DNA of 64,000 nucleotides from assembly GCA_902582605.1 (NCBI GenBank), contig CACHSP010000004.1, positions 1-64,000 on the forward strand, written 5' to 3'. The notes under the pieces were generated by a model that saw nothing but the letters and a program-made list of their open reading frames with translations, did not search any database and was not told where the DNA came from. A program made the translations under genes and the position numbers. Positions 1-64,000 of this stretch are shown in pieces; positions within the stretch are counted from its first letter, which is position 1; each line of letters starts with the position of its first letter. The DNA is from an uncultured Pelagibacteraceae bacterium (GTDB lineage: Bacteria > Pseudomonadota > Alphaproteobacteria > Pelagibacterales > Pelagibacteraceae).

Positions 1-1
1 G

Positions 2-775
2 AAAATTTTATCTGCGAGACCTCTTCCAAAAAATTACAAGAATATTAGGCATCATTTATACGGATTTCAAAGTGTAAAAAAAAACTTCTCCTCAGGAGAT
101 TGGTTAAAATTAGTTAATAAAAAGATTCTAGATATAAAAAAAAGAAAAAAAACACCTATTCTTGTTGGTGGTACAGGATTATACTTTAAAGCAATAACAG
201 AGGGTTTAGTTAATATTCCAAATATTCCAATTCGATTAAGATCAAAAATAAGGTTACTAAATAAAAAAATTGGAACAAAGAAGTTTTTTTCAGAATTAGT
301 AAAGCTAGATCCCATATCAAAAAACTTTGTTAAACCTACAGATACTCAAAGAGTAATTCGAGCCTATGAGGTCAAATTATTTACAAAAAGATCAATTTAT
401 GACTGGTTTAAAATTACACGATCTGATTATGAAAATGATGATTTTTTAAAAATTTACATTGATTTTCCAAGAACTGAGTTAATCAAAAGAATAAGTGATC
501 GTACAGAAGATATGATTAAAAGTGGAGCAATATCAGAGGTAAAAAAATTTATAAGATTAAAAGTTCCAAGAATTAAAACTGCCTCTAAAGCAATAGGAAT
601 AGCAGAAATAAGAGATTATCTTAACAAAAAGATTGAGATTTCAGAGGTAATTGAGAAAATATCAATAAAGACTAGGCAATATGCCAAGAGACAATCTACT
701 TGGGGCAGAGGCAATATGATGGATTGGAATAGAATAAAGTCAGAGGACCTAAATAAATTTTTAAAAAAAATTTAG
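2..775 (+). CDS. miaA: tRNA dimethylallyltransferase (3' part; 5' end outside window)
   Basis: Frame 2 reads through from the window edge: KILSARPLPKNYKNIRHHLYGF...PILVGGTGLYFKAITEGL...YAKRQSTWGR, typical MiaA motifs; the listed ORF 512..775 is its C-terminus. Confidence 0.93.
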   Translation, partial: KILSARPLPKNYKNIRHHLYGFQSVKKNFSSGDWLKLVNKKILDIKKRKKTPILVGGTGLYFKAITEGLVNIPNIPIRLRSKIRLLNKKIGTKKFFSELVKLDPISKNFVKPTDTQRVIRAYEVKLFTKRSIYDWFKITRSDYENDDFLKIYIDFPRTELIKRISDRTEDMIKSGAISEVKKFIRLKVPRIKTASKAIGIAEIRDYLNKKIEISEVIEKISIKTRQYAKRQSTWGRGNMMDWNRIKSEDLNKFLKKI

Positions 776-828
776 ATATCACGTAGTAATTCTTGACCAA
801 TTAGCACAACTTCAGCTAGATTGCATGA

Positions 829-2595
829 ATGTCTAAATTATATACAGGTGCTGAAATTGTATTCAAATGTCTTGAGGATCAAGGAGTGGATTTTATTTTT
901 GGTTATCCAGGTGGTGCAGTATTGCCAATTTATGATGAATTAAAAAATCATAACACAATTAAACACATCTTAGTCAGACACGAACAAGGAGCAGGACATG
1001 CTGCAGAAGGTTACGCGAGATCATCTGGCAAACCAGGTGTTGTACTTGTAACTTCTGGTCCTGGGGCAACCAATGTTGTTACCGCATTGACAGATGCATA
1101 TATGGACTCTGTTCCACTAGTTTGCATATCGGGTCAAGTACCAACACATTTAATTGGCACTGATGCTTTTCAGGAATGTGATACAACTGGAATTACGAGA
1201 CCATGTACAAAACATAATTGGTTAGTCAAAGATATTAAAGATTTATCAAAAACTCTTCATGAGGCTTTTAGAGTGGCAACAACAGGAAGACCAGGGCCAG
1301 TTTTAGTTGATATACCTAAAGATATCCAGTTTGCTAAAATAGCTTATTCAAAACCTAAAGTTGAAAAAAAACTTAATGGAAAATCGTTAAATCATTTTTC
1401 ACAAAAGGACATTGATACTTTAATTGGTTTAATGAATAAATCAAAAAAACCCATCATTTATTCTGGTGGTGGAGTTATAAACTCCGGACCAGACGCGAGC
1501 AATGTTTTAAGAGAACTTGTAGAGCTCACTGGTTTTCCAATCACCTCTACGTTGCAAGGTTTAGGAGCATATCCAGGAGATGATAATCAATTTTTAGGTA
1601 TGCTAGGTATGCATGGAACTTATGAAGCTAATAACGCAATGCATGATTGTGATTTATTAATAAATATTGGTGCAAGATTTGATGATAGAATAACTGGTAA
1701 AATTGATGAGTTCTCTCCAAAATCAAAAAAAGTTCACATCGATATTGATCCTTCATCAATAAATAAAATTATTAAAGTTGATTTAGCGATAGTTGGTGAT
1801 GTTAAAGAAGTTTTAAAAGGAATTACAAAAACTCTGAAGAAAAAAAATTTAGATTTGAAAAAATCAAATAAGCAACAAATTTCTAAATGGTGGGAACAAA
1901 TACAAAAATGGCGAACAAAAAATTCTCTTCACTTTAAAAATAGCGATGAAACTATAAAACCTCAACATGCAGTACAAAGATTATATGAACTTACAAAACA
2001 TAAAGATACTTATGTTACGACTGAAGTAGGTCAACATCAAATGTGGGCAGCCCAACATTATAAATTTAATAAACCAAATCGTTGGATGACCTCTGGAGGA
2101 CTTGGAACAATGGGATATGGATTACCTGCCGCTGTGGGTGTTCAAATAGCTCATCCAAAAAAATTAGTCATTGATATTGCCGGTGAAGCTTCAGTTTTAA
2201 TGACAATGCAAGAGATGTCTACAGCAGTTCAATACAATCTGCCTATCAAAATTTTTATTTTGAACAATCAATACATGGGAATGGTGAGACAATGGCAAGA
2301 ATTATTGCATGAAAAAAATTATTCTGAAAGTTATACAGAGGCTTTACCTGATTTTATAAAAATGGCTGAAGCTTATGGTTGTAAAGGCATAAAAGCTCAG
2401 AAACCAGATGAATTAGATGAAAAAATTAGAGAAATGGTAGAGTTTGATGGGCCTGTCATTTTTGATTGTCGAGTAGACCCAAATGAAAATTGTTTTCCAA
2501 TGATCCCATCAGGAAAACCTCATAACCAAATGATATTAGGACCAAGTGAAAAAGAGGAAAATAAAATCACTGGCAAAGGTAAAGCTCTAGTATAG
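829..2595 (+). CDS. ilvB: acetolactate synthase large subunit
   Basis: ThDP enzyme motifs ([43 protein letters not shown]); followed by ilvH and ilvC. Confidence 0.97.
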
Positions 2596-2597
2596 TT

Positions 2598-4186
<1,589 letters not shown>

Positions 4187-4273
4187 ATTTTAGTTCCAAA
4201 TTGGGAAAATTCGGTATTTTACTTTTGCAATCTAAACGAGAGGTTGTATATTTCAAAAACAAAAATTTTTAAT

Positions 4274-6885
<2,612 letters not shown>

Positions 6886-6890
6886 GAGTA

Positions 6891-8120
6891 ATGGCCTCTA
6901 GCAGAGATGATTTTATAATAGCAATTCGTTCTGCTTTTTTAAAAAAAAGCACTCAACAAAAATTTTCTCTACTTACTTTAGTATTTATTTCTATATTTAT
7001 AATCCTTCTATCAAGCCTAGACTTTAAGGCAGTGAGATATCTGAAGGCTGGATTAAGTGAGGTGGTTTATCGATCATCTTTTATTGTCTCTATACCTGAA
7101 AACTTTGTCAGGAATTCATTTATTAATATAATTGAATACACAACATTTTTTAATAGATATCAAAATAACAGAGATGAATTGGATAAACTTAAATCTGATT
7201 TTGTATCTAACGAAATTATTCAGTATGAAAATCAAGAACTGAAGGTACTAATTGATGATTATATTTCAAGTTCAAATAAAATTTTAGCAAAAATAATTGT
7301 TGATCATGATAGCCCTTTTTTAAAGAGCATAATCATAAATAAAGGAAGTAAAGACGATATAAAAATTGGTACAAATATTTATGATCAATCTTATTTAGTT
7401 GGTCGAGTAATTGAGGTGAATTATAAGACATCAAGGGTTTTATTGTTATCAGATTTGAATTCTAATGTTCCAGTAACAATTGCTCCTCAAAATATCCAAG
7501 CAATAGTCACAGGGAGCGGAGACAATTTTGGACAAATTAAATATATTAAAGCGGGTTTATCAGAGGAGTTAGTTGATGAAAGTATAGTTTACACCTCAGG
7601 TACCGGAGCAATATTTAAAAGTGGAGTACCAATAGGCAAATTAAGATCTAAAAAAGATGGTTCTTCTAATAGATACGACGTTGAATTCTACAGCGACTTT
7701 ACACAATTAAAATATGTTTTTGCAGAAACAATTACTCAAATTGAAATTCCTCAAGTTGAACCAGAAATAGTTCCAATTGAAGATAAAAGTGAAGAACTTG
7801 AAGAGTCAAAATTAAAGATTTTAGAAGATGAGCTTAAAATTATTGAGGAGACTAATTCAAAATTTATAGAAGAAAATGAAAATTTAACTAGTGAAATTAA
7901 TGATTTAAATAATCAAATTTCAGTTTTAAATAATGAAATTTTTTTACAAAAGCAAAAAATCAATCAATTCAACCTAGATACTCAAGAGTTAGAATTTTTA
8001 AAGTTAAACTTAGAACATGGTCATAAATGTAGAAAATCTTTTTTTAATGCTGATGGTTTTAATGTTGGAACTGAAGAGTACAAGAGTTGTGTTTTAAATG
8101 GAGGTAGAACAGGTGGCTAA
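6891..8120 (+). CDS. mreC: rod shape-determining protein MreC, with long coiled-coil-like C-terminal extension
   Basis: N-terminal TM, internal MreC-like core; position after mreB. Confidence 0.9.
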   Translation: MASSRDDFIIAIRSAFLKKSTQQKFSLLTLVFISIFIILLSSLDFKAVRYLKAGLSEVVYRSSFIVSIPENFVRNSFINIIEYTTFFNRYQNNRDELDKLKSDFVSNEIIQYENQELKVLIDDYISSSNKILAKIIVDHDSPFLKSIIINKGSKDDIKIGTNIYDQSYLVGRVIEVNYKTSRVLLLSDLNSNVPVTIAPQNIQAIVTGSGDNFGQIKYIKAGLSEELVDESIVYTSGTGAIFKSGVPIGKLRSKKDGSSNRYDVEFYSDFTQLKYVFAETITQIEIPQVEPEIVPIEDKSEELEESKLKILEDELKIIEETNSKFIEENENLTSEINDLNNQISVLNNEIFLQKQKINQFNLDTQELEFLKLNLEHGHKCRKSFFNADGFNVGTEEYKSCVLNGGRTGG

Positions 8121-8619
8121 TTTAAAAACAAAAGGATCATTCTCTAAGTTATACACCTGGTTACCAATAATTTTATTATTTGTTTCAGTACTTAATGAAT
8201 TTGATTTTAATTATTTAAAACTTGAGTATTTTTCTTTTAATTTCCCATTTATTTTGATCTTTTTCTTTACCTTAAAAGATTTTAAACATTTTGATTATCT
8301 TTTTGTATTTTTTGCAGGTTTGCTTAACGATACTGTTATTGGTTTGCCTCTAGGAATAAGTAGTTTGTCTTATACATTGATTTGCATTGCTACAGCATAT
8401 ATTAGAAATATAACAATAAGACCAAGCCCGATGAAAGATTGGTTCTATTTTTTATTTATAATAAGTTTGATTAACTCTTTAAATTACTCAGTTTTAACAT
8501 TATTTTTTTCTTATGATTTAGTTTTAACGAGCTATCTAGTTAACACGACTTGTACATTTTTACTTTATATAATTTTTGTATCAATATTTAAATATTACAT
8601 GAAAGGAATTAATGATTAA
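8098..8619 (+). CDS. mreD: rod shape-determining protein MreD
   Basis: Multi-TM protein between mreC and mrdA; overlaps mreC 3' end. Confidence 0.82.
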   Translation: MEVEQVANLKTKGSFSKLYTWLPIILLFVSVLNEFDFNYLKLEYFSFNFPFILIFFFTLKDFKHFDYLFVFFAGLLNDTVIGLPLGISSLSYTLICIATAYIRNITIRPSPMKDWFYFLFIISLINSLNYSVLTLFFSYDLVLTSYLVNTTCTFLLYIIFVSIFKYYMKGIND

Positions 8620-10486
8620 TTCTTCAAGTGATAATGTAAAGAAACTTAACTCTATTAATAGAAGAATGTTCATTACAGGTTCATTAAAATTTTTTGTAAT
8701 GATAGGAATAGTCAGTAGATTATTTTTTTTACAAGTTAAAGAAAATAAAAAGTATTTAACTCTTTCCGACAAAAATAGAATTAGAGAATGGAAATTAGCC
8801 CCTGTGAGAGGAGAATTTCATGATTACTTTGGTAATGTTATTGCAGGAAATTTTGAAGCTTATCAACTCCACGTGATACCAGAACAAGTTGAAGATTTTA
8901 GGTATGTTATATATCGATTAAAAGACTTACTAGATTTATCAGATAACGAATTTAAAAAAGTATTAAAAAAGAAAAATGAAATAAAGCCTTGGGAAACTTT
9001 AATTGTTTCTGATAATTTGAGTTGGCAAAAGTTTTCAAAGATCAATAATCATTTATATGATTTAAATGGTGTAAAGCCCGTTATATCAATTTCTAGAAAC
9101 TATCCTTTTAAAGAAAATTTTACACACTTAATTGGTTACGTAAGTCAAGCAAACCAAGATGATATTGAGTCAACACAAGCTATAAAGAAAAATTTTGTTC
9201 CGGGACTAAAAGTTGGGAAAATAGGCTTAGAAAAAACATTTGAAGAAAAATTAATAGGAACCAATGATATTGAGAGATATGAAGTAAATGCTTATGGCAG
9301 AAGAATCAGTCAATTAGAATTTCAAAAAGGTGAAAAAGGTAAAACTTTAAGATTAACTATTGATACTGAGGTTCAGAAGTTAGCAAACGAACTACTTAAG
9401 GATAAAGCTGGCTCTATTTGTGTAATGGATATTTATACAGGTGCAGTGGTTGCAATGCATTCTTCACCATCATTCGATCCCAACTTATTTGTGTTTGGTA
9501 TTAGTCAGGATGATTGGCAATTAATTCGTAATGATCCAATGAAACCATTAGTTAATAAGACTTTACAAGGGAATTACTCACCAGGTTCTACGATTAAACC
9601 GATTGTTGCTTTATCTGCACTTGAGAATGGAATAGTTAACACAAGTTTTACAGTTAGATGCACTGGTAAAACAGAAATGTATGGCCAAACTTATCATTGC
9701 TGGAAGAAAAAAGGCCATGGTTATGTAAGTTTAAGAAATGCAATGAAGCAGTCTTGTGACACCTATTTTTATGAAGTTGCCCGTAAACTTGGGGTTGATA
9801 AATTGAGCGAAACTGCAAAAAAATTTGGTCTCGGAGAAAAAGTTTTTGGTGATTTGTTTGATATTGAAAAAAAAGGATTAATTCCAAATACTCAATGGAA
9901 AAAGAATGCCCTGGGTAAAGGATGGTTATTAGGTGAAACAATAATAACAGGAATAGGACAAGGTTATATCCAAACCACTCCAATTCAATTATGTTTAATG
10001 ACCGCCCAAATTGCAAATGGGGGTTATAAAATTTATCCTCATATTGTTGTAGATGATAAAGCTAAAGATCAGCCTATAGATAAATTTACCCCACTTTATA
10101 AAAACTCAAAAAATATCAAGATTGTCCAAGATGCTATCTTTGGTTCAACAAATGAGGTAATGGGTACATCTTATCGTTCAAGAATTGATAATCCAAAATA
10201 TCAGTTTGCTGGTAAAACTGGGACAGCACAAGTTAAAAAAATTACTGAGGAAGAAAGAGAATTAGATCTTAAAACTTTTGAGATACCTTACGAGCAAAGA
10301 GATCATGCTTTATATGTAGCTTTTGGGCCATATAAAAATCCTAGATACGCATTAAGTATCATTGTTGAACACGGAGGAAACGGAAGTACAACTGCCGCTC
10401 CAATGGCAACTAGATTATTTAAATTAATTATTGATCGACATAAGATAAGAGAGTCATTAGGAAATAAGAAATATTTGGAGATATAG
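8612..10486 (+). CDS. mrdA: penicillin-binding protein 2
   Basis: Transpeptidase motifs YSPGSTIKP (SxxK), SCDTYFYEVA, GKTGTAQV; followed by rodA. Confidence 0.96.
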   Translation: MINSSSDNVKKLNSINRRMFITGSLKFFVMIGIVSRLFFLQVKENKKYLTLSDKNRIREWKLAPVRGEFHDYFGNVIAGNFEAYQLHVIPEQVEDFRYVIYRLKDLLDLSDNEFKKVLKKKNEIKPWETLIVSDNLSWQKFSKINNHLYDLNGVKPVISISRNYPFKENFTHLIGYVSQANQDDIESTQAIKKNFVPGLKVGKIGLEKTFEEKLIGTNDIERYEVNAYGRRISQLEFQKGEKGKTLRLTIDTEVQKLANELLKDKAGSICVMDIYTGAVVAMHSSPSFDPNLFVFGISQDDWQLIRNDPMKPLVNKTLQGNYSPGSTIKPIVALSALENGIVNTSFTVRCTGKTEMYGQTYHCWKKKGHGYVSLRNAMKQSCDTYFYEVARKLGVDKLSETAKKFGLGEKVFGDLFDIEKKGLIPNTQWKKNALGKGWLLGETIITGIGQGYIQTTPIQLCLMTAQIANGGYKIYPHIVVDDKAKDQPIDKFTPLYKNSKNIKIVQDAIFGSTNEVMGTSYRSRIDNPKYQFAGKTGTAQVKKITEEERELDLKTFEIPYEQRDHALYVAFGPYKNPRYALSIIVEHGGNGSTTAAPMATRLFKLIIDRHKIRESLGNKKYLEI

Positions 10487-11614
10487 ATGTATCAACATAC
10501 AAGATTAACAACAAACAGACTTGGTTTTTTTCAAAAATTTAGAAACTTTGATTATATATTATTAGTTTGTATATTGTTACTTGGCTTTATTAGTTTAGCA
10601 ACAATGTACTCCACTGACGGTGGTGAGATTAAATTTCATACCAAAAGCCATTTTACAAAATTAGCAGTATTTACTTTAATGATGCTAGTGATGTCATTTA
10701 TCAATATTAAGTATTGGTTCTCAATAGGTTATTTAGCATATGTAGCGGTAGTAGGTTTATTGGTTGGGACCTATTTATTTGGAATTACCTCATCTGGCTC
10801 TCAAAGATGGATAAATTTATATTTTATAAATTTACAGCCCTCTGAATTGATGAAAATATTTATTATTGTTTGTTTGGCTAAATTTTTTCATAGAATGAAG
10901 TTAGAAAATGTGAATTCTATTTATACAATTTTAACTTCTTTAATAATAATACTTATGCCAATGGGGTTAGTCATTGTACAACCGGACCTTGGAACTGCAG
11001 TTTTAATTGCTATAAGCGGAATAGCAGTATTATGGTTTGCAGGTATTAATTATAAGTATTTTATTTATACAATTCTTGGATTTATAATTTCTCTACCTTT
11101 CGTGATAGCTTTCTTGAAGCCCTATCAGAAATTAAGAGTGTTGACATTTCTAAATCCTGACAAGGATCCTCTGGGTGCTGGTTATCAAATTATCCAATCT
11201 AAAATAGCTGTCGGATCTGGTGGTATATTTGGTAAAGGTTTTTTAAAAGGTACACAAAGTTATCTTGAGTTTTTGCCAGAAAAACATACTGATTTTATTT
11301 TCACACTTTTCTCAGAGGAATTTGGTTTTGTGGGATCTGCAATACTTTTAGTTATCTATGCAATCATTATTTACAGAATTGTTGCAATTGGAGCTAGTTC
11401 CAGAAGTTATTTTGCAAAGATTTTTTGTTATAGTTTTGGTGCAGCCATTTTTGTATTCATTACTATAAATATGAGTATGGTTTTAGGTTTACTACCTATA
11501 GTTGGTTCTCCTTTACCAATTATGTCTTATGGTGGATCCTCCATGTTAGCAACTATGATTGGCTTTGGAATTGTCATGAGTGCTAGAGTTCACAATCAAC
11601 AATTGATTGCCTAA
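10487..11614 (+). CDS. rodA: rod shape-determining SEDS protein RodA
   Basis: VQPDLGTAVL, PEKHTDFIFTLFSEEFGF, LPIMSYGGSSML. Confidence 0.96.
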   Translation: MYQHTRLTTNRLGFFQKFRNFDYILLVCILLLGFISLATMYSTDGGEIKFHTKSHFTKLAVFTLMMLVMSFINIKYWFSIGYLAYVAVVGLLVGTYLFGITSSGSQRWINLYFINLQPSELMKIFIIVCLAKFFHRMKLENVNSIYTILTSLIIILMPMGLVIVQPDLGTAVLIAISGIAVLWFAGINYKYFIYTILGFIISLPFVIAFLKPYQKLRVLTFLNPDKDPLGAGYQIIQSKIAVGSGGIFGKGFLKGTQSYLEFLPEKHTDFIFTLFSEEFGFVGSAILLVIYAIIIYRIVAIGASSRSYFAKIFCYSFGAAIFVFITINMSMVLGLLPIVGSPLPIMSYGGSSMLATMIGFGIVMSARVHNQQLIA

Positions 11615-11663
11615 GTATAATTTGTCGCTTAACTTATTTGATAGATAGATAGTATATTTTTCT

Positions 11664-12905
11664 ATGAGTAAAAATTTACATGTGGGGATTGTTGGCTCAG
11701 GTATTCAAGGAGTATCAAACGCTTTATTTCTTCAAAAGAAAGGTTTTAAAGTAACTATATTTGACAGAGATAATCCGGGTAGTCCAGCGGCTTCATATGG
11801 CAATGCTGGCCACTTTTCTCCTTATGCTTCACTATCATTGAATAGAACTGATGTTCTTGCTGACGTGCCAGCCATGTTATTAAGTTCAACAGGTCCGCTA
11901 GCTCTAAAATGGAATTATGTGCCGAAAATGTTGCCTTGGTTTTTCAAGTTTATTTTAAATACAACAAAAAACAAGATGATGCACACTGCAAGAAATATGC
12001 ATCAAATTTTAGATTTAGCATTACCTGCATATGATGAACTTTTTGATGAAATTAATTTAGAGGGTCTCGTTGAAAATAAAGGAATTCTCTATATTTGGAA
12101 TGATAAAGACTTAAAAAGCAGAGAATTAGAAATTAAAGTAAGAGATGAACTCGGTGTAAAACAACAACTAGTCAATAAATCTGAAATTCACGATCTAGAA
12201 CCTAACATAAAACCTTTTTATCATGCAGGAGTTTATTATCCATATGCACGACATGCCCGAAACCCTAAAAAAATCTTACTTAAATTATTTGAATTATTTT
12301 TAAAAAAGGGTGGAAAGTTTGAAAAGAAAAATATTAATGATATTGAGTTTGATACAGAAAAACCAGTTTTTGTAACAGATGGGGAAAGATATACTTTTGA
12401 TAAAATTGTAATTGCTTGTGGAGCTTTCTCAAAAAAATTAACAGACAATTTAGGTGAACGAATTCCACTTGATACTGAAAGAGGTTACCATGTTCACTTT
12501 AAGGATTGTGATCATCTTTTAAGTAGACCCGTCATTTTTTCTAATAGAGGATTTGGTATTACTCCTATGGAACAGGGATTAAGAGTGGTTGGCACAGTTG
12601 AGTTTGGTGGATTAGACAATCCCCTTTCAAAATCTAGAATAAAAAATTTGATTAATAATGCAAAGTATATGTTAGGTGATCTTCCAGAACATGAAGATGA
12701 ATGGTTAGGTTTTAGACCTACACTGCCAGATTTTTTACCTGTAATGGGACCCTCAAAAAATTATAAAAATGTATTTTATTGTTTTGGGCATCATCATTTA
12801 GGATGGACATTAGGTCCGATTTCTGGAAAGATTGTCTCTGGAATGATAGCTAAAGAAAATACTAATCTAAATTTAGATCCTTATAGCTCAGTAAGATTTA
12901 GTTAA
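11664..12905 (+). CDS. FAD-dependent D-amino-acid dehydrogenase-like (DadA family) oxidoreductase
   Basis: N-terminal GSGIQGVSNALFLQKKGFKVTIFDRD Rossmann motif, PGSPAASYGNAG, C-terminal GHHHLGWTLGPISGKIVS. Confidence 0.85.
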   Translation: MSKNLHVGIVGSGIQGVSNALFLQKKGFKVTIFDRDNPGSPAASYGNAGHFSPYASLSLNRTDVLADVPAMLLSSTGPLALKWNYVPKMLPWFFKFILNTTKNKMMHTARNMHQILDLALPAYDELFDEINLEGLVENKGILYIWNDKDLKSRELEIKVRDELGVKQQLVNKSEIHDLEPNIKPFYHAGVYYPYARHARNPKKILLKLFELFLKKGGKFEKKNINDIEFDTEKPVFVTDGERYTFDKIVIACGAFSKKLTDNLGERIPLDTERGYHVHFKDCDHLLSRPVIFSNRGFGITPMEQGLRVVGTVEFGGLDNPLSKSRIKNLINNAKYMLGDLPEHEDEWLGFRPTLPDFLPVMGPSKNYKNVFYCFGHHHLGWTLGPISGKIVSGMIAKENTNLNLDPYSSVRFS

Positions 12906-12909
12906 TCAA

Positions 12910-13803
12910 ATGCAAAATACTAAGGCATACATAATGCTAGTATGTGCAACATTATTTTGGGCAGGAAATTTTACATTAGCAAAGCTTGCTTATTTAGAAA
13001 ATATACCTCCCAACTCACTCGCATTTTTAAGGTGGTGCCTAGTATGGATAATATTACTTCCCTTCACCTATAAAGAGATATTAAAATTAAAAAATCAAAT
13101 TAAAGGAAATTTATCATTATTTCTTATTCTAGGTTCTACTAGTGTATGTATATTTACTTCTTTTACTTATAACGCTTTAAATTACACTCAAGTAATTAAT
13201 GCATCACTTTTTAATACCGCAATACCTGTAACAATAATTTTAGTTTGTTTTTTATTAAAAATTGAAAAAACAAATATTTTTCAAATATCTGGATTAGTCA
13301 TTTCAGTTTTAGGAATTTTAGCTATTATCACTAAACTTGATCTAAATATTTTACTTACCTTAAATTTTAACAAAGGCGATTTATTTATGGTCGGAGCAAT
13401 TATTGCTTGGGGAATATATTCTGCATATTTGAGAAAAAGAACCTTTGAAGTATCTTTACTTGCTCTTGTCCATATAATTTGCACATTTGGATTAATTTTT
13501 CTTTTGCCTCTATTTATTTTAGATATGGCACAAGGCAAAATTATTGAGATGAGTAGTAATTTTTTTTATATTTTAGCTTATGTTGCAATATTTCCAAGTA
13601 TTGGCTCTTACTATTGTTGGGCTGGAGCTGTTTCAATCATTGGGGCAAATCGAGCTGGAATATTTTTATCTTTAATTCCATTATTTAGTACTTTGATGGC
13701 GATATTCTTTTACAGTGAACAGTTTCAATTTTTCCACTTGATTGGGGCAATTTTAATTATATTAGGTTTATTTCTATCAAATAAGGAAATTAAAAATGCT
13801 TAA
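12910..13803 (+). CDS. EamA/DMT-family transporter
   Basis: About 10 hydrophobic segments; LFWAGNFTLAKLA and C-terminal IPLFSTLMAIFFYSEQF typical of EamA domains. Confidence 0.88.
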   Translation: MQNTKAYIMLVCATLFWAGNFTLAKLAYLENIPPNSLAFLRWCLVWIILLPFTYKEILKLKNQIKGNLSLFLILGSTSVCIFTSFTYNALNYTQVINASLFNTAIPVTIILVCFLLKIEKTNIFQISGLVISVLGILAIITKLDLNILLTLNFNKGDLFMVGAIIAWGIYSAYLRKRTFEVSLLALVHIICTFGLIFLLPLFILDMAQGKIIEMSSNFFYILAYVAIFPSIGSYYCWAGAVSIIGANRAGIFLSLIPLFSTLMAIFFYSEQFQFFHLIGAILIILGLFLSNKEIKNA

Positions 13804-14746
13804 AGTTGCAATATTAGACGACTATCAAAATGTTTCTCAACAATTTGTTGATCTTGAAAAACTTGCAGGAAAATATGAAATCAAAATTTTTAGTGAGCCA
13901 TTCGAGGATGAGGCTGATGTCATAGATAAATTGGCTGATTTTGAGGCATTATTAGTCATGAGAGAAAGAACACCAATTACAAAAAATATAATAGAAAATT
14001 TGTCCAAGCTAAAATTTATAATCACCAGTGGCTTGAGAAATAAATCAATTGACTTGGATACTGCAAAAAAAAGAAAGATTATAGTTAGTGGAACAGAAAG
14101 TAATTTAAACCCAACTCCAGAGTTAACTTGGACTTTAATTCTTGGGTTAGCCAGAAATATTAAAGAGGAAATAGATAATATGTATCAGGGTTATTGGCAA
14201 ACTACAGTTGGTGTTGAACTCAAAGGGAAAATCCTAGGATTAATTGGGCTTGGTAAAGTAGGCTCTCAAGTTGCAAAGATAGGTAAAGCTTTTGGTATGG
14301 AAGTAATGGCTTGGAGTGAAAATCTTAATCTTGATAAATGTAAAGAGCTTGATGTTTTACCTTGTTCCAAAGATGATTTGATTAAGAATTCTGATTTCTT
14401 GTCAATTCATGTTCAAGGCGGTGAAAGATACAAAGATTGTATTACTTTGAAAGAACTAGATAAAATGAAAAAAACTGCTTTTTTGATCAACACCTCGAGA
14501 GGTCCAATAATTAATGAAGATGATTTAATTATTGCTTTATCTACAAATGTAATCGCAGGTGCAGGATTGGATGTTTATGAAAAAGAACCTTTACCAGAGA
14601 ATAATAAATTAAGATTTTTGCCTAATGCTTTATTAACACCTCACTTAGGATATGTGACCGCAGAAAATTATAATGTTTATTATAGTCAAATGATCGAGTC
14701 ACTTGAAGCTTGCGCAAGTGGTAAGCCAATCCGTGTAATTGAATAA
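13796..14746 (+). CDS. D-2-hydroxyacid dehydrogenase family protein
   Basis: GLIGLGKVGSQVAKIGKAFGMEVMAWS, LINTSRGPIINEDDL, GAGLDVYEKEPLP. Confidence 0.92.
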   Translation: MLKVAILDDYQNVSQQFVDLEKLAGKYEIKIFSEPFEDEADVIDKLADFEALLVMRERTPITKNIIENLSKLKFIITSGLRNKSIDLDTAKKRKIIVSGTESNLNPTPELTWTLILGLARNIKEEIDNMYQGYWQTTVGVELKGKILGLIGLGKVGSQVAKIGKAFGMEVMAWSENLNLDKCKELDVLPCSKDDLIKNSDFLSIHVQGGERYKDCITLKELDKMKKTAFLINTSRGPIINEDDLIIALSTNVIAGAGLDVYEKEPLPENNKLRFLPNALLTPHLGYVTAENYNVYYSQMIESLEACASGKPIRVIE

Positions 14747-14748
14747 TT

Positions 14749-15645
14749 ATGGATTTATCAGTCGTCAATCACGAGGATTATTTTGCAAAAATTGGTGACG
14801 ACCATAAGTTTCCGATTAATAAATTTGGAGAACTTGCAAAATATTTAATTGATAAAAAGATAGTTAAAAAATTTCATCAACCATATGCATGCTCTGATGA
14901 AACTTTAAAGAGAGCACATTCAGAAAAATATATCAAGGATGTTAAAAATAAAATATTAGATCAAAATACTATTAAGAAAATTGGTTTTCCATTAGTGGAT
15001 AGTGTTATTCAAAGATCATTAGTTGCTACTGGTGGAACTGTGCTTGCCACAAAGCTTGCAATTAAAAATGGTGTTGCTTGTAATACCGCTGGTGGCAGTC
15101 ACCACGCGAATTATGATGGGGGTGCGGGTTATTGTGTGTTCAATGACGTAGCAGTTGCCGCTCAATACTTATTAGATCGTGGACTAGCTGGCAGAATTTT
15201 AATTATTGATTTAGATGTTCACCAAGGCAATGGTAATGCAGATATTTTTGCGAATAATAAAAATGTATTTACTTTTAGTATGCACTCTAAGTCAAACTAT
15301 CCTGCAAAAAAATCAATCAGTGACCTAGATGTTGAACTTGATGATAATATGGAGGATGCTCAATATATAAAGATTCTTGATTTCTATTTAAATCAATTAA
15401 ACGAAAAAAATTTTGATTTTGTCTTTTATATTGCGGGCGTAGATATTCACTATAACGATCGTTTAGGAAAACTTAAAATTTCCGATGAGGGAATTAGAAA
15501 AAGAGATGAAATGGTAACAAAAAATTTCTTTTCACAAGGAGCACCTTTGTGTGGTGTGCTAGGTGGTGGTTATAATAAAGATTTTAATAAGCTTGTTGAA
15601 TTACATTCTATTTTACATCAATCCTGTGCTAAATTAATTAAATGA
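14749..15645 (+). CDS. histone deacetylase-like amidohydrolase family protein
   Basis: GGSHHANYDGGAGYCVFNDVAVAA, IIDLDVHQGNGNADIF, AGVDIHYNDRLG. Confidence 0.92.
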   Translation: MDLSVVNHEDYFAKIGDDHKFPINKFGELAKYLIDKKIVKKFHQPYACSDETLKRAHSEKYIKDVKNKILDQNTIKKIGFPLVDSVIQRSLVATGGTVLATKLAIKNGVACNTAGGSHHANYDGGAGYCVFNDVAVAAQYLLDRGLAGRILIIDLDVHQGNGNADIFANNKNVFTFSMHSKSNYPAKKSISDLDVELDDNMEDAQYIKILDFYLNQLNEKNFDFVFYIAGVDIHYNDRLGKLKISDEGIRKRDEMVTKNFFSQGAPLCGVLGGGYNKDFNKLVELHSILHQSCAKLIK

Positions 15646-16019
15646 CTAAAAAGAATCCCAACTTAACTGCTGAGCAAAAATTAGTAATGTTTGAAGAGGG
15701 CACTGAGCGCGCTGGAAGTAGCGAACTCAATAATGAAAAACGAGAAGGCAGCTATCATTGTGCTAATTGTGGAATAAAATTATTCGACTCTGATGCAAAA
15801 TATGAAAGTGGATCGGGGTGGCCATCATTTTATAAATCTTTGCCCGATGTCTTTGAAACTAAAACTGACTATTTGATTGGTTATGCTCGAACAGAATATC
15901 ATTGTAAAAATTGTAATGCCCATCATGGACATATTTTTGATGATGGTCCTCAACCGACAGGTAAAAGATATTGTAACAATGGTGTTTGCTTAGTATTTCA
16001 TGAGAAAAATAAAAAATGA
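15642..16019 (+). CDS. msrB: peptide-methionine (R)-S-oxide reductase
   Basis: CANCGIKLFDSDAKYESGSGWPSF, CKNCNAHHGHIFDDGPQPTGKRYCNNGVCL. Confidence 0.96.
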   Translation: MTKKNPNLTAEQKLVMFEEGTERAGSSELNNEKREGSYHCANCGIKLFDSDAKYESGSGWPSFYKSLPDVFETKTDYLIGYARTEYHCKNCNAHHGHIFDDGPQPTGKRYCNNGVCLVFHEKNKK

Positions 16020-16357
16020 TTTTAAAGTATATTAGTTTTTTAATTGGCCTTACCTGGTCTTACTCTTTAATAAAGACACAATCCATTTTTAGTAAAAAAG
16101 CAGGTCTTATATTCAAGATCTTTATTTCCAAAGTCTCTTGGCTAACTTTTTTAGCTGCAATTTATTTTGGCTATAAAAATTTCTCAATTGAATATATTTT
16201 AATTGGGATTGTAATTTCAATAGCTTTGGTTCATGTGGGATTTATCTTCTTAGGTAAATTTTTAAAGACAAAATTCACAGAAAAGCAATTGCTTCTAGCA
16301 AAAAACTTTTTTGAATACTCACTGATTGTGTGGGTTCTTTATTATTTTTTCTATTAA
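16016..16357 (+). CDS. hypothetical membrane protein (3-4 TM)
   Basis: Hydrophobic 113 aa ORF overlapping msrB stop; no family recognised. Confidence 0.6.
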   Translation: MILKYISFLIGLTWSYSLIKTQSIFSKKAGLIFKIFISKVSWLTFLAAIYFGYKNFSIEYILIGIVISIALVHVGFIFLGKFLKTKFTEKQLLLAKNFFEYSLIVWVLYYFFY

Positions 16358-16429
16358 ATAATTACCTATTTTGGTCGCTCTAGGGTAACTAAATATTGTT
16401 TTTTCTAAAAATTATATATAAAATTTAGT

Positions 16430-17443
16430 ATGTTTGAAAAATTAGAAGAACTAGCAAAAAATAATAAAAAAATTTCTGACTTTCATATTAGAACTGGCTG
16501 GCCTTTAGCTTATCGACAAACAGGTGAAATTCATAAAATACCCGATGTGTTAGTAAAAGCCCAAGATTTACAAGATTTACTATCTACCAATTGTAATGAA
16601 ATTGAAATGAAAAGATTTCAGGACACCCATGAGCTAGACTCATCGGTAACATTAAGCGGACTTAGATTTAGAGCAAATTTTTACAAAACAATTCAAGGTC
16701 CTGCCGCTGTATTAAGAAGAGTGGAAAGTGTAATCCCAACCATGGATCAATTTGATCTACCTCCAGTGCTTTATGATATTATAGATATGCATAAAGGACT
16801 TGTGTTAGTAACAGGTCCTACTGGTTCAGGTAAATCAACAACACTTGCTGCAATTGTAAACGAGATAAATAAAACAAGAACCTCAAATATAATAACAGTT
16901 GAGGATCCAGTTGAATTTATTCATAAGGATATCAAAAGTATTGTTTCACACAGAGAAGTAGGTAAACAAACACAGACTTTTGCAACCGCTTTAAAAGCTG
17001 CTCTTCGAGAAGATCCAGATGTTATTTTAGTTGGTGAGATGAGAGATTTAGAAACAGTTTCTCTAGCATTAACAGCTGCTGAAACTGGGCACTTAGTGTT
17101 TGGCACATTACACACTAGTGGTGCACCAAGTACGATTAATAGAATTATAGACGTATTCCCACCTGAGCAACAAGCACAAATTCGAGCACAAATTTCTACA
17201 TCTTTAAAAATGGTCGTAACCCAAAGACTTCTGAAAACTAAAGATGGCCAAGGCCGTTGTGGTGCTTTTGAAGTGATGAAGTGTACACCTCCGATTCAAA
17301 ACTTGATAAGAGAATCTAAAATACATCAGATCCCAAGCATCATGCAAACTGCTGTTAAAGATGGTATGATCACAATGACCAAATCTTTAGAAGATTTAGT
17401 AAAAGCAGGAAAAATAGATGCGAGCGCAGGACGAGAAAATTAA
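16430..17443 (+). CDS. pilT: type IV pilus retraction ATPase
   Basis: LVLVTGPTGSGKSTTLAAIVNEIN (Walker A), AALREDPDVILVGEMRDLETVSLALTAAETGHLVFGTLHT; PilT rather than PilB by length and N-terminus. Confidence 0.92.
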   Translation: MFEKLEELAKNNKKISDFHIRTGWPLAYRQTGEIHKIPDVLVKAQDLQDLLSTNCNEIEMKRFQDTHELDSSVTLSGLRFRANFYKTIQGPAAVLRRVESVIPTMDQFDLPPVLYDIIDMHKGLVLVTGPTGSGKSTTLAAIVNEINKTRTSNIITVEDPVEFIHKDIKSIVSHREVGKQTQTFATALKAALREDPDVILVGEMRDLETVSLALTAAETGHLVFGTLHTSGAPSTINRIIDVFPPEQQAQIRAQISTSLKMVVTQRLLKTKDGQGRCGAFEVMKCTPPIQNLIRESKIHQIPSIMQTAVKDGMITMTKSLEDLVKAGKIDASAGREN

Positions 17444-18149
17444 AGGCTTCAGCCTTCTAGAATTACTTGTTGTTGTTGTAATTATTGGTGTCATTTCTGG
17501 TGTTGGTTACCCAAAATTTAATGAATGGCGAATTGATCGAGAAACAAGAAGTTCTGTCATAAAAATTAAATCTTTATTTGATGGAATCAATGCTCAAGTA
17601 AAAAGGGGGCAATACGCTTTTGTTCAAGTACATATAAAAGAAGAATCAGATAGTCTGCATGTAACCTCAAAAGGAATGAAACCAGCCAAACTAGCAAGTT
17701 TAATAAATGACTCAACTAGCACCTGGTGGAGTGATATTAATAGTAGATGCAATACTGATGAAACTGCTTATTGGGATGATGATCCACATCAGGGAAGAAA
17801 TAGTATTGAAGTAAGACAAATTGTACTTGACAATATAGCAACAACTTGGACAAAAAAAACTGTAGCTGTTTGTTTTGGTAAAAATGAAAGATGGTTTAGT
17901 GCAACATCAAATTTTACATCATCACCACCACCACCAAAGGAAGAAGAAGGGGGAGGGCTATCAATGCAAAGTATGTTAAACTCTCCGAGCAATCAATTAA
18001 TTGTCTGTAGAAGAACATCTACACAGTCTCAATGTGATCAAGATGACCCAAGTGCATCTGAGCAGTCATTTAAGATAGAATGGTCAAGATTTGGTAATGT
18101 GAAATTAGAAAAATGGGATAAAAGAAATGGAAGTTGGACATTGCAATAA
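17418..18149 (+). CDS. pseudopilin/minor pilin (GspH/FimT-like)
   Basis: Prepilin motif KGFSLLELLVVVVIIGVISGVGYP; overlaps pilT end. Confidence 0.87.
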   Translation: MRAQDEKIKGFSLLELLVVVVIIGVISGVGYPKFNEWRIDRETRSSVIKIKSLFDGINAQVKRGQYAFVQVHIKEESDSLHVTSKGMKPAKLASLINDSTSTWWSDINSRCNTDETAYWDDDPHQGRNSIEVRQIVLDNIATTWTKKTVAVCFGKNERWFSATSNFTSSPPPPKEEEGGGLSMQSMLNSPSNQLIVCRRTSTQSQCDQDDPSASEQSFKIEWSRFGNVKLEKWDKRNGSWTLQ

Positions 18150-18150
18150 A

Positions 18151-18813
18151 ATGACAAAAAAAAAATATATGATCTCTGGATTATCTATTCTAGAGGCGCT
18201 AGTCTCAACAGCTATAGTTGGCATTGGATTTATTGCAATTTTACAAATGACAAACTTTTCAGTCCAATCAATTGATAATTCTGGAGAGCGAACTAAAGCA
18301 AATTTTTTAACTGAAATGATTGCAGAAGATGTCATTGGCAGTAAAAACTCTTATTATGGGCAAGATCCTAATAATAAAGATATAAAGTTTAATGCGCAAA
18401 CTGGCGAATTTGAACTGAATGGAAATCCATTAGATAATTTTTCAACTCATCTGAGCAAATCTAAATGGACACCTACTCTAAAATGTGGGGGAGCTAACAC
18501 CACAGCAGGCACTGCTGTGCAAAAAAAAGAAGATATATATGAAAGCCAAAAAATTGATGCTCCGAGAAATAAAATGGATAAATGGAATACAATATTTCAA
18601 GAAAATAGATTTCTTAAATGTAAAAGTTCTGCCGAAGAAAAAAAATTGCAAGTATTTAAAATTTGTCGTTGGAAAGATGAAACAAAATGTCATTATAAAG
18701 TAGACTCTGTGTACGATGAACCTCTTTATATGGGTAGAGTTGAAATGAGATTAAATAATGGAAAAAAAAGAAAATATTTATATTTTCAAACAGACTATAA
18801 ACTCAAAAAATGA
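18151..18813 (+). CDS. PilV-like minor pilin (ORF track start 18127; ATG 18151 likelier)
   Basis: N-terminus MTKKKYMISGLSILEALVSTAIVGIGFIAILQMTNFS, prepilin-like with L at +4 and E at +5; position in minor pilin cluster. Confidence 0.78.
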   Translation: MTKKKYMISGLSILEALVSTAIVGIGFIAILQMTNFSVQSIDNSGERTKANFLTEMIAEDVIGSKNSYYGQDPNNKDIKFNAQTGEFELNGNPLDNFSTHLSKSKWTPTLKCGGANTTAGTAVQKKEDIYESQKIDAPRNKMDKWNTIFQENRFLKCKSSAEEKKLQVFKICRWKDETKCHYKVDSVYDEPLYMGRVEMRLNNGKKRKYLYFQTDYKLKK

Positions 18814-18826
18814 TTAGAAAATTTCC

Positions 18827-19768
18827 ATGATTAAAAAAAAATTAATATCAACTGCTGGACTTACTTTAATTGAAATTTTGATTGGCGTTGTAGTATCAAC
18901 GATCATGATGGCTGCAATTTATACAACGTATACAGTTGTAAATACAACTTATGGTCAAGTTTTAGAAAAAGCTAAAGTTAGTAGATCATCAAGGGATTTG
19001 ATAGAATTATTAATTAGAGATATTAGAATGGCTGGGTTTAGATATTATTTTGGTCAAAATAGTGAAGGTATCCCTAAAGAAAGTTACTTAGAGTTCGTTG
19101 GAGGAGCTGATACTTTAAAAAAAAGTCATGATCCAATTATTATAATTAGTAGTCAGTTAGGACATTCGCCACCAGAGTCAGAATCAATACCTACTCCACC
19201 AACAAAACATAATTCAGATGATACATGCTGTGATAAAATTCATATTGTTTATGATGATTTTAACAAAAGAGATACAAATCAACCCTACAAAAGATATAAA
19301 CTCACTTATTATGCAAAACCTGAAGATGATGGAACAAATGTAAATAATGCACCTATAAATCCAAGGTATGCAATTTATAAATCTAAAATAAGTTGGGAAC
19401 AAAGTATTAATTCACCAACAGGAAGATGGATTTCAAATTGTCCCGAATGTTATCACGAGGAACTTATTAGAGATTATGTAGAGGATATGGAGTTTGTACC
19501 TTTAGACGCTAATGGAAAAGTTCTAAAACCTTATCCAAGTCCTACAACAGAGCAATCAAGGAACAATTTATATAAAGTTAGAGCTATAGATATTAGGGTA
19601 GCATTTAAATCTGAAAAACCTTTCTTTAGATTTGAAAGTAAGCAGGGAAAAGAGAGAAAGTTGAGTGGATTTTCTAGAGGTATTAGATCATTCTCTGACA
19701 GAAACTTAAGAGATAATGTTGTAGTAACAGTGCATACAAGAAATATTGCAGCAGAGGGTAATTATTGA
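18827..19768 (+). CDS. PilW-like minor pilin
   Basis: AGLTLIEILIGVVVSTIMMAAIYTTY prepilin motif, LIRDIRMAGFRYY typical of PilW. Confidence 0.85.
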   Translation: MIKKKLISTAGLTLIEILIGVVVSTIMMAAIYTTYTVVNTTYGQVLEKAKVSRSSRDLIELLIRDIRMAGFRYYFGQNSEGIPKESYLEFVGGADTLKKSHDPIIIISSQLGHSPPESESIPTPPTKHNSDDTCCDKIHIVYDDFNKRDTNQPYKRYKLTYYAKPEDDGTNVNNAPINPRYAIYKSKISWEQSINSPTGRWISNCPECYHEELIRDYVEDMEFVPLDANGKVLKPYPSPTTEQSRNNLYKVRAIDIRVAFKSEKPFFRFESKQGKERKLSGFSRGIRSFSDRNLRDNVVVTVHTRNIAAEGNY

Positions 19769-20625
19769 TGAAAAAAAATAATCATAATGGCGGTTTTACT
19801 CTAATTCTTTCGCTTGTTTTGTTACTAGTAATGTCTTTAATGGGAGGAACTTTAATTGTCATTTCTTCAGGAGATCATCAAAGTAATAATACTAGTGATC
19901 AATATCAGCAAACATTCTATGTAGCAGAACATGCTTTACTAGAAGCAGAAAAACAAATTTTAAATCGAATGATTGGACCTTGGACAGAAGTTGAAACTCT
20001 TAAAGATCCACCAGTCGGATCTAAACCCCACGAAATTATGGCTCATGATAACTACTATAAAGAACTTAACGCCATCGCAGTTGATGGAATTGCTAGACAT
20101 ACAGATGGTAGAGATACCCCGAGAAACTCAGTGACACCAACACAAACTCCATGTTTTAAAAGTTTTAGAAACTTAGTTAGAGAACAGGATTATTTTTATA
20201 CAAAAAGTGACGTAGATGCTCTTGGTGCACAAGATCCAGACTATTCAATAATTGGAACTTTTTTAAGGAGAGGAAGTGTATTAGTAACAGATCACATGAT
20301 TAATGAAAATTTTGGTAATTTGATTGCTCCAATTTTAGATAATCCAACTAAAAATGAAATAGGTTTAGATGCTGAGGATGCAAGTAAAGAAAAAGAATAT
20401 TTAAAAAGATTTAGATATGAATTTTTTTCAATTAATGTTGGCTCTGCAAACTTTAAAGGAGCTGGTACAAGTATAAAAAAAACTTCTACTAATGTTCAAA
20501 GACAAGGAACTGCCTATAGAATTTATGGATGTGGATATCTAATGCCCAGCGGCACGGATTTAGATGACTATGAAAACCCTGAGATTTTAATTCCACTAGA
20601 AAGCTTAGTTATTTTATCGAGTTAA
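19765..20625 (+). CDS. PilX-like minor pilin assembly protein
   Basis: GGFTLILSLVLLLVMSLMGGTLIV, QTFYVAEHALLEAEKQIL typical of PilX N-termini. Confidence 0.82.
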   Translation: MMKKNNHNGGFTLILSLVLLLVMSLMGGTLIVISSGDHQSNNTSDQYQQTFYVAEHALLEAEKQILNRMIGPWTEVETLKDPPVGSKPHEIMAHDNYYKELNAIAVDGIARHTDGRDTPRNSVTPTQTPCFKSFRNLVREQDYFYTKSDVDALGAQDPDYSIIGTFLRRGSVLVTDHMINENFGNLIAPILDNPTKNEIGLDAEDASKEKEYLKRFRYEFFSINVGSANFKGAGTSIKKTSTNVQRQGTAYRIYGCGYLMPSGTDLDDYENPEILIPLESLVILSS

Positions 20626-20693
20626 ACACAAAATGATCACCCTGTCTTAAATGTCCAATTTTAATTTTTATATAAATTTAGTATAATTAAAAT

Positions 20694-21212
20694 ATGAAAA
20701 AAATCTTTGGTATTTTTGTATCGATAATTTTTTACTTAAGTTTTATCAATATGACTATAGCTTGCGAATTTTTGAAAGAACAAATTGGCACTTCGATTTC
20801 TAATTTAACAGAAAAATATGATTTACTTGATGATCCTTCTGATGAAGATAGTCAGGATTTAACTTTAGTAAAAGAATACGATAGTATGAGTCTTTGCGAC
20901 GACCTAGAATTAGACAATGCTACTATAAAAGTGTTTGTAAGAGAGGGTAAGATTATAGGCAATGAAGTTGAGGGTAAAAAAGGTGAGGCAAAAATGAGAA
21001 AAATTTTTGAATTTGCACGAAATAAATTAGGCTATACAACTGAAGAAGTTTTAAATGACGATTGGGTTGGAGGTATCAGCCTATCATCAGTCGTAGAAAA
21101 AGTAACCTATGGTGTTGTCGAAAGTACTCAAGGAAATTATGAAATGTTAATCATCACCAATCCTGATTTAAAACAGTTTATGTCAGGACCCGATGTAAAA
21201 ATGGTGAGGTGA
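20694..21212 (+). CDS. hypothetical secreted protein between PilX and PilY1
   Basis: Signal peptide-like N-terminus MKKIFGIFVSIIFYLSFINMTIAC; no family recognised. Confidence 0.65.
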   Translation: MKKIFGIFVSIIFYLSFINMTIACEFLKEQIGTSISNLTEKYDLLDDPSDEDSQDLTLVKEYDSMSLCDDLELDNATIKVFVREGKIIGNEVEGKKGEAKMRKIFEFARNKLGYTTEEVLNDDWVGGISLSSVVEKVTYGVVESTQGNYEMLIITNPDLKQFMSGPDVKMVR

Positions 21213-21228
21213 GGAAATTTATTAATTT

Positions 21229-24200
21229 ATGAAAAAATTATTTAAAATATTCATTTTATTTATTTTATGCTTAAATTTTAATCAATTTACAAATGCCAAA
21301 CCGTTACCACCAGGATCTGGTAGTGGTGATGTTCCTGCTAACATTTTAATTTTATTAGATAGTTCCAAAAGTATGAACAATCTGATTGGAGATGGAATAC
21401 CTACAGTTAATTCAGGAGCAATTGTATGGAATAACGAACGAGTATTTACATATAACCATAAAAATACTGGTGGATTATTTAAATTTAATTCTTCAGGGGA
21501 AAGGACTAATTTTACTACTAGCTCATATGATTTTGAAAGATGGTTCGCAACTCATAGTACAGATAGAACTTGTGATTGGGGTTTGAAAGATAATAAATCA
21601 AAAGCTTACAGATATCCAACTGTGACTACTAATCCGGCCTATGCTGGCGTACATTTTGTAACTGGGGTTACTATACCTAATACTAATATATCTAATGAGG
21701 ATCTGTTATTTATTGTTCAAGCTCAACCAAAAAATAGAAATTCTGCAATTTTTGCTATTAATGAAGATTATGAATGTAGGTTAGCCATACATCCAAGCAC
21801 CAATGGTAAAGGAAATTTGAATAAAGGTTTTGATGTTAGTCAAAATGCTAGCGGTCAGACAATTTTGATAGCTTATGGTAGAGATGGTAAAAATGGATTT
21901 ATGGTAAGTTGTAATTTCGGTTTGGGAAAATGTGCTCGAGCTGCTGCAAGAGGTAAAGGTAAAACAACTAGTTATGGCAGGCTATACGATGGAGTAAGTT
22001 TACGAATAAATAGCGACTCAACTATGGTTTATATTGCTGATGAGGGTGATGTGCACGGATATAAACTGAATTCTAGTAGCACTTATCCAATGATTGATAA
22101 TTTTAGAACAAGGTTTTGTAATGGTAATTCGAATGCTACAGGAACTCAGGTTAGACATATAGATTATTTTGACTTTCTAACAAGCGATGACGATATAATG
22201 TTTGTTGGTGGAAGAGGGCATAGAATTCAAAGAGTTGAATGGACGTCAAACTCAACGTGTACTGCACAAATTTCTGCAGGAAAATCTAGCACTAAGAAAA
22301 ATTTAAATGCTGATGACTCAGAAATAGACCCTGGAACTCTAGCAGCTGCTGATATTGGTATAACTGCTGACATAAGTTTTTTGAATGTATCTGGGATTGG
22401 AGCAAATAGAAGAATATTGTTCGGTCATGAAGGTCACGTTGATGAATTAACCGAAAGTGCTTTCGTTTCAGGTAGTGAAGATACTGCGTGGCAACAACAA
22501 TACGGAGGTGCGTTGCTTTCAAGATTAGAGGGGGCAAAACGTGCGATAGTTGCAGTATTATCAGATACCACTTTAACAAGTGGTGCTAATTTTGGTTTTG
22601 GACACTGGAACTCTGGTGAGGGTAGCGCTGGCCATTATGATGTACCAGCCCCATTGAAACTAAAAAAGAAAGCAAAGAGAGGTAAAGGTGGTGGCTATTG
22701 TCATGACAATAAAACACGTTGTAATTATTATGGTGGTTGGAAAGGTGTTCATCCAAATGGCACAAGTAAAGTATGTACATTTAATTCTTGCTTAAATGTT
22801 GGTATTGGCCCCGAAGGTGCTGCTAAAGCAATTCCGGTTGTTCAACGTTTAGGAATAGAATTTGGTACTGATTCAGAAGCTTTTTCACAAATTGCTCATG
22901 ATTATTTTATGGGCCCTGTTTCACCATATGACCCTGCATCTGATTGTCAATTAAATTATGTGATTGTTATTGGTGATGGAAAAATGACTAGCTCAGGTAC
23001 AAAATCTAATAAATTTCAAGGAAGAACAGCTGACAGGCTCACAAAGTTGAGAAAAAAAGGAATCATAAGTTTGATGGTCGCTTATGGGGATGGAATTAGA
23101 CCTGATGGTATGGAGGCTTTTGACGAATTAGCTATAGTTGGTTCATGTGAAAAAGCTGGCGCCGAAGATTGTGAGTCGACTATAGTTGCTAAAACACCTG
23201 AAGAACTTCAAACAGCACTTCAGCAAAGAATTAGACAAATTTTAGCTCAACGATTAGCATTTACCGCACCTTCAATTACTGCAACAATTCAGGAAGGAGG
23301 TTCTTTATATCAAGCACAATTTTCTTATGAACAATATGGTGAATGGCAAGGGACTATTTTAAGAAAAACATTAAATCCAGATGGAACAGTTGAGCATGAT
23401 ATGGACTTTCCAGGAAATTGGAGTGCTGCAGAGCAAGTGAGACTACAAGCAAAATCTGGAGATGACCCTGGCAAAAATGATAAACGAAATATATGGACAG
23501 TGCTTGAGGATGTACCTTACTTTAACAATGATGCCCAAAGTTGGAACAATGTGAATGAAGAAGCAGATACTCTGGCAAATATAGAGGATGAAATGTTAAG
23601 ATTAGGTTATACGATAAATAATTATTATACTTCTACCACAACACCATGTACAGGAGATGATAGTACAGATGATGAAGTTAAAGGTCTATTAAGTTTTATA
23701 GCTGGCCAGGATTTTTTTGATTATCACGGAGAGTGTAAAACCTCTGAACTAAGAAAGCATGTTCTTGGTGACATTTATCATTCACAATTGATTGAGGTTG
23801 GTCCACCAAAAGGAGATGTTAAGTTTACTAATGTAAACCAAGAAGCTTATTTTAGATCAATAAACAATTATCAAGGTTTTAGAAATGCTAAAAAAGACAG
23901 AAGAAATATTTTATACGCAGGTTCAAATAGCGGATTGCTTCATGCGTTCAATGCTGAAACTGGACAAGAAGAATGGGCATTCCTACCTCCATTATTGACT
24001 GGAAAATTACCCCTGATTATTAATGGTGCTTTGCAAGGAAATATCGGCAAAAATCCTAAAAGAGGAGGAAGCAATGCTATATTTGGAGTAGATGGCTCTC
24101 CTGTTGTTCACGATGTATTTATGAAAGGTTTGACACCTGATAATCAACTTGAACCCACTCCAAGCTGGCATACTATATTGTTTGTTCCGTTTGGAAGAGG

Positions 24201-26010
24201 TGGATCTGGATTTACTGTTTTAGATGTGACAAACCCAATTGTAAAAAATGCCCAAGGTCCATTGCATATGTTTACTGTATATAATGATTACGTAAACAAT
24301 ACAGTTTACATTACTGATCATGAAGGAAAAACAACATCTCAGACTTATTCATCTGGTAATGCAGAAATTGGTGATTCACTAGAGGGTAGGCGAACTGTTA
24401 AAAATTTTAATAAAGCAGTTAAAAATGATGCGGACGCTGGTGGTGGTACAACTTTTCAAGATAATATTGCAGCGTGTCAGGGTAACAGTTCATCTGTAGA
24501 TTTTAAAAATAACGGTACAGCATCTTGCTATACAGGTAAAACGTTTACTTTTGATAGCATTGTAATTGAAGGAGCTCAAAATAATACACCACTCGATACA
24601 GATCTTTTGACTGCTTCAAAAATGGTTGGTGACACAATTACGCCAGTAAAAATCAGCGAAGCAAGAATGATAGATGGTCAACTTAAAGTTACTTTTGAAA
24701 GTACAATGAAAATTAATGCGGGTAATAGTGATGAAGAACAAAGTATTTCAGATAATATTTTAGTAAATACGTCTTGTAAAGTTTCTACTGGAGTTGATCC
24801 TGCTATTGACTATAGTAGATTGGGAGAGACTTGGTCTGCACCAAGAATAGTTAAACTTCCTTCCGATATTGCTGAGGAGAGAGATGATCCTGCAAATGAT
24901 AAATATGTAGCAATTATGGGTGGTGGAGCATCTAACTCCAACCCATGCGCAGGTTCTGCATTATACATGGTTGAATTAGATGATTTAGAAAATCCTGGAC
25001 AATTATATGGTGCTGCCACTAATAAAGGTCCACTTACAATTATTGATACAACACCAGTAGGCCCAATGATTGGAGAAAGTAAGCTCGACACACCTAATGG
25101 AAGTGATATCAACAATGCTATTGTTACCTCTCCAGTTGTTATTACTCCTGATACAGCTCAAAATATACCATGGCGTGGTGCGATGGTTTACATAAATGAT
25201 AGAGAGGGAAAAATTACTAAAATTAATCTAACAACCTCAACTGAAAACGGTGCTCAACTTTTTGATCAAACAACCTTGTTCAGATTAAATGCCAATACAA
25301 CAAATAGAAGATATTCATTTTTCTCAATGGATGCTGGTATAGGAGTGACAACTAACGATTTTTGGCTTTTTGGGGGAACTGGAGACTTCAATCAATTAGG
25401 AGACAAATCACCATTTATGGATAATATCTTATATGGTATCAGAGATTTTGATTATCCTTTTTTCAAACATTTAAATGGTGTTGTAATTCCGACAATTGGC
25501 AATAGTTCTTTCACAGAATTAGCACACAAAGGTGCAAATGATGCTAAGTCAATCGACGATCCAGGTGTTTGCGTAGATGTGACTGAGCAAACAGCTAATT
25601 GTATTGTCGATGCAGAAAATGCTTGGGTAATCCATCTGGACAACCCACAAGAAAATTCTTTTAGAAAGGTTTCTGCACCTCCAACTTTGTTTAAGGGACA
25701 AGTTTATTTCCCAGTATATGAGCCACCAGGTGGTGCAAACAGGTGTAATATTGGAAATGCATATATTTGTGTTGCAGACGATGAGTGTGGAATAAATAAT
25801 TCTCACAAATTACTCAAAGGCTCTCCTGCTAATGGAAAAGAGTGCTCTTTTGTAAGAGAAGGAGTTTTATCTGAATTAGTAGTATTCGGTGATAAATTAT
25901 TTGCTAATGTTGCAGGACCAAGTGATGATGTAGATACTTTATATTCTGTATTAGCTGCTCCTGGTGAAGTTTTATCAAATAGAAGTAGTTGGAGAGATCC
26001 TGGTTTTTAA
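21229..26010 (+). CDS. pilY1: PilY1-like pilus tip-associated protein
   Basis: Signal peptide; VWA-like N-terminus ILILLDSSKSM; C-terminal PilY1 propeller (YAGSNSGLLHAFNAETGQEEWAFLPPLL ... FVPFGRGGSGFTVLDVTNP); follows minor pilins. Confidence 0.9.
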   Translation: MKKLFKIFILFILCLNFNQFTNAKPLPPGSGSGDVPANILILLDSSKSMNNLIGDGIPTVNSGAIVWNNERVFTYNHKNTGGLFKFNSSGERTNFTTSSYDFERWFATHSTDRTCDWGLKDNKSKAYRYPTVTTNPAYAGVHFVTGVTIPNTNISNEDLLFIVQAQPKNRNSAIFAINEDYECRLAIHPSTNGKGNLNKGFDVSQNASGQTILIAYGRDGKNGFMVSCNFGLGKCARAAARGKGKTTSYGRLYDGVSLRINSDSTMVYIADEGDVHGYKLNSSSTYPMIDNFRTRFCNGNSNATGTQVRHIDYFDFLTSDDDIMFVGGRGHRIQRVEWTSNSTCTAQISAGKSSTKKNLNADDSEIDPGTLAAADIGITADISFLNVSGIGANRRILFGHEGHVDELTESAFVSGSEDTAWQQQYGGALLSRLEGAKRAIVAVLSDTTLTSGANFGFGHWNSGEGSAGHYDVPAPLKLKKKAKRGKGGGYCHDNKTRCNYYGGWKGVHPNGTSKVCTFNSCLNVGIGPEGAAKAIPVVQRLGIEFGTDSEAFSQIAHDYFMGPVSPYDPASDCQLNYVIVIGDGKMTSSGTKSNKFQGRTADRLTKLRKKGIISLMVAYGDGIRPDGMEAFDELAIVGSCEKAGAEDCESTIVAKTPEELQTALQQRIRQILAQRLAFTAPSITATIQEGGSLYQAQFSYEQYGEWQGTILRKTLNPDGTVEHDMDFPGNWSAAEQVRLQAKSGDDPGKNDKRNIWTVLEDVPYFNNDAQSWNNVNEEADTLANIEDEMLRLGYTINNYYTSTTTPCTGDDSTDDEVKGLLSFIAGQDFFDYHGECKTSELRKHVLGDIYHSQLIEVGPPKGDVKFTNVNQEAYFRSINNYQGFRNAKKDRRNILYAGSNSGLLHAFNAETGQEEWAFLPPLLTGKLPLIINGALQGNIGKNPKRGGSNAIFGVDGSPVVHDVFMKGLTPDNQLEPTPSWHTILFVPFGRGGSGFTVLDVTNPIVKNAQGPLHMFTVYNDYVNNTVYITDHEGKTTSQTYSSGNAEIGDSLEGRRTVKNFNKAVKNDADAGGGTTFQDNIAACQGNSSSVDFKNNGTASCYTGKTFTFDSIVIEGAQNNTPLDTDLLTASKMVGDTITPVKISEARMIDGQLKVTFESTMKINAGNSDEEQSISDNILVNTSCKVSTGVDPAIDYSRLGETWSAPRIVKLPSDIAEERDDPANDKYVAIMGGGASNSNPCAGSALYMVELDDLENPGQLYGAATNKGPLTIIDTTPVGPMIGESKLDTPNGSDINNAIVTSPVVITPDTAQNIPWRGAMVYINDREGKITKINLTTSTENGAQLFDQTTLFRLNANTTNRRYSFFSMDAGIGVTTNDFWLFGGTGDFNQLGDKSPFMDNILYGIRDFDYPFFKHLNGVVIPTIGNSSFTELAHKGANDAKSIDDPGVCVDVTEQTANCIVDAENAWVIHLDNPQENSFRKVSAPPTLFKGQVYFPVYEPPGGANRCNIGNAYICVADDECGINNSHKLLKGSPANGKECSFVREGVLSELVVFGDKLFANVAGPSDDVDTLYSVLAAPGEVLSNRSSWRDPGF

Positions 26011-26741
26011 TTTAGAAGTTCTTTAAGTTTATTTTTTAATTTATCTTTTTTTTTATTTATTTGCTGTTTTACTTTATCCTCTATCAATTTGGGATTATAA
26101 TTTTGCAATTCATTCAAAATATTATCATTCAAAACTTTTCCTTCTATCGTATTCGTTGCATCTCTGAAAATTTCCTTAAGGATATCCTTGTAGTTTTTAC
26201 TAGTATTAGCATTCCCAATATTTTTAAAATTCATATCATTTAAAGTAAAAGTTTTTTCAAAATTCATATCTGGAGAAAGCACTGCTAAAGAAATATTTTT
26301 TGCATCTAAATTTTCAATATTAAAATATTTATTTGAATGAGAATTTGATGTTTTATTACCCAAATCTTTTTGAAATGATCTTATATTATCCAAAATTTTA
26401 AGTCCGTCATAATTGAAATAATAATTCACTCTTATATCTTTTAATAAAATATTTCTGATTAAAATATTATTTGAAAAGATTGAAAAAGCATCAAGACGAA
26501 CCTTAATATTTTTTATATTTATTAGGTACCCAGCAAATTCTTTATTTGATAATTGAATTTCTTTTATATCTGCCTCGCCTTTAAAATAATTTATGTTTAA
26601 TTTTTCAATCGATACATTTCTGTTCAAGGAAGTTGATATATTCTTTTGTAAAACATTTTTTATTAGATTATCGCTTACAAACACAATAAAAAGGTAAGAA
26701 GAAATAATTAAAATTGTGATAAGTAATATTAATTTTTTCAT
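26007..26741 (-). CDS. membrane-anchored AsmA/DUF748-like protein
   Basis: N-terminal TM followed by VSIEKLNINYFKGEADIKEIQLSN; AsmA-like style, weak. Confidence 0.55.
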   Translation of the reverse strand: MKKLILLITILIISSYLFIVFVSDNLIKNVLQKNISTSLNRNVSIEKLNINYFKGEADIKEIQLSNKEFAGYLINIKNIKVRLDAFSIFSNNILIRNILLKDIRVNYYFNYDGLKILDNIRSFQKDLGNKTSNSHSNKYFNIENLDAKNISLAVLSPDMNFEKTFTLNDMNFKNIGNANTSKNYKDILKEIFRDATNTIEGKVLNDNILNELQNYNPKLIEDKVKQQINKKKDKLKNKLKELLN

Positions 26742-27506
26742 TTAACTTAAAAATAATTTTATATAATCAAATGAAAACAAAAAAATCAAATTACCAATGA
26801 TAATGAATGGACCGAAAGGTATTTGCGAAGAAAGATTTTTTTTATTTTTAATTAAATCTGGTACGGCACTTACAAGAGCAATAGCTGATGAAAAAAATAT
26901 TATAAAAGGGATAGATACCCAGCCAAACCAAAAACCAATAGCGGAAAGTAATTTTGCATCACCTAAACCCATTCCCTCCTTGTTTCTAAGTTTTTTATAA
27001 ACAAAAATTATTAACCAAATAATCGTATATCCAAAACATCCACCGATTAACGAGTCAATAAAATTTGGAAATAAATCTATATCAAGATTAGGATCAAAAG
27101 ATTTTAAAAAACCAATAGCCATTAAAGGGTATGTTAATTCATTTGGAATTATAAAATGTTTTAGATCTATAAAAAAAATTATAAGATAACAAATACTTAA
27201 GATAAAAAATAGAAGTGTTGTTAATGAAAAACCAAAAAAATAAAATGCCAACACAAAATTTAAACCAGAAATTAACTCTACTAGAAAATATTTAGAACTT
27301 ATTTTTGTAGAACAATTTCTGCATTGAGCTTTAAGAACTATAAAAGATAATAAAGGGATGTTGTCATACCACTTGATTAGTTTTTGACATTTAGGACAAT
27401 AGGAACGACCATAAATAACACTTTTATTATCTGGGATTCTATTAATGCATACATTGCTAAAACTCCCCCATATACTTCCAAAGATAAATACTATAATATA
27501 GAACAC
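26742..27506 (-). CDS. pilD: type IV prepilin peptidase (A24 family)
   Basis: GSFSNVCINRIP, CPKCQKLIKWYDNIPLLSFIVLKAQCRNC, FIDLKHFIIPNELTYP, EGMGLGDAKLLSAIGFWFGW. Confidence 0.95.
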   Translation of the reverse strand: MFYIIVFIFGSIWGSFSNVCINRIPDNKSVIYGRSYCPKCQKLIKWYDNIPLLSFIVLKAQCRNCSTKISSKYFLVELISGLNFVLAFYFFGFSLTTLLFFILSICYLIIFFIDLKHFIIPNELTYPLMAIGFLKSFDPNLDIDLFPNFIDSLIGGCFGYTIIWLIIFVYKKLRNKEGMGLGDAKLLSAIGFWFGWVSIPFIIFFSSAIALVSAVPDLIKNKKNLSSQIPFGPFIIIGNLIFLFSFDYIKLFLS

Positions 27507-27521
27507 AATTTATAGTTTAAT

Positions 27522-28955
27522 TTGAGAGGAAAGTTCTATGAGCCCATTAATGCAGTATTGGACAAATATAATTGCATCAGTCAGGTGCAAGTAGAAATTA
27601 GGCGCATGAATAATGATTTCCATCAATGTCAAAATTATCAAAATATTAATGAATATCAATTTATAAATAACATGTTTTTTGGGGCGAAAAAAAAGGAAAC
27701 AATTAAAATAGATGATACTAGCAGCAAAGATTTAGAGTTAGTGACTAAAATGAATCAAGAGTTTGCTAAGTCTCTTGATCTAAAAGAAACATTAAATAAT
27801 TCTTTAGAATTAATTATTAAAAGAATTAATGCACAAGCTGCAAATATATTCTTGATCGACGAAAAAAGTCAGTCATTCCAATGTATTGCCTCAAAACATC
27901 AAGCTTATCTTGAAGATTTTGAAATACCAATTACTCAAGGCGTGATGGGTAAAGCAGCAGTGATGAAAAAATGTATTAGAGTAGGTGATGTTCGTAAAGA
28001 CGTAAGAGAAATTGCTGAGTTTTATTTTGATTTAGATAATAAAACAAATTTTACAACATATTCAGTTTTATGTTCGCCTTTAATTGTTTCTGATGAATGT
28101 ATCGGTGTAATACATTGTTTAAATAAAAAAACAAATAATAAATTATTTGAAGAGAATGACAGAAAACTTTTAGAAACTTTGTCTGGACCAGCGGCATTAG
28201 CAATTAATAATGCTAAGATGGCAAAAGATTTGATTGATAAAAACAGAATGCAAAAAGAAATAGAGATAGTTGGTGAAATTCAAAAAACTTTGTTGTCTCA
28301 AAACCAAAAAGAAAATTTTCCAATAGCAGGTATTAACATTCCAGCAAAAGTTGTTTCAGGAGATTTTTATAACTTTGCCGAATTATCCGAGGGTGTTTAC
28401 GGTTTCGGTGTTGCAGATGTCTCAGGAAAAGGAATTAAATCTTCTTTATTAATGTCAAAGGCATCAAGTTTGTATAGATGTTTAAGTAAAACAAATTTTT
28501 CTGCTGCGGAGCTTTTAAATATTTTAAATTCTGAAATATGCGAAACAACATCAAGAGGAATGTTTGTAACAATGTTAATTGGAATTTATGATAGTAATAA
28601 AAAAGAATTGACCTTAGCTAATGCAGGCCATGAACCTCCATTAATTTATAATAATGACGGAAACTTTTCCAACTTTGAGGAAGCAGGACCTCCGCTAGGT
28701 ATTGCTCCTAAATTTAAGTTTAAAGAAACAAAAATTAATTTTTCAAATAGTTCAATGTATATTTTTACAGATGGTATCACTGAGATAAAAGATACAAAAG
28801 GAAATATGTTAGAGTCGGATGGTTTTAAAAATTACATTAAAAAGTATCAACAAACTCCAAATCACCAAAGATTAAATAAAATTGTCGAAGATATTATAAA
28901 GTCAGGTCGAATACAAAAAGATGATTTAACAATTGTAGTTGTTGATGGTTTGTAA
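27522..28955 (+). CDS. GAF-domain SpoIIE/PP2C-type serine phosphatase (true start may be ATG 27606 or 27672)
   Basis: GAF-like region (QAANIFLIDEKSQSFQCIASKH...SVLCSPLIVSDECIGVIHCLNK) then PP2C: VSGDFYNF, ADVSGKGIKSSLLMSKAS, NAGHEPPLIY, DDLTIVVVDG. Confidence 0.9.
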   Translation: MRGKFYEPINAVLDKYNCISQVQVEIRRMNNDFHQCQNYQNINEYQFINNMFFGAKKKETIKIDDTSSKDLELVTKMNQEFAKSLDLKETLNNSLELIIKRINAQAANIFLIDEKSQSFQCIASKHQAYLEDFEIPITQGVMGKAAVMKKCIRVGDVRKDVREIAEFYFDLDNKTNFTTYSVLCSPLIVSDECIGVIHCLNKKTNNKLFEENDRKLLETLSGPAALAINNAKMAKDLIDKNRMQKEIEIVGEIQKTLLSQNQKENFPIAGINIPAKVVSGDFYNFAELSEGVYGFGVADVSGKGIKSSLLMSKASSLYRCLSKTNFSAAELLNILNSEICETTSRGMFVTMLIGIYDSNKKELTLANAGHEPPLIYNNDGNFSNFEEAGPPLGIAPKFKFKETKINFSNSSMYIFTDGITEIKDTKGNMLESDGFKNYIKKYQQTPNHQRLNKIVEDIIKSGRIQKDDLTIVVVDGL

Positions 28956-28966
28956 TTTATTTTATA

Positions 28967-29269
28967 ATGATCTCATTAAGCAAAGTAATGATAGTTTTTG
29001 CAATCGTACTTACAACAATTATGTATTGGGCAACATCAAATGTTTGTAGGTATAATTTTACAATTGAGAGAAAAACAAAACAATTAAATATTATTGCTCA
29101 AGAGCTCAAACCCTCCCTTCCACTTGTAGAAATTTATTATTTTAAAGAGTTAAATTGTAATAGTGTAAACCTGGGATGGGATGTTGACAGAGTATTACGA
29201 AACCTAAACACTATTTCTGTTATGATTTATCAAGAACTTACAACTGACATAAGAGGAAATCCAAATTAA
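28967..29269 (+). CDS. hypothetical protein with N-terminal membrane anchor
   Basis: 100 aa ORF, 12 nt after the PP2C gene. Confidence 0.5.
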   Translation: MISLSKVMIVFAIVLTTIMYWATSNVCRYNFTIERKTKQLNIIAQELKPSLPLVEIYYFKELNCNSVNLGWDVDRVLRNLNTISVMIYQELTTDIRGNPN

Positions 29270-29469
29270 AAGGAAAAAATAATTTATTTTGGCTTTAAAA
29301 CACTTTAAGATCACTTCTTTTAAAAAAATTTGATTAATCTTATTAAAATTCTCCTCAAAAGTGAAAAATGAAATCAATTTTGAGTTGAAATATCAAATAA
29401 TTTTCATTTTTTTTTATAATTCTATTAATTTTAGATAATTTTAGATTAAAAAAAATTATAAATTATTTT

Positions 29470-29793
29470 CTCTAACACAAATTAATTAACTCTAACACAA
29501 AAAGTATTAAATTTTAAAAAATATTCATTTTTGTTGATATTATTGACTTTTTTAATCTTTAAAAAAATTATTTCACTCTAACACAATTAAAAAATACTCT
29601 AACACAATTAAATTTTTGTCTTTGTGTTAGAGAATTATAAATTAACATTTAAAGATGATAAAATAACTTTTTTAAAAAAAATACCTATTTTACTCACTTT
29701 TTTTTTATTATCGCCCATTTTGAACATAATATTTATTTTTGTGTTAGACTAAATGACAATTTTGTGTTAGAGATTCCTTTAATTGTGTTAGAG
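29470..29793. repeat. Array of eight CTCTAACACAA motifs, four direct then four inverted
   Basis: Read directly: + strand at 29470, 29490, 29576, 29597; reverse complement TTGTGTTAGAG at 29622, 29739 (ends AC instead of AG), 29762, 29783. Confidence 0.93.
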
Positions 29794-29813
29794 AAAAAAT
29801 TTTATAACTTATT

Positions 29814-32276
29814 ATGAGTGATCAAGAAGACGATAAAAAAAATATAAATGATGATTCAACTGACAAGGAGTCAGAGAATCAATCAAAAGTTGAAGAAACT
29901 AATCAACCTCAGAGTGAAAATTTACCATCTGATGAGGTACCAGTGGTTGAAAATCAAAATAATGATCAAAATAATGATCAACCGCAAGTTTTCGAAGCTT
30001 CTAACGAAAAAAAAGATGAGAATGAGGATCCAGTCTCTCTAAATAATGAAAAAGAAACTCAAGAGGTCAACGAAAATCAAAATTCTGATACTTTAACTGA
30101 AAAAAAAGATGAAGATGCTGGCTCTGGTCATCAAGTTATACATAAAAAAGATGGGCGATTACATATTTATGTTAGGCAAGATAAATATAAGGGTGAATTA
30201 AAGTCAAAAAATTGGGTTGGAAGACTTTATATCGATGGAAAACAAAAAATTTCATCATCTGGTACGACAAATTTAGATGAGGCAATCCCAATTTTAGAAA
30301 AATGGTTTGATGATGTCCAAGAAGAAAGTGAAAGATTAAAAAATCAAATCAATAATGAAAATCAAAATATAGCTGATCAAAAAACTTCCTTGAGCGAAGA
30401 TAAACAAAAATTGCAAGACACATTAGGAGGATTGGAAAAAATTGAAACATCATTAGACAATACTGAAAACAAATCTCAAGAACAAAGTGCACCAGCTGCA
30501 TCTACTGAAAATGCTGAACCAAGCAAACAAGAGCAACTAAAGGACAAAATTTCAAATATTTTTGGAAAATTAAAAGATATCAAATTAAAAAAGCCCTCTA
30601 TTGGAAACAACTTAAAAAAATCTTCTTTTAATAATGCAAAAGTTGGAAATTTAAAATCAAAATTTGAAAGTTTTTTCAAATCCAAACTTGGAAAATCAAG
30701 CGTACAAGGTGAAGAAATATTGGGAGTAGAACTTGCTAATAAAGAAATAAGATTAGTTCAAGTGTCGAGCAATAAAGCTAATCAATGGGTGTTAGATAAA
30801 CTCTATATCCATCCAGTTGAAGTAAGTGACGATAGTACTCCTATAGAAAATGCTGATAAATTCTCAGAGGAATTAAAATTAGCTATTCAAAAATATAAAA
30901 TATCATCACCAAATGTTGCAATATCAATACCTGTAACTAGTGCTATCATTAGAGTTGTAACAGCACCTTTAATGAATGATGAGGAGTTAGGGAAGGCAAT
31001 TGAAACAAATTCCTTATGGGAAAATTTAGTGCAACTAACAGATAACCTAGAAGATTATTCTATTTTTCATCAAGTTATCAATAGGAATCAAAAAGATAAC
31101 ACCATGGATATTTTATTTGTTGCTTCTAAATTGACTGATATCAATAGTTATACTTCGATAATAAAAAATGCAGGCTTAAACCCAGTCATTATTGATGTAA
31201 AATGTTTTGCTTTAAAGTCAGCTGTAGATCAATCTAATCAATTAACAAATAGACCAGAAGACGCTAATTTAACTGCTGTTTTAGAGTTTGGTTTAGATGA
31301 AAATTATTTGATGATCCTTTATGATAATAATCCAATCATAACAGATATCTTTATAAGAGGACAAGATAGAAAAATTTTACAAGAATCACAGGATGCGGAA
31401 GAAAAAGAGGGATTGGTTAGAAGATACGTTACTCAAGTAAAACAAGCTATTCAAGATTTTGAAACCAAGTATGAAAAAAGAATAAGAAATATCAAAGTTG
31501 TATCCGATATTGAGAGTGTTGAGGATTACCTTGCAAGCTTTAGAAAAAGTTTAATGAATGTTGGGTTCAATACCTTTGATCCAACTGAGGGTTTAAAAAT
31601 TCCAACTCAAAATCAACAAATTTTAGATAACAAAGTTAATAAATCATATTTGTCCACTTCTATTGGACTAGCATTTAGAAAACTAGATGTATTTGGTTAT
31701 TATAAATTTGTAACTGCTGTAAAAAATATCAATTTGTTGCCCGACAGATCAAATGTAATGAAACAAAAAAAGATGAAAGCAATTTCAGGATTTGCTTTTA
31801 AAGGAGTTTCAGCGGCTGTAGCTGCAGTATACTTACTATTATTTGGCTTATCTTTTTGGAATATTTTTTCTTACAATGCAAAATTAGAAGAATATGACAA
31901 AGTTTTAGCAGAACATTCTAAAATAGTAACACAAAAAAAAATAGTAAGTAAAGAACTTGGTATAATCAATACATCTTTAAAATTAAGTAAATCACTTTCT
32001 TCTAACAAAGAATTAACTTACAGAATTTTAGCTCAAGTAGCATCAAGTGTCCCGAATAGAGTAAGGTTTGATAAAGTAGAGTTTAAAGGAACAAGAAATT
32101 TGACTATACAAGGGGTGGCAGCGAGCGATCAGGATATATTAAAGTTTATCGACAATCTAAGTAAACAAAAATTAGTTGAACAAGCATCGTTGTCTTCTAT
32201 GCGACTGCCAAGTAGTCAGGCAGGAACTGCAACAATGAAAGGTTTTAGAGTATTTGTAAAAATTAAAAGAGGTTAG
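29814..32276 (+). CDS. PilM-PilN fusion protein with acidic N-terminal region and an extra small N-terminal domain
   Basis: PilM-like actin fold (EEILGVELANKEIRLVQVSSNKANQWVLDKL), then PilN-like segment (NINLLPDRSN...TM...ILAQVASSVPNRVRFDKVEFKG); followed by pilO-P-Q-B-C. Confidence 0.85.
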   Translation: MSDQEDDKKNINDDSTDKESENQSKVEETNQPQSENLPSDEVPVVENQNNDQNNDQPQVFEASNEKKDENEDPVSLNNEKETQEVNENQNSDTLTEKKDEDAGSGHQVIHKKDGRLHIYVRQDKYKGELKSKNWVGRLYIDGKQKISSSGTTNLDEAIPILEKWFDDVQEESERLKNQINNENQNIADQKTSLSEDKQKLQDTLGGLEKIETSLDNTENKSQEQSAPAASTENAEPSKQEQLKDKISNIFGKLKDIKLKKPSIGNNLKKSSFNNAKVGNLKSKFESFFKSKLGKSSVQGEEILGVELANKEIRLVQVSSNKANQWVLDKLYIHPVEVSDDSTPIENADKFSEELKLAIQKYKISSPNVAISIPVTSAIIRVVTAPLMNDEELGKAIETNSLWENLVQLTDNLEDYSIFHQVINRNQKDNTMDILFVASKLTDINSYTSIIKNAGLNPVIIDVKCFALKSAVDQSNQLTNRPEDANLTAVLEFGLDENYLMILYDNNPIITDIFIRGQDRKILQESQDAEEKEGLVRRYVTQVKQAIQDFETKYEKRIRNIKVVSDIESVEDYLASFRKSLMNVGFNTFDPTEGLKIPTQNQQILDNKVNKSYLSTSIGLAFRKLDVFGYYKFVTAVKNINLLPDRSNVMKQKKMKAISGFAFKGVSAAVAAVYLLLFGLSFWNIFSYNAKLEEYDKVLAEHSKIVTQKKIVSKELGIINTSLKLSKSLSSNKELTYRILAQVASSVPNRVRFDKVEFKGTRNLTIQGVAASDQDILKFIDNLSKQKLVEQASLSSMRLPSSQAGTATMKGFRVFVKIKRG

Positions 32277-32278
32277 TT

Positions 32279-32968
32279 ATGGCGCTAGATATGAATATAG
32301 ACTTAAAAAATTTGAACATGTCTGATTTAAAAGACAAAATTTTAAAGTTAGCAGACAAAAAAACTCTAATAAAGATTGGTATTATTTCTGGTGCAATTAT
32401 ATTTTTTCTAATTATTTACTATGCAATTCTAAGTCCGATGGTGGAAACTAGAAAAGTTAAATTAGATGACATGAATTTGAAAAAAGAAGAAACCATACAA
32501 TTCACAAATGATGTTAGCTCGATGAAGAAAAAAATTAAAAAACTTAAACCTGAATATGAGAAATATTCGAGCCTTTTTCACTCAAAAGCTGAAGTTGAGG
32601 GTCTTTATCAGACACTAAGTATTTTTGCAGGACAAAATGATTTGGTAATTTCAAAAATTGAAAAAAAACAAATTAAAAAGGTTCTTAAAGCAGAAGCTTT
32701 GGCAAAAGCGGATGGAAAATCTGCAGGCAAATCTAATAAGAAAGATGCTAAAAATATAAAGAATATTGCCTATTATTTAATACCAGTTGACTTTGAAATT
32801 GACGGCAATTTTATTGGATATATCAAATTTAAAAGAGCTCTTTCCTTATCTAACAAGATGTTAAACTTTGACAAAGAGTCCATACAAGTGGTACAAGGAG
32901 ATTCAACTGGAGCGATAAAAGTTAGAGGAACATTAACAATAGTGGGGTTACCAGATGAATTTTTTTAA
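32279..32968 (+). CDS. pilO: type IV pilus inner-membrane alignment protein PilO
   Basis: Single N-terminal TM, coiled coil, PilO-like C-terminal ferredoxin-like region; between PilN and PilP. Confidence 0.82.
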   Translation: MALDMNIDLKNLNMSDLKDKILKLADKKTLIKIGIISGAIIFFLIIYYAILSPMVETRKVKLDDMNLKKEETIQFTNDVSSMKKKIKKLKPEYEKYSSLFHSKAEVEGLYQTLSIFAGQNDLVISKIEKKQIKKVLKAEALAKADGKSAGKSNKKDAKNIKNIAYYLIPVDFEIDGNFIGYIKFKRALSLSNKMLNFDKESIQVVQGDSTGAIKVRGTLTIVGLPDEFF

Positions 32969-33461
32969 AGTAATTTTTATTTCCTTACTCTTTATATATG
33001 TGTCAAATGTTTCAATGGCTGATAGTCATGATAATGAGCAAAATATAATTGAAAAAGCTAAAGAGATTAATCAAAAAGTTAAGGAAAATCAGGCAAATAC
33101 ACAAGCAAATATTAGCTCTGAAATAAATAATGAGGAACCACTTCCATTAAATGATCCTTTTGTAGGTGATAGTTCTTTATCAGGGGGCAACACTATGTCA
33201 CTCGGCGACCCGCAAGAAGCACAAAATGAAATGAGTTTATATAAGTTTAAGTTAGTTGGAGTAATGTCAGCTGAGCAAAATCAAGGATTTGTTTCATTAA
33301 TCAATGCGGCTGGAGATATTATTACAATTAGAATGTTTGAAGAATTAAGTCCAGGTGTAAAATTAGTTGCAGTTAATAATAAAGAGGCTGTATTTGAAAA
33401 GAATAGCGAGTCATTATTAGTAATAAATTTTAAAAATCAAATTTCTGAAAGAAGCTTTTAA
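32955..33461 (+). CDS. pilP: PilP-like pilus assembly protein
   Basis: Secreted N-terminus, DPF motif (LPLNDPFVGD), YKFKLVGVMSAEQNQGFVSLINAAG; between pilO and pilQ. Confidence 0.8.
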   Translation: MNFFKVIFISLLFIYVSNVSMADSHDNEQNIIEKAKEINQKVKENQANTQANISSEINNEEPLPLNDPFVGDSSLSGGNTMSLGDPQEAQNEMSLYKFKLVGVMSAEQNQGFVSLINAAGDIITIRMFEELSPGVKLVAVNNKEAVFEKNSESLLVINFKNQISERSF

Positions 33462-33464
33462 TTT

Positions 33465-35015
33465 ATGAAATTTAAAAATAAAATATCTTTAATTTTTATT
33501 CCTTTACTATTTTTAATGTTGACTGGCTGTGCTGAAAAAATGGCTAAGAAGACTTTTAAGCATAATACTCCACTTATTAAAACAGATGTTAAGCAGCTTG
33601 GGAAAAAAGAGTTAGAAAAAAGTGCTGAAATGGGACCAATTCCAATTGAGGGAGATGTTGTAAAACTTAAAAAAAGAAAACAATTATCATCTGTTAAAGA
33701 AAGAAACTATCTATTAATTTCTGAGGAATTTGAAAATTTAAAACAAAATGTTTCATTTAAATTTCAAAATCTAGATTATAAAGAAGCAATGGCTTTAATG
33801 GCTGAAGTAGGTGAGATAAATATTTTAGTTGGTGAAGAAGTTGCCGGTGCAATAACTGCTGAACTAGACAATGTTCCATGGGATAAAGCATTTAATGCAC
33901 TATTGGATTTAAAAAGTTATGCAGCAGATATTGATGTTGCAAGTAATATTATTAGAGTGTCAACTCCATCAAATTTAACTTCTCAAGAAAGCTATAAATC
34001 AGCTAGAGCATCAGCCGTTAAAAAGAAAGTAGAATTAGAAGACTCAGTTGAACCTATCATCTCAGAAATTTTTAGATTGTATTATATTTCGCCTGCAGAG
34101 GCTAAAGCTACAATTACAGAACTTTTTACTACAGTAGGAACTGGTTCAAGTTTTATGCCTATACAAGTTACCGAGGAAAAAACTACAAGATCAATAATAG
34201 TCAGAGGTAAGGAAAAAGACTTAGATATTGTTGACAAAGTTATAAGAGAAATTGATAAAAGAACTAAACAAGTCTTGATCGAAGCTTTCATTGTAGAGGC
34301 AACATCGACTTTTGAACAAGCATTAGGAAAAAAGATGGGTGCTGCATATACAAGAAATAGAGAAAGAATTGGTGGTACGATTGGCGGAAGTTCAGTTGGT
34401 GCAGCTAGCGGACCTGGAGCTGAAATATCTGATAGCACTGGTGCATTTTCTAGTTCTGGAGGAACAGATAATCTTTTTAGTTTTGGTACTGCTGGTGCAA
34501 CAAGTGGTATTGGTATTTTGAGAAGAACTGGCTCAGCAGTTCTAAAGTTAGAGTTAGATGCTCTCGAGTCTCAGGGATTAGGAAAAACTGTTTCTAATCC
34601 AAAATTATTTACTTTAGATAACCAAACAGCAAGTATTAAACAAGGTGAGCAAATTCCTGTCTCTGGAGGTGATGGAGCTGATACTTTTGCTGATGCTGCG
34701 TTGAAACTTACTGTAACACCAAATATAATTGGTGATGGAAATGTAATGTTAACAATAGTGGTTAATAATGATACACCTAACAGATCGACACCTGGCACAC
34801 CTGGAATAAATACAATGGAAATAAATACTAAATTGCTTGTAGCGGATGGAGACATTGTAGTTATTGGTGGTATCAAGAAAAATAATGTGGCTAGTAGTAA
34901 GCGGGGTGTTCCAGGTGCGAGCAAAGTACCTGTGGTTGGAAGTTTATTAAAAGGAACATCAAAAGCTGATACAATGAATGAGCTATTAGTATTTATAGCT
35001 CCAAGGATTTTGTAA
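33465..35015 (+). CDS. pilQ: type IV pilus secretin PilQ (probable lipoprotein)
   Basis: Lipobox LMLTGC; STN-like and secretin signature QVLIEAFIVEATSTFEQALG, VSNPKLFTLDNQTASIKQGEQIPV, VVIGGIKKNN. Confidence 0.93.
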   Translation: MKFKNKISLIFIPLLFLMLTGCAEKMAKKTFKHNTPLIKTDVKQLGKKELEKSAEMGPIPIEGDVVKLKKRKQLSSVKERNYLLISEEFENLKQNVSFKFQNLDYKEAMALMAEVGEINILVGEEVAGAITAELDNVPWDKAFNALLDLKSYAADIDVASNIIRVSTPSNLTSQESYKSARASAVKKKVELEDSVEPIISEIFRLYYISPAEAKATITELFTTVGTGSSFMPIQVTEEKTTRSIIVRGKEKDLDIVDKVIREIDKRTKQVLIEAFIVEATSTFEQALGKKMGAAYTRNRERIGGTIGGSSVGAASGPGAEISDSTGAFSSSGGTDNLFSFGTAGATSGIGILRRTGSAVLKLELDALESQGLGKTVSNPKLFTLDNQTASIKQGEQIPVSGGDGADTFADAALKLTVTPNIIGDGNVMLTIVVNNDTPNRSTPGTPGINTMEINTKLLVADGDIVVIGGIKKNNVASSKRGVPGASKVPVVGSLLKGTSKADTMNELLVFIAPRIL

Positions 35016-36766
35016 TGTTAAAAATTAGTAGAGAAAGTGAAATTAATTTAGTTAATGTTTTAATTGATAACGATATTATTTCTGGGAAAGATTTAATTAA
35101 TATCAAAAAAATAAGCACTGAAAGTAATAAATCTCAAATTGATGCTATTTTTGAATTAAAGCTTACGGATGAAAAAAAGATTATTGATTTATTAATCAAG
35201 GAACAAAATTTAGAGACAGTCGATTTAAAAAAAGTTGAGATTACTGATGAAGTTAAAACAGTATTGCCATCAAATTATATAAAAGTAAATTTTGTAGCAC
35301 CATTTAAGATTGATGGAAAAACTTTGCATATAGCAATTTCAGATAGCTCAAAACTTGGATTAATGAGAAATTTAAAAGCAATTACAAAAAAAAATATTGA
35401 ACTTCATGCTGCGAAAGTTTCTGATATCTCAGAGTTCATAGAAAGATTATCAAGTGAAACTGATGAAGTAACAATTGCATCAATACGTGATGAAAATAGA
35501 AAAAAAATAAAAACGTTTGACTCTGATTTAGGTGAAGCTGGTGAAGTCCTTGAGAAAGCTCCTGAAGAAGACATTGAAGCCATTGAAAATGAATCTGAGG
35601 TTATAAAATTTAGTACTGCTGTAGTAGCGGAAGCTATTAAAATGGGAGTAAGTGATATTCATATTGAGCCTTATAGATTTTCATCAAGAGTAAGGTATCG
35701 ATTAGATGGAATGTTGCAAGAACAAGAACAATACAAACAGTTTCTACATGACAATTATGGTGCAGTTGTAACTCGATTTAAGATTATGGGTAAACTAGAT
35801 ATTGCTGAAAGAAGATTACCGCAAGATGGGGCAATAAACTTTAAAATAGAAAATAAAGTAATCGATCTTCGTTTATCGATATTACCAACTGCAAACAACG
35901 AAAGAATTGTAATGCGTATTTTGAATAAAGATGCAGGTGATATTAAATTAGAACAATTGAATTTTGAAGAACAAGATTTAAAAAATTTAAGAAAAGCAAT
36001 TCATAGTACTCAGGGATTAATATTAGTTACTGGTCCAACTGGATCTGGTAAATCAACAACTTTGTATAGTATTTTAAAAGAAGTTAGTAAACCTCACTTA
36101 AATATATTGACAGCCGAAGATCCTGTTGAGTATGAATTAGATGGAGTAGGACAAGTTCAAATTAAAGATCACATTGGCTTAACATTTGCCTCAGCTTTAA
36201 GATCTTTTTTAAGACAAGACCCAGAAATTATTCTTGTTGGGGAGATGCGAGATAAAGAGACTGTTGATATTGGGTTAAAAGCAGCTTTAACAGGTCACTT
36301 AGTATTTAGCACACTTCACACTAATGATGCACCAAGTACAATTACTAGATTACAAAACATGGGAACACCTGACTATTTAATCAGTGCTGCAACCCAATTA
36401 GTTGTTGCTCAAAGGTTAGCAAGAAAAAATTGTAAAGATTGTAGGGTGCCTGACGATGATGTTAATCCTAAAGTTTTACAGGATTTAGGTTTCAGTGCCG
36501 AACAAGCATCCAGAGTTAAAGCTATTAAAGGTAAAGGTTGTGCTAAATGCAGTAATACTGGTTACAAAGGTCGACAAGGTATTTATGAAATTCTAGTGGT
36601 ATCAAAACCCCTTAAGGAAGCAATCTTACGTCAAGCTACTACTCCTGAATTAAGAGAGATCGGTATTAAAGAGGGTTTTCAAACTATGAAAGATATGGGG
36701 AGAAGACTAATTGCATCGGGAGAGCTTAATTTTAGAGAATACGAAAGAGTTCTTTCAGGTGAATAA
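35015..36766 (+). CDS. pilB: type IV pilus extension ATPase PilB
   Basis: LILVTGPTGSGKSTTLYSILKEV, LRQDPEIILVGEMRDKETVDIGLKAALTGHLVFSTLHTNDAPSTITRL, zinc CxxC pairs (CKDC, CAKC). Confidence 0.95.
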   Translation: MLKISRESEINLVNVLIDNDIISGKDLINIKKISTESNKSQIDAIFELKLTDEKKIIDLLIKEQNLETVDLKKVEITDEVKTVLPSNYIKVNFVAPFKIDGKTLHIAISDSSKLGLMRNLKAITKKNIELHAAKVSDISEFIERLSSETDEVTIASIRDENRKKIKTFDSDLGEAGEVLEKAPEEDIEAIENESEVIKFSTAVVAEAIKMGVSDIHIEPYRFSSRVRYRLDGMLQEQEQYKQFLHDNYGAVVTRFKIMGKLDIAERRLPQDGAINFKIENKVIDLRLSILPTANNERIVMRILNKDAGDIKLEQLNFEEQDLKNLRKAIHSTQGLILVTGPTGSGKSTTLYSILKEVSKPHLNILTAEDPVEYELDGVGQVQIKDHIGLTFASALRSFLRQDPEIILVGEMRDKETVDIGLKAALTGHLVFSTLHTNDAPSTITRLQNMGTPDYLISAATQLVVAQRLARKNCKDCRVPDDDVNPKVLQDLGFSAEQASRVKAIKGKGCAKCSNTGYKGRQGIYEILVVSKPLKEAILRQATTPELREIGIKEGFQTMKDMGRRLIASGELNFREYERVLSGE

Positions 36767-36768
36767 TA

Positions 36769-38001
36769 ATGGAAGCTTTTACTTATAAAGGAATATCTGA
36801 CGGAAAATATGTTGAGGGTGATATTGAGGCACTTAATCTTGATGAGGCTTCACATTTATTAAAAGAAAAAAAAATAATAATCACAAATATTATTAAGTCT
36901 AAGAAAAAGACTGGTGAAAAGAAGAAAAAAAGCGGATCCTCACTTTTCGGCAAAAGTAAAAAAGTAAAAGTAGAGGATATTCTTATATTTTCTAAACAAT
37001 TTGCAACAATGGTTAAAGCAGGTTTGCCGATCCTTCAAGTTTTAGCAATGCTTAGAGATCAAATGGAGAGCCAAGGGATTAAAGATATAATTGAGGATAT
37101 AAGAAAAAGTTTAGAAGGTGGAGTAAACTTATCAAAATGTTTTGAAAAATATCCTCAACATTTTGACAATGTGTATGTCAACTTAATCAAGGCAGGAGAA
37201 GCTAGTGGTAAATTAGATGTATTCTTACTTAAAATAGTAGACTCGCTTGAAAAAAAAGAAAAAATTAAGAAGAAAATTAAATCTGCATTAATGTACCCAG
37301 CAATAATGTTTACAGTGGCAATAACTGTTAGTGCGTTCATGCTTGTTAAAGTAGTACCTGTATTTGCTAAAATGTATGATGGGATGGGTTTAGAGTTGCC
37401 AGCAGCTACAGCAACCATCATGGCTATGAGTGATTTTTTAAGAGGAACAGGTGGAAAAGTTATCCTTTTTGGAAGTATAATAGGTTTTTTTGGATTCAGG
37501 TTTATTACAAAAAGAAACGCTGCAATTCGTTTTAAATGGCATAAACAAGTTTTAAAACTACCATTATTTGGGGATATGATTTTAAAATCTATGTTAGCTA
37601 GAATTTCATTGATTATGGGAAATTTAAGTGCAGCTGGTGTAAACTTATTAGAGAGCTTGGAGATTGCAAAATCTGTCAGTAACAATGATGTAATTACGGA
37701 TGCTCTAGAGAATGTTAAAAAAGGAGTTTTTTCGGGAGACACATTAACAAAACTTTTTTTAAAAGAGCCATTGTTCCCCCCAACATTTAGCCAACTAATC
37801 TCTGTAGGAGAACAAACAGGTCAATTAGATGAAATGTTTAATTCAGTAGCTACTTACTATGAGGAAGAATTCGATACTACAGTTGATAATATGTCTAGTC
37901 TAATAGAACCGATCATGATTGTTTTTATGGGGGTGATGATTGGTGGACTAATGATTGCAATGTACTCACCAATATTTAACGTTGGTGCTTTAATAAATTA
38001 G
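36769..38001 (+). CDS. pilC: type IV pilus inner-membrane platform protein PilC
   Basis: FSKQFATMVKAGLPILQVL, YVNLIKAGEASGKLD, LISVGEQTGQLDEMF, LIEPIMIVFMGVMIG. Confidence 0.95.
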   Translation: MEAFTYKGISDGKYVEGDIEALNLDEASHLLKEKKIIITNIIKSKKKTGEKKKKSGSSLFGKSKKVKVEDILIFSKQFATMVKAGLPILQVLAMLRDQMESQGIKDIIEDIRKSLEGGVNLSKCFEKYPQHFDNVYVNLIKAGEASGKLDVFLLKIVDSLEKKEKIKKKIKSALMYPAIMFTVAITVSAFMLVKVVPVFAKMYDGMGLELPAATATIMAMSDFLRGTGGKVILFGSIIGFFGFRFITKRNAAIRFKWHKQVLKLPLFGDMILKSMLARISLIMGNLSAAGVNLLESLEIAKSVSNNDVITDALENVKKGVFSGDTLTKLFLKEPLFPPTFSQLISVGEQTGQLDEMFNSVATYYEEEFDTTVDNMSSLIEPIMIVFMGVMIGGLMIAMYSPIFNVGALIN

Positions 38002-38019
38002 ATTGATTATTTTTATATT

Positions 38020-40179
38020 CTAAAAACTATTACTTAATAATAGATCTGTGCTGTAATTTGGTTTATCAACAAAAAAGTTATAGTCAGTAGAAATTTTAAA
38101 ATCAAAAATGTCAATTTTTTTAGAAAATTTTAAACTAGTATTAATAGTTTCATCCAAATCAAATGAAAATTTCATCTCATCTATTGGAACATATCCTAGT
38201 GATAAATAAAACTCATCGTAATAACCTCCCCGCGTACCAAATCTCTCAATGTTAACAACTGTCGACCAACCTGTTATCGATGTTCTATCAATACCATAAC
38301 CAATTCTATAATTATATTTGGATCTATTATTAGATTCATATTCATAGATGGTACTTTGATTATTCAAATAATAAAATTCTGCATTAGATGATGGACTTAA
38401 GTCTCCAATAAATTCTAATCTTCCATGGTGATTAATGATTTCCTTATCTTTTTCTCCTTTATCTGTTGTATCAAAGAGTACTCCAATAGTGGCTATCGCA
38501 GTTTTAATATTTTGATCTTTATAATGTAATGCATCAGCTAGACTACTACCTAAAATTGTTTTTTCATTAAATGGTTTTAGCTTGGTATATCCAATTTCAA
38601 ACCTAACACCTGGATTTAAGTTGATATCTTTATTATGCAGTCGTTTCCCAAAATTCATTGACCCAAATATTTGGTGCCCATTTCTATTACCCTCTAATTT
38701 GTTGCCATTAATAACTCTTCGATGATCAATTTCCAGTAAGCTAAGTCCAATAATACTGTCAGTAAAATAATCATTATCTCTAATCTTTGTGCGATAAGCA
38801 GCCAAACTATAAGTGTTTGTATTTAAATTAGAACCATTGCTTCCAATATCTACATCGTCCTTTCCAAATTGAAAAACATATCCGTACATTAAATCTCTAT
38901 CGTCTTCATCAATTCTGTCAGTACCAAAAGATATTCCATAATTTTGAATATCTCTTGAGGATGTATTGCTTACATTTTTTTCTCCTATAATAAATCTTCC
39001 CTCACTCCAATCGAACCAATCATTACTTCTATAAGTTCTATCTCTTTCTTTCTTAAAAGCGTCAAACGCACTAACTAGTTTTGCAACTTTTTGATTTTGA
39101 AAATCAATACTGGCATTTAAGTTTGAGAGATTGTCTTTATTTTTGTGTCTTCTAAGCCACTCAACTCTATGAAAAATCGGAAGCGTATTGTTTCTTATCA
39201 CACGTTTTGACATTTCTACGTTAGCTTCAATAATTGCTTTTACATCAGCATTAGCAGATGGATCAGTACAGGCAATGGTCCCAGCACATTGTAGGTCGTA
39301 TTCATGAATCTTATCTGTAGTAGCTACAGTTTCTTTGTCACTTGTAACAAATAATTTTGTAAAGTTTGCAGCAAAAATAAAACCTCGCATATCATCAACT
39401 CTGCTACCTAAATCGAAAGTAGAAAAAGTTGAGGACAAAGTTGTGATATCATAAGCAGTGCTCAAGGTATATTTGTTCATTCTGGCATTAGTATCTCCAG
39501 CTACATAAAGTGCAGTTCCATCTGAATTAAATTGAATATTTCTCATACTAGTATCTGAAGTTGCTAATGAGCCAGAAATTTCTCCTGGTGTTACTCCGGA
39601 TCTCAGATCCCAAGCATTTGATAAATTAAATTGTCTTATTTTATCTGTCGTCTTTCCACCTACAAACATCCTTGTGCCATCAGGTTTGAAAGCCAGAGTT
39701 CTTAGTTGATTCTCTACATATACTCCAGTTTCTGTTACTTCATATATTTTCTCACAAACCAATGTTGATGAGTCCCATGCTGTAGTTAGTTTAAATTGAA
39801 AAATAGCAACACCTGGATTTCCACTGAAATCTTTATTGGTAGCTACAAACATTTTTGTACCATCGGGCTTAAATTCTATTGCATGTGGTAATTTCATATT
39901 AGTGCTACATGTTAATTGAGTTCCATCTCCATCATTAAAAGATCTTGTTGCAGTACTTATATCAAAGGGTGTACTAAGCGAATATTGAACTACAAATGCG
40001 TTTTCATTTCCAAGACGACTTGTGATATACATTATCTTACCATCAGGTTTAAAGTTTATTCCTCTAACACCAGGAGTATCACTCGTAACATCTTTTGTCT
40101 GAACAAATGATAATTCACCAAATGAATGTGAATTAAATAAGATAAAAAAAAATATAGAAAATAAAAAAGTTTTTTTCAT
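38020..40179 (-). CDS. Predicted outer-membrane protein: N-terminal beta-propeller-like repeats plus C-terminal barrel (paralogue 1)
   Basis: Signal peptide; repeated FKPDGTKMFV...LSTAYDI pattern; RVEWLRRHKN linker; barrel-like C-terminus ending in F. Confidence 0.78.
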   Translation of the reverse strand: MKKTFLFSIFFFILFNSHSFGELSFVQTKDVTSDTPGVRGINFKPDGKIMYITSRLGNENAFVVQYSLSTPFDISTATRSFNDGDGTQLTCSTNMKLPHAIEFKPDGTKMFVATNKDFSGNPGVAIFQFKLTTAWDSSTLVCEKIYEVTETGVYVENQLRTLAFKPDGTRMFVGGKTTDKIRQFNLSNAWDLRSGVTPGEISGSLATSDTSMRNIQFNSDGTALYVAGDTNARMNKYTLSTAYDITTLSSTFSTFDLGSRVDDMRGFIFAANFTKLFVTSDKETVATTDKIHEYDLQCAGTIACTDPSANADVKAIIEANVEMSKRVIRNNTLPIFHRVEWLRRHKNKDNLSNLNASIDFQNQKVAKLVSAFDAFKKERDRTYRSNDWFDWSEGRFIIGEKNVSNTSSRDIQNYGISFGTDRIDEDDRDLMYGYVFQFGKDDVDIGSNGSNLNTNTYSLAAYRTKIRDNDYFTDSIIGLSLLEIDHRRVINGNKLEGNRNGHQIFGSMNFGKRLHNKDINLNPGVRFEIGYTKLKPFNEKTILGSSLADALHYKDQNIKTAIATIGVLFDTTDKGEKDKEIINHHGRLEFIGDLSPSSNAEFYYLNNQSTIYEYESNNRSKYNYRIGYGIDRTSITGWSTVVNIERFGTRGGYYDEFYLSLGYVPIDEMKFSFDLDETINTSLKFSKKIDIFDFKISTDYNFFVDKPNYSTDLLLSNSF

Positions 40180-40266
40180 TAAAAATTTTAACTAAAAACA
40201 ATACATTATATAATTAAATAATTTTCTTTTGGAGTCTATTAAGTATTAGTTTAAAATAAGTAAAAA

Positions 40267-40704
40267 TTAGAGTTTTTTTGTTAATACTAAATTATTGATC
40301 CAAGGCTTATCACCTTCTTTAAATTTAATAGAATCCATTATTTCCTGAATAAAAAAAGTACCAAGCCCACCTGGTTTGACATCATCGATTGCTCTATGTT
40401 TAACTTTACTTTCCTCAACTGGTTTTCCTTTATCAAAAAAAGCAATTTCAAGTTCTTTACCAGTACAAGTAATTCTTACTGCCATCCTGTCTTGAGTGTC
40501 AGGAAAATCTTTGTAAGCATGTTTGACAATGTTTTGTGCAGCTTCGGCAATCGCCAAAACTAATTCTTCTCTTAAATCTTCATCTATTTTAAATTTTTCG
40601 AAAACTTCTCTTGAGAAACTTCTTACATCTTTAAGGCTTGATGATCTCACTAAGAAATCTTTTTTTTCAGATAAATTTGTTGGATCCGCGACTTCAGTAT
40701 TCAT
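40267..40704 (-). CDS. RsbW-like serine kinase/anti-sigma factor (HATPase_c_2)
   Basis: LREELVLAIAEAAQNIVKHAY (N-box), DDVKPGGLGTFFIQEIMDSI (G-box). Confidence 0.9.
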   Translation of the reverse strand: MNTEVADPTNLSEKKDFLVRSSSLKDVRSFSREVFEKFKIDEDLREELVLAIAEAAQNIVKHAYKDFPDTQDRMAVRITCTGKELEIAFFDKGKPVEESKVKHRAIDDVKPGGLGTFFIQEIMDSIKFKEGDKPWINNLVLTKKL

Positions 40705-40713
40705 TTTGTTGAA

Positions 40714-41013
40714 TTACTCCAAATTTAAAATTTGCTCTAACTTTGCCATCATTATAACTTTTAAAACTGATTTACTAACATCTTTAACTATAAGCTTAGT
40801 TCCCTTCTCTAATGCTTTTTGATGACTTTCAATTAAAACCGAAATACCTGATGAGTCCATATACTGAACATTACTTAAATTTAAGTTAACATTTTTACCA
40901 GCATCAATTAGAGGAAAAATAACTTCTTTCGCACCCTCTGTTTTATCCATATCTATTTCACCATCTAAAAAAACTGTACTCGTGTCACCTTCATCTGTAA
41001 CTTTATAGGTCAT
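40714..41013 (-). CDS. STAS-domain anti-sigma factor antagonist (RsbV-like), copy 2
   Basis: FLDGEIDMD...NVQYMDSSGISVLIESHQKA with DSSG phospho-site motif. Confidence 0.92.
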   Translation of the reverse strand: MTYKVTDEGDTSTVFLDGEIDMDKTEGAKEVIFPLIDAGKNVNLNLSNVQYMDSSGISVLIESHQKALEKGTKLIVKDVSKSVLKVIMMAKLEQILNLE

Positions 41014-41294
41014 AAAAATTTCCTTGCCATTGCTAAAACTTTTTCAACAGGTTGACTTACCTCTTTTAACTCAACCTTTGTATTTTTATCTTTTGCTCTT
41101 TTACTACTTTCCACAATTACGGATATTCCAGAGGAGTCCATGTATTGTACATCTTTAAGATTTAAATGCACTTCTTTACCAGAGTCAATTAAAGGAAAAA
41201 TAACTTCCCGAACATCATCTGCAATATCCATGTCTATTTCACCATTTAAAAAAACTGTGCTGATATTTTCACTATCTGTGACTTTAAATTTCAT
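41010..41294 (-). CDS. STAS-domain anti-sigma factor antagonist (RsbV-like), copy 1
   Basis: FLNGEIDMD...DVQYMDSSGISVIVESSKRA; ATG/stop overlap with copy 2. Confidence 0.92.
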   Translation of the reverse strand: MKFKVTDSENISTVFLNGEIDMDIADDVREVIFPLIDSGKEVHLNLKDVQYMDSSGISVIVESSKRAKDKNTKVELKEVSQPVEKVLAMARKFL

Positions 41295-41456
41295 AATTCA
41301 TTATATTAAATAAGCTAATAACAAAAAACATCTTAAAATTAAACCCAATTTGACCTTGATGTTTAATTTTATTGATATTAAGCGCAATATTTGCAGTTTA
41401 CATCAACAAAATTTATTATAAGTTTTCAGAATTAATTAATTAATAAAGAGGAAAAA

Positions 41457-41933
41457 ATGAAAAATAACAAAGGTTTTACATTAATTGAATTATTAGTCGT
41501 AGTTGCAATTATTGGTATTCTAGCCGCTGTTGGAGTGGTTGCTTACAATGGTTACACTTCAAGTGCAAAAATAAATGCTACAAAATCTAACCAAGCATCA
41601 GTAATAAAATATATTGCTGCAGAGTTACAGAAATGTAACATGGGAAATACATTAGCTATGGATGATAATTTAACTTGTGCTAATAAAGGAACAGAAAATA
41701 CTGTGAGTGGTGCAGCAATAACTGCTTTAGCTAAGTTTAAAAATCCTTTTGCAACAGGAAGTGCAGCAGTTGTATCAGAATATACAACTCCAGAAGGTGC
41801 GAGTGCGGCTAAAAAAGAGGGATTTACTCTAGTTGTTGACGATGGACTTACAGTTACAATCACTTCATGTTTAACGGATGCATGTTCTGCAACTGCAGGA
41901 GATGAACTTAAAGAAACAGTTGATATTGAATAA
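41457..41933 (+). CDS. pilA: type IV major pilin-like protein
   Basis: MKNNKGFTLIELLVVVAIIGILAAVGVVAYNGY prepilin; Cys pair near the C-terminus. Confidence 0.92.
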   Translation: MKNNKGFTLIELLVVVAIIGILAAVGVVAYNGYTSSAKINATKSNQASVIKYIAAELQKCNMGNTLAMDDNLTCANKGTENTVSGAAITALAKFKNPFATGSAAVVSEYTTPEGASAAKKEGFTLVVDDGLTVTITSCLTDACSATAGDELKETVDIE

Positions 41934-41950
41934 TTAATTTATTTAAAAAT

Positions 41951-42391
41951 ATGATTACCAAAAGCTCAGGATTTAGTTTAGTTGAGCTTTTGGTGGTCGT
42001 TGCAATTCTGGGAATTTTATCTGCAGTAAGTGTTATATCTTATAATGGATATGTTGCAGGGACGAAGGAAAAGTCTATGAAAGCTCTAATGCAGCAACTA
42101 TCATTAGCTCAAACAGAAGAATATTCTAACACAGGGAATTATTTTTTCTCTTCTACAGATGGTGAGTGCACTGCATCTGGAGAGTCAACCAAAGCTCTTG
42201 AAGAAGGTTTATTAGGCCGAAATCCATATAAGATAGAAGGAGATGATAAGAGAAGTCAAACCGGTAGGGAAATTGGTTTTGAAATGTGTATTTCCAAAAC
42301 AGGAGCATCTGATTACGTTATTTCAGCTCAAGAAATTGGTGGTTCTTGCAAGCTTACATTGACAAGAAGTGGAAACTTTACTCCTTGTTAA
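41951..42391 (+). CDS. second type IV pilin-like protein
   Basis: MITKSSGFSLVELLVVVAILGILSAVSVISYNGYVAG; 17 nt after the previous pilin. Confidence 0.9.
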   Translation: MITKSSGFSLVELLVVVAILGILSAVSVISYNGYVAGTKEKSMKALMQQLSLAQTEEYSNTGNYFFSSTDGECTASGESTKALEEGLLGRNPYKIEGDDKRSQTGREIGFEMCISKTGASDYVISAQEIGGSCKLTLTRSGNFTPC

Positions 42392-42465
42392 AATCAAATT
42401 ATTAAAATCAATTTGATCACTTTGTTAATTGCTAGTTGAAATTTATTTGCTAGGTAATTAACATT

Positions 42466-44628
42466 ATGAATAATGATATGGCCCAAGAAGTAATAGATAT
42501 ATTAACAAGTAATATAGATACCTTATGGGTTATTGATTGTGCAATATTAGTTTTCATCATGCAGGCGGGTTTTATGTGTATGGAAACCGGTTTATCGAGA
42601 CATAAAAATAGTATTAACGTTGCTTTAAAAAATGCAGCAGATTTTGGTGTCTCTGTTGTTATCTTTTGGATATTTGGCTTTGGTTTGATGTTTGGTACTT
42701 CCTACAATGGATTTTTTGGTACTGATTTATTTTTCTTTAAAACAGATAAAGCGGAGTACATGACTTATTTTGTTTTCCAGGCAATGTTTGTTGCAACAGC
42801 TGCAACTATTATTTCTGGTGCAGTTGCAGAAAGAATGAAATTTAATGGCTATCTTATTATGACAGTTTTAGCTACTGGAGTAATTTACCCAATCGTTGGA
42901 CATTGGGCCTGGTCCTCAAGTTATCTTTCTAAATATGAAGCAGTGGATCAGCTTTTAGCAATAACAGGAACTGTTAAAACTACTGGTTGGTTATCAGATT
43001 TAGGCTTTGTTGATTTTGCTGGGAGCACCATTGTTCATTCAGTTGGTGGATGGATTGCATTAGCAGCAGTAATTATTTTAGGACCAAGAATTGGAAAATA
43101 TTCAGAGGCTAATAAAGGAAAGTTTACGGGCTCTAGTTTTCCTTTGGCAGTCTTAGGTACACTTATTTTATGGTTTGGTTGGTTTGGTTTTAATGGAGGA
43201 AGTAATGGTGCAATGGATGATGCGGTTCCTTTAATTTTAATCAATACTTTCTTAGCAGCAGCTTTTGGTTTATTAACTGGATTAGGTATTTCATATTTAA
43301 GATTTAAAAAGCCAGATCCATTTTATATCATTTTAGGTCCTCTAGCTGGTTTAGTTGCAATTACAGCAGGTTGTAATTCAATGACTTCAGTTACCTCGAT
43401 CTTTGTTGGGATTATAGGTGCAATTGTTGCAATTATTGTAAACGAAATATTAAATAAATTTGAAATTGACGATGTTGTTGGAGCGGTACCAGTTCACTTA
43501 GCTGCAGGGGTTTGGGGAACTCTAGCAGTTGGTTTATTTAGCGATTTAAGTATTTTAGATACAGGTCTTGATAGATTTTCTCAAATAAAAATTCAGTTAA
43601 TTGGTATCATTTCGATTGGTGCATTTACATTTATATCTTCATTTATAATTTTAAGTCTTTTTAATAAATTTTATCCATTAAGAGTAAGCCCAGTTCAAGA
43701 AGAATTAGGTTTAAATATTGCAGAACATAATGCTGTATCAATTGAGCATGATTTAATTACTATTTTAGATAAACAATCAGAGTCTGGCGATCTCAAAATA
43801 AGAGGACCACAAGATCCGTTTACTGCTGGGGGTGTGATTGGTCTTTATTATAACAAGCTTATGAGCAAACTTGAGACAAGCGAGGATGAAAAAAATAAGT
43901 GGCGAGAAAGAATTTCAAAAGAGGTAAAACTTGCTGTCAAAGTTCAAGAAAATTTTTTACCAAAAAGAAATTTAAAAAACTATCCAGTACATGGAATTAA
44001 TATTGCAGCAAGAGAGGTTTCCGGAGATTTTTTTAGTTTTTACCCACACAATGATAGTATTTATTTTATTATTGCAGATGTGGCTGGCAAAGGAATTCAT
44101 GCAGGCATGGTTATGGCAAAAGCATCAACTTTATTTGAAGTTTTAGCTCAATCAAAAGTTGATCCAGATGAAATAGTTTTTCACATGAACAACGATTTAA
44201 ATAATACTAAAACTGCCGGTATGTTTGTCACCTCCATTGTAGGAGAATATAATTTAATTACTGATGAAATTAGATGGGTCAATGCGGGTCATCAACCTGC
44301 AATTTTAAGAAACGGACAAGGTAAATATGATCAGTTTGAAAGTTCAGCACCTCCATTAGGTGTTATAAAGCAAAAAGATAAAACTATTTATAATATTCAT
44401 AAAACAAAATTAAATGGCTCAAGATTTTATGCTTTTACTGATGGATTGTCAGAAAGCTTAAATGATAAAGGTGAGGAGATAGGGATTGATGGTTCAATTG
44501 GTATCATCGAGCAAAACTATAATAAAGATACAGTTAAACAATTAGACAGCATTACTCAATCTGTAATAGGAACCAGCCAAAATAGAAAATTATCTGATGA
44601 CTTAACATTAATAAGTATTGGAAAATAA
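42466..44628 (+). CDS. Ammonium transporter (Amt/MEP/Rh) fused to C-terminal SpoIIE/PP2C phosphatase
   Basis: Amt: MQAGFMCMETGLSRHKNSINVALKN, GGWIALAAVIILGPRIGKY, FGWFGFNGGS, VHLAAGVWGTLAVGLF; PP2C: EVSGDFFSFYPH, ADVAGKGIHAGMVMAKAS, NAGHQPAIL. Confidence 0.95.
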   Translation: MNNDMAQEVIDILTSNIDTLWVIDCAILVFIMQAGFMCMETGLSRHKNSINVALKNAADFGVSVVIFWIFGFGLMFGTSYNGFFGTDLFFFKTDKAEYMTYFVFQAMFVATAATIISGAVAERMKFNGYLIMTVLATGVIYPIVGHWAWSSSYLSKYEAVDQLLAITGTVKTTGWLSDLGFVDFAGSTIVHSVGGWIALAAVIILGPRIGKYSEANKGKFTGSSFPLAVLGTLILWFGWFGFNGGSNGAMDDAVPLILINTFLAAAFGLLTGLGISYLRFKKPDPFYIILGPLAGLVAITAGCNSMTSVTSIFVGIIGAIVAIIVNEILNKFEIDDVVGAVPVHLAAGVWGTLAVGLFSDLSILDTGLDRFSQIKIQLIGIISIGAFTFISSFIILSLFNKFYPLRVSPVQEELGLNIAEHNAVSIEHDLITILDKQSESGDLKIRGPQDPFTAGGVIGLYYNKLMSKLETSEDEKNKWRERISKEVKLAVKVQENFLPKRNLKNYPVHGINIAAREVSGDFFSFYPHNDSIYFIIADVAGKGIHAGMVMAKASTLFEVLAQSKVDPDEIVFHMNNDLNNTKTAGMFVTSIVGEYNLITDEIRWVNAGHQPAILRNGQGKYDQFESSAPPLGVIKQKDKTIYNIHKTKLNGSRFYAFTDGLSESLNDKGEEIGIDGSIGIIEQNYNKDTVKQLDSITQSVIGTSQNRKLSDDLTLISIGK

Positions 44629-44679
44629 GAGTAATTTTAAAAATTAATTAATTGAAAAAAACAACAAACTTAATATCTT

Positions 44680-45993
44680 TTGAATTTTATGTTTTTGTAT
44701 TTAGTGAGATTTAAACTATTTTTAATTTCAACAATTCTGTTGATTTCGACATCTGCATTTTCTTCAGAAAAAAACATTACTTATATGCAAATCTTACAGG
44801 ATCCAAATAACTTAGATTTAAATTTAAAATATGCACAGCAACAAGGAAAAGTTGGAAATTTTAAACAAACAATTTCAACACTTGAAAGATTGAATATGCT
44901 TTATCCAGACAATGTTGAAATAAAATTATATTTGTTATCTGTTTTAGTCCAAGTCGACTCTCCAGAAAAAGCTAACACGATTATTGAAGATATGAAATTA
45001 AGAAGAGATCTTTCTGCAGAGGACTTAGAAACTTTACAAGAAATTGAGGAAGAGTTAAAAGATCGTGAACCGAGTTTGTGGAATTTAACAGCAGATGTTG
45101 GTTTTGGAGCTACATTCTCTAATAACGTTAATAGTGTTTCAAAAAATAGATTGAAACTAGATGAAGACTCAGTGGCTGCTTTTACATCTGCAATGCATGA
45201 TAGGACTGAAAGTGCATCATTAGGAATAACTGCAACAAGACCTATTGGTGAAGAGTCTTCATTATTGTTTAATTTTGGTCATACCACATCTAATCAATAT
45301 CAAGAGGCAGATGATGATTTTCAAAGCTATGGTTTAACAATTGGTCTTGATACTACTTTAGGTAATCAAAGTTTAAGTCCTTACTTGATTATGAGTAAGA
45401 CTGATGCACAACATGACGCGGATAGTTTTTCTATGATGGTTGGAGTAGGAGGTTTTTTTACAGTTGGAGAGAGACATTCTTTTAGTTATGGATATTCTTA
45501 CTCAGACTCTAAAGCAAATCGTAATTCATCCGACCTTACTGCAGATGAAACTAATTCGATTGGTCATACCTATAATTTTGGATATGATTTAATTTTAACT
45601 CCAATAATTTCTAGTTCACTCAGTTTAGGTTATAGTGATAGTGATGCGAAAGTTGACGCAGGAAATGATTATGAAACATATGAATTTGGATTAGGTTTAA
45701 ATTTTGCATTTCCTTGGGCTTATATAGCATGGAGTGCCTCAACAAGTTTCAATGATTATAAAGTTGCAGACTCTTCAGTAACCTCAGCTAAGTTGAGATC
45801 TGATAATGCAACTACAACTGATTTAATGATTACTAAAGCTATAGGAGATATTTTTCCAGCAATTGATCCAAACAGAACACTCTTTATAAATTTATCGTAT
45901 GAAAAAACGTTTTCCGAGGCAAACATTATGAACTACGATTATTTAGCCGATTCCTTTGCATTAAGTTTTTCTAAGGCTTTAAGACTTAATTAA
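44680..45993 (+). CDS. TPR N-terminus plus outer-membrane barrel protein (surface lipoprotein assembly modifier/DUF560-like architecture)
   Basis: Signal peptide, TPR-like helices (LKYAQQQGKVGNFKQTISTLERLNMLYPDNVEIKLYLLSVL), repetitive amphipathic beta-strand C-terminus. Confidence 0.65.
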   Translation: MNFMFLYLVRFKLFLISTILLISTSAFSSEKNITYMQILQDPNNLDLNLKYAQQQGKVGNFKQTISTLERLNMLYPDNVEIKLYLLSVLVQVDSPEKANTIIEDMKLRRDLSAEDLETLQEIEEELKDREPSLWNLTADVGFGATFSNNVNSVSKNRLKLDEDSVAAFTSAMHDRTESASLGITATRPIGEESSLLFNFGHTTSNQYQEADDDFQSYGLTIGLDTTLGNQSLSPYLIMSKTDAQHDADSFSMMVGVGGFFTVGERHSFSYGYSYSDSKANRNSSDLTADETNSIGHTYNFGYDLILTPIISSSLSLGYSDSDAKVDAGNDYETYEFGLGLNFAFPWAYIAWSASTSFNDYKVADSSVTSAKLRSDNATTTDLMITKAIGDIFPAIDPNRTLFINLSYEKTFSEANIMNYDYLADSFALSFSKALRLN

Positions 45994-46093
45994 TTGTTTT
46001 TTTCCTAAAATACCCTAAAAAATTACTCTTTTTTGACGTTCAATTTGAGCTTTTAAAGTTTATTTTTTTTATTTTTTTGTTAGTTTTACCTTA

Positions 46094-47350
46094 ATGAAAA
46101 AATTATTATCAGTTGTAACAGGTCTAATTTTTATGATCAGCACATGTGTTTTTGCTGAGGAAAAATTAACTATTGAAAAACAATTAGTTGGAATTGTCGG
46201 TGCAATTTCAGGGACTGTTAAAACTGAGACAAGAGAATTAAAAGCTGGTGATAAAATTTATCTTAATGAAACAATTGTTGCCGGCGCAGGATCTGGAACA
46301 CAGATTTTACTTTTAGATCAATCGACATTTACTATCGGTGAAGACTCAGAAGTTGTAATGGATACATTTATATTTGATCCTGCAACAAATGATGGAAAAA
46401 TAGTTGCGAGTGTTAAACAAGGAAGCTTAAAAGTAATCTCAGGTTTAATCAGTAAAAAAAATCCTGATAGTTTAACTGTAGAAGTGCCAGAGGGAACTCT
46501 TGGTTCAAGAGGAACAGAATTTCAAACAATCGTATCAAAAGGTAAAACTGATACTTTATTAATTGGCCCAGGAAAAAATAATACTTTAGGAATGAGACCA
46601 GGGGCAGTTTTAGTTGGAAACAATTTAGGTTCAACTTTACTTGATAATCCATACAGCATGGCGTCAATGACCAAAGGTAAAGCACCTGGACAAGCGAAAA
46701 AAATTACTAAAAACCAGTTAAAGAAATTTAATAAAAAGATGAAAGCTCTAAGAGTTGCTAAGCTCTCACCCGAAGAAAAGAAAGGTAAGAGAAAAGAAAT
46801 GAAAAAACAATTAAGAAAAGAGCTTAAGTCTATGGGTTTTGAAAAAGAAGAAATTAAATCTATTATTAAAGAAAATATTCAAAAAGATAAAGAGAAGAAA
46901 GTAGCTATTAAAAAAGAAAGAGCTGAGAAGAAAAAAGCTAAAAAGAAAAAAGCAAAAGCTGAAAAGAAAAAGAATAAAAAGAAAAAAGCTAAAAAGGTAG
47001 ATAAGAAAAAAGGTAAAAAGAAAAAAGCTACTAAAAAAGGTTCTAAAAAGAAAAAAGCAGTTAAGAAAAAAGAAGGTAAAAAGAAAAAAGCTACTAAGAA
47101 AAAAGCTACTAAAAAGAAAAAAGCTACTAAGAAAAAAGCTACTAAAAAGAAAAAAGCTGTGAAGAAAAAACCAGCTAAAAAGAAAAAGAAAGCAGTAAAG
47201 AAAAAAGTTAAGAAGAAAAAGAAAGTAGTTAAAAAGAAAAAACCTAAAAAGAAGATTAAGAAAAAAGTAGCGAAGAAAAGAAAGATCGTTAAAAAGAAAA
47301 GAGCAGCTAAAAAGAAAAGAGCTAAAAAGAAAAGAAGAAAAAAGAAGTAA
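46094..47350 (+). CDS. Secreted FecR-domain protein with extreme Lys-rich C-terminal tail
   Basis: Signal peptide; FecR-like VGIVGAISGTVKTETRELKAGDKIYLNETIVAGAGSGTQILLLDQSTFTIGEDS; C-terminus of KKKATKKK-type repeats. Confidence 0.85.
   Translation: MKKLLSVVTGLIFMISTCVFAEEKLTIEKQLVGIVGAISGTVKTETRELKAGDKIYLNETIVAGAGSGTQILLLDQSTFTIGEDSEVVMDTFIFDPATNDGKIVASVKQGSLKVISGLISKKNPDSLTVEVPEGTLGSRGTEFQTIVSKGKTDTLLIGPGKNNTLGMRPGAVLVGNNLGSTLLDNPYSMASMTKGKAPGQAKKITKNQLKKFNKKMKALRVAKLSPEEKKGKRKEMKKQLRKELKSMGFEKEEIKSIIKENIQKDKEKKVAIKKERAEKKKAKKKKAKAEKKKNKKKKAKKVDKKKGKKKKATKKGSKKKKAVKKKEGKKKKATKKKATKKKKATKKKATKKKKAVKKKPAKKKKKAVKKKVKKKKKVVKKKKPKKKIKKKVAKKRKIVKKKRAAKKKRAKKKRRKKK
46920..47349 (+). repeat. Degenerate AAGAAAAAAGCT-type coding repeats (Lys/Ala/Thr)
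   Basis: Repeated units such as gctactaagaaaaaa and gctaaaaagaaaaaa, read directly. Confidence 0.85.
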
Positions 47351-47409
47351 TTAGCTAGTTCTTAATAAGTTTCATTTACATTACTTAAATTAGATATAAA
47401 TTTCACTTT

Positions 47410-49461
47410 GTGAAAGCTTTTGTACAAAAAAATTTAAATTATTTTTTTTTCTTAATTGTACTCACTTTATTAATTTTTCTAAAAATTTTAAATCCAGCAT
47501 TTATTAAGTCAGTTTCTTATTTAAGTTTTGATTTGTATCAAAAAATTTTTGCTGAAGAAAAAGAGAGTGAAGTAGTTATCATTGATATTGATGAACAAAG
47601 CCTTGGTAAGTTTGGACAATTTCCCTGGAATAGAACAGTTTTTGCAAAAATTCTTGATCAACTGAATACCGCAACCCCCAAAGCTATTGGTTTTGATATA
47701 TTCTTTACTGAAAAAGACAAACAGTCTCCTGAAGAAATTATTAAATCTTATAATTTAATCCCCTCAGATATTACTGAGTTGCAAAAATTAAAAGGTCCAG
47801 ATGATTTATTCGCAGAAAAATTAAAAGAGTCAAAATCAGTTATTGCAGTATTGGGTAGCAATGTCCCATCACATTCAAATTATGATCGAAAAGCCAAAGC
47901 AAGATTTCTTTCTAAAGGAGGTGAACCAAAACAATTTACATATTCTTACCCATTTTCTATAGGTTCATTAGAAAAATTAGAAAAAAATGTTCAGGGTCTT
48001 GGCTCAATTTCTTTTTTAGATCAGCTCGACGGAATTATTAGATCTTTACCATTAATTGTTCAATTTAATAAAAAGATATATCCAACAATGGGCTTAGAGA
48101 TGGTTCGAGTTGGATCCAAGCAAAAAAACATTTATGTAGAATTAAATGAGGTAGGAATAAATAGAATAAGCGCTAGACCCTATAAAGTAGAGTCTGATCC
48201 TAATGGTATTATTTGGATCAAATACAAAAAATCAAATAAAAAACAATATATTTCTGCAGGTGATGTCTATGATGGTAATTTTGAAAAAAGTTTTTTTGAA
48301 AATAAATATGTTTTAATTGGAGCTTCAGCTCAAGGCTTATTCGATTTAGTAAAAACTCCACTGGGTATTACAATACCTGGAGTAGAAGTTCATGCTAATG
48401 TTATTGAAAATATTTTAGACCAGTCTTATTTGATAAGAAATCCTAACACTTATATCTTTGAGCTTATATTTTCTATTATCATTGCCTTACTCACTTTTAT
48501 TTTATCGCAAAAAATTAAACCGAAATATAGTTTATCAATCTTCTTTGGCAATATTCTATTAATTATTATTATTGGTTTCTCTATTTATAAATTTAGATCA
48601 GAGTTAGTGGACTTTAGTTATCCAATTTTCATAGTAACTTTAACATTTTTGACCGGACTTTATTTTAGATTTATTGAGGAAAATAAAATGGCTTTAGCTA
48701 ATTTACAAAAAGAAGCTAAACTTTTAAAAGAACGAGAACTTGCCGCGGGAGTCCAAAAAAGCTTATTTCCAGATATTTCGAAATTTGAAAACTTTATTTT
48801 TGCTAAAAACGTTCCAGCAAGAGACGTATCTGGAGATTATTTTGATGTCGTAAGAGCAACACCTGAGGAATATTTTTTTACTTTAGCTGATGTATCTGGC
48901 AAAGGTGTTAAAGCTGGAATGTATATGGCAAAAGCATCCTCGATCTTTAGAACCTTAACTAATTTAAAATTTCCTTTAGAAAAAGTTGTCTTTGGTGTCA
49001 ATAATGAATTAGTGGAGGCAAAATTTAAAGGAATGTTTGTCACCGCTGTTTTTGGCAAATTAAATATTAAAACAGGGGAGCTGGTTTTTATTAATGCTGG
49101 TCATGAAAGCATTCTTACTTTTGGTGAAAATAAAGATTATGAATATATTAAATCAGATATGCCACCTATTGGTATCGTAAAATATTTTACCGAGTCGATG
49201 GTGAAATCTAATACTATTAATCTTAAAGATAAAACTTTTGTAGTTTATACAGATGGTGTAACTGAGGGTTATATGAAAAATGGTGAAGAGTTAGGAGCTG
49301 AGGGGGTGCAAAATATTATAAACGAAATGTCACAGGTTACACCAAAGTCTATAGTTGAAGCTATCGAAAAAGAGCTTAACTGGGGTGCAGAAAAGTTAAG
49401 GGATGACATCACTTGTATGGCAATAAACATTAATAATACTGAGTTGATAAAGAAGAAATAA
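47410..49461 (+). CDS. CHASE2-domain membrane SpoIIE/PP2C phosphatase (GTG start)
   Basis: CHASE2: VVIIDIDEQSLGKFGQFPWNRTVFAKILDQL...PKAIGFDIFFTE; three TM; PP2C: DVSGDYFDVV, LADVSGKGVKAGMYMAKAS, NAGHESILTF. Confidence 0.92.
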   Translation: MKAFVQKNLNYFFFLIVLTLLIFLKILNPAFIKSVSYLSFDLYQKIFAEEKESEVVIIDIDEQSLGKFGQFPWNRTVFAKILDQLNTATPKAIGFDIFFTEKDKQSPEEIIKSYNLIPSDITELQKLKGPDDLFAEKLKESKSVIAVLGSNVPSHSNYDRKAKARFLSKGGEPKQFTYSYPFSIGSLEKLEKNVQGLGSISFLDQLDGIIRSLPLIVQFNKKIYPTMGLEMVRVGSKQKNIYVELNEVGINRISARPYKVESDPNGIIWIKYKKSNKKQYISAGDVYDGNFEKSFFENKYVLIGASAQGLFDLVKTPLGITIPGVEVHANVIENILDQSYLIRNPNTYIFELIFSIIIALLTFILSQKIKPKYSLSIFFGNILLIIIIGFSIYKFRSELVDFSYPIFIVTLTFLTGLYFRFIEENKMALANLQKEAKLLKERELAAGVQKSLFPDISKFENFIFAKNVPARDVSGDYFDVVRATPEEYFFTLADVSGKGVKAGMYMAKASSIFRTLTNLKFPLEKVVFGVNNELVEAKFKGMFVTAVFGKLNIKTGELVFINAGHESILTFGENKDYEYIKSDMPPIGIVKYFTESMVKSNTINLKDKTFVVYTDGVTEGYMKNGEELGAEGVQNIINEMSQVTPKSIVEAIEKELNWGAEKLRDDITCMAININNTELIKKK

Positions 49462-49524
49462 TTTGAAACCCAAATTGAATAAATTGATTATTTAAATTTT
49501 TTCAATTTTATGTAGATTACTCAT

Positions 49525-49815
49525 GTGAAACGAATCTTTTTATTAATAGTATTACTACCTATTTTGAGTAATTGTACTCAATATTCAGCAATGATTAGCC
49601 CTGCTTTAACTCTAGCCCATACAGGCAATATTGCTCAAGCAACAACTTCTTTATCAAGTTCTTTAGCAATCAACGGAGTTAAAAAAGAATATACTAATAA
49701 TTTAGAAGCAGAAAGGATTTGTCCCACTTTTCATTCATCAGAATTAAATGCAATCTTTTTTGAGACTATAGAACATACAGGTTGCTACTACGATCCCCTT
49801 AGTATTCTTCGATAA
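49525..49815 (+). CDS. small putative lipoprotein
   Basis: MKRIFLLIVLLPILSNC lipobox-like N-terminus. Confidence 0.6.
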   Translation: MKRIFLLIVLLPILSNCTQYSAMISPALTLAHTGNIAQATTSLSSSLAINGVKKEYTNNLEAERICPTFHSSELNAIFFETIEHTGCYYDPLSILR

Positions 49816-49875
49816 TTCTTAGTTTTTTCTAATTTTATTTTTGACATTGATTTTTGAAGTTTATAAAATTTTATA

Positions 49876-52098
49876 ATGAATTTTTTTTTACCAGTAAAAA
49901 TAATCACTTATTTGATTATTTGTTTATCGTTTATTTCTAATTCATATGCTGAAGTTAAACCTAGTTTGTTAAGGACAGTTAGTTTAACTAATATTGTAAA
50001 ATCTCCATCAGATGTAAGATTTAATCCTGCTGGAACTAAAATTTTTTTTTCTGATTTCCATTCTGGAGCAAATGTTTTATTACAATTCGATGTTGATACC
50101 CCTTTTAATATTTCTACAATCGATTTTAATAGTAAAGTAGAATTGGCTACTGGGGGAGGTAGTGATCCTATAAGTCAGCCACAAGGTTTCGAATTTAATA
50201 ACGATGGAACAAAAGTTTTTGCTATCAATAATGGAGGTGGTTTCAACGCTCATTTGCTTTCAACTCCCTATGATTTTTCAAGTGCTACTCGTGTCGCTGA
50301 CGATGGTTTTAATTTTGCAACAGATCCAGATCCAGATATAGGTAACAACAGAGCTGTTAAATTTAATCTTGATGGAACAAAAATGTTTCTAATAGATGTT
50401 TGGGTTAATTCTACTGGTAGAAGAATAATTGAATTTAATTTATCTACCCCTTATGACACCAGCACAGTTACCGAAGGAAATAGTTTTACAATTAGTGGTG
50501 CAACAACAATCCTTCAAGATTTTTCATTTGATGATGATGGTACGAGAATGTATGTAATTGAAACTGCTACAAGTCCAGGTGTTAGATACATCTATGTTTA
50601 TAAACTATCAACAGGCTTTGATATAACTACAGCAACGTTTGCAGGAAAAGTCCAACAAGTATTTGAGAGTTTAGGAAGTGATGGAACTAATGGAACTCCT
50701 CTCGGTATGGGTTTCTCCGAAGATGGAATGAAACTTTACCAAGTTACTTACCAAGATGATGCAATTGGTGCTCGTGATAGAGTACATGAATACGATTTAA
50801 TTTGTCCTTATGGGATTGTGCTTTGTGAAAATGAAACAGCTACCAGTACCAGTGCATCAGTTAATTTCGCTAAAAATGTAATTTATCAAAATTCAAATAC
50901 AATTTTCAAAAGATTTGATTGGTTACGTAGAAATGAGGAAAAAACAAATTTAAATAGTCATAATATTAAACTAAATATCAATAACCCAATTTTAGCTTCA
51001 TTTAAGCATAAGCTAGAAAATTCTTTAAGATATAATTTAGAAAATTCACTAAATAATAATCAATATATTCATGCATCTTTAAAAGACAAAAATCCTTTCA
51101 AGAATATGAGGAATTGGTCTCATTGGTCTCACGTTGATATTTCATTTGGCAGAGTAGGAGAAAAAGGTTTCATTAAACCAAAAGACATTAGAACAAGAGG
51201 TATTATGTTTGGAGCTGATAAATTAATTGATAATAAAATTTTTGGGCTAGCTTTTCGATACGGCAATGATGATGTTAAAATTGATACTGGTCTAGGAAGT
51301 AAATTAGACGCCCAAGCATATACTTTAAATATGTATGGAAGTTTACCTCTAGATGGAAAATCAAATCTTAATACTCTAATTGGTGCAAGCTTTTTAAACA
51401 TTGATCAATTAGTTAAAAATACAGTTACAGGAGAAAGATACGGCAGACAAATTTTTACATCAATGGTTTATGAAAATGAAAACGAATATACTAGACATAA
51501 TTTAACTCCGTTTGGTAAATTTGAGATAGGTATTACCCAACTTTCAGAGTATACGGATTTTGGAACTTCTGCCACTAACAGCGTAGATGTTCACGAAAGA
51601 CTTACTTTTAAGACTGGAAATGTTTCGGGGGGTTTTAAGTTTGATGACACTTTATATCTAGATAATAAAACTCTTAACAGAAACGGTTTTGTAGAATATA
51701 TTTTTGATTTAACTCCAGATATTGATCATTTTTATAAAAATCACATTGATAATACAACAGTAAGAAAAACTTTAAAAAAACATTCTTTGCATAATATTAG
51801 GGGAAATATTGGCTTTGAGTATGTAGATATGAATGGTTATACGTTGGCAATCAATTATGAAAGATTCCAAAGTCTTAGTAATAGTGCTTACTCAGATAGT
51901 TTATTATTTAAATTAGGAAAAAAACAAGTTAATCAAGCTAATTTTGATGTGATTTATGATCCTACAAATAATAATAATACTGAGATTAGTTATTTAAAAA
52001 ACTTTGGTAATTTTAATCTTAAATTAAATTCTAACTATAGTTTATTTAGTAAAATCCCCGATTATGGTGCAAATTTAGAAATTTCTGGCACCTTTTAA
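49876..52098 (+). CDS. Predicted outer-membrane propeller plus barrel protein (paralogue 2)
   Basis: Signal peptide; FNPAGTKIFFSDF / FNNDGTKVFAINN / FNLDGTKMFLIDV repeats; FKRFDWLRRNEEKTNL linker; terminal F. Confidence 0.78.
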   Translation: MNFFLPVKIITYLIICLSFISNSYAEVKPSLLRTVSLTNIVKSPSDVRFNPAGTKIFFSDFHSGANVLLQFDVDTPFNISTIDFNSKVELATGGGSDPISQPQGFEFNNDGTKVFAINNGGGFNAHLLSTPYDFSSATRVADDGFNFATDPDPDIGNNRAVKFNLDGTKMFLIDVWVNSTGRRIIEFNLSTPYDTSTVTEGNSFTISGATTILQDFSFDDDGTRMYVIETATSPGVRYIYVYKLSTGFDITTATFAGKVQQVFESLGSDGTNGTPLGMGFSEDGMKLYQVTYQDDAIGARDRVHEYDLICPYGIVLCENETATSTSASVNFAKNVIYQNSNTIFKRFDWLRRNEEKTNLNSHNIKLNINNPILASFKHKLENSLRYNLENSLNNNQYIHASLKDKNPFKNMRNWSHWSHVDISFGRVGEKGFIKPKDIRTRGIMFGADKLIDNKIFGLAFRYGNDDVKIDTGLGSKLDAQAYTLNMYGSLPLDGKSNLNTLIGASFLNIDQLVKNTVTGERYGRQIFTSMVYENENEYTRHNLTPFGKFEIGITQLSEYTDFGTSATNSVDVHERLTFKTGNVSGGFKFDDTLYLDNKTLNRNGFVEYIFDLTPDIDHFYKNHIDNTTVRKTLKKHSLHNIRGNIGFEYVDMNGYTLAINYERFQSLSNSAYSDSLLFKLGKKQVNQANFDVIYDPTNNNNTEISYLKNFGNFNLKLNSNYSLFSKIPDYGANLEISGTF

Positions 52099-52130
52099 TA
52101 TTTCCAAATTTCAAATATTTTTTTTATAAA

Positions 52131-54266
52131 GTGTATATGAAAAAAAATAAAATCTACATATTTTTATTTAATTTTTTGACTCTAATAACTTATTTTTTTT
52201 CTCAAAACGCGTATGCGAATTTTATAGCAAGTGGTGACACACTTTCTACTTCCAACTATGAAATACGAAGATTCGATACTTCAGCTCAAACAACCGACCC
52301 TAGAGATATTACATTTAGTAATGATGGAAAAAAAATGTTTACGGTTGAACAACAAACAAGAAGTGTATTTGAATATATTTTATCGACACCTTACAACATA
52401 TCGACAGCTTCTTTTGTCCAAAGCCTATCAGTTAGTGGTCAATCTAGTAAACCTTTTAAAGTTAAGTTTAACAATGATGGATCAAAAATGTTTATTGCTG
52501 GAAGAGGAGAAAGAAAAGTATTTGAATACTCGCTCTCTACAAATTTCGATATATCATCGGCATCAGTAACGTATACTGGAAATTTTATTGATGTTTCACC
52601 GCAACTTACTAGCTTTTTAAATGGTCTAACTTTTAGTCCTGATGGCAAAATTATGATTATTACTGAGCAAGCGTTTGGCTTGCATCAATATTCATTAAAC
52701 AAAAGTTTTGATCTTTCGGGTGGAGCTAATTTTATAAGATCTGCTGCAGTGACAACACTTTTGAATGGATCTACACATAATGGTATAGTGTTCAATCAAA
52801 GTGGTACAAGATTGTTTATGGTAGACTCACAAGTAAATGCTGTTAATCAATATACTTTATCTGAGGGTTTTAATATTGCGACAGCTTCTTTTGATGGTGG
52901 TGCAAGGGATACCGAGACTGACGCCAGTAGTATAGACTTTAGTCCCTCTGGGTTAAGAATGTATGTTGCAGGAATTGATGATTTAGTTAAAGAGTATCAC
53001 TTACCTTGTCCGTTCAATCTTTTTGCTGGAAAATGTACAGAGATCACTGAAGGAGATAGAAGAGGAGTGGCTGAAGCTCAAGTTAATATTGCAAACAGAA
53101 CAATTGAACACTCAACAGACACAGCGCTCAATCGTCTAAAATGGATTAGACGAAATAAAGATCTTCAAGATTTAAGCTTTAGAAATATTAAACTTAATTT
53201 CTCTAATCAAATGTTAGCTTCTCTTGCTGAGGCTATTCAAGTTTCAACATCTCCTAAAGAAAAAAGTAAAAACAAAGATATCTTTTATTGGTCTGAGGGA
53301 AGTTTAGCTTTTGGTAAAGTTAAAGAAACAGACACTTCCTCTAAGAAAAAAATCTATACCGATGGTATCACCATTGGTGCTGACAAGTTTACTGATGATG
53401 GAGAGATTAAGGGGCTAGCGTTTAGATTTAGTCAAAATGACGTGAAAGTTGGTGTTGATGGAAGTAAATTAGATACAGATACTTACAATTTAACTTATTA
53501 TTCAACCACTCCAGTAAAAGATGACAATAGATTTTTAGATGCCGTTATTGGTATTGGTGCACTTTATTCAGATATATTAAGTGTTTTAGATGGAAATAAA
53601 TTAAATGGAAATAGAAATGGTAAACAAATTTATGGAACTTTAAAATTGAAAGAGGAGATTAAAAAAGATGAGCTCACCTTAATCCCTGCTGCTCAAATTG
53701 ATTTGGGTTATACATTATTAAGTAGTTATTCTGAAAGTGGAAAAACTGCAATGAGATTTGATAAACAAAGCATTCAGTCAAGAAATTTAAGATTATCCCT
53801 AGCTTCAGTTGAGGAACTAAACAATAAAAAATATAAAATGAAAGCTCATGGCAAGATTGAATATCAAGCTAATTTACACCGCTCTTCTAACATAAAGTAT
53901 TCTTACATAAGTGATAGCTCAAGTAAATTTGATACTGAATTAAATTCTGGAGCATTACATAATATTAATGGTGAAGTAGGTGTTGATGTTATTTATGATG
54001 ATAACTTTAGTTTATTTTTTATTTGGGAACATAATAATGCACACGGAGTGGGTAATACAAATAAAATTCACATAGCAATTGGTTATCTACCGCAAAAAAA
54101 TACTAATTTTGCTTTTAAAATTGAAGGTGATGAAATTTTAAAATCAAAATATATTTATACTAAAAACGTTAATGGTTTAGATATTGATTTTCATTTACTA
54201 AATAATAATGCGATGAGACCTGAAACCATTGATGAAATTGCTTTAAACTTAAGAAAAGTTTTTTGA
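52131..54266 (+). CDS. Predicted outer-membrane propeller plus barrel protein (paralogue 3)
   Basis: FSNDGKKMFTVEQ / FNNDGSKMFIAGR / FSPDGKIMIITEQ repeats; NRLKWIRRNKDLQDL linker; terminal F. Confidence 0.78.
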   Translation: MYMKKNKIYIFLFNFLTLITYFFSQNAYANFIASGDTLSTSNYEIRRFDTSAQTTDPRDITFSNDGKKMFTVEQQTRSVFEYILSTPYNISTASFVQSLSVSGQSSKPFKVKFNNDGSKMFIAGRGERKVFEYSLSTNFDISSASVTYTGNFIDVSPQLTSFLNGLTFSPDGKIMIITEQAFGLHQYSLNKSFDLSGGANFIRSAAVTTLLNGSTHNGIVFNQSGTRLFMVDSQVNAVNQYTLSEGFNIATASFDGGARDTETDASSIDFSPSGLRMYVAGIDDLVKEYHLPCPFNLFAGKCTEITEGDRRGVAEAQVNIANRTIEHSTDTALNRLKWIRRNKDLQDLSFRNIKLNFSNQMLASLAEAIQVSTSPKEKSKNKDIFYWSEGSLAFGKVKETDTSSKKKIYTDGITIGADKFTDDGEIKGLAFRFSQNDVKVGVDGSKLDTDTYNLTYYSTTPVKDDNRFLDAVIGIGALYSDILSVLDGNKLNGNRNGKQIYGTLKLKEEIKKDELTLIPAAQIDLGYTLLSSYSESGKTAMRFDKQSIQSRNLRLSLASVEELNNKKYKMKAHGKIEYQANLHRSSNIKYSYISDSSSKFDTELNSGALHNINGEVGVDVIYDDNFSLFFIWEHNNAHGVGNTNKIHIAIGYLPQKNTNFAFKIEGDEILKSKYIYTKNVNGLDIDFHLLNNNAMRPETIDEIALNLRKVF

Positions 54267-54270
54267 AATA

Positions 54271-54525
54271 TTATTTTAAAAGATCTTGAAGTTTATTTTC
54301 TTTCTCTAGTGCTCTAACCTCATCATATCCACCGATATGCTGTTCATCAAAAAAAATTTGAGGAATCGTTCTTTTACCGTTTGTTTTTTGAATCATTTCA
54401 TCTTTTGCCCCATCAACTTTGGCAACATCAATTTCTTCATAAGGTGCATTGTTTCTTGTAAGTAATCTTTTGGCAGCTTCACAATAATTACACATGGGAC
54501 CAGTATAAATCGTAATTTTTTTCAT
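54271..54525 (-). CDS. grxC: glutaredoxin 3
   Basis: MKKITIYTGPMCNYCEAAKRLL (CxxC), GKRTIPQIFFDEQHIGGYDE. Confidence 0.95.
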   Translation of the reverse strand: MKKITIYTGPMCNYCEAAKRLLTRNNAPYEEIDVAKVDGAKDEMIQKTNGKRTIPQIFFDEQHIGGYDEVRALEKENKLQDLLK

Positions 54526-54528
54526 AGC

Positions 54529-54852
54529 TTATAGATAATCACCTTTTTTTATTTTACTAGTAATTTGTTTTCTTGAATATTCAAATTTTTTTCTGTGTTT
54601 GATGCTTTTTTGATGAACTCTTTTTCTCCATAATCTAAATGAGGATGGTTTGAGAGATTTTCTCATTATCTTAATAACATCCGATTCTCGGTAGCCAGTT
54701 TTTTTTTCGATATCTTCAAAAGTGATCCTATCGGCCCAGGCTGCCCAGATGACCCAATCTGGATCTTCATGATTTGGCTCTGGATTTTTGACTCGGGTAA
54801 CTGGCCTGTGACCTTTTTTTTTCATAAATCCTTTATATTTGAAAAAAATCAA
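54529..54852 (-). CDS. DUF2805/TIGR03643-type protein
   Basis: DWVIWAAWADRITFEDIEKKTGYRESDVIKIMRKSLKPSSFRLWRKRV. Confidence 0.78.
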   Translation of the reverse strand: MIFFKYKGFMKKKGHRPVTRVKNPEPNHEDPDWVIWAAWADRITFEDIEKKTGYRESDVIKIMRKSLKPSSFRLWRKRVHQKSIKHRKKFEYSRKQITSKIKKGDYL

Positions 54853-54889
54853 TAATGCATTTTTTTTAGGATCTGTTATAGTGTGATTT

Positions 54890-54945
54890 GATAGTCCTAC
54901 TTAGCCATCTTTAGCTCCCGGTTTTTTAGGACTATCTTTTTTTTT
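54890..54945 (+). terminator. Stem-loop GATAGTCCT...AGGACTATC followed by T9, immediately before ORF 54946
   Basis: 9-bp perfect inverted repeat at 54890-54898 and 54928-54936, then nine T. Confidence 0.6.
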
Positions 54946-55560
54946 ATGCTCCCCCTAGATTTTATCCTTTTTTTACAGATCATAATTTTTCTATTCATCA
55001 CACCGGGTACCCCTCGAATAGTTATTATCTCTTATTCGATGAATTATGGAGTTAAAAATTGTATTTGGACAGCTTTAGGGGATGTTACCGCAAATTTATT
55101 TCAAGCAACTTTAGTAATTTTTGTTATAGGAACATTTTTGTTGGATAATCCAAACTTTTTAAACTTTTATAAGTGGATCGGAGTTATTTATTTAATGTAT
55201 TTAGCTTATGATGTGTACAAATCTTCACCAAAAGATGTTAATTCAAAAATAATTAGCACCAAAAGTGTTTTTTCTTTTTATAAAGATGGTTTTTTAGTTG
55301 CAGGCACAAGTCCTAAGGCTTGGTTGTTCTTTCCTTTAATATTTCCCCAGTTTATTGACTTTAATACTAATTATATTGTTCAATTCTTAATCTTAATAAC
55401 AACTTATGTTGTTTTAGATTTTATTTCTTTGATTGGTTATGCTTTGCTAGCACAAAAATTAATTATATGGATCAAAGCAAATCCTAAAACAATTAATACA
55501 ATCTCAGCGAGTGTTTTAGTAATCATTGCGTTAATTATTATTGTTACACAACAATATTAA
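54946..55560 (+). CDS. LysE/RhtB-family exporter
   Basis: MLPLDFILFLQIIIFLFITPGTPRIVIISYSMNYG, about 6 TM. Confidence 0.82.
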   Translation: MLPLDFILFLQIIIFLFITPGTPRIVIISYSMNYGVKNCIWTALGDVTANLFQATLVIFVIGTFLLDNPNFLNFYKWIGVIYLMYLAYDVYKSSPKDVNSKIISTKSVFSFYKDGFLVAGTSPKAWLFFPLIFPQFIDFNTNYIVQFLILITTYVVLDFISLIGYALLAQKLIIWIKANPKTINTISASVLVIIALIIIVTQQY

Positions 55561-55649
55561 ACCTATCTAAAGTTGTTTTTGCCTCTTGCAATAAAACAAA
55601 ATTATTTATTTAATTAAGAATTAATTAATTAATAACAGAAGGAAATAAA

Positions 55650-56888
55650 ATGAAAATAAACAAGATAATCTTGAGTTTTATTTCTGCAGTAGCAATTTTA
55701 CTTTCAACTTCAGCTGTTTCATTTGCAAAAGTAGTTGGTGATAAAATTGTTTTAGGTGCTGCTATTTCATTAACTGGAAAATATTCATCTAATGGTGTTC
55801 ATACACAAAACGGTTATAACATGGCTGTTGATAGAATTAATAGCATGGGTGGTGTTAAAGTTGGTGGAAAAACTTATAAGTTTGAAATCATTTATTATGA
55901 TGATGAATCAAACCCAAAAAGAGCAGCTCAATTAGCAGAAAGATTAATCTCACAAGATGGTGTTGAGTTTATGCTTGGGCCTTATAGTTCAGGTTTAACA
56001 AAAGCAATTGCACCTGTTACAGAAAAGTATGGTGTACCAATGGTGGAAGCAAATGGTGCGTCTAGATCTTTGTTTACTAAAGGTTACAAATATCTATTTG
56101 CAGTTTTAGCTCCAGCTAACTTATATCTTGATGTAGCTATTAGAACAGCAGTTGAGTTAAATGGTGGAAAAGGTGTAAGAATTGCACAAGCATTTGAACA
56201 AGATGCTTTTTCACAAGACGTAAGATTAGGTATTTTAGATGCAGCGAAAGAAACTGGATCTGAAATTATAATCGACGATAAGCTGCCAAAAGAGCTTAAC
56301 GATATGGCTGCAACATTAGTTAAAGTAAAACAAATGAAGCCAGATGTTCTTGTGGTATCAGGACATACAAAAGGCGCATTAACTGCAATTAGACAAATTG
56401 CTGAAATGAAAGTTGATGTTCCAATGTTAGCAATGACACATTGTGATGCTGCGAAATTATCAAAACAACATGGTAAAAATTCTCAGTATGCTTTATGTGC
56501 TTCTCAATGGCATAAAACACTAACGTATAAAGATAACTTCTTTAAAGATGGTATGACGTATGCGGCAGACTTCCAAAAAGAGTTTGGATATGATCCGCCA
56601 TATCAATCAGCAGAATCTTCTGCAGCATTGTTAGTGTTCAAGGATGCTTTTGAAAGAGCTAATTCTTTCGATCAAAAGAAAGTAAGAGATGCTCTTGCTG
56701 CTACGAACATGCAAACATTCTATGGAAATATTAAGTTCGCACCGGGTGGTCAAAATGTTGACAAGCCGATGGTACTTTTCCAAGTAATGTGTGATGGCGC
56801 TGGGAAATGTGAAAATAAAGTTGTAGCTCCACTGAAGTGGGCTTCAGCTAAATTGATTCACCCAATTCCTAAGTGGTCTGACAGATAA
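55650..56888 (+). CDS. LIV/HAAT-family ABC transporter substrate-binding protein
   Basis: IVLGAAISLTGKYSSNGVHTQNGYNMAVDRIN, LGPYSSGLTKAIAPVTEKYGVPMVEANGAS; followed by livHMGF. Confidence 0.93.
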   Translation: MKINKIILSFISAVAILLSTSAVSFAKVVGDKIVLGAAISLTGKYSSNGVHTQNGYNMAVDRINSMGGVKVGGKTYKFEIIYYDDESNPKRAAQLAERLISQDGVEFMLGPYSSGLTKAIAPVTEKYGVPMVEANGASRSLFTKGYKYLFAVLAPANLYLDVAIRTAVELNGGKGVRIAQAFEQDAFSQDVRLGILDAAKETGSEIIIDDKLPKELNDMAATLVKVKQMKPDVLVVSGHTKGALTAIRQIAEMKVDVPMLAMTHCDAAKLSKQHGKNSQYALCASQWHKTLTYKDNFFKDGMTYAADFQKEFGYDPPYQSAESSAALLVFKDAFERANSFDQKKVRDALAATNMQTFYGNIKFAPGGQNVDKPMVLFQVMCDGAGKCENKVVAPLKWASAKLIHPIPKWSDR

Positions 56889-56900
56889 TAACAAATCTTT

Positions 56901-56934
56901 AAATACCCCCTAAATTCTAGGGGGTATTTTTTTT
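56901..56934 (+). terminator. Strong intrinsic terminator/attenuator hairpin between substrate-binding gene and livH
   Basis: aaatacccccta-aattc-tagggggtattt followed by a T-run. Confidence 0.92.
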
Positions 56935-56945
56935 AGAGGCAAATT

Positions 56946-57839
56946 ATGGATTTCATGGTTTTTCAGTATCCGATGATAACCGTTCAAGCTTGCTTGGACG
57001 GGATACTACTTGGAATTTTATTTGCGTTAATTGCTTATGGCATGGCTTTGCAATGGGGGGTCATGAATATCATAAACATTGCACAAGGTGATTTAGTTAT
57101 TCTTGGTGGATACATTGCATACTTTATGTATCTTTATGGAATTCATCCAGCCTGGGGAGTAATAGTTTCACCGATTATAATGTATTTTGTTGGTGTCGGT
57201 ATTTATAAATTAGTAATCAATAAAGTTGTTGATAGAGACTTGTTTATCTCAATTCTTGCTACATTTGGTATAAGTATTCTTTTTATGCAGCTAATGAACT
57301 TTGCATTTGGTGCAGATGTTGTCTTAGCAAATTCAGGTTATGGCACAACATTTTTGTTTGATAGCGCAGTGGTTTTGCCAAACTCAAAAATATTTTCGGC
57401 ATTTGTTAGTATTGTTTTTGCTATTGGTTTAGTAATTTATATGAAAAAATCGAAACTTGGCCGAGCAATTAGAGCGACAGCTCAAAACGCAAGGGCTGCA
57501 AAGATTTTAGGCGTAGATACAGAAAAAGTTTATGCAGCAACTTTTGGATTAAATGCTGCTCTTTGTGGTGTTGCAGGAGCACTTATTTCAATAACTTTTA
57601 CAATTCATCCTTATATGGGATTACCATATACAATTAGATCATTTATGATTGTTATTGTTGCGGGACTTGGCAACTTACCTGGTGTTGCAATGTCAGGGAT
57701 GGGTCTTGGTGTATTTGAAGAGTTTGCTGACTATATATTGGGTACAGAATTTAGAATAGGTTCAGTATTTTTATTATTAGTTTTAATTCTTGTTTATAGA
57801 AGATTTAAACTTTCAAGAAAAAGAGAGTATCTAAAATAA
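56946..57839 (+). CDS. livH: ABC transporter permease, LivH family
   Basis: ALIAYGMALQWGVMNIINIAQGDLVILGGYIAY; VIVAGLGNLPGVAMSG. Confidence 0.94.
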   Translation: MDFMVFQYPMITVQACLDGILLGILFALIAYGMALQWGVMNIINIAQGDLVILGGYIAYFMYLYGIHPAWGVIVSPIIMYFVGVGIYKLVINKVVDRDLFISILATFGISILFMQLMNFAFGADVVLANSGYGTTFLFDSAVVLPNSKIFSAFVSIVFAIGLVIYMKKSKLGRAIRATAQNARAAKILGVDTEKVYAATFGLNAALCGVAGALISITFTIHPYMGLPYTIRSFMIVIVAGLGNLPGVAMSGMGLGVFEEFADYILGTEFRIGSVFLLLVLILVYRRFKLSRKREYLK

Positions 57840-58888
57840 TGAATAAAAATGTCATATTATATGCTGCAATTTTAATATTTGGACTCGCTGCACCCTTTGT
57901 ATTTCCAGCATTTAAAGTTCAATTATCTATTTTGTGTGTATTGATTGTTTTAGCTACCACTTGGAATATTCAAGGTGGCGAAATGGGATACAATACGTTT
58001 GGGAACATTTTATTTTATGGTTTAGGAATGTATTTATGCGCCTCTGTACAAGTTGGCATGTTCTTTCCTTTAGCAGAGTGGACAGAAAGTGGAGGAGAAA
58101 AAACTTTTGTTCATACGCCCACACAATTCTTTCAAGGAATGGCAGCTGGACTTGTAGTGGCTGCCGTTGTTCCGACTATTGTTGCAGGATTAATTGGTTA
58201 TGCCATTTTAGGACTTAGAGGACATTATTTTGCAATTTGTACTTTAGGTTTAGGTGTTGCTGCAGGAGAAATTTCTGGTGGTATAGAGATTATTGGAGCG
58301 GGACAAGGTTTTACCACACCACCTTTTCCAAATGTTGGTGGATTAGAGGCAAGGGGAGAGTTTTTTTACTTTTTAAGTTTTGGTGCGCTCGTACTTACAT
58401 TCATAGCAGTAAGAGCGATTTACTCAACAAGATTTAGATTAATTCTTAACGCGATCAGGGATAATGAAGATAAAGCTGAGGCAATGGGAATTGAAACGAT
58501 GAAATATAAAATAATTGGTTGGATGGTGTCAGCATTTTTCTGCGGTTTAGCAGGTGGTATTATGGGCGGACTTGTTGGCTACATAGACTCTACCGATGTT
58601 GCTTTTGATGGAAGAGAGATGGGAGTATTTATGGTCTTGATGGCAATTTTAGGTGGCAAAGGAACTTTGTGGGGTCCTGTGATTGGAGCAACTGTATTTC
58701 ATATTTTCAAAGAAGGATTTTGGACATTCTTTTTAGGTTGGCAATATGTGGCTTTAGGAGTTTTGATAGTTGTCATTGTCATTTACTTCCCAGAGGGAAT
58801 TATGGGATGGTTGAGAGAAAAATACCCTGAACGATTTGGTGAAGTTGTTGATGAGGCTGATCGAAAAGCACAGGTAGAATTGAAATGA
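57839..58888 (+). CDS. livM: ABC transporter permease, LivM family
   Basis: LRGHYFAICTLGLGVAAGEI, AIRDNEDKAEAMGIETMKYK, VLMAILGGKGTLWGPVIGA. Confidence 0.94.
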   Translation: MNKNVILYAAILIFGLAAPFVFPAFKVQLSILCVLIVLATTWNIQGGEMGYNTFGNILFYGLGMYLCASVQVGMFFPLAEWTESGGEKTFVHTPTQFFQGMAAGLVVAAVVPTIVAGLIGYAILGLRGHYFAICTLGLGVAAGEISGGIEIIGAGQGFTTPPFPNVGGLEARGEFFYFLSFGALVLTFIAVRAIYSTRFRLILNAIRDNEDKAEAMGIETMKYKIIGWMVSAFFCGLAGGIMGGLVGYIDSTDVAFDGREMGVFMVLMAILGGKGTLWGPVIGATVFHIFKEGFWTFFLGWQYVALGVLIVVIVIYFPEGIMGWLREKYPERFGEVVDEADRKAQVELK

Positions 58889-59625
58889 GTATTTTAGAAG
58901 TAAATAATGTAAGTAAATCATTTGGCGGTGTTAAGGCTAATGTTGACATTTCAATGTCAGTAGAAAAAGGAAAAATATTTGGACTAATTGGTCCAAATGG
59001 TTCAGGAAAAACAACTTTATTTAACTCAATAGTGGGAACTTATCCAATAGATCAAGGTTCAATAAAATTTAATGGTAAAGAAGTATCTGAATTACCAGTT
59101 CCTGTAATTGCTAAACTTGGTTTATTAAGAACTTTTCAACAAACAAGAATTTATGGAAAATTAAATTGTGTAGATAATATGTTAATCAGTCACAAAGGTA
59201 GTGATGAAAGTATATTAAAAATATTCTCAAAAATTCCTCAAGATTTAACCGAGAAGGCAGAAAATCTTTTAAATTTTGTCGGACTTTATCAAAAAAGAAA
59301 ATTAAGAGCTGGCGACCTATCTTTTGGTCAGCAAAAATTACTTGAGTTGGCAATGGCTTTGATGAATGAACCAGAAATGCTTTTATTAGATGAGCCAACC
59401 GCAGGTATAAATCCAACTTTAATTAATGGAATAATAGACAGATTAATTAAAGTAAACCAGGATTTTGGGATAACTCTTTTAGTTATCGAACATAATATGA
59501 GGGTTATTATGCAATTAGCAGAAAGTATTTATTGTTTAGCTCACGGCAAAATGCTTGCTAATGGAACACCGGATGAGATTAAAAATGATAAAAGAGTAAT
59601 CGATGCATACCTGGGGGCACAATAA
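58885..59625 (+). CDS. livG: ABC transporter ATP-binding protein, LivG family
   Basis: GLIGPNGSGKTTLFNSIVG, LSFGQQKLLELAMALMNEPEMLLLDEPTAGINP. Confidence 0.95.
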   Translation: MSILEVNNVSKSFGGVKANVDISMSVEKGKIFGLIGPNGSGKTTLFNSIVGTYPIDQGSIKFNGKEVSELPVPVIAKLGLLRTFQQTRIYGKLNCVDNMLISHKGSDESILKIFSKIPQDLTEKAENLLNFVGLYQKRKLRAGDLSFGQQKLLELAMALMNEPEMLLLDEPTAGINPTLINGIIDRLIKVNQDFGITLLVIEHNMRVIMQLAESIYCLAHGKMLANGTPDEIKNDKRVIDAYLGAQ

Positions 59626-60410
59626 TGTCTAATCAATATGAAGTATTAGGAAAGGCTCCTCAAGCAGATGATTTAAAAAAACTTTCACCTAACGACATTC
59701 ATCTTACGATTAAAAATATGAATGCTGGCTATGGGAAGATGGAAATTTTACATAATTTTGATCTTTATGTTAGTAAGGCTCAATCACTTTGTTTAATAGG
59801 TCCAAATGGTGCTGGTAAATCAACTATTCTTCATTCAATTTATGGATTTACCAATATTTTTTCTGGGAAAATAGAAATTGATGGAAAAGAAATAACCAAT
59901 TTATCACCAGCTGAAAAATTAAAATCAGTTGGTATTGCATATATTTTACAAGATAATTCTGTTTTCCCTGATATGACTGTTGAGGAAAATCTTTTAATGG
60001 GTGGATTTATCAAAGATAAAACAGAGGAATCATTTCAAGAAGCTGAAAGAATTCTTGAGAAGTATGAAAGGTTAAGAAATAGAAGAAATCAACCTGCAAA
60101 AGTTTTGTCTGGTGGTGAGAGAAGGTTATTGGAAATTTCAAGAGCATTGGTTATGAAACCGTCAGTTTTACTTGTCGATGAACCATCAATAGGACTAGAG
60201 CCAAGATATATTGAGATGGTATTTGAAATTTTAAGAGATCTTCAACAAAATGAAAAAAAAACAATTATCCTTGTTGAGCAAAATGCAAAAAAAGGTTTAG
60301 AGTTTGCTGACATCGGTTATGTTTTAGTATCAGGACAAACTGCAATAGCAGGTAAAGGAGATGAACTCTTAAATAATCCTGATGTTGGACGCCTATTTCT
60401 AGGCGGTTAA
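59625..60410 (+). CDS. livF: ABC transporter ATP-binding protein, LivF family
   Basis: NMNAGYGKMEILHNFDLYV, LIGPNGAGKSTILHSIYG, LSGGERRLLEISRALVMKPSVLLVDEPSIGLEP. Confidence 0.95.
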   Translation: MSNQYEVLGKAPQADDLKKLSPNDIHLTIKNMNAGYGKMEILHNFDLYVSKAQSLCLIGPNGAGKSTILHSIYGFTNIFSGKIEIDGKEITNLSPAEKLKSVGIAYILQDNSVFPDMTVEENLLMGGFIKDKTEESFQEAERILEKYERLRNRRNQPAKVLSGGERRLLEISRALVMKPSVLLVDEPSIGLEPRYIEMVFEILRDLQQNEKKTIILVEQNAKKGLEFADIGYVLVSGQTAIAGKGDELLNNPDVGRLFLGG

Positions 60411-61114
60411 TGATTGATTCAAAATATTTTTTGAGAGGATTTGCATCTATCAAAGGTGTAGGAAGTCCAGCTATAGCCTTAGGTGCTAGCTTTATAGCTA
60501 TTGGGGCTCTTTTGAAAAATATTGGTTTTACAATTCAAGAAAGTCTTTTTTCAACTTTTTTAACTTATGCTTTACCTGGTTCATTAGTGATGGCAGAATC
60601 AATTATAATTGGATCATCATTAATAAATATCTTCATTGCTGTCTGGTTAGTAAATGCAAGATTGTATCCAATGACAGTTTCCTTAATGCCTTTGTTGATG
60701 CATCAAAAACAACCTAAATGGAAATATTATTTATCATGTCACTTTATTGCCGTCTCATCATGGCTAATAATGAAAGATAATTATGAACAAATAAAAAAAG
60801 AAGCAAGGATAGATTTTTGGATTGGTATTGGTACAGCAACCTGGTCAGTAGCAATTTTTTCAACATTTATTGGCTACATTGCATCAGACTTTTTAAATAG
60901 AGATATGTTAATTGGGTTAGCAATAATTAATCCAATTTATTTTACTTGCATGATGGTAGGGGCGATGAAAACTATTAAAATTAGTTTATCAATCATCCTG
61001 GGTGCAATTTTAGGTCCGGCTTTTTATTTTATATCTCCAGAGTGGTGTATTTTATTTGGTGGTTTTGTGGCTGGAACAATTGCATTTTTTATTGGAGAAA
61101 TTAATGACAGGTAA
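60410..61114 (+). CDS. azlC: AzlC-family branched-chain amino acid export permease
   Basis: LPGSLVMAESIIIGSSLINIFIAVWLVNARLYPMTVSLMPLL; TM-rich; followed by AzlD-like ORF. Confidence 0.85.
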   Translation: MIDSKYFLRGFASIKGVGSPAIALGASFIAIGALLKNIGFTIQESLFSTFLTYALPGSLVMAESIIIGSSLINIFIAVWLVNARLYPMTVSLMPLLMHQKQPKWKYYLSCHFIAVSSWLIMKDNYEQIKKEARIDFWIGIGTATWSVAIFSTFIGYIASDFLNRDMLIGLAIINPIYFTCMMVGAMKTIKISLSIILGAILGPAFYFISPEWCILFGGFVAGTIAFFIGEINDR

Positions 61115-61427
61115 TATTTTTTTAGTAATCTTAATTACTTCATTAGCGACATTTTTGTCTAGATTTCTAGGTGTTCTTAGTTCAGAAAATATTAAAGAAA
61201 CTTCCAAAATATTTAGATGGTTTAATTGCTTGGCATACTCGACGTTAGCAGCATTAATAGCTAGGATTGTAATTTTTCCATCAGGGTTATTATCTGAGAT
61301 AGATTACTTAGTAAGACTTATTGTAATAATTTTATCAATTGGGCTTTTTTTTATCACTAAAAAAAATTTAGTTTACCCAACAATTTTCTCTGCTATCATA
61401 CTTACACTTTTTAGCAGTTATTTATGA
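61104..61427 (+). CDS. azlD: AzlD-family export subunit (ORF track start 61056; ATG 61104 likelier)
   Basis: FLVILITSLATFLSRFLGVLSSENIKETSKIFRWFNCLAYSTLAALIARIVIFPSG. Confidence 0.82.
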   Translation: MTGNIFLVILITSLATFLSRFLGVLSSENIKETSKIFRWFNCLAYSTLAALIARIVIFPSGLLSEIDYLVRLIVIILSIGLFFITKKNLVYPTIFSAIILTLFSSYL

Positions 61428-62338
61428 TTGAAAAAATTGACGGATTTGAAATTTATGAAAATAAGCAATCTCCAAGAATAATTAACATAGATATAGGAGA
61501 TGAAATTTTAAATAAACTTATCTTTCCTTTTAATAAGTTTGATATTACTGCATTAGAATATAAACCCTTTACCAGATTTACTATCGCAAAAAGTTTGGAT
61601 GATTTAAGTAATAATAAATTATCTAAATTAATTAATAAAATAATTAGAGATCGAAATACTGGTTGTTTCATTATTAAACCTAAAAATTTAATATCTAAAA
61701 TTGATGATAGTTTTTTAGTAAAGCTTTCAACTGCTGTTGCGCATCTTATTGGGAACCCTAATCATGATGCAATGGCTGGCAAATACTATGCTAGATTTCA
61801 TGTTAAGCATGAGGATAGAAGTGACTCTTATTTAAGAAAGGCTTATAAAAATATGGATCTACATACTGATGGAACCTATGTAAAAGAAAAAACTGACTGG
61901 TTGTTAATGTCAAAAATAGAGGAAAAAAATGTTGAGGGTGGAGAAACTGCTATGCTTCATCTCGATGATTGGGAACATTGTGATGAATTATTTAATGATC
62001 CTGTGGGAAAAGAAGATTTTCTTTGGGGTTCTCCGAAAAGTAAAAATATTGATTATAAAGTTGAACATCCAGTATTTTCATCTGATAAAGACGGAAGAGC
62101 TCAAATTTCATATATTGATCAATTTCCTGAACCTAAAAATATGAAACAAGGTACTTTTTTACAAAAATTATCTGATAGTTTAGAGGAAAGTAATAAGAAG
62201 ATTATAACTAAACTTCCGGTGGGATCATCTGTAGTAGCAAATAATTATTTTTGGCTTCATGGCAGAAAAGCCTTTAAAGAACATAAAGATTTAAGTAGAG
62301 AGTTATTACGAATTAGAGGTTCTTTTTTTATTAATTAA
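61424..62338 (+). CDS. CsiD/GlaH-like 2-oxoglutarate-dependent dioxygenase
   Basis: YARFHVKHEDRSDSYLRKAYKNMDLHTDGTYV (HxD), GGETAMLHLDDW, VANNYFWLHGRKAF. Confidence 0.78.
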   Translation: MIEKIDGFEIYENKQSPRIINIDIGDEILNKLIFPFNKFDITALEYKPFTRFTIAKSLDDLSNNKLSKLINKIIRDRNTGCFIIKPKNLISKIDDSFLVKLSTAVAHLIGNPNHDAMAGKYYARFHVKHEDRSDSYLRKAYKNMDLHTDGTYVKEKTDWLLMSKIEEKNVEGGETAMLHLDDWEHCDELFNDPVGKEDFLWGSPKSKNIDYKVEHPVFSSDKDGRAQISYIDQFPEPKNMKQGTFLQKLSDSLEESNKKIITKLPVGSSVVANNYFWLHGRKAFKEHKDLSRELLRIRGSFFIN

Positions 62339-62364
62339 TATAAATTAATCACTATAAGATATTT

Positions 62365-63132
62365 ATGAAATTAGGTTTTATAGGAACTGGAAAAATAACA
62401 TCTTCAGTTATATCTGGAATATGTTCTTCAAAGCTTAATTATAAAAAGATATTTATTTCATCACGAAATAGTCTTATTGCAAAAGGATTAAAAAAAAAGT
62501 TTAAAAAAATATTTATTGAAAAGGATAATCAAAAAATTGTTGATAATTGTGATTGGATTTTTTTAGCAGTCACACCAAATGTTGGTGAAAAAATTATTAA
62601 AAATTTAAGATTTAGATCTAGTCAAACAATAATAAGTTTTATCTCAACTATAAATCTTTCAGAACTTCGAAAAATGATAAAAGTAAAAGCTGACTTAGTA
62701 AGGGCCATTCCACTTCCGCCAATTTCTCTTAAAAAAGGACCAGTGCCGATCTGCCCACCAAATAGAAAGGTTAAAAATTTTTTTAATGAAATTGGATCTA
62801 CTATTGAAATTAAAAATGAAAAATTATCAATTAATTTCTGGTCAACGTCAGGGATGATGGCATCTTATTATGAAATATTAAATGTGATGAGTACTTGGTT
62901 GATAAAAAAAGGTATTAAAAGATCTGATGCACAGAAGTATATAACAACTTTATTTTTAGCCTTATCTGAAGATGCAGTCGTAAATTCAAAAAAAGATTTA
63001 AGACATTTAGTCAAAGAGTCCCAAACTCCGAAAGGTTTAAACGAACAAGGTTTAAAAGAAATGAGTAAGAGAGGGGCTTATAAATCTGTAGTAAATGCAC
63101 TAAATAAAATTTACCAAAGACTTAACAAATAA
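62365..63132 (+). CDS. pyrroline-5-carboxylate reductase-like NAD(P) oxidoreductase
   Basis: MKLGFIGTGKITSSVISGI, VRAIPLPPISLKKGP; ProC-like length and fold. Confidence 0.75.
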   Translation: MKLGFIGTGKITSSVISGICSSKLNYKKIFISSRNSLIAKGLKKKFKKIFIEKDNQKIVDNCDWIFLAVTPNVGEKIIKNLRFRSSQTIISFISTINLSELRKMIKVKADLVRAIPLPPISLKKGPVPICPPNRKVKNFFNEIGSTIEIKNEKLSINFWSTSGMMASYYEILNVMSTWLIKKGIKRSDAQKYITTLFLALSEDAVVNSKKDLRHLVKESQTPKGLNEQGLKEMSKRGAYKSVVNALNKIYQRLNK

Positions 63133-63921
63133 TTGATGTCAGAAAATATTTTAGAAATAAACAATCTATCAAAATATTTTGGTGGATTAGCAGCGGTATC
63201 AGATTGTTCACTTAAAGTTAAGAAGGGAACTATAACTGGAATAATTGGTCCTAATGGATCAGGAAAAACTACCTTATTTAATTTGATTGCTGGAAATCTA
63301 AAATGTTCAGCTGGTAGTGTTATGTTCAACAACGAAAATATAACTGATGTACCGGCGTATGAATTATTTTCAAAAGGCTTACTTAGAACCTTTCAAATTG
63401 CACACGAATTTACAAATTTATCAGTCTTAGAAAATTTAATGATGGTTCCTGGTAACCAGTCAGGTGAACAATTGATAAATGCTATATTTAAACCTTCATT
63501 AATCATGAAAGAGGAAAATATTATTAAGCAAAAAGCCATTGAAGTTATAGAGTTTTTAAATTTAGGGCATTTAAGAAATGAGCTAGCAGGAAATTTATCT
63601 GGTGGTCAAAAAAAATTATTGGAGCTTGGTCGAACAATGATGGTAGATGCAAAGTTAGTTTTGCTAGATGAAGTGGGTGCAGGCGTGAATAGAACACTAC
63701 TGAAAGATCTTGGTACGGCGATTGAAAAACTTAATAAAGAAAAGGGATATACATTTTGTATGATTGAACATGACATGGATTTCATAGGAAGATTATGTGA
63801 TCCTGTGATTGTGATGGCTGAAGGATCAGTATTATTTGAAGGTTCAGTGGAAGATGCAAAAAAAGACGAAAAAGTAATTGAAAGTTATTTGGGCAGAGGA
63901 TCAAAAATAAAGGATAATTGA
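63133..63921 (+). CDS. second LivG-family ABC ATPase
   Basis: GIIGPNGSGKTTLFNLIAGNLK, NLSGGQKKLLELGRTMMVDAKLVLLDEVGAGVN. Confidence 0.93.
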   Translation: MMSENILEINNLSKYFGGLAAVSDCSLKVKKGTITGIIGPNGSGKTTLFNLIAGNLKCSAGSVMFNNENITDVPAYELFSKGLLRTFQIAHEFTNLSVLENLMMVPGNQSGEQLINAIFKPSLIMKEENIIKQKAIEVIEFLNLGHLRNELAGNLSGGQKKLLELGRTMMVDAKLVLLDEVGAGVNRTLLKDLGTAIEKLNKEKGYTFCMIEHDMDFIGRLCDPVIVMAEGSVLFEGSVEDAKKDEKVIESYLGRGSKIKDN

Positions 63922-63923
63922 TA

Positions 63924-64000
63924 ATGGCTTTTTTTGAGGGAAATAAGATGACTGGTGGATATGGAAACGGTCCAGACATTATTAATTCTTGCTCAGTGAA
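63924..64000 (+). CDS. second LivF-family ABC ATPase, truncated by window end
   Basis: MAFFEGNKMTGGYGNGPDIINSCSV, LivF-style N-terminus directly after a LivG. Confidence 0.7.
   Translation, partial: MAFFEGNKMTGGYGNGPDIINSCSV

Follow-up and report, generated by a model that had tools for sequence, protein, structure and literature searches.

The 64,000-nucleotide stretch of DNA analysed here (the window) comes, according to protein searches, from a member of SAR11, Pelagibacteraceae, and encodes a type IV pilus locus in which an array of short repeats directly precedes a pilMN-O-P-Q-B-C operon (Table 1). SAR11 are among the most abundant bacterial groups of the ocean and have streamlined genomes; the function of their pili is not established. 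The first gene of the operon encodes a fusion of PilM and PilN, as indicated by matches to PilM_2 (PF11104; aa 304-508, E=1.4e-20, 74 bits versus a cutoff of 27) and PilN (PF05137; aa 738-800, E=6e-9, 36 bits versus a cutoff of 22.8), with TIGR01175 falling short of its cutoff of 133 at 70 bits over model positions 5-213 of 348. Hydropathy analysis detects one strong hydrophobic helix at approximately aa 660-686, and because this helix precedes the PilN part, the N-terminal domain (NTD) described below and the PilM part should be cytoplasmic and the PilN part periplasmic. The two genes in the pilO and pilP positions have no Pfam match. A PilD-type peptidase and PilY1 are encoded upstream of the array, and in most genomes of the main clade the array is directly preceded by the genes for a GAF-SpoIIE phosphatase (27522-28955) and a 100-aa protein (28967-29269), which may form part of one regulatory unit with the array.

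Table 1. Features of the array and of the adjacent pilus operon (window coordinates)
Feature	Position	Strand	Remarks
Array cluster 1	29470..29500	+	Two direct CTCTAACACAA copies (29470, 29490); pair conserved in most main-clade loci
Element B1, TGTTGATATTATTGACTTTTTT	29532..29553	+	Between clusters 1 and 2; phylogenetic footprint
Array cluster 2	29576..29632	mixed	Copies 29576 (+), 29597 (+), 29622 (-)
Element B2, TACCTATTTTACTCACTTTTTT	29682..29703	+	Weaker second B copy; phylogenetic footprint
Conserved CCCATTTTGAACATA block	29714..29728	+	Immediately 5' of the variant copy; candidate promoter component
Array cluster 3	29739..29793	-	Variant copy GTCTAACACAA (29739) and exact copies 29762, 29783
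pilMN	29814..32276	+	PilM-PilN fusion with N-terminal extension, 820 aa; Pfam matches
NTD of PilMN, HQVIHKKDGRLHIYVRQDKYKGELKSKNWVGRLYIDGKQKISSSGTTNLDEAIPILEKWFDDVQE	30129..30323	+	aa 106-170; DNA-binding-type; conservation, AF2, profile and fold matches
Rest of operon	32279..38001	+	Two genes in pilO/pilP positions, pilQ secretin, pilB ATPase, pilC

The initial annotation described the array as eight CTCTAACACAA-type copies, four direct and four inverted, and all of its coordinates and strands proved correct, seven copies being exact and the eighth, at 29739-29749, differing from the consensus (hereinafter, the variant copy). Equally accurate were the start spacings within the clusters (20, 21, 23 and 21 bp), the innermost pair of perfect inverted copies separated by 14 bp (29597-29607 versus 29622-29632) and the location of the array in the largest non-coding stretch of the window, which spans 544 bp (29270-29813), the runner-up being only 196 bp long. 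Reading of the window had revealed no further full copies, and this result extends to the genome assembly (966,519 bp in 33 contigs, 78% complete and, accordingly, missing about 22%), in which all seven exact copies fall inside the array. The frequency of the motif here is not that of the background: under a first-order Markov model of the gap, 0.00015 exact copies are expected on average in the gap versus the seven observed. When up to one mismatch is allowed, as the initial annotation had proposed, the genome contains about 19 copies outside the array, against about 19 for a reversed-pattern control. Given that all exact copies lie in the array and that the one-mismatch copies are at the control level, the motif, if it is an operator, has no visible regulon beyond the pilMN locus in this 78% complete genome. 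A chance or low-complexity artefact is excluded by the Markov expectation together with the genome-wide copy count.

Across 50 distinct upstream regions from SAR11 relatives (359 sites), the TCTAACACAA core is essentially invariant and the C that precedes it is mostly retained, with the flanks containing no signal beyond A+T; the extension of three copies to CTCTAACACAATTAAA, which had been noted in the window and does hold there, is accordingly not a property of the motif among the relatives. The sites of the array form conserved islands in otherwise unconserved AT-rich DNA, and the motif does recur upstream of orthologous pilM genes, those with the NTD, so that neither of the two refuting outcomes named in the initial annotation (a background frequency of the motif or orthologues without such repeats) materialized. 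Neighbouring sites of the same orientation follow each other at 20-23 bp, most often at 21, and the distances between clusters vary among clades by about one helical turn (for example, 116-118, 126-129 and 139). The phasing between clusters is approximately 10.5-10.75 bp, with none of 300 jittered sets attaining the value observed, in a test that counts genomes as independent and so overstates the significance. The conservation, the spacing of about 21 bp and the phasing of the clusters support the proposal of a phased regulator array or nucleoprotein switch; the control of pilus expression that was proposed along with it is still something that we infer. The perfectly inverted innermost pair, with its 14-base gap, might seem to call for hairpins in the leader RNA or a cruciform in the DNA, but it is sequence and spacing, not orientation, that are conserved, the arrays of L078-L085 consisting of direct repeats throughout, so that such structures are barely credible as the basis of the array. 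The orientation of the middle copy of cluster 2 also differs among clades.

The variant copy and its equivalents have a non-consensus nucleotide in position 1 (G, sometimes A) in nearly all genomes of the main clade, and the deep clade of L080, L081 and L085 likewise retains GTCTAACACAA once, in reverse orientation; this is likely to be a conserved, weaker site. Footprint alignment reveals two more conserved elements. Element B (TGTTGATTTTATTGACTTTTTT) occurs once or twice between the clusters; B1 is found, within five mismatches, in most of the loci with the NTD, including those in the pilT-pilM context, and in none of the loci without it, and the element could be a site for a bending protein or a part of the promoter. 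The second is a CCCATTTTGAACAT block that is conserved ahead of the variant copy. A scan for consensus promoters produced no convincing site and nothing above the level of shuffled sequences. The possibility that the variant copy is an extended -10 element with TTGAAC as the -35 element was rejected because the distance between the two shifts by 1-2 bp between genomes and because the deep clade has the same variant in the other orientation. In two loci (L045, 5208-5931, and L079, 5102-5935), the array is enlarged to 10-11 copies, partly through repeated blocks that contain the motif and B-like sequence, which indicates that the array can grow by duplication.

The likely binder, absent from the earlier reading of the sequence, is a DNA-binding-type domain fused to the product of the first gene of the operon, namely, the NTD of PilMN. 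Nearly invariant and about 60 aa in length, it is flanked by hypervariable linkers, with 32 of the 73 alignment columns invariant among 27 loci and an identity of about 60-88% where the PilM/PilN core is about 50% identical; such strong conservation is to be expected if the NTD reads an invariant site. AlphaFold2 predicts three antiparallel strands and a helix (pLDDT 87 for the 73-aa model and 93 for the 55-aa model), that is, a bbb-alpha fold as opposed to the winged helix of the OmpR type. The NTD produced no useful match in searches of Pfam, NCBIfam and PDB sequences, and its only convincing class-wide sequence match is to the N-terminus of an alphaproteobacterial tyrosine recombinase. In hhalign comparisons, the NTD matched seven recombinase N-termini, including the seed hit, at 96.5%, and five N-termini without the original hit at 93.6%. 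With the trimmed 55-aa model, Foldseek placed 3rmp_C first both in probability and in TM-score among the matches listed (probability 0.85, TM 0.62, 2.6 A; E=0.45); this chain belongs to an entry on attP substrate recognition by P4-like integrases and is an arm-binding domain. There was no Foldseek match at E<0.001 for the trimmed model, E-values being weak with a domain of this size, and no integrase among the 50 matches listed for the 73-aa model. Judging by these profile and model comparisons, the NTD resembles the arm-type (AP2-like) DNA-binding domain of tyrosine recombinases, which is also present in the Tn916 and lambda integrases.

The similarity to recombinases extends from the predicted three strands and helix and the profile match at the N-terminus to the short sites of about 10-11 bp arranged in arrays. 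However, the NTD is fused to PilM, without a catalytic domain, and the sites are located at a pilus operon rather than at an attachment site. This likeness to integrase arm-binding domains, together with the iteron-like spacing of about 21 bp, would be compatible with an array derived from a mobile or replication element, be it remnant att arm sites, plasmid-style iterons or DNA uptake sequences. Such an origin appears highly improbable, considering that no recombinase or Rep gene was noticed among the ORFs listed at 24-38 kb, that no exact copies are dispersed through the genome assembly and that the array stays with pilM in many lineages. Neither the NTD nor the array has a match in viral contigs or phages. 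A DNA uptake sequence was rejected, since it would be present in hundreds of scattered copies, as opposed to seven exact copies in one array, and plasmid iterons or an origin fit poorly with a pilus locus at which no adjacent Rep or initiator gene was noticed and an array that accompanies pilM in three contexts.

The PilM relatives fall into two classes, long proteins with the N-terminal extension and short ones without it, and the presence of the NTD coincides with that of the array. Among the first 61 relatives, the nine genomes with the NTD are exactly the nine with at least three exact copies of the motif. In the genus sample, at least three exact core copies are found upstream of all 59 informative PilM genes with the NTD and not even one upstream of any of the 64 without it, although these 123 genomes do not amount to 123 independent tests, there being only two or three change points. 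Searches with the NTD yield one match per genome, in PilM, and likewise, only one array was found per genome: all places with paired motifs in 62 genomes, including those in G221 and G300, which were inspected directly, adjoin pilM or sit at the ends of contigs, where they are compatible with the same locus. In a phylogeny of the PilM/PilN core, constructed with the NTD excluded, the domain and the array change together three times, and the supported branches require at least two such changes; one case, L185, which has both and sits inside a clade without the NTD, has a placement that is not significant (AU p=0.21).

Gene context is a stronger control than the tree against a single inherited accident. 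The pair of NTD and array is found in three contexts: after the genes for the SpoIIE phosphatase and the hypothetical protein, in most of the main clade; after pilY1, in the other deep-branching genes with the NTD; and divergent from pilT. The pilM genes without the NTD are mostly divergent from pilT as well, with 49-150 bp between the two genes and no motif (L154-L173, L186-L190). At the same pilT-pilM junction in L182-L184 (PilT 66% identical), pilM does encode the NTD and the gap, of 344-388 bp, is filled with motif copies; here, drift has affected the NTD and the sites alike. One of the three contexts is common to relatives that lack the array, and the array thus accompanies the NTD in differing neighbourhoods. 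Most of the genes without the NTD occupy a different locus from most of those with it, and two alternative types of type IV pilus locus exist within one SAR11 genus.

The comparative data strongly suggest that the NTD is a DNA-binding domain, and we consider it quite probable that the array is what it binds. A separate, trans-encoded regulator might read the array instead, with the NTD performing other work, such as protein-protein or nonspecific DNA contacts; most bacterial operator arrays are, after all, read by separate regulators, and binding by the NTD is a prediction. This would, however, require a coincidence, namely, the strict co-occurrence of the array with a fused DNA-binding-type domain just downstream, their joint change on the tree and their joint drift in L182-L184, and so we deem it improbable. 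On balance, we favour the interpretation of the array as the operator of the pilMN operon, with PilMN itself as the ligand that sets the expression of its own operon, although for autoregulation as such, and for its sign, the indications are weak. Against this interpretation weigh the small number of change points, the insecure placement of L185, the lack of a Pfam or PDB sequence match and of a Foldseek match at E<0.001 for the NTD, the scan that located no convincing promoter and the different loci of most genes with and without the domain. In the proposed mechanism, the cytoplasmic NTD of PilMN would be connected by a variable and flexible linker to the actin-like PilM domain, which the membrane helix separates from the PilN part in the periplasm; cooperative binding of several membrane-bound molecules to the phased TCTAACACAA sites, all on the same DNA face, would go along with bending or looping of the AT-rich spacers, and transcription of pilMN-O-P-Q-B-C would probably be set by the balance between free PilMN and PilMN built into pilus machines. 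Autorepression is the first guess for the sign because the array ends 21 bp ahead of the pilMN start codon, with the sites occupying the whole leader.

Several features invite the alternative that the array is a tether that docks the pil locus, and with it the surrounding chromosome region, at the membrane pilus complex or else clusters PilMN, with transcription control being secondary. A simple repressor would not require as many as eight sites, PilMN is membrane-anchored according to hydropathy, and only one array was found in each genome. Furthermore, CadC is an established case of a membrane protein that is captured and clustered by its own DNA sites (PMC6320335), and dividing Pelagibacteraceae have been observed with filaments taken to be pili (cited in PMC12636525). 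Nevertheless, in all three contexts, the array is located directly 5' of its own operon, a position more in keeping with an operator than with a free anchor on the chromosome, and we regard the tether as rather unlikely. Conceivably, the two roles are combined: PilMN might serve both in the pilus platform and as a sequence-specific DNA binder, such that the assembled machine docks on the array before its own operon and couples assembly state, expression and, possibly, chromosome position, through a domain recruited from a tyrosine recombinase. We offer this broader scenario only tentatively.

An autoregulatory PilMN would have the closest parallels in the one-component regulators of the ToxR/CadC type, which are integrated in the membrane and with which it would share an N-terminal cytoplasmic DNA-binding domain, a single membrane helix and a periplasmic C-terminal part, the topology of PilMN being predicted. 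By contrast, the NTD is predicted to adopt an integrase arm/AP2-like fold, and the rest of PilMN is a structural component of the type IV pilus rather than a dedicated sensor; lacking a winged helix for DNA binding, PilMN falls outside the ToxR family, although it would work like one of its members. Compared with the PilM and PilN proteins of the type IV pilus alignment subcomplex, PilMN has the same PilM_2 and PilN matches and is likewise encoded by the first gene of a pilM-N-O-P-Q type operon, but the two proteins are fused and joined to an extra DNA-binding-type domain that close relatives (64 genomes) lack. Looping of the AraC, lac and lambda type exemplifies cooperative operator arrays with helical phasing. 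As in those systems, the sites lie on one helical face, with clusters about 8-13 turns apart; here, however, there are up to eight or more sites, with a very tight 10-bp core, at a single locus per genome.

Thus, a DNA-binding domain of the integrase type, along with a private operator array, appears to have been acquired by a structural protein of the pilus, and, if this is true, there would be a direct physical link from a membrane machine to its own genes, without a separate regulator. In the open literature, we found no description of SAR11 pilus regulation, of this array or of a PilM that binds DNA. The question is reducible to a domain of 65 residues and a DNA fragment of 324 bp, and a clean natural comparison is provided by related PilM genes that have both features or neither. 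Within the genus, a PilM match is present in 142 of the 399 genomes (26 of the 57 that are nearly complete), and the pilus is therefore patchy in SAR11.
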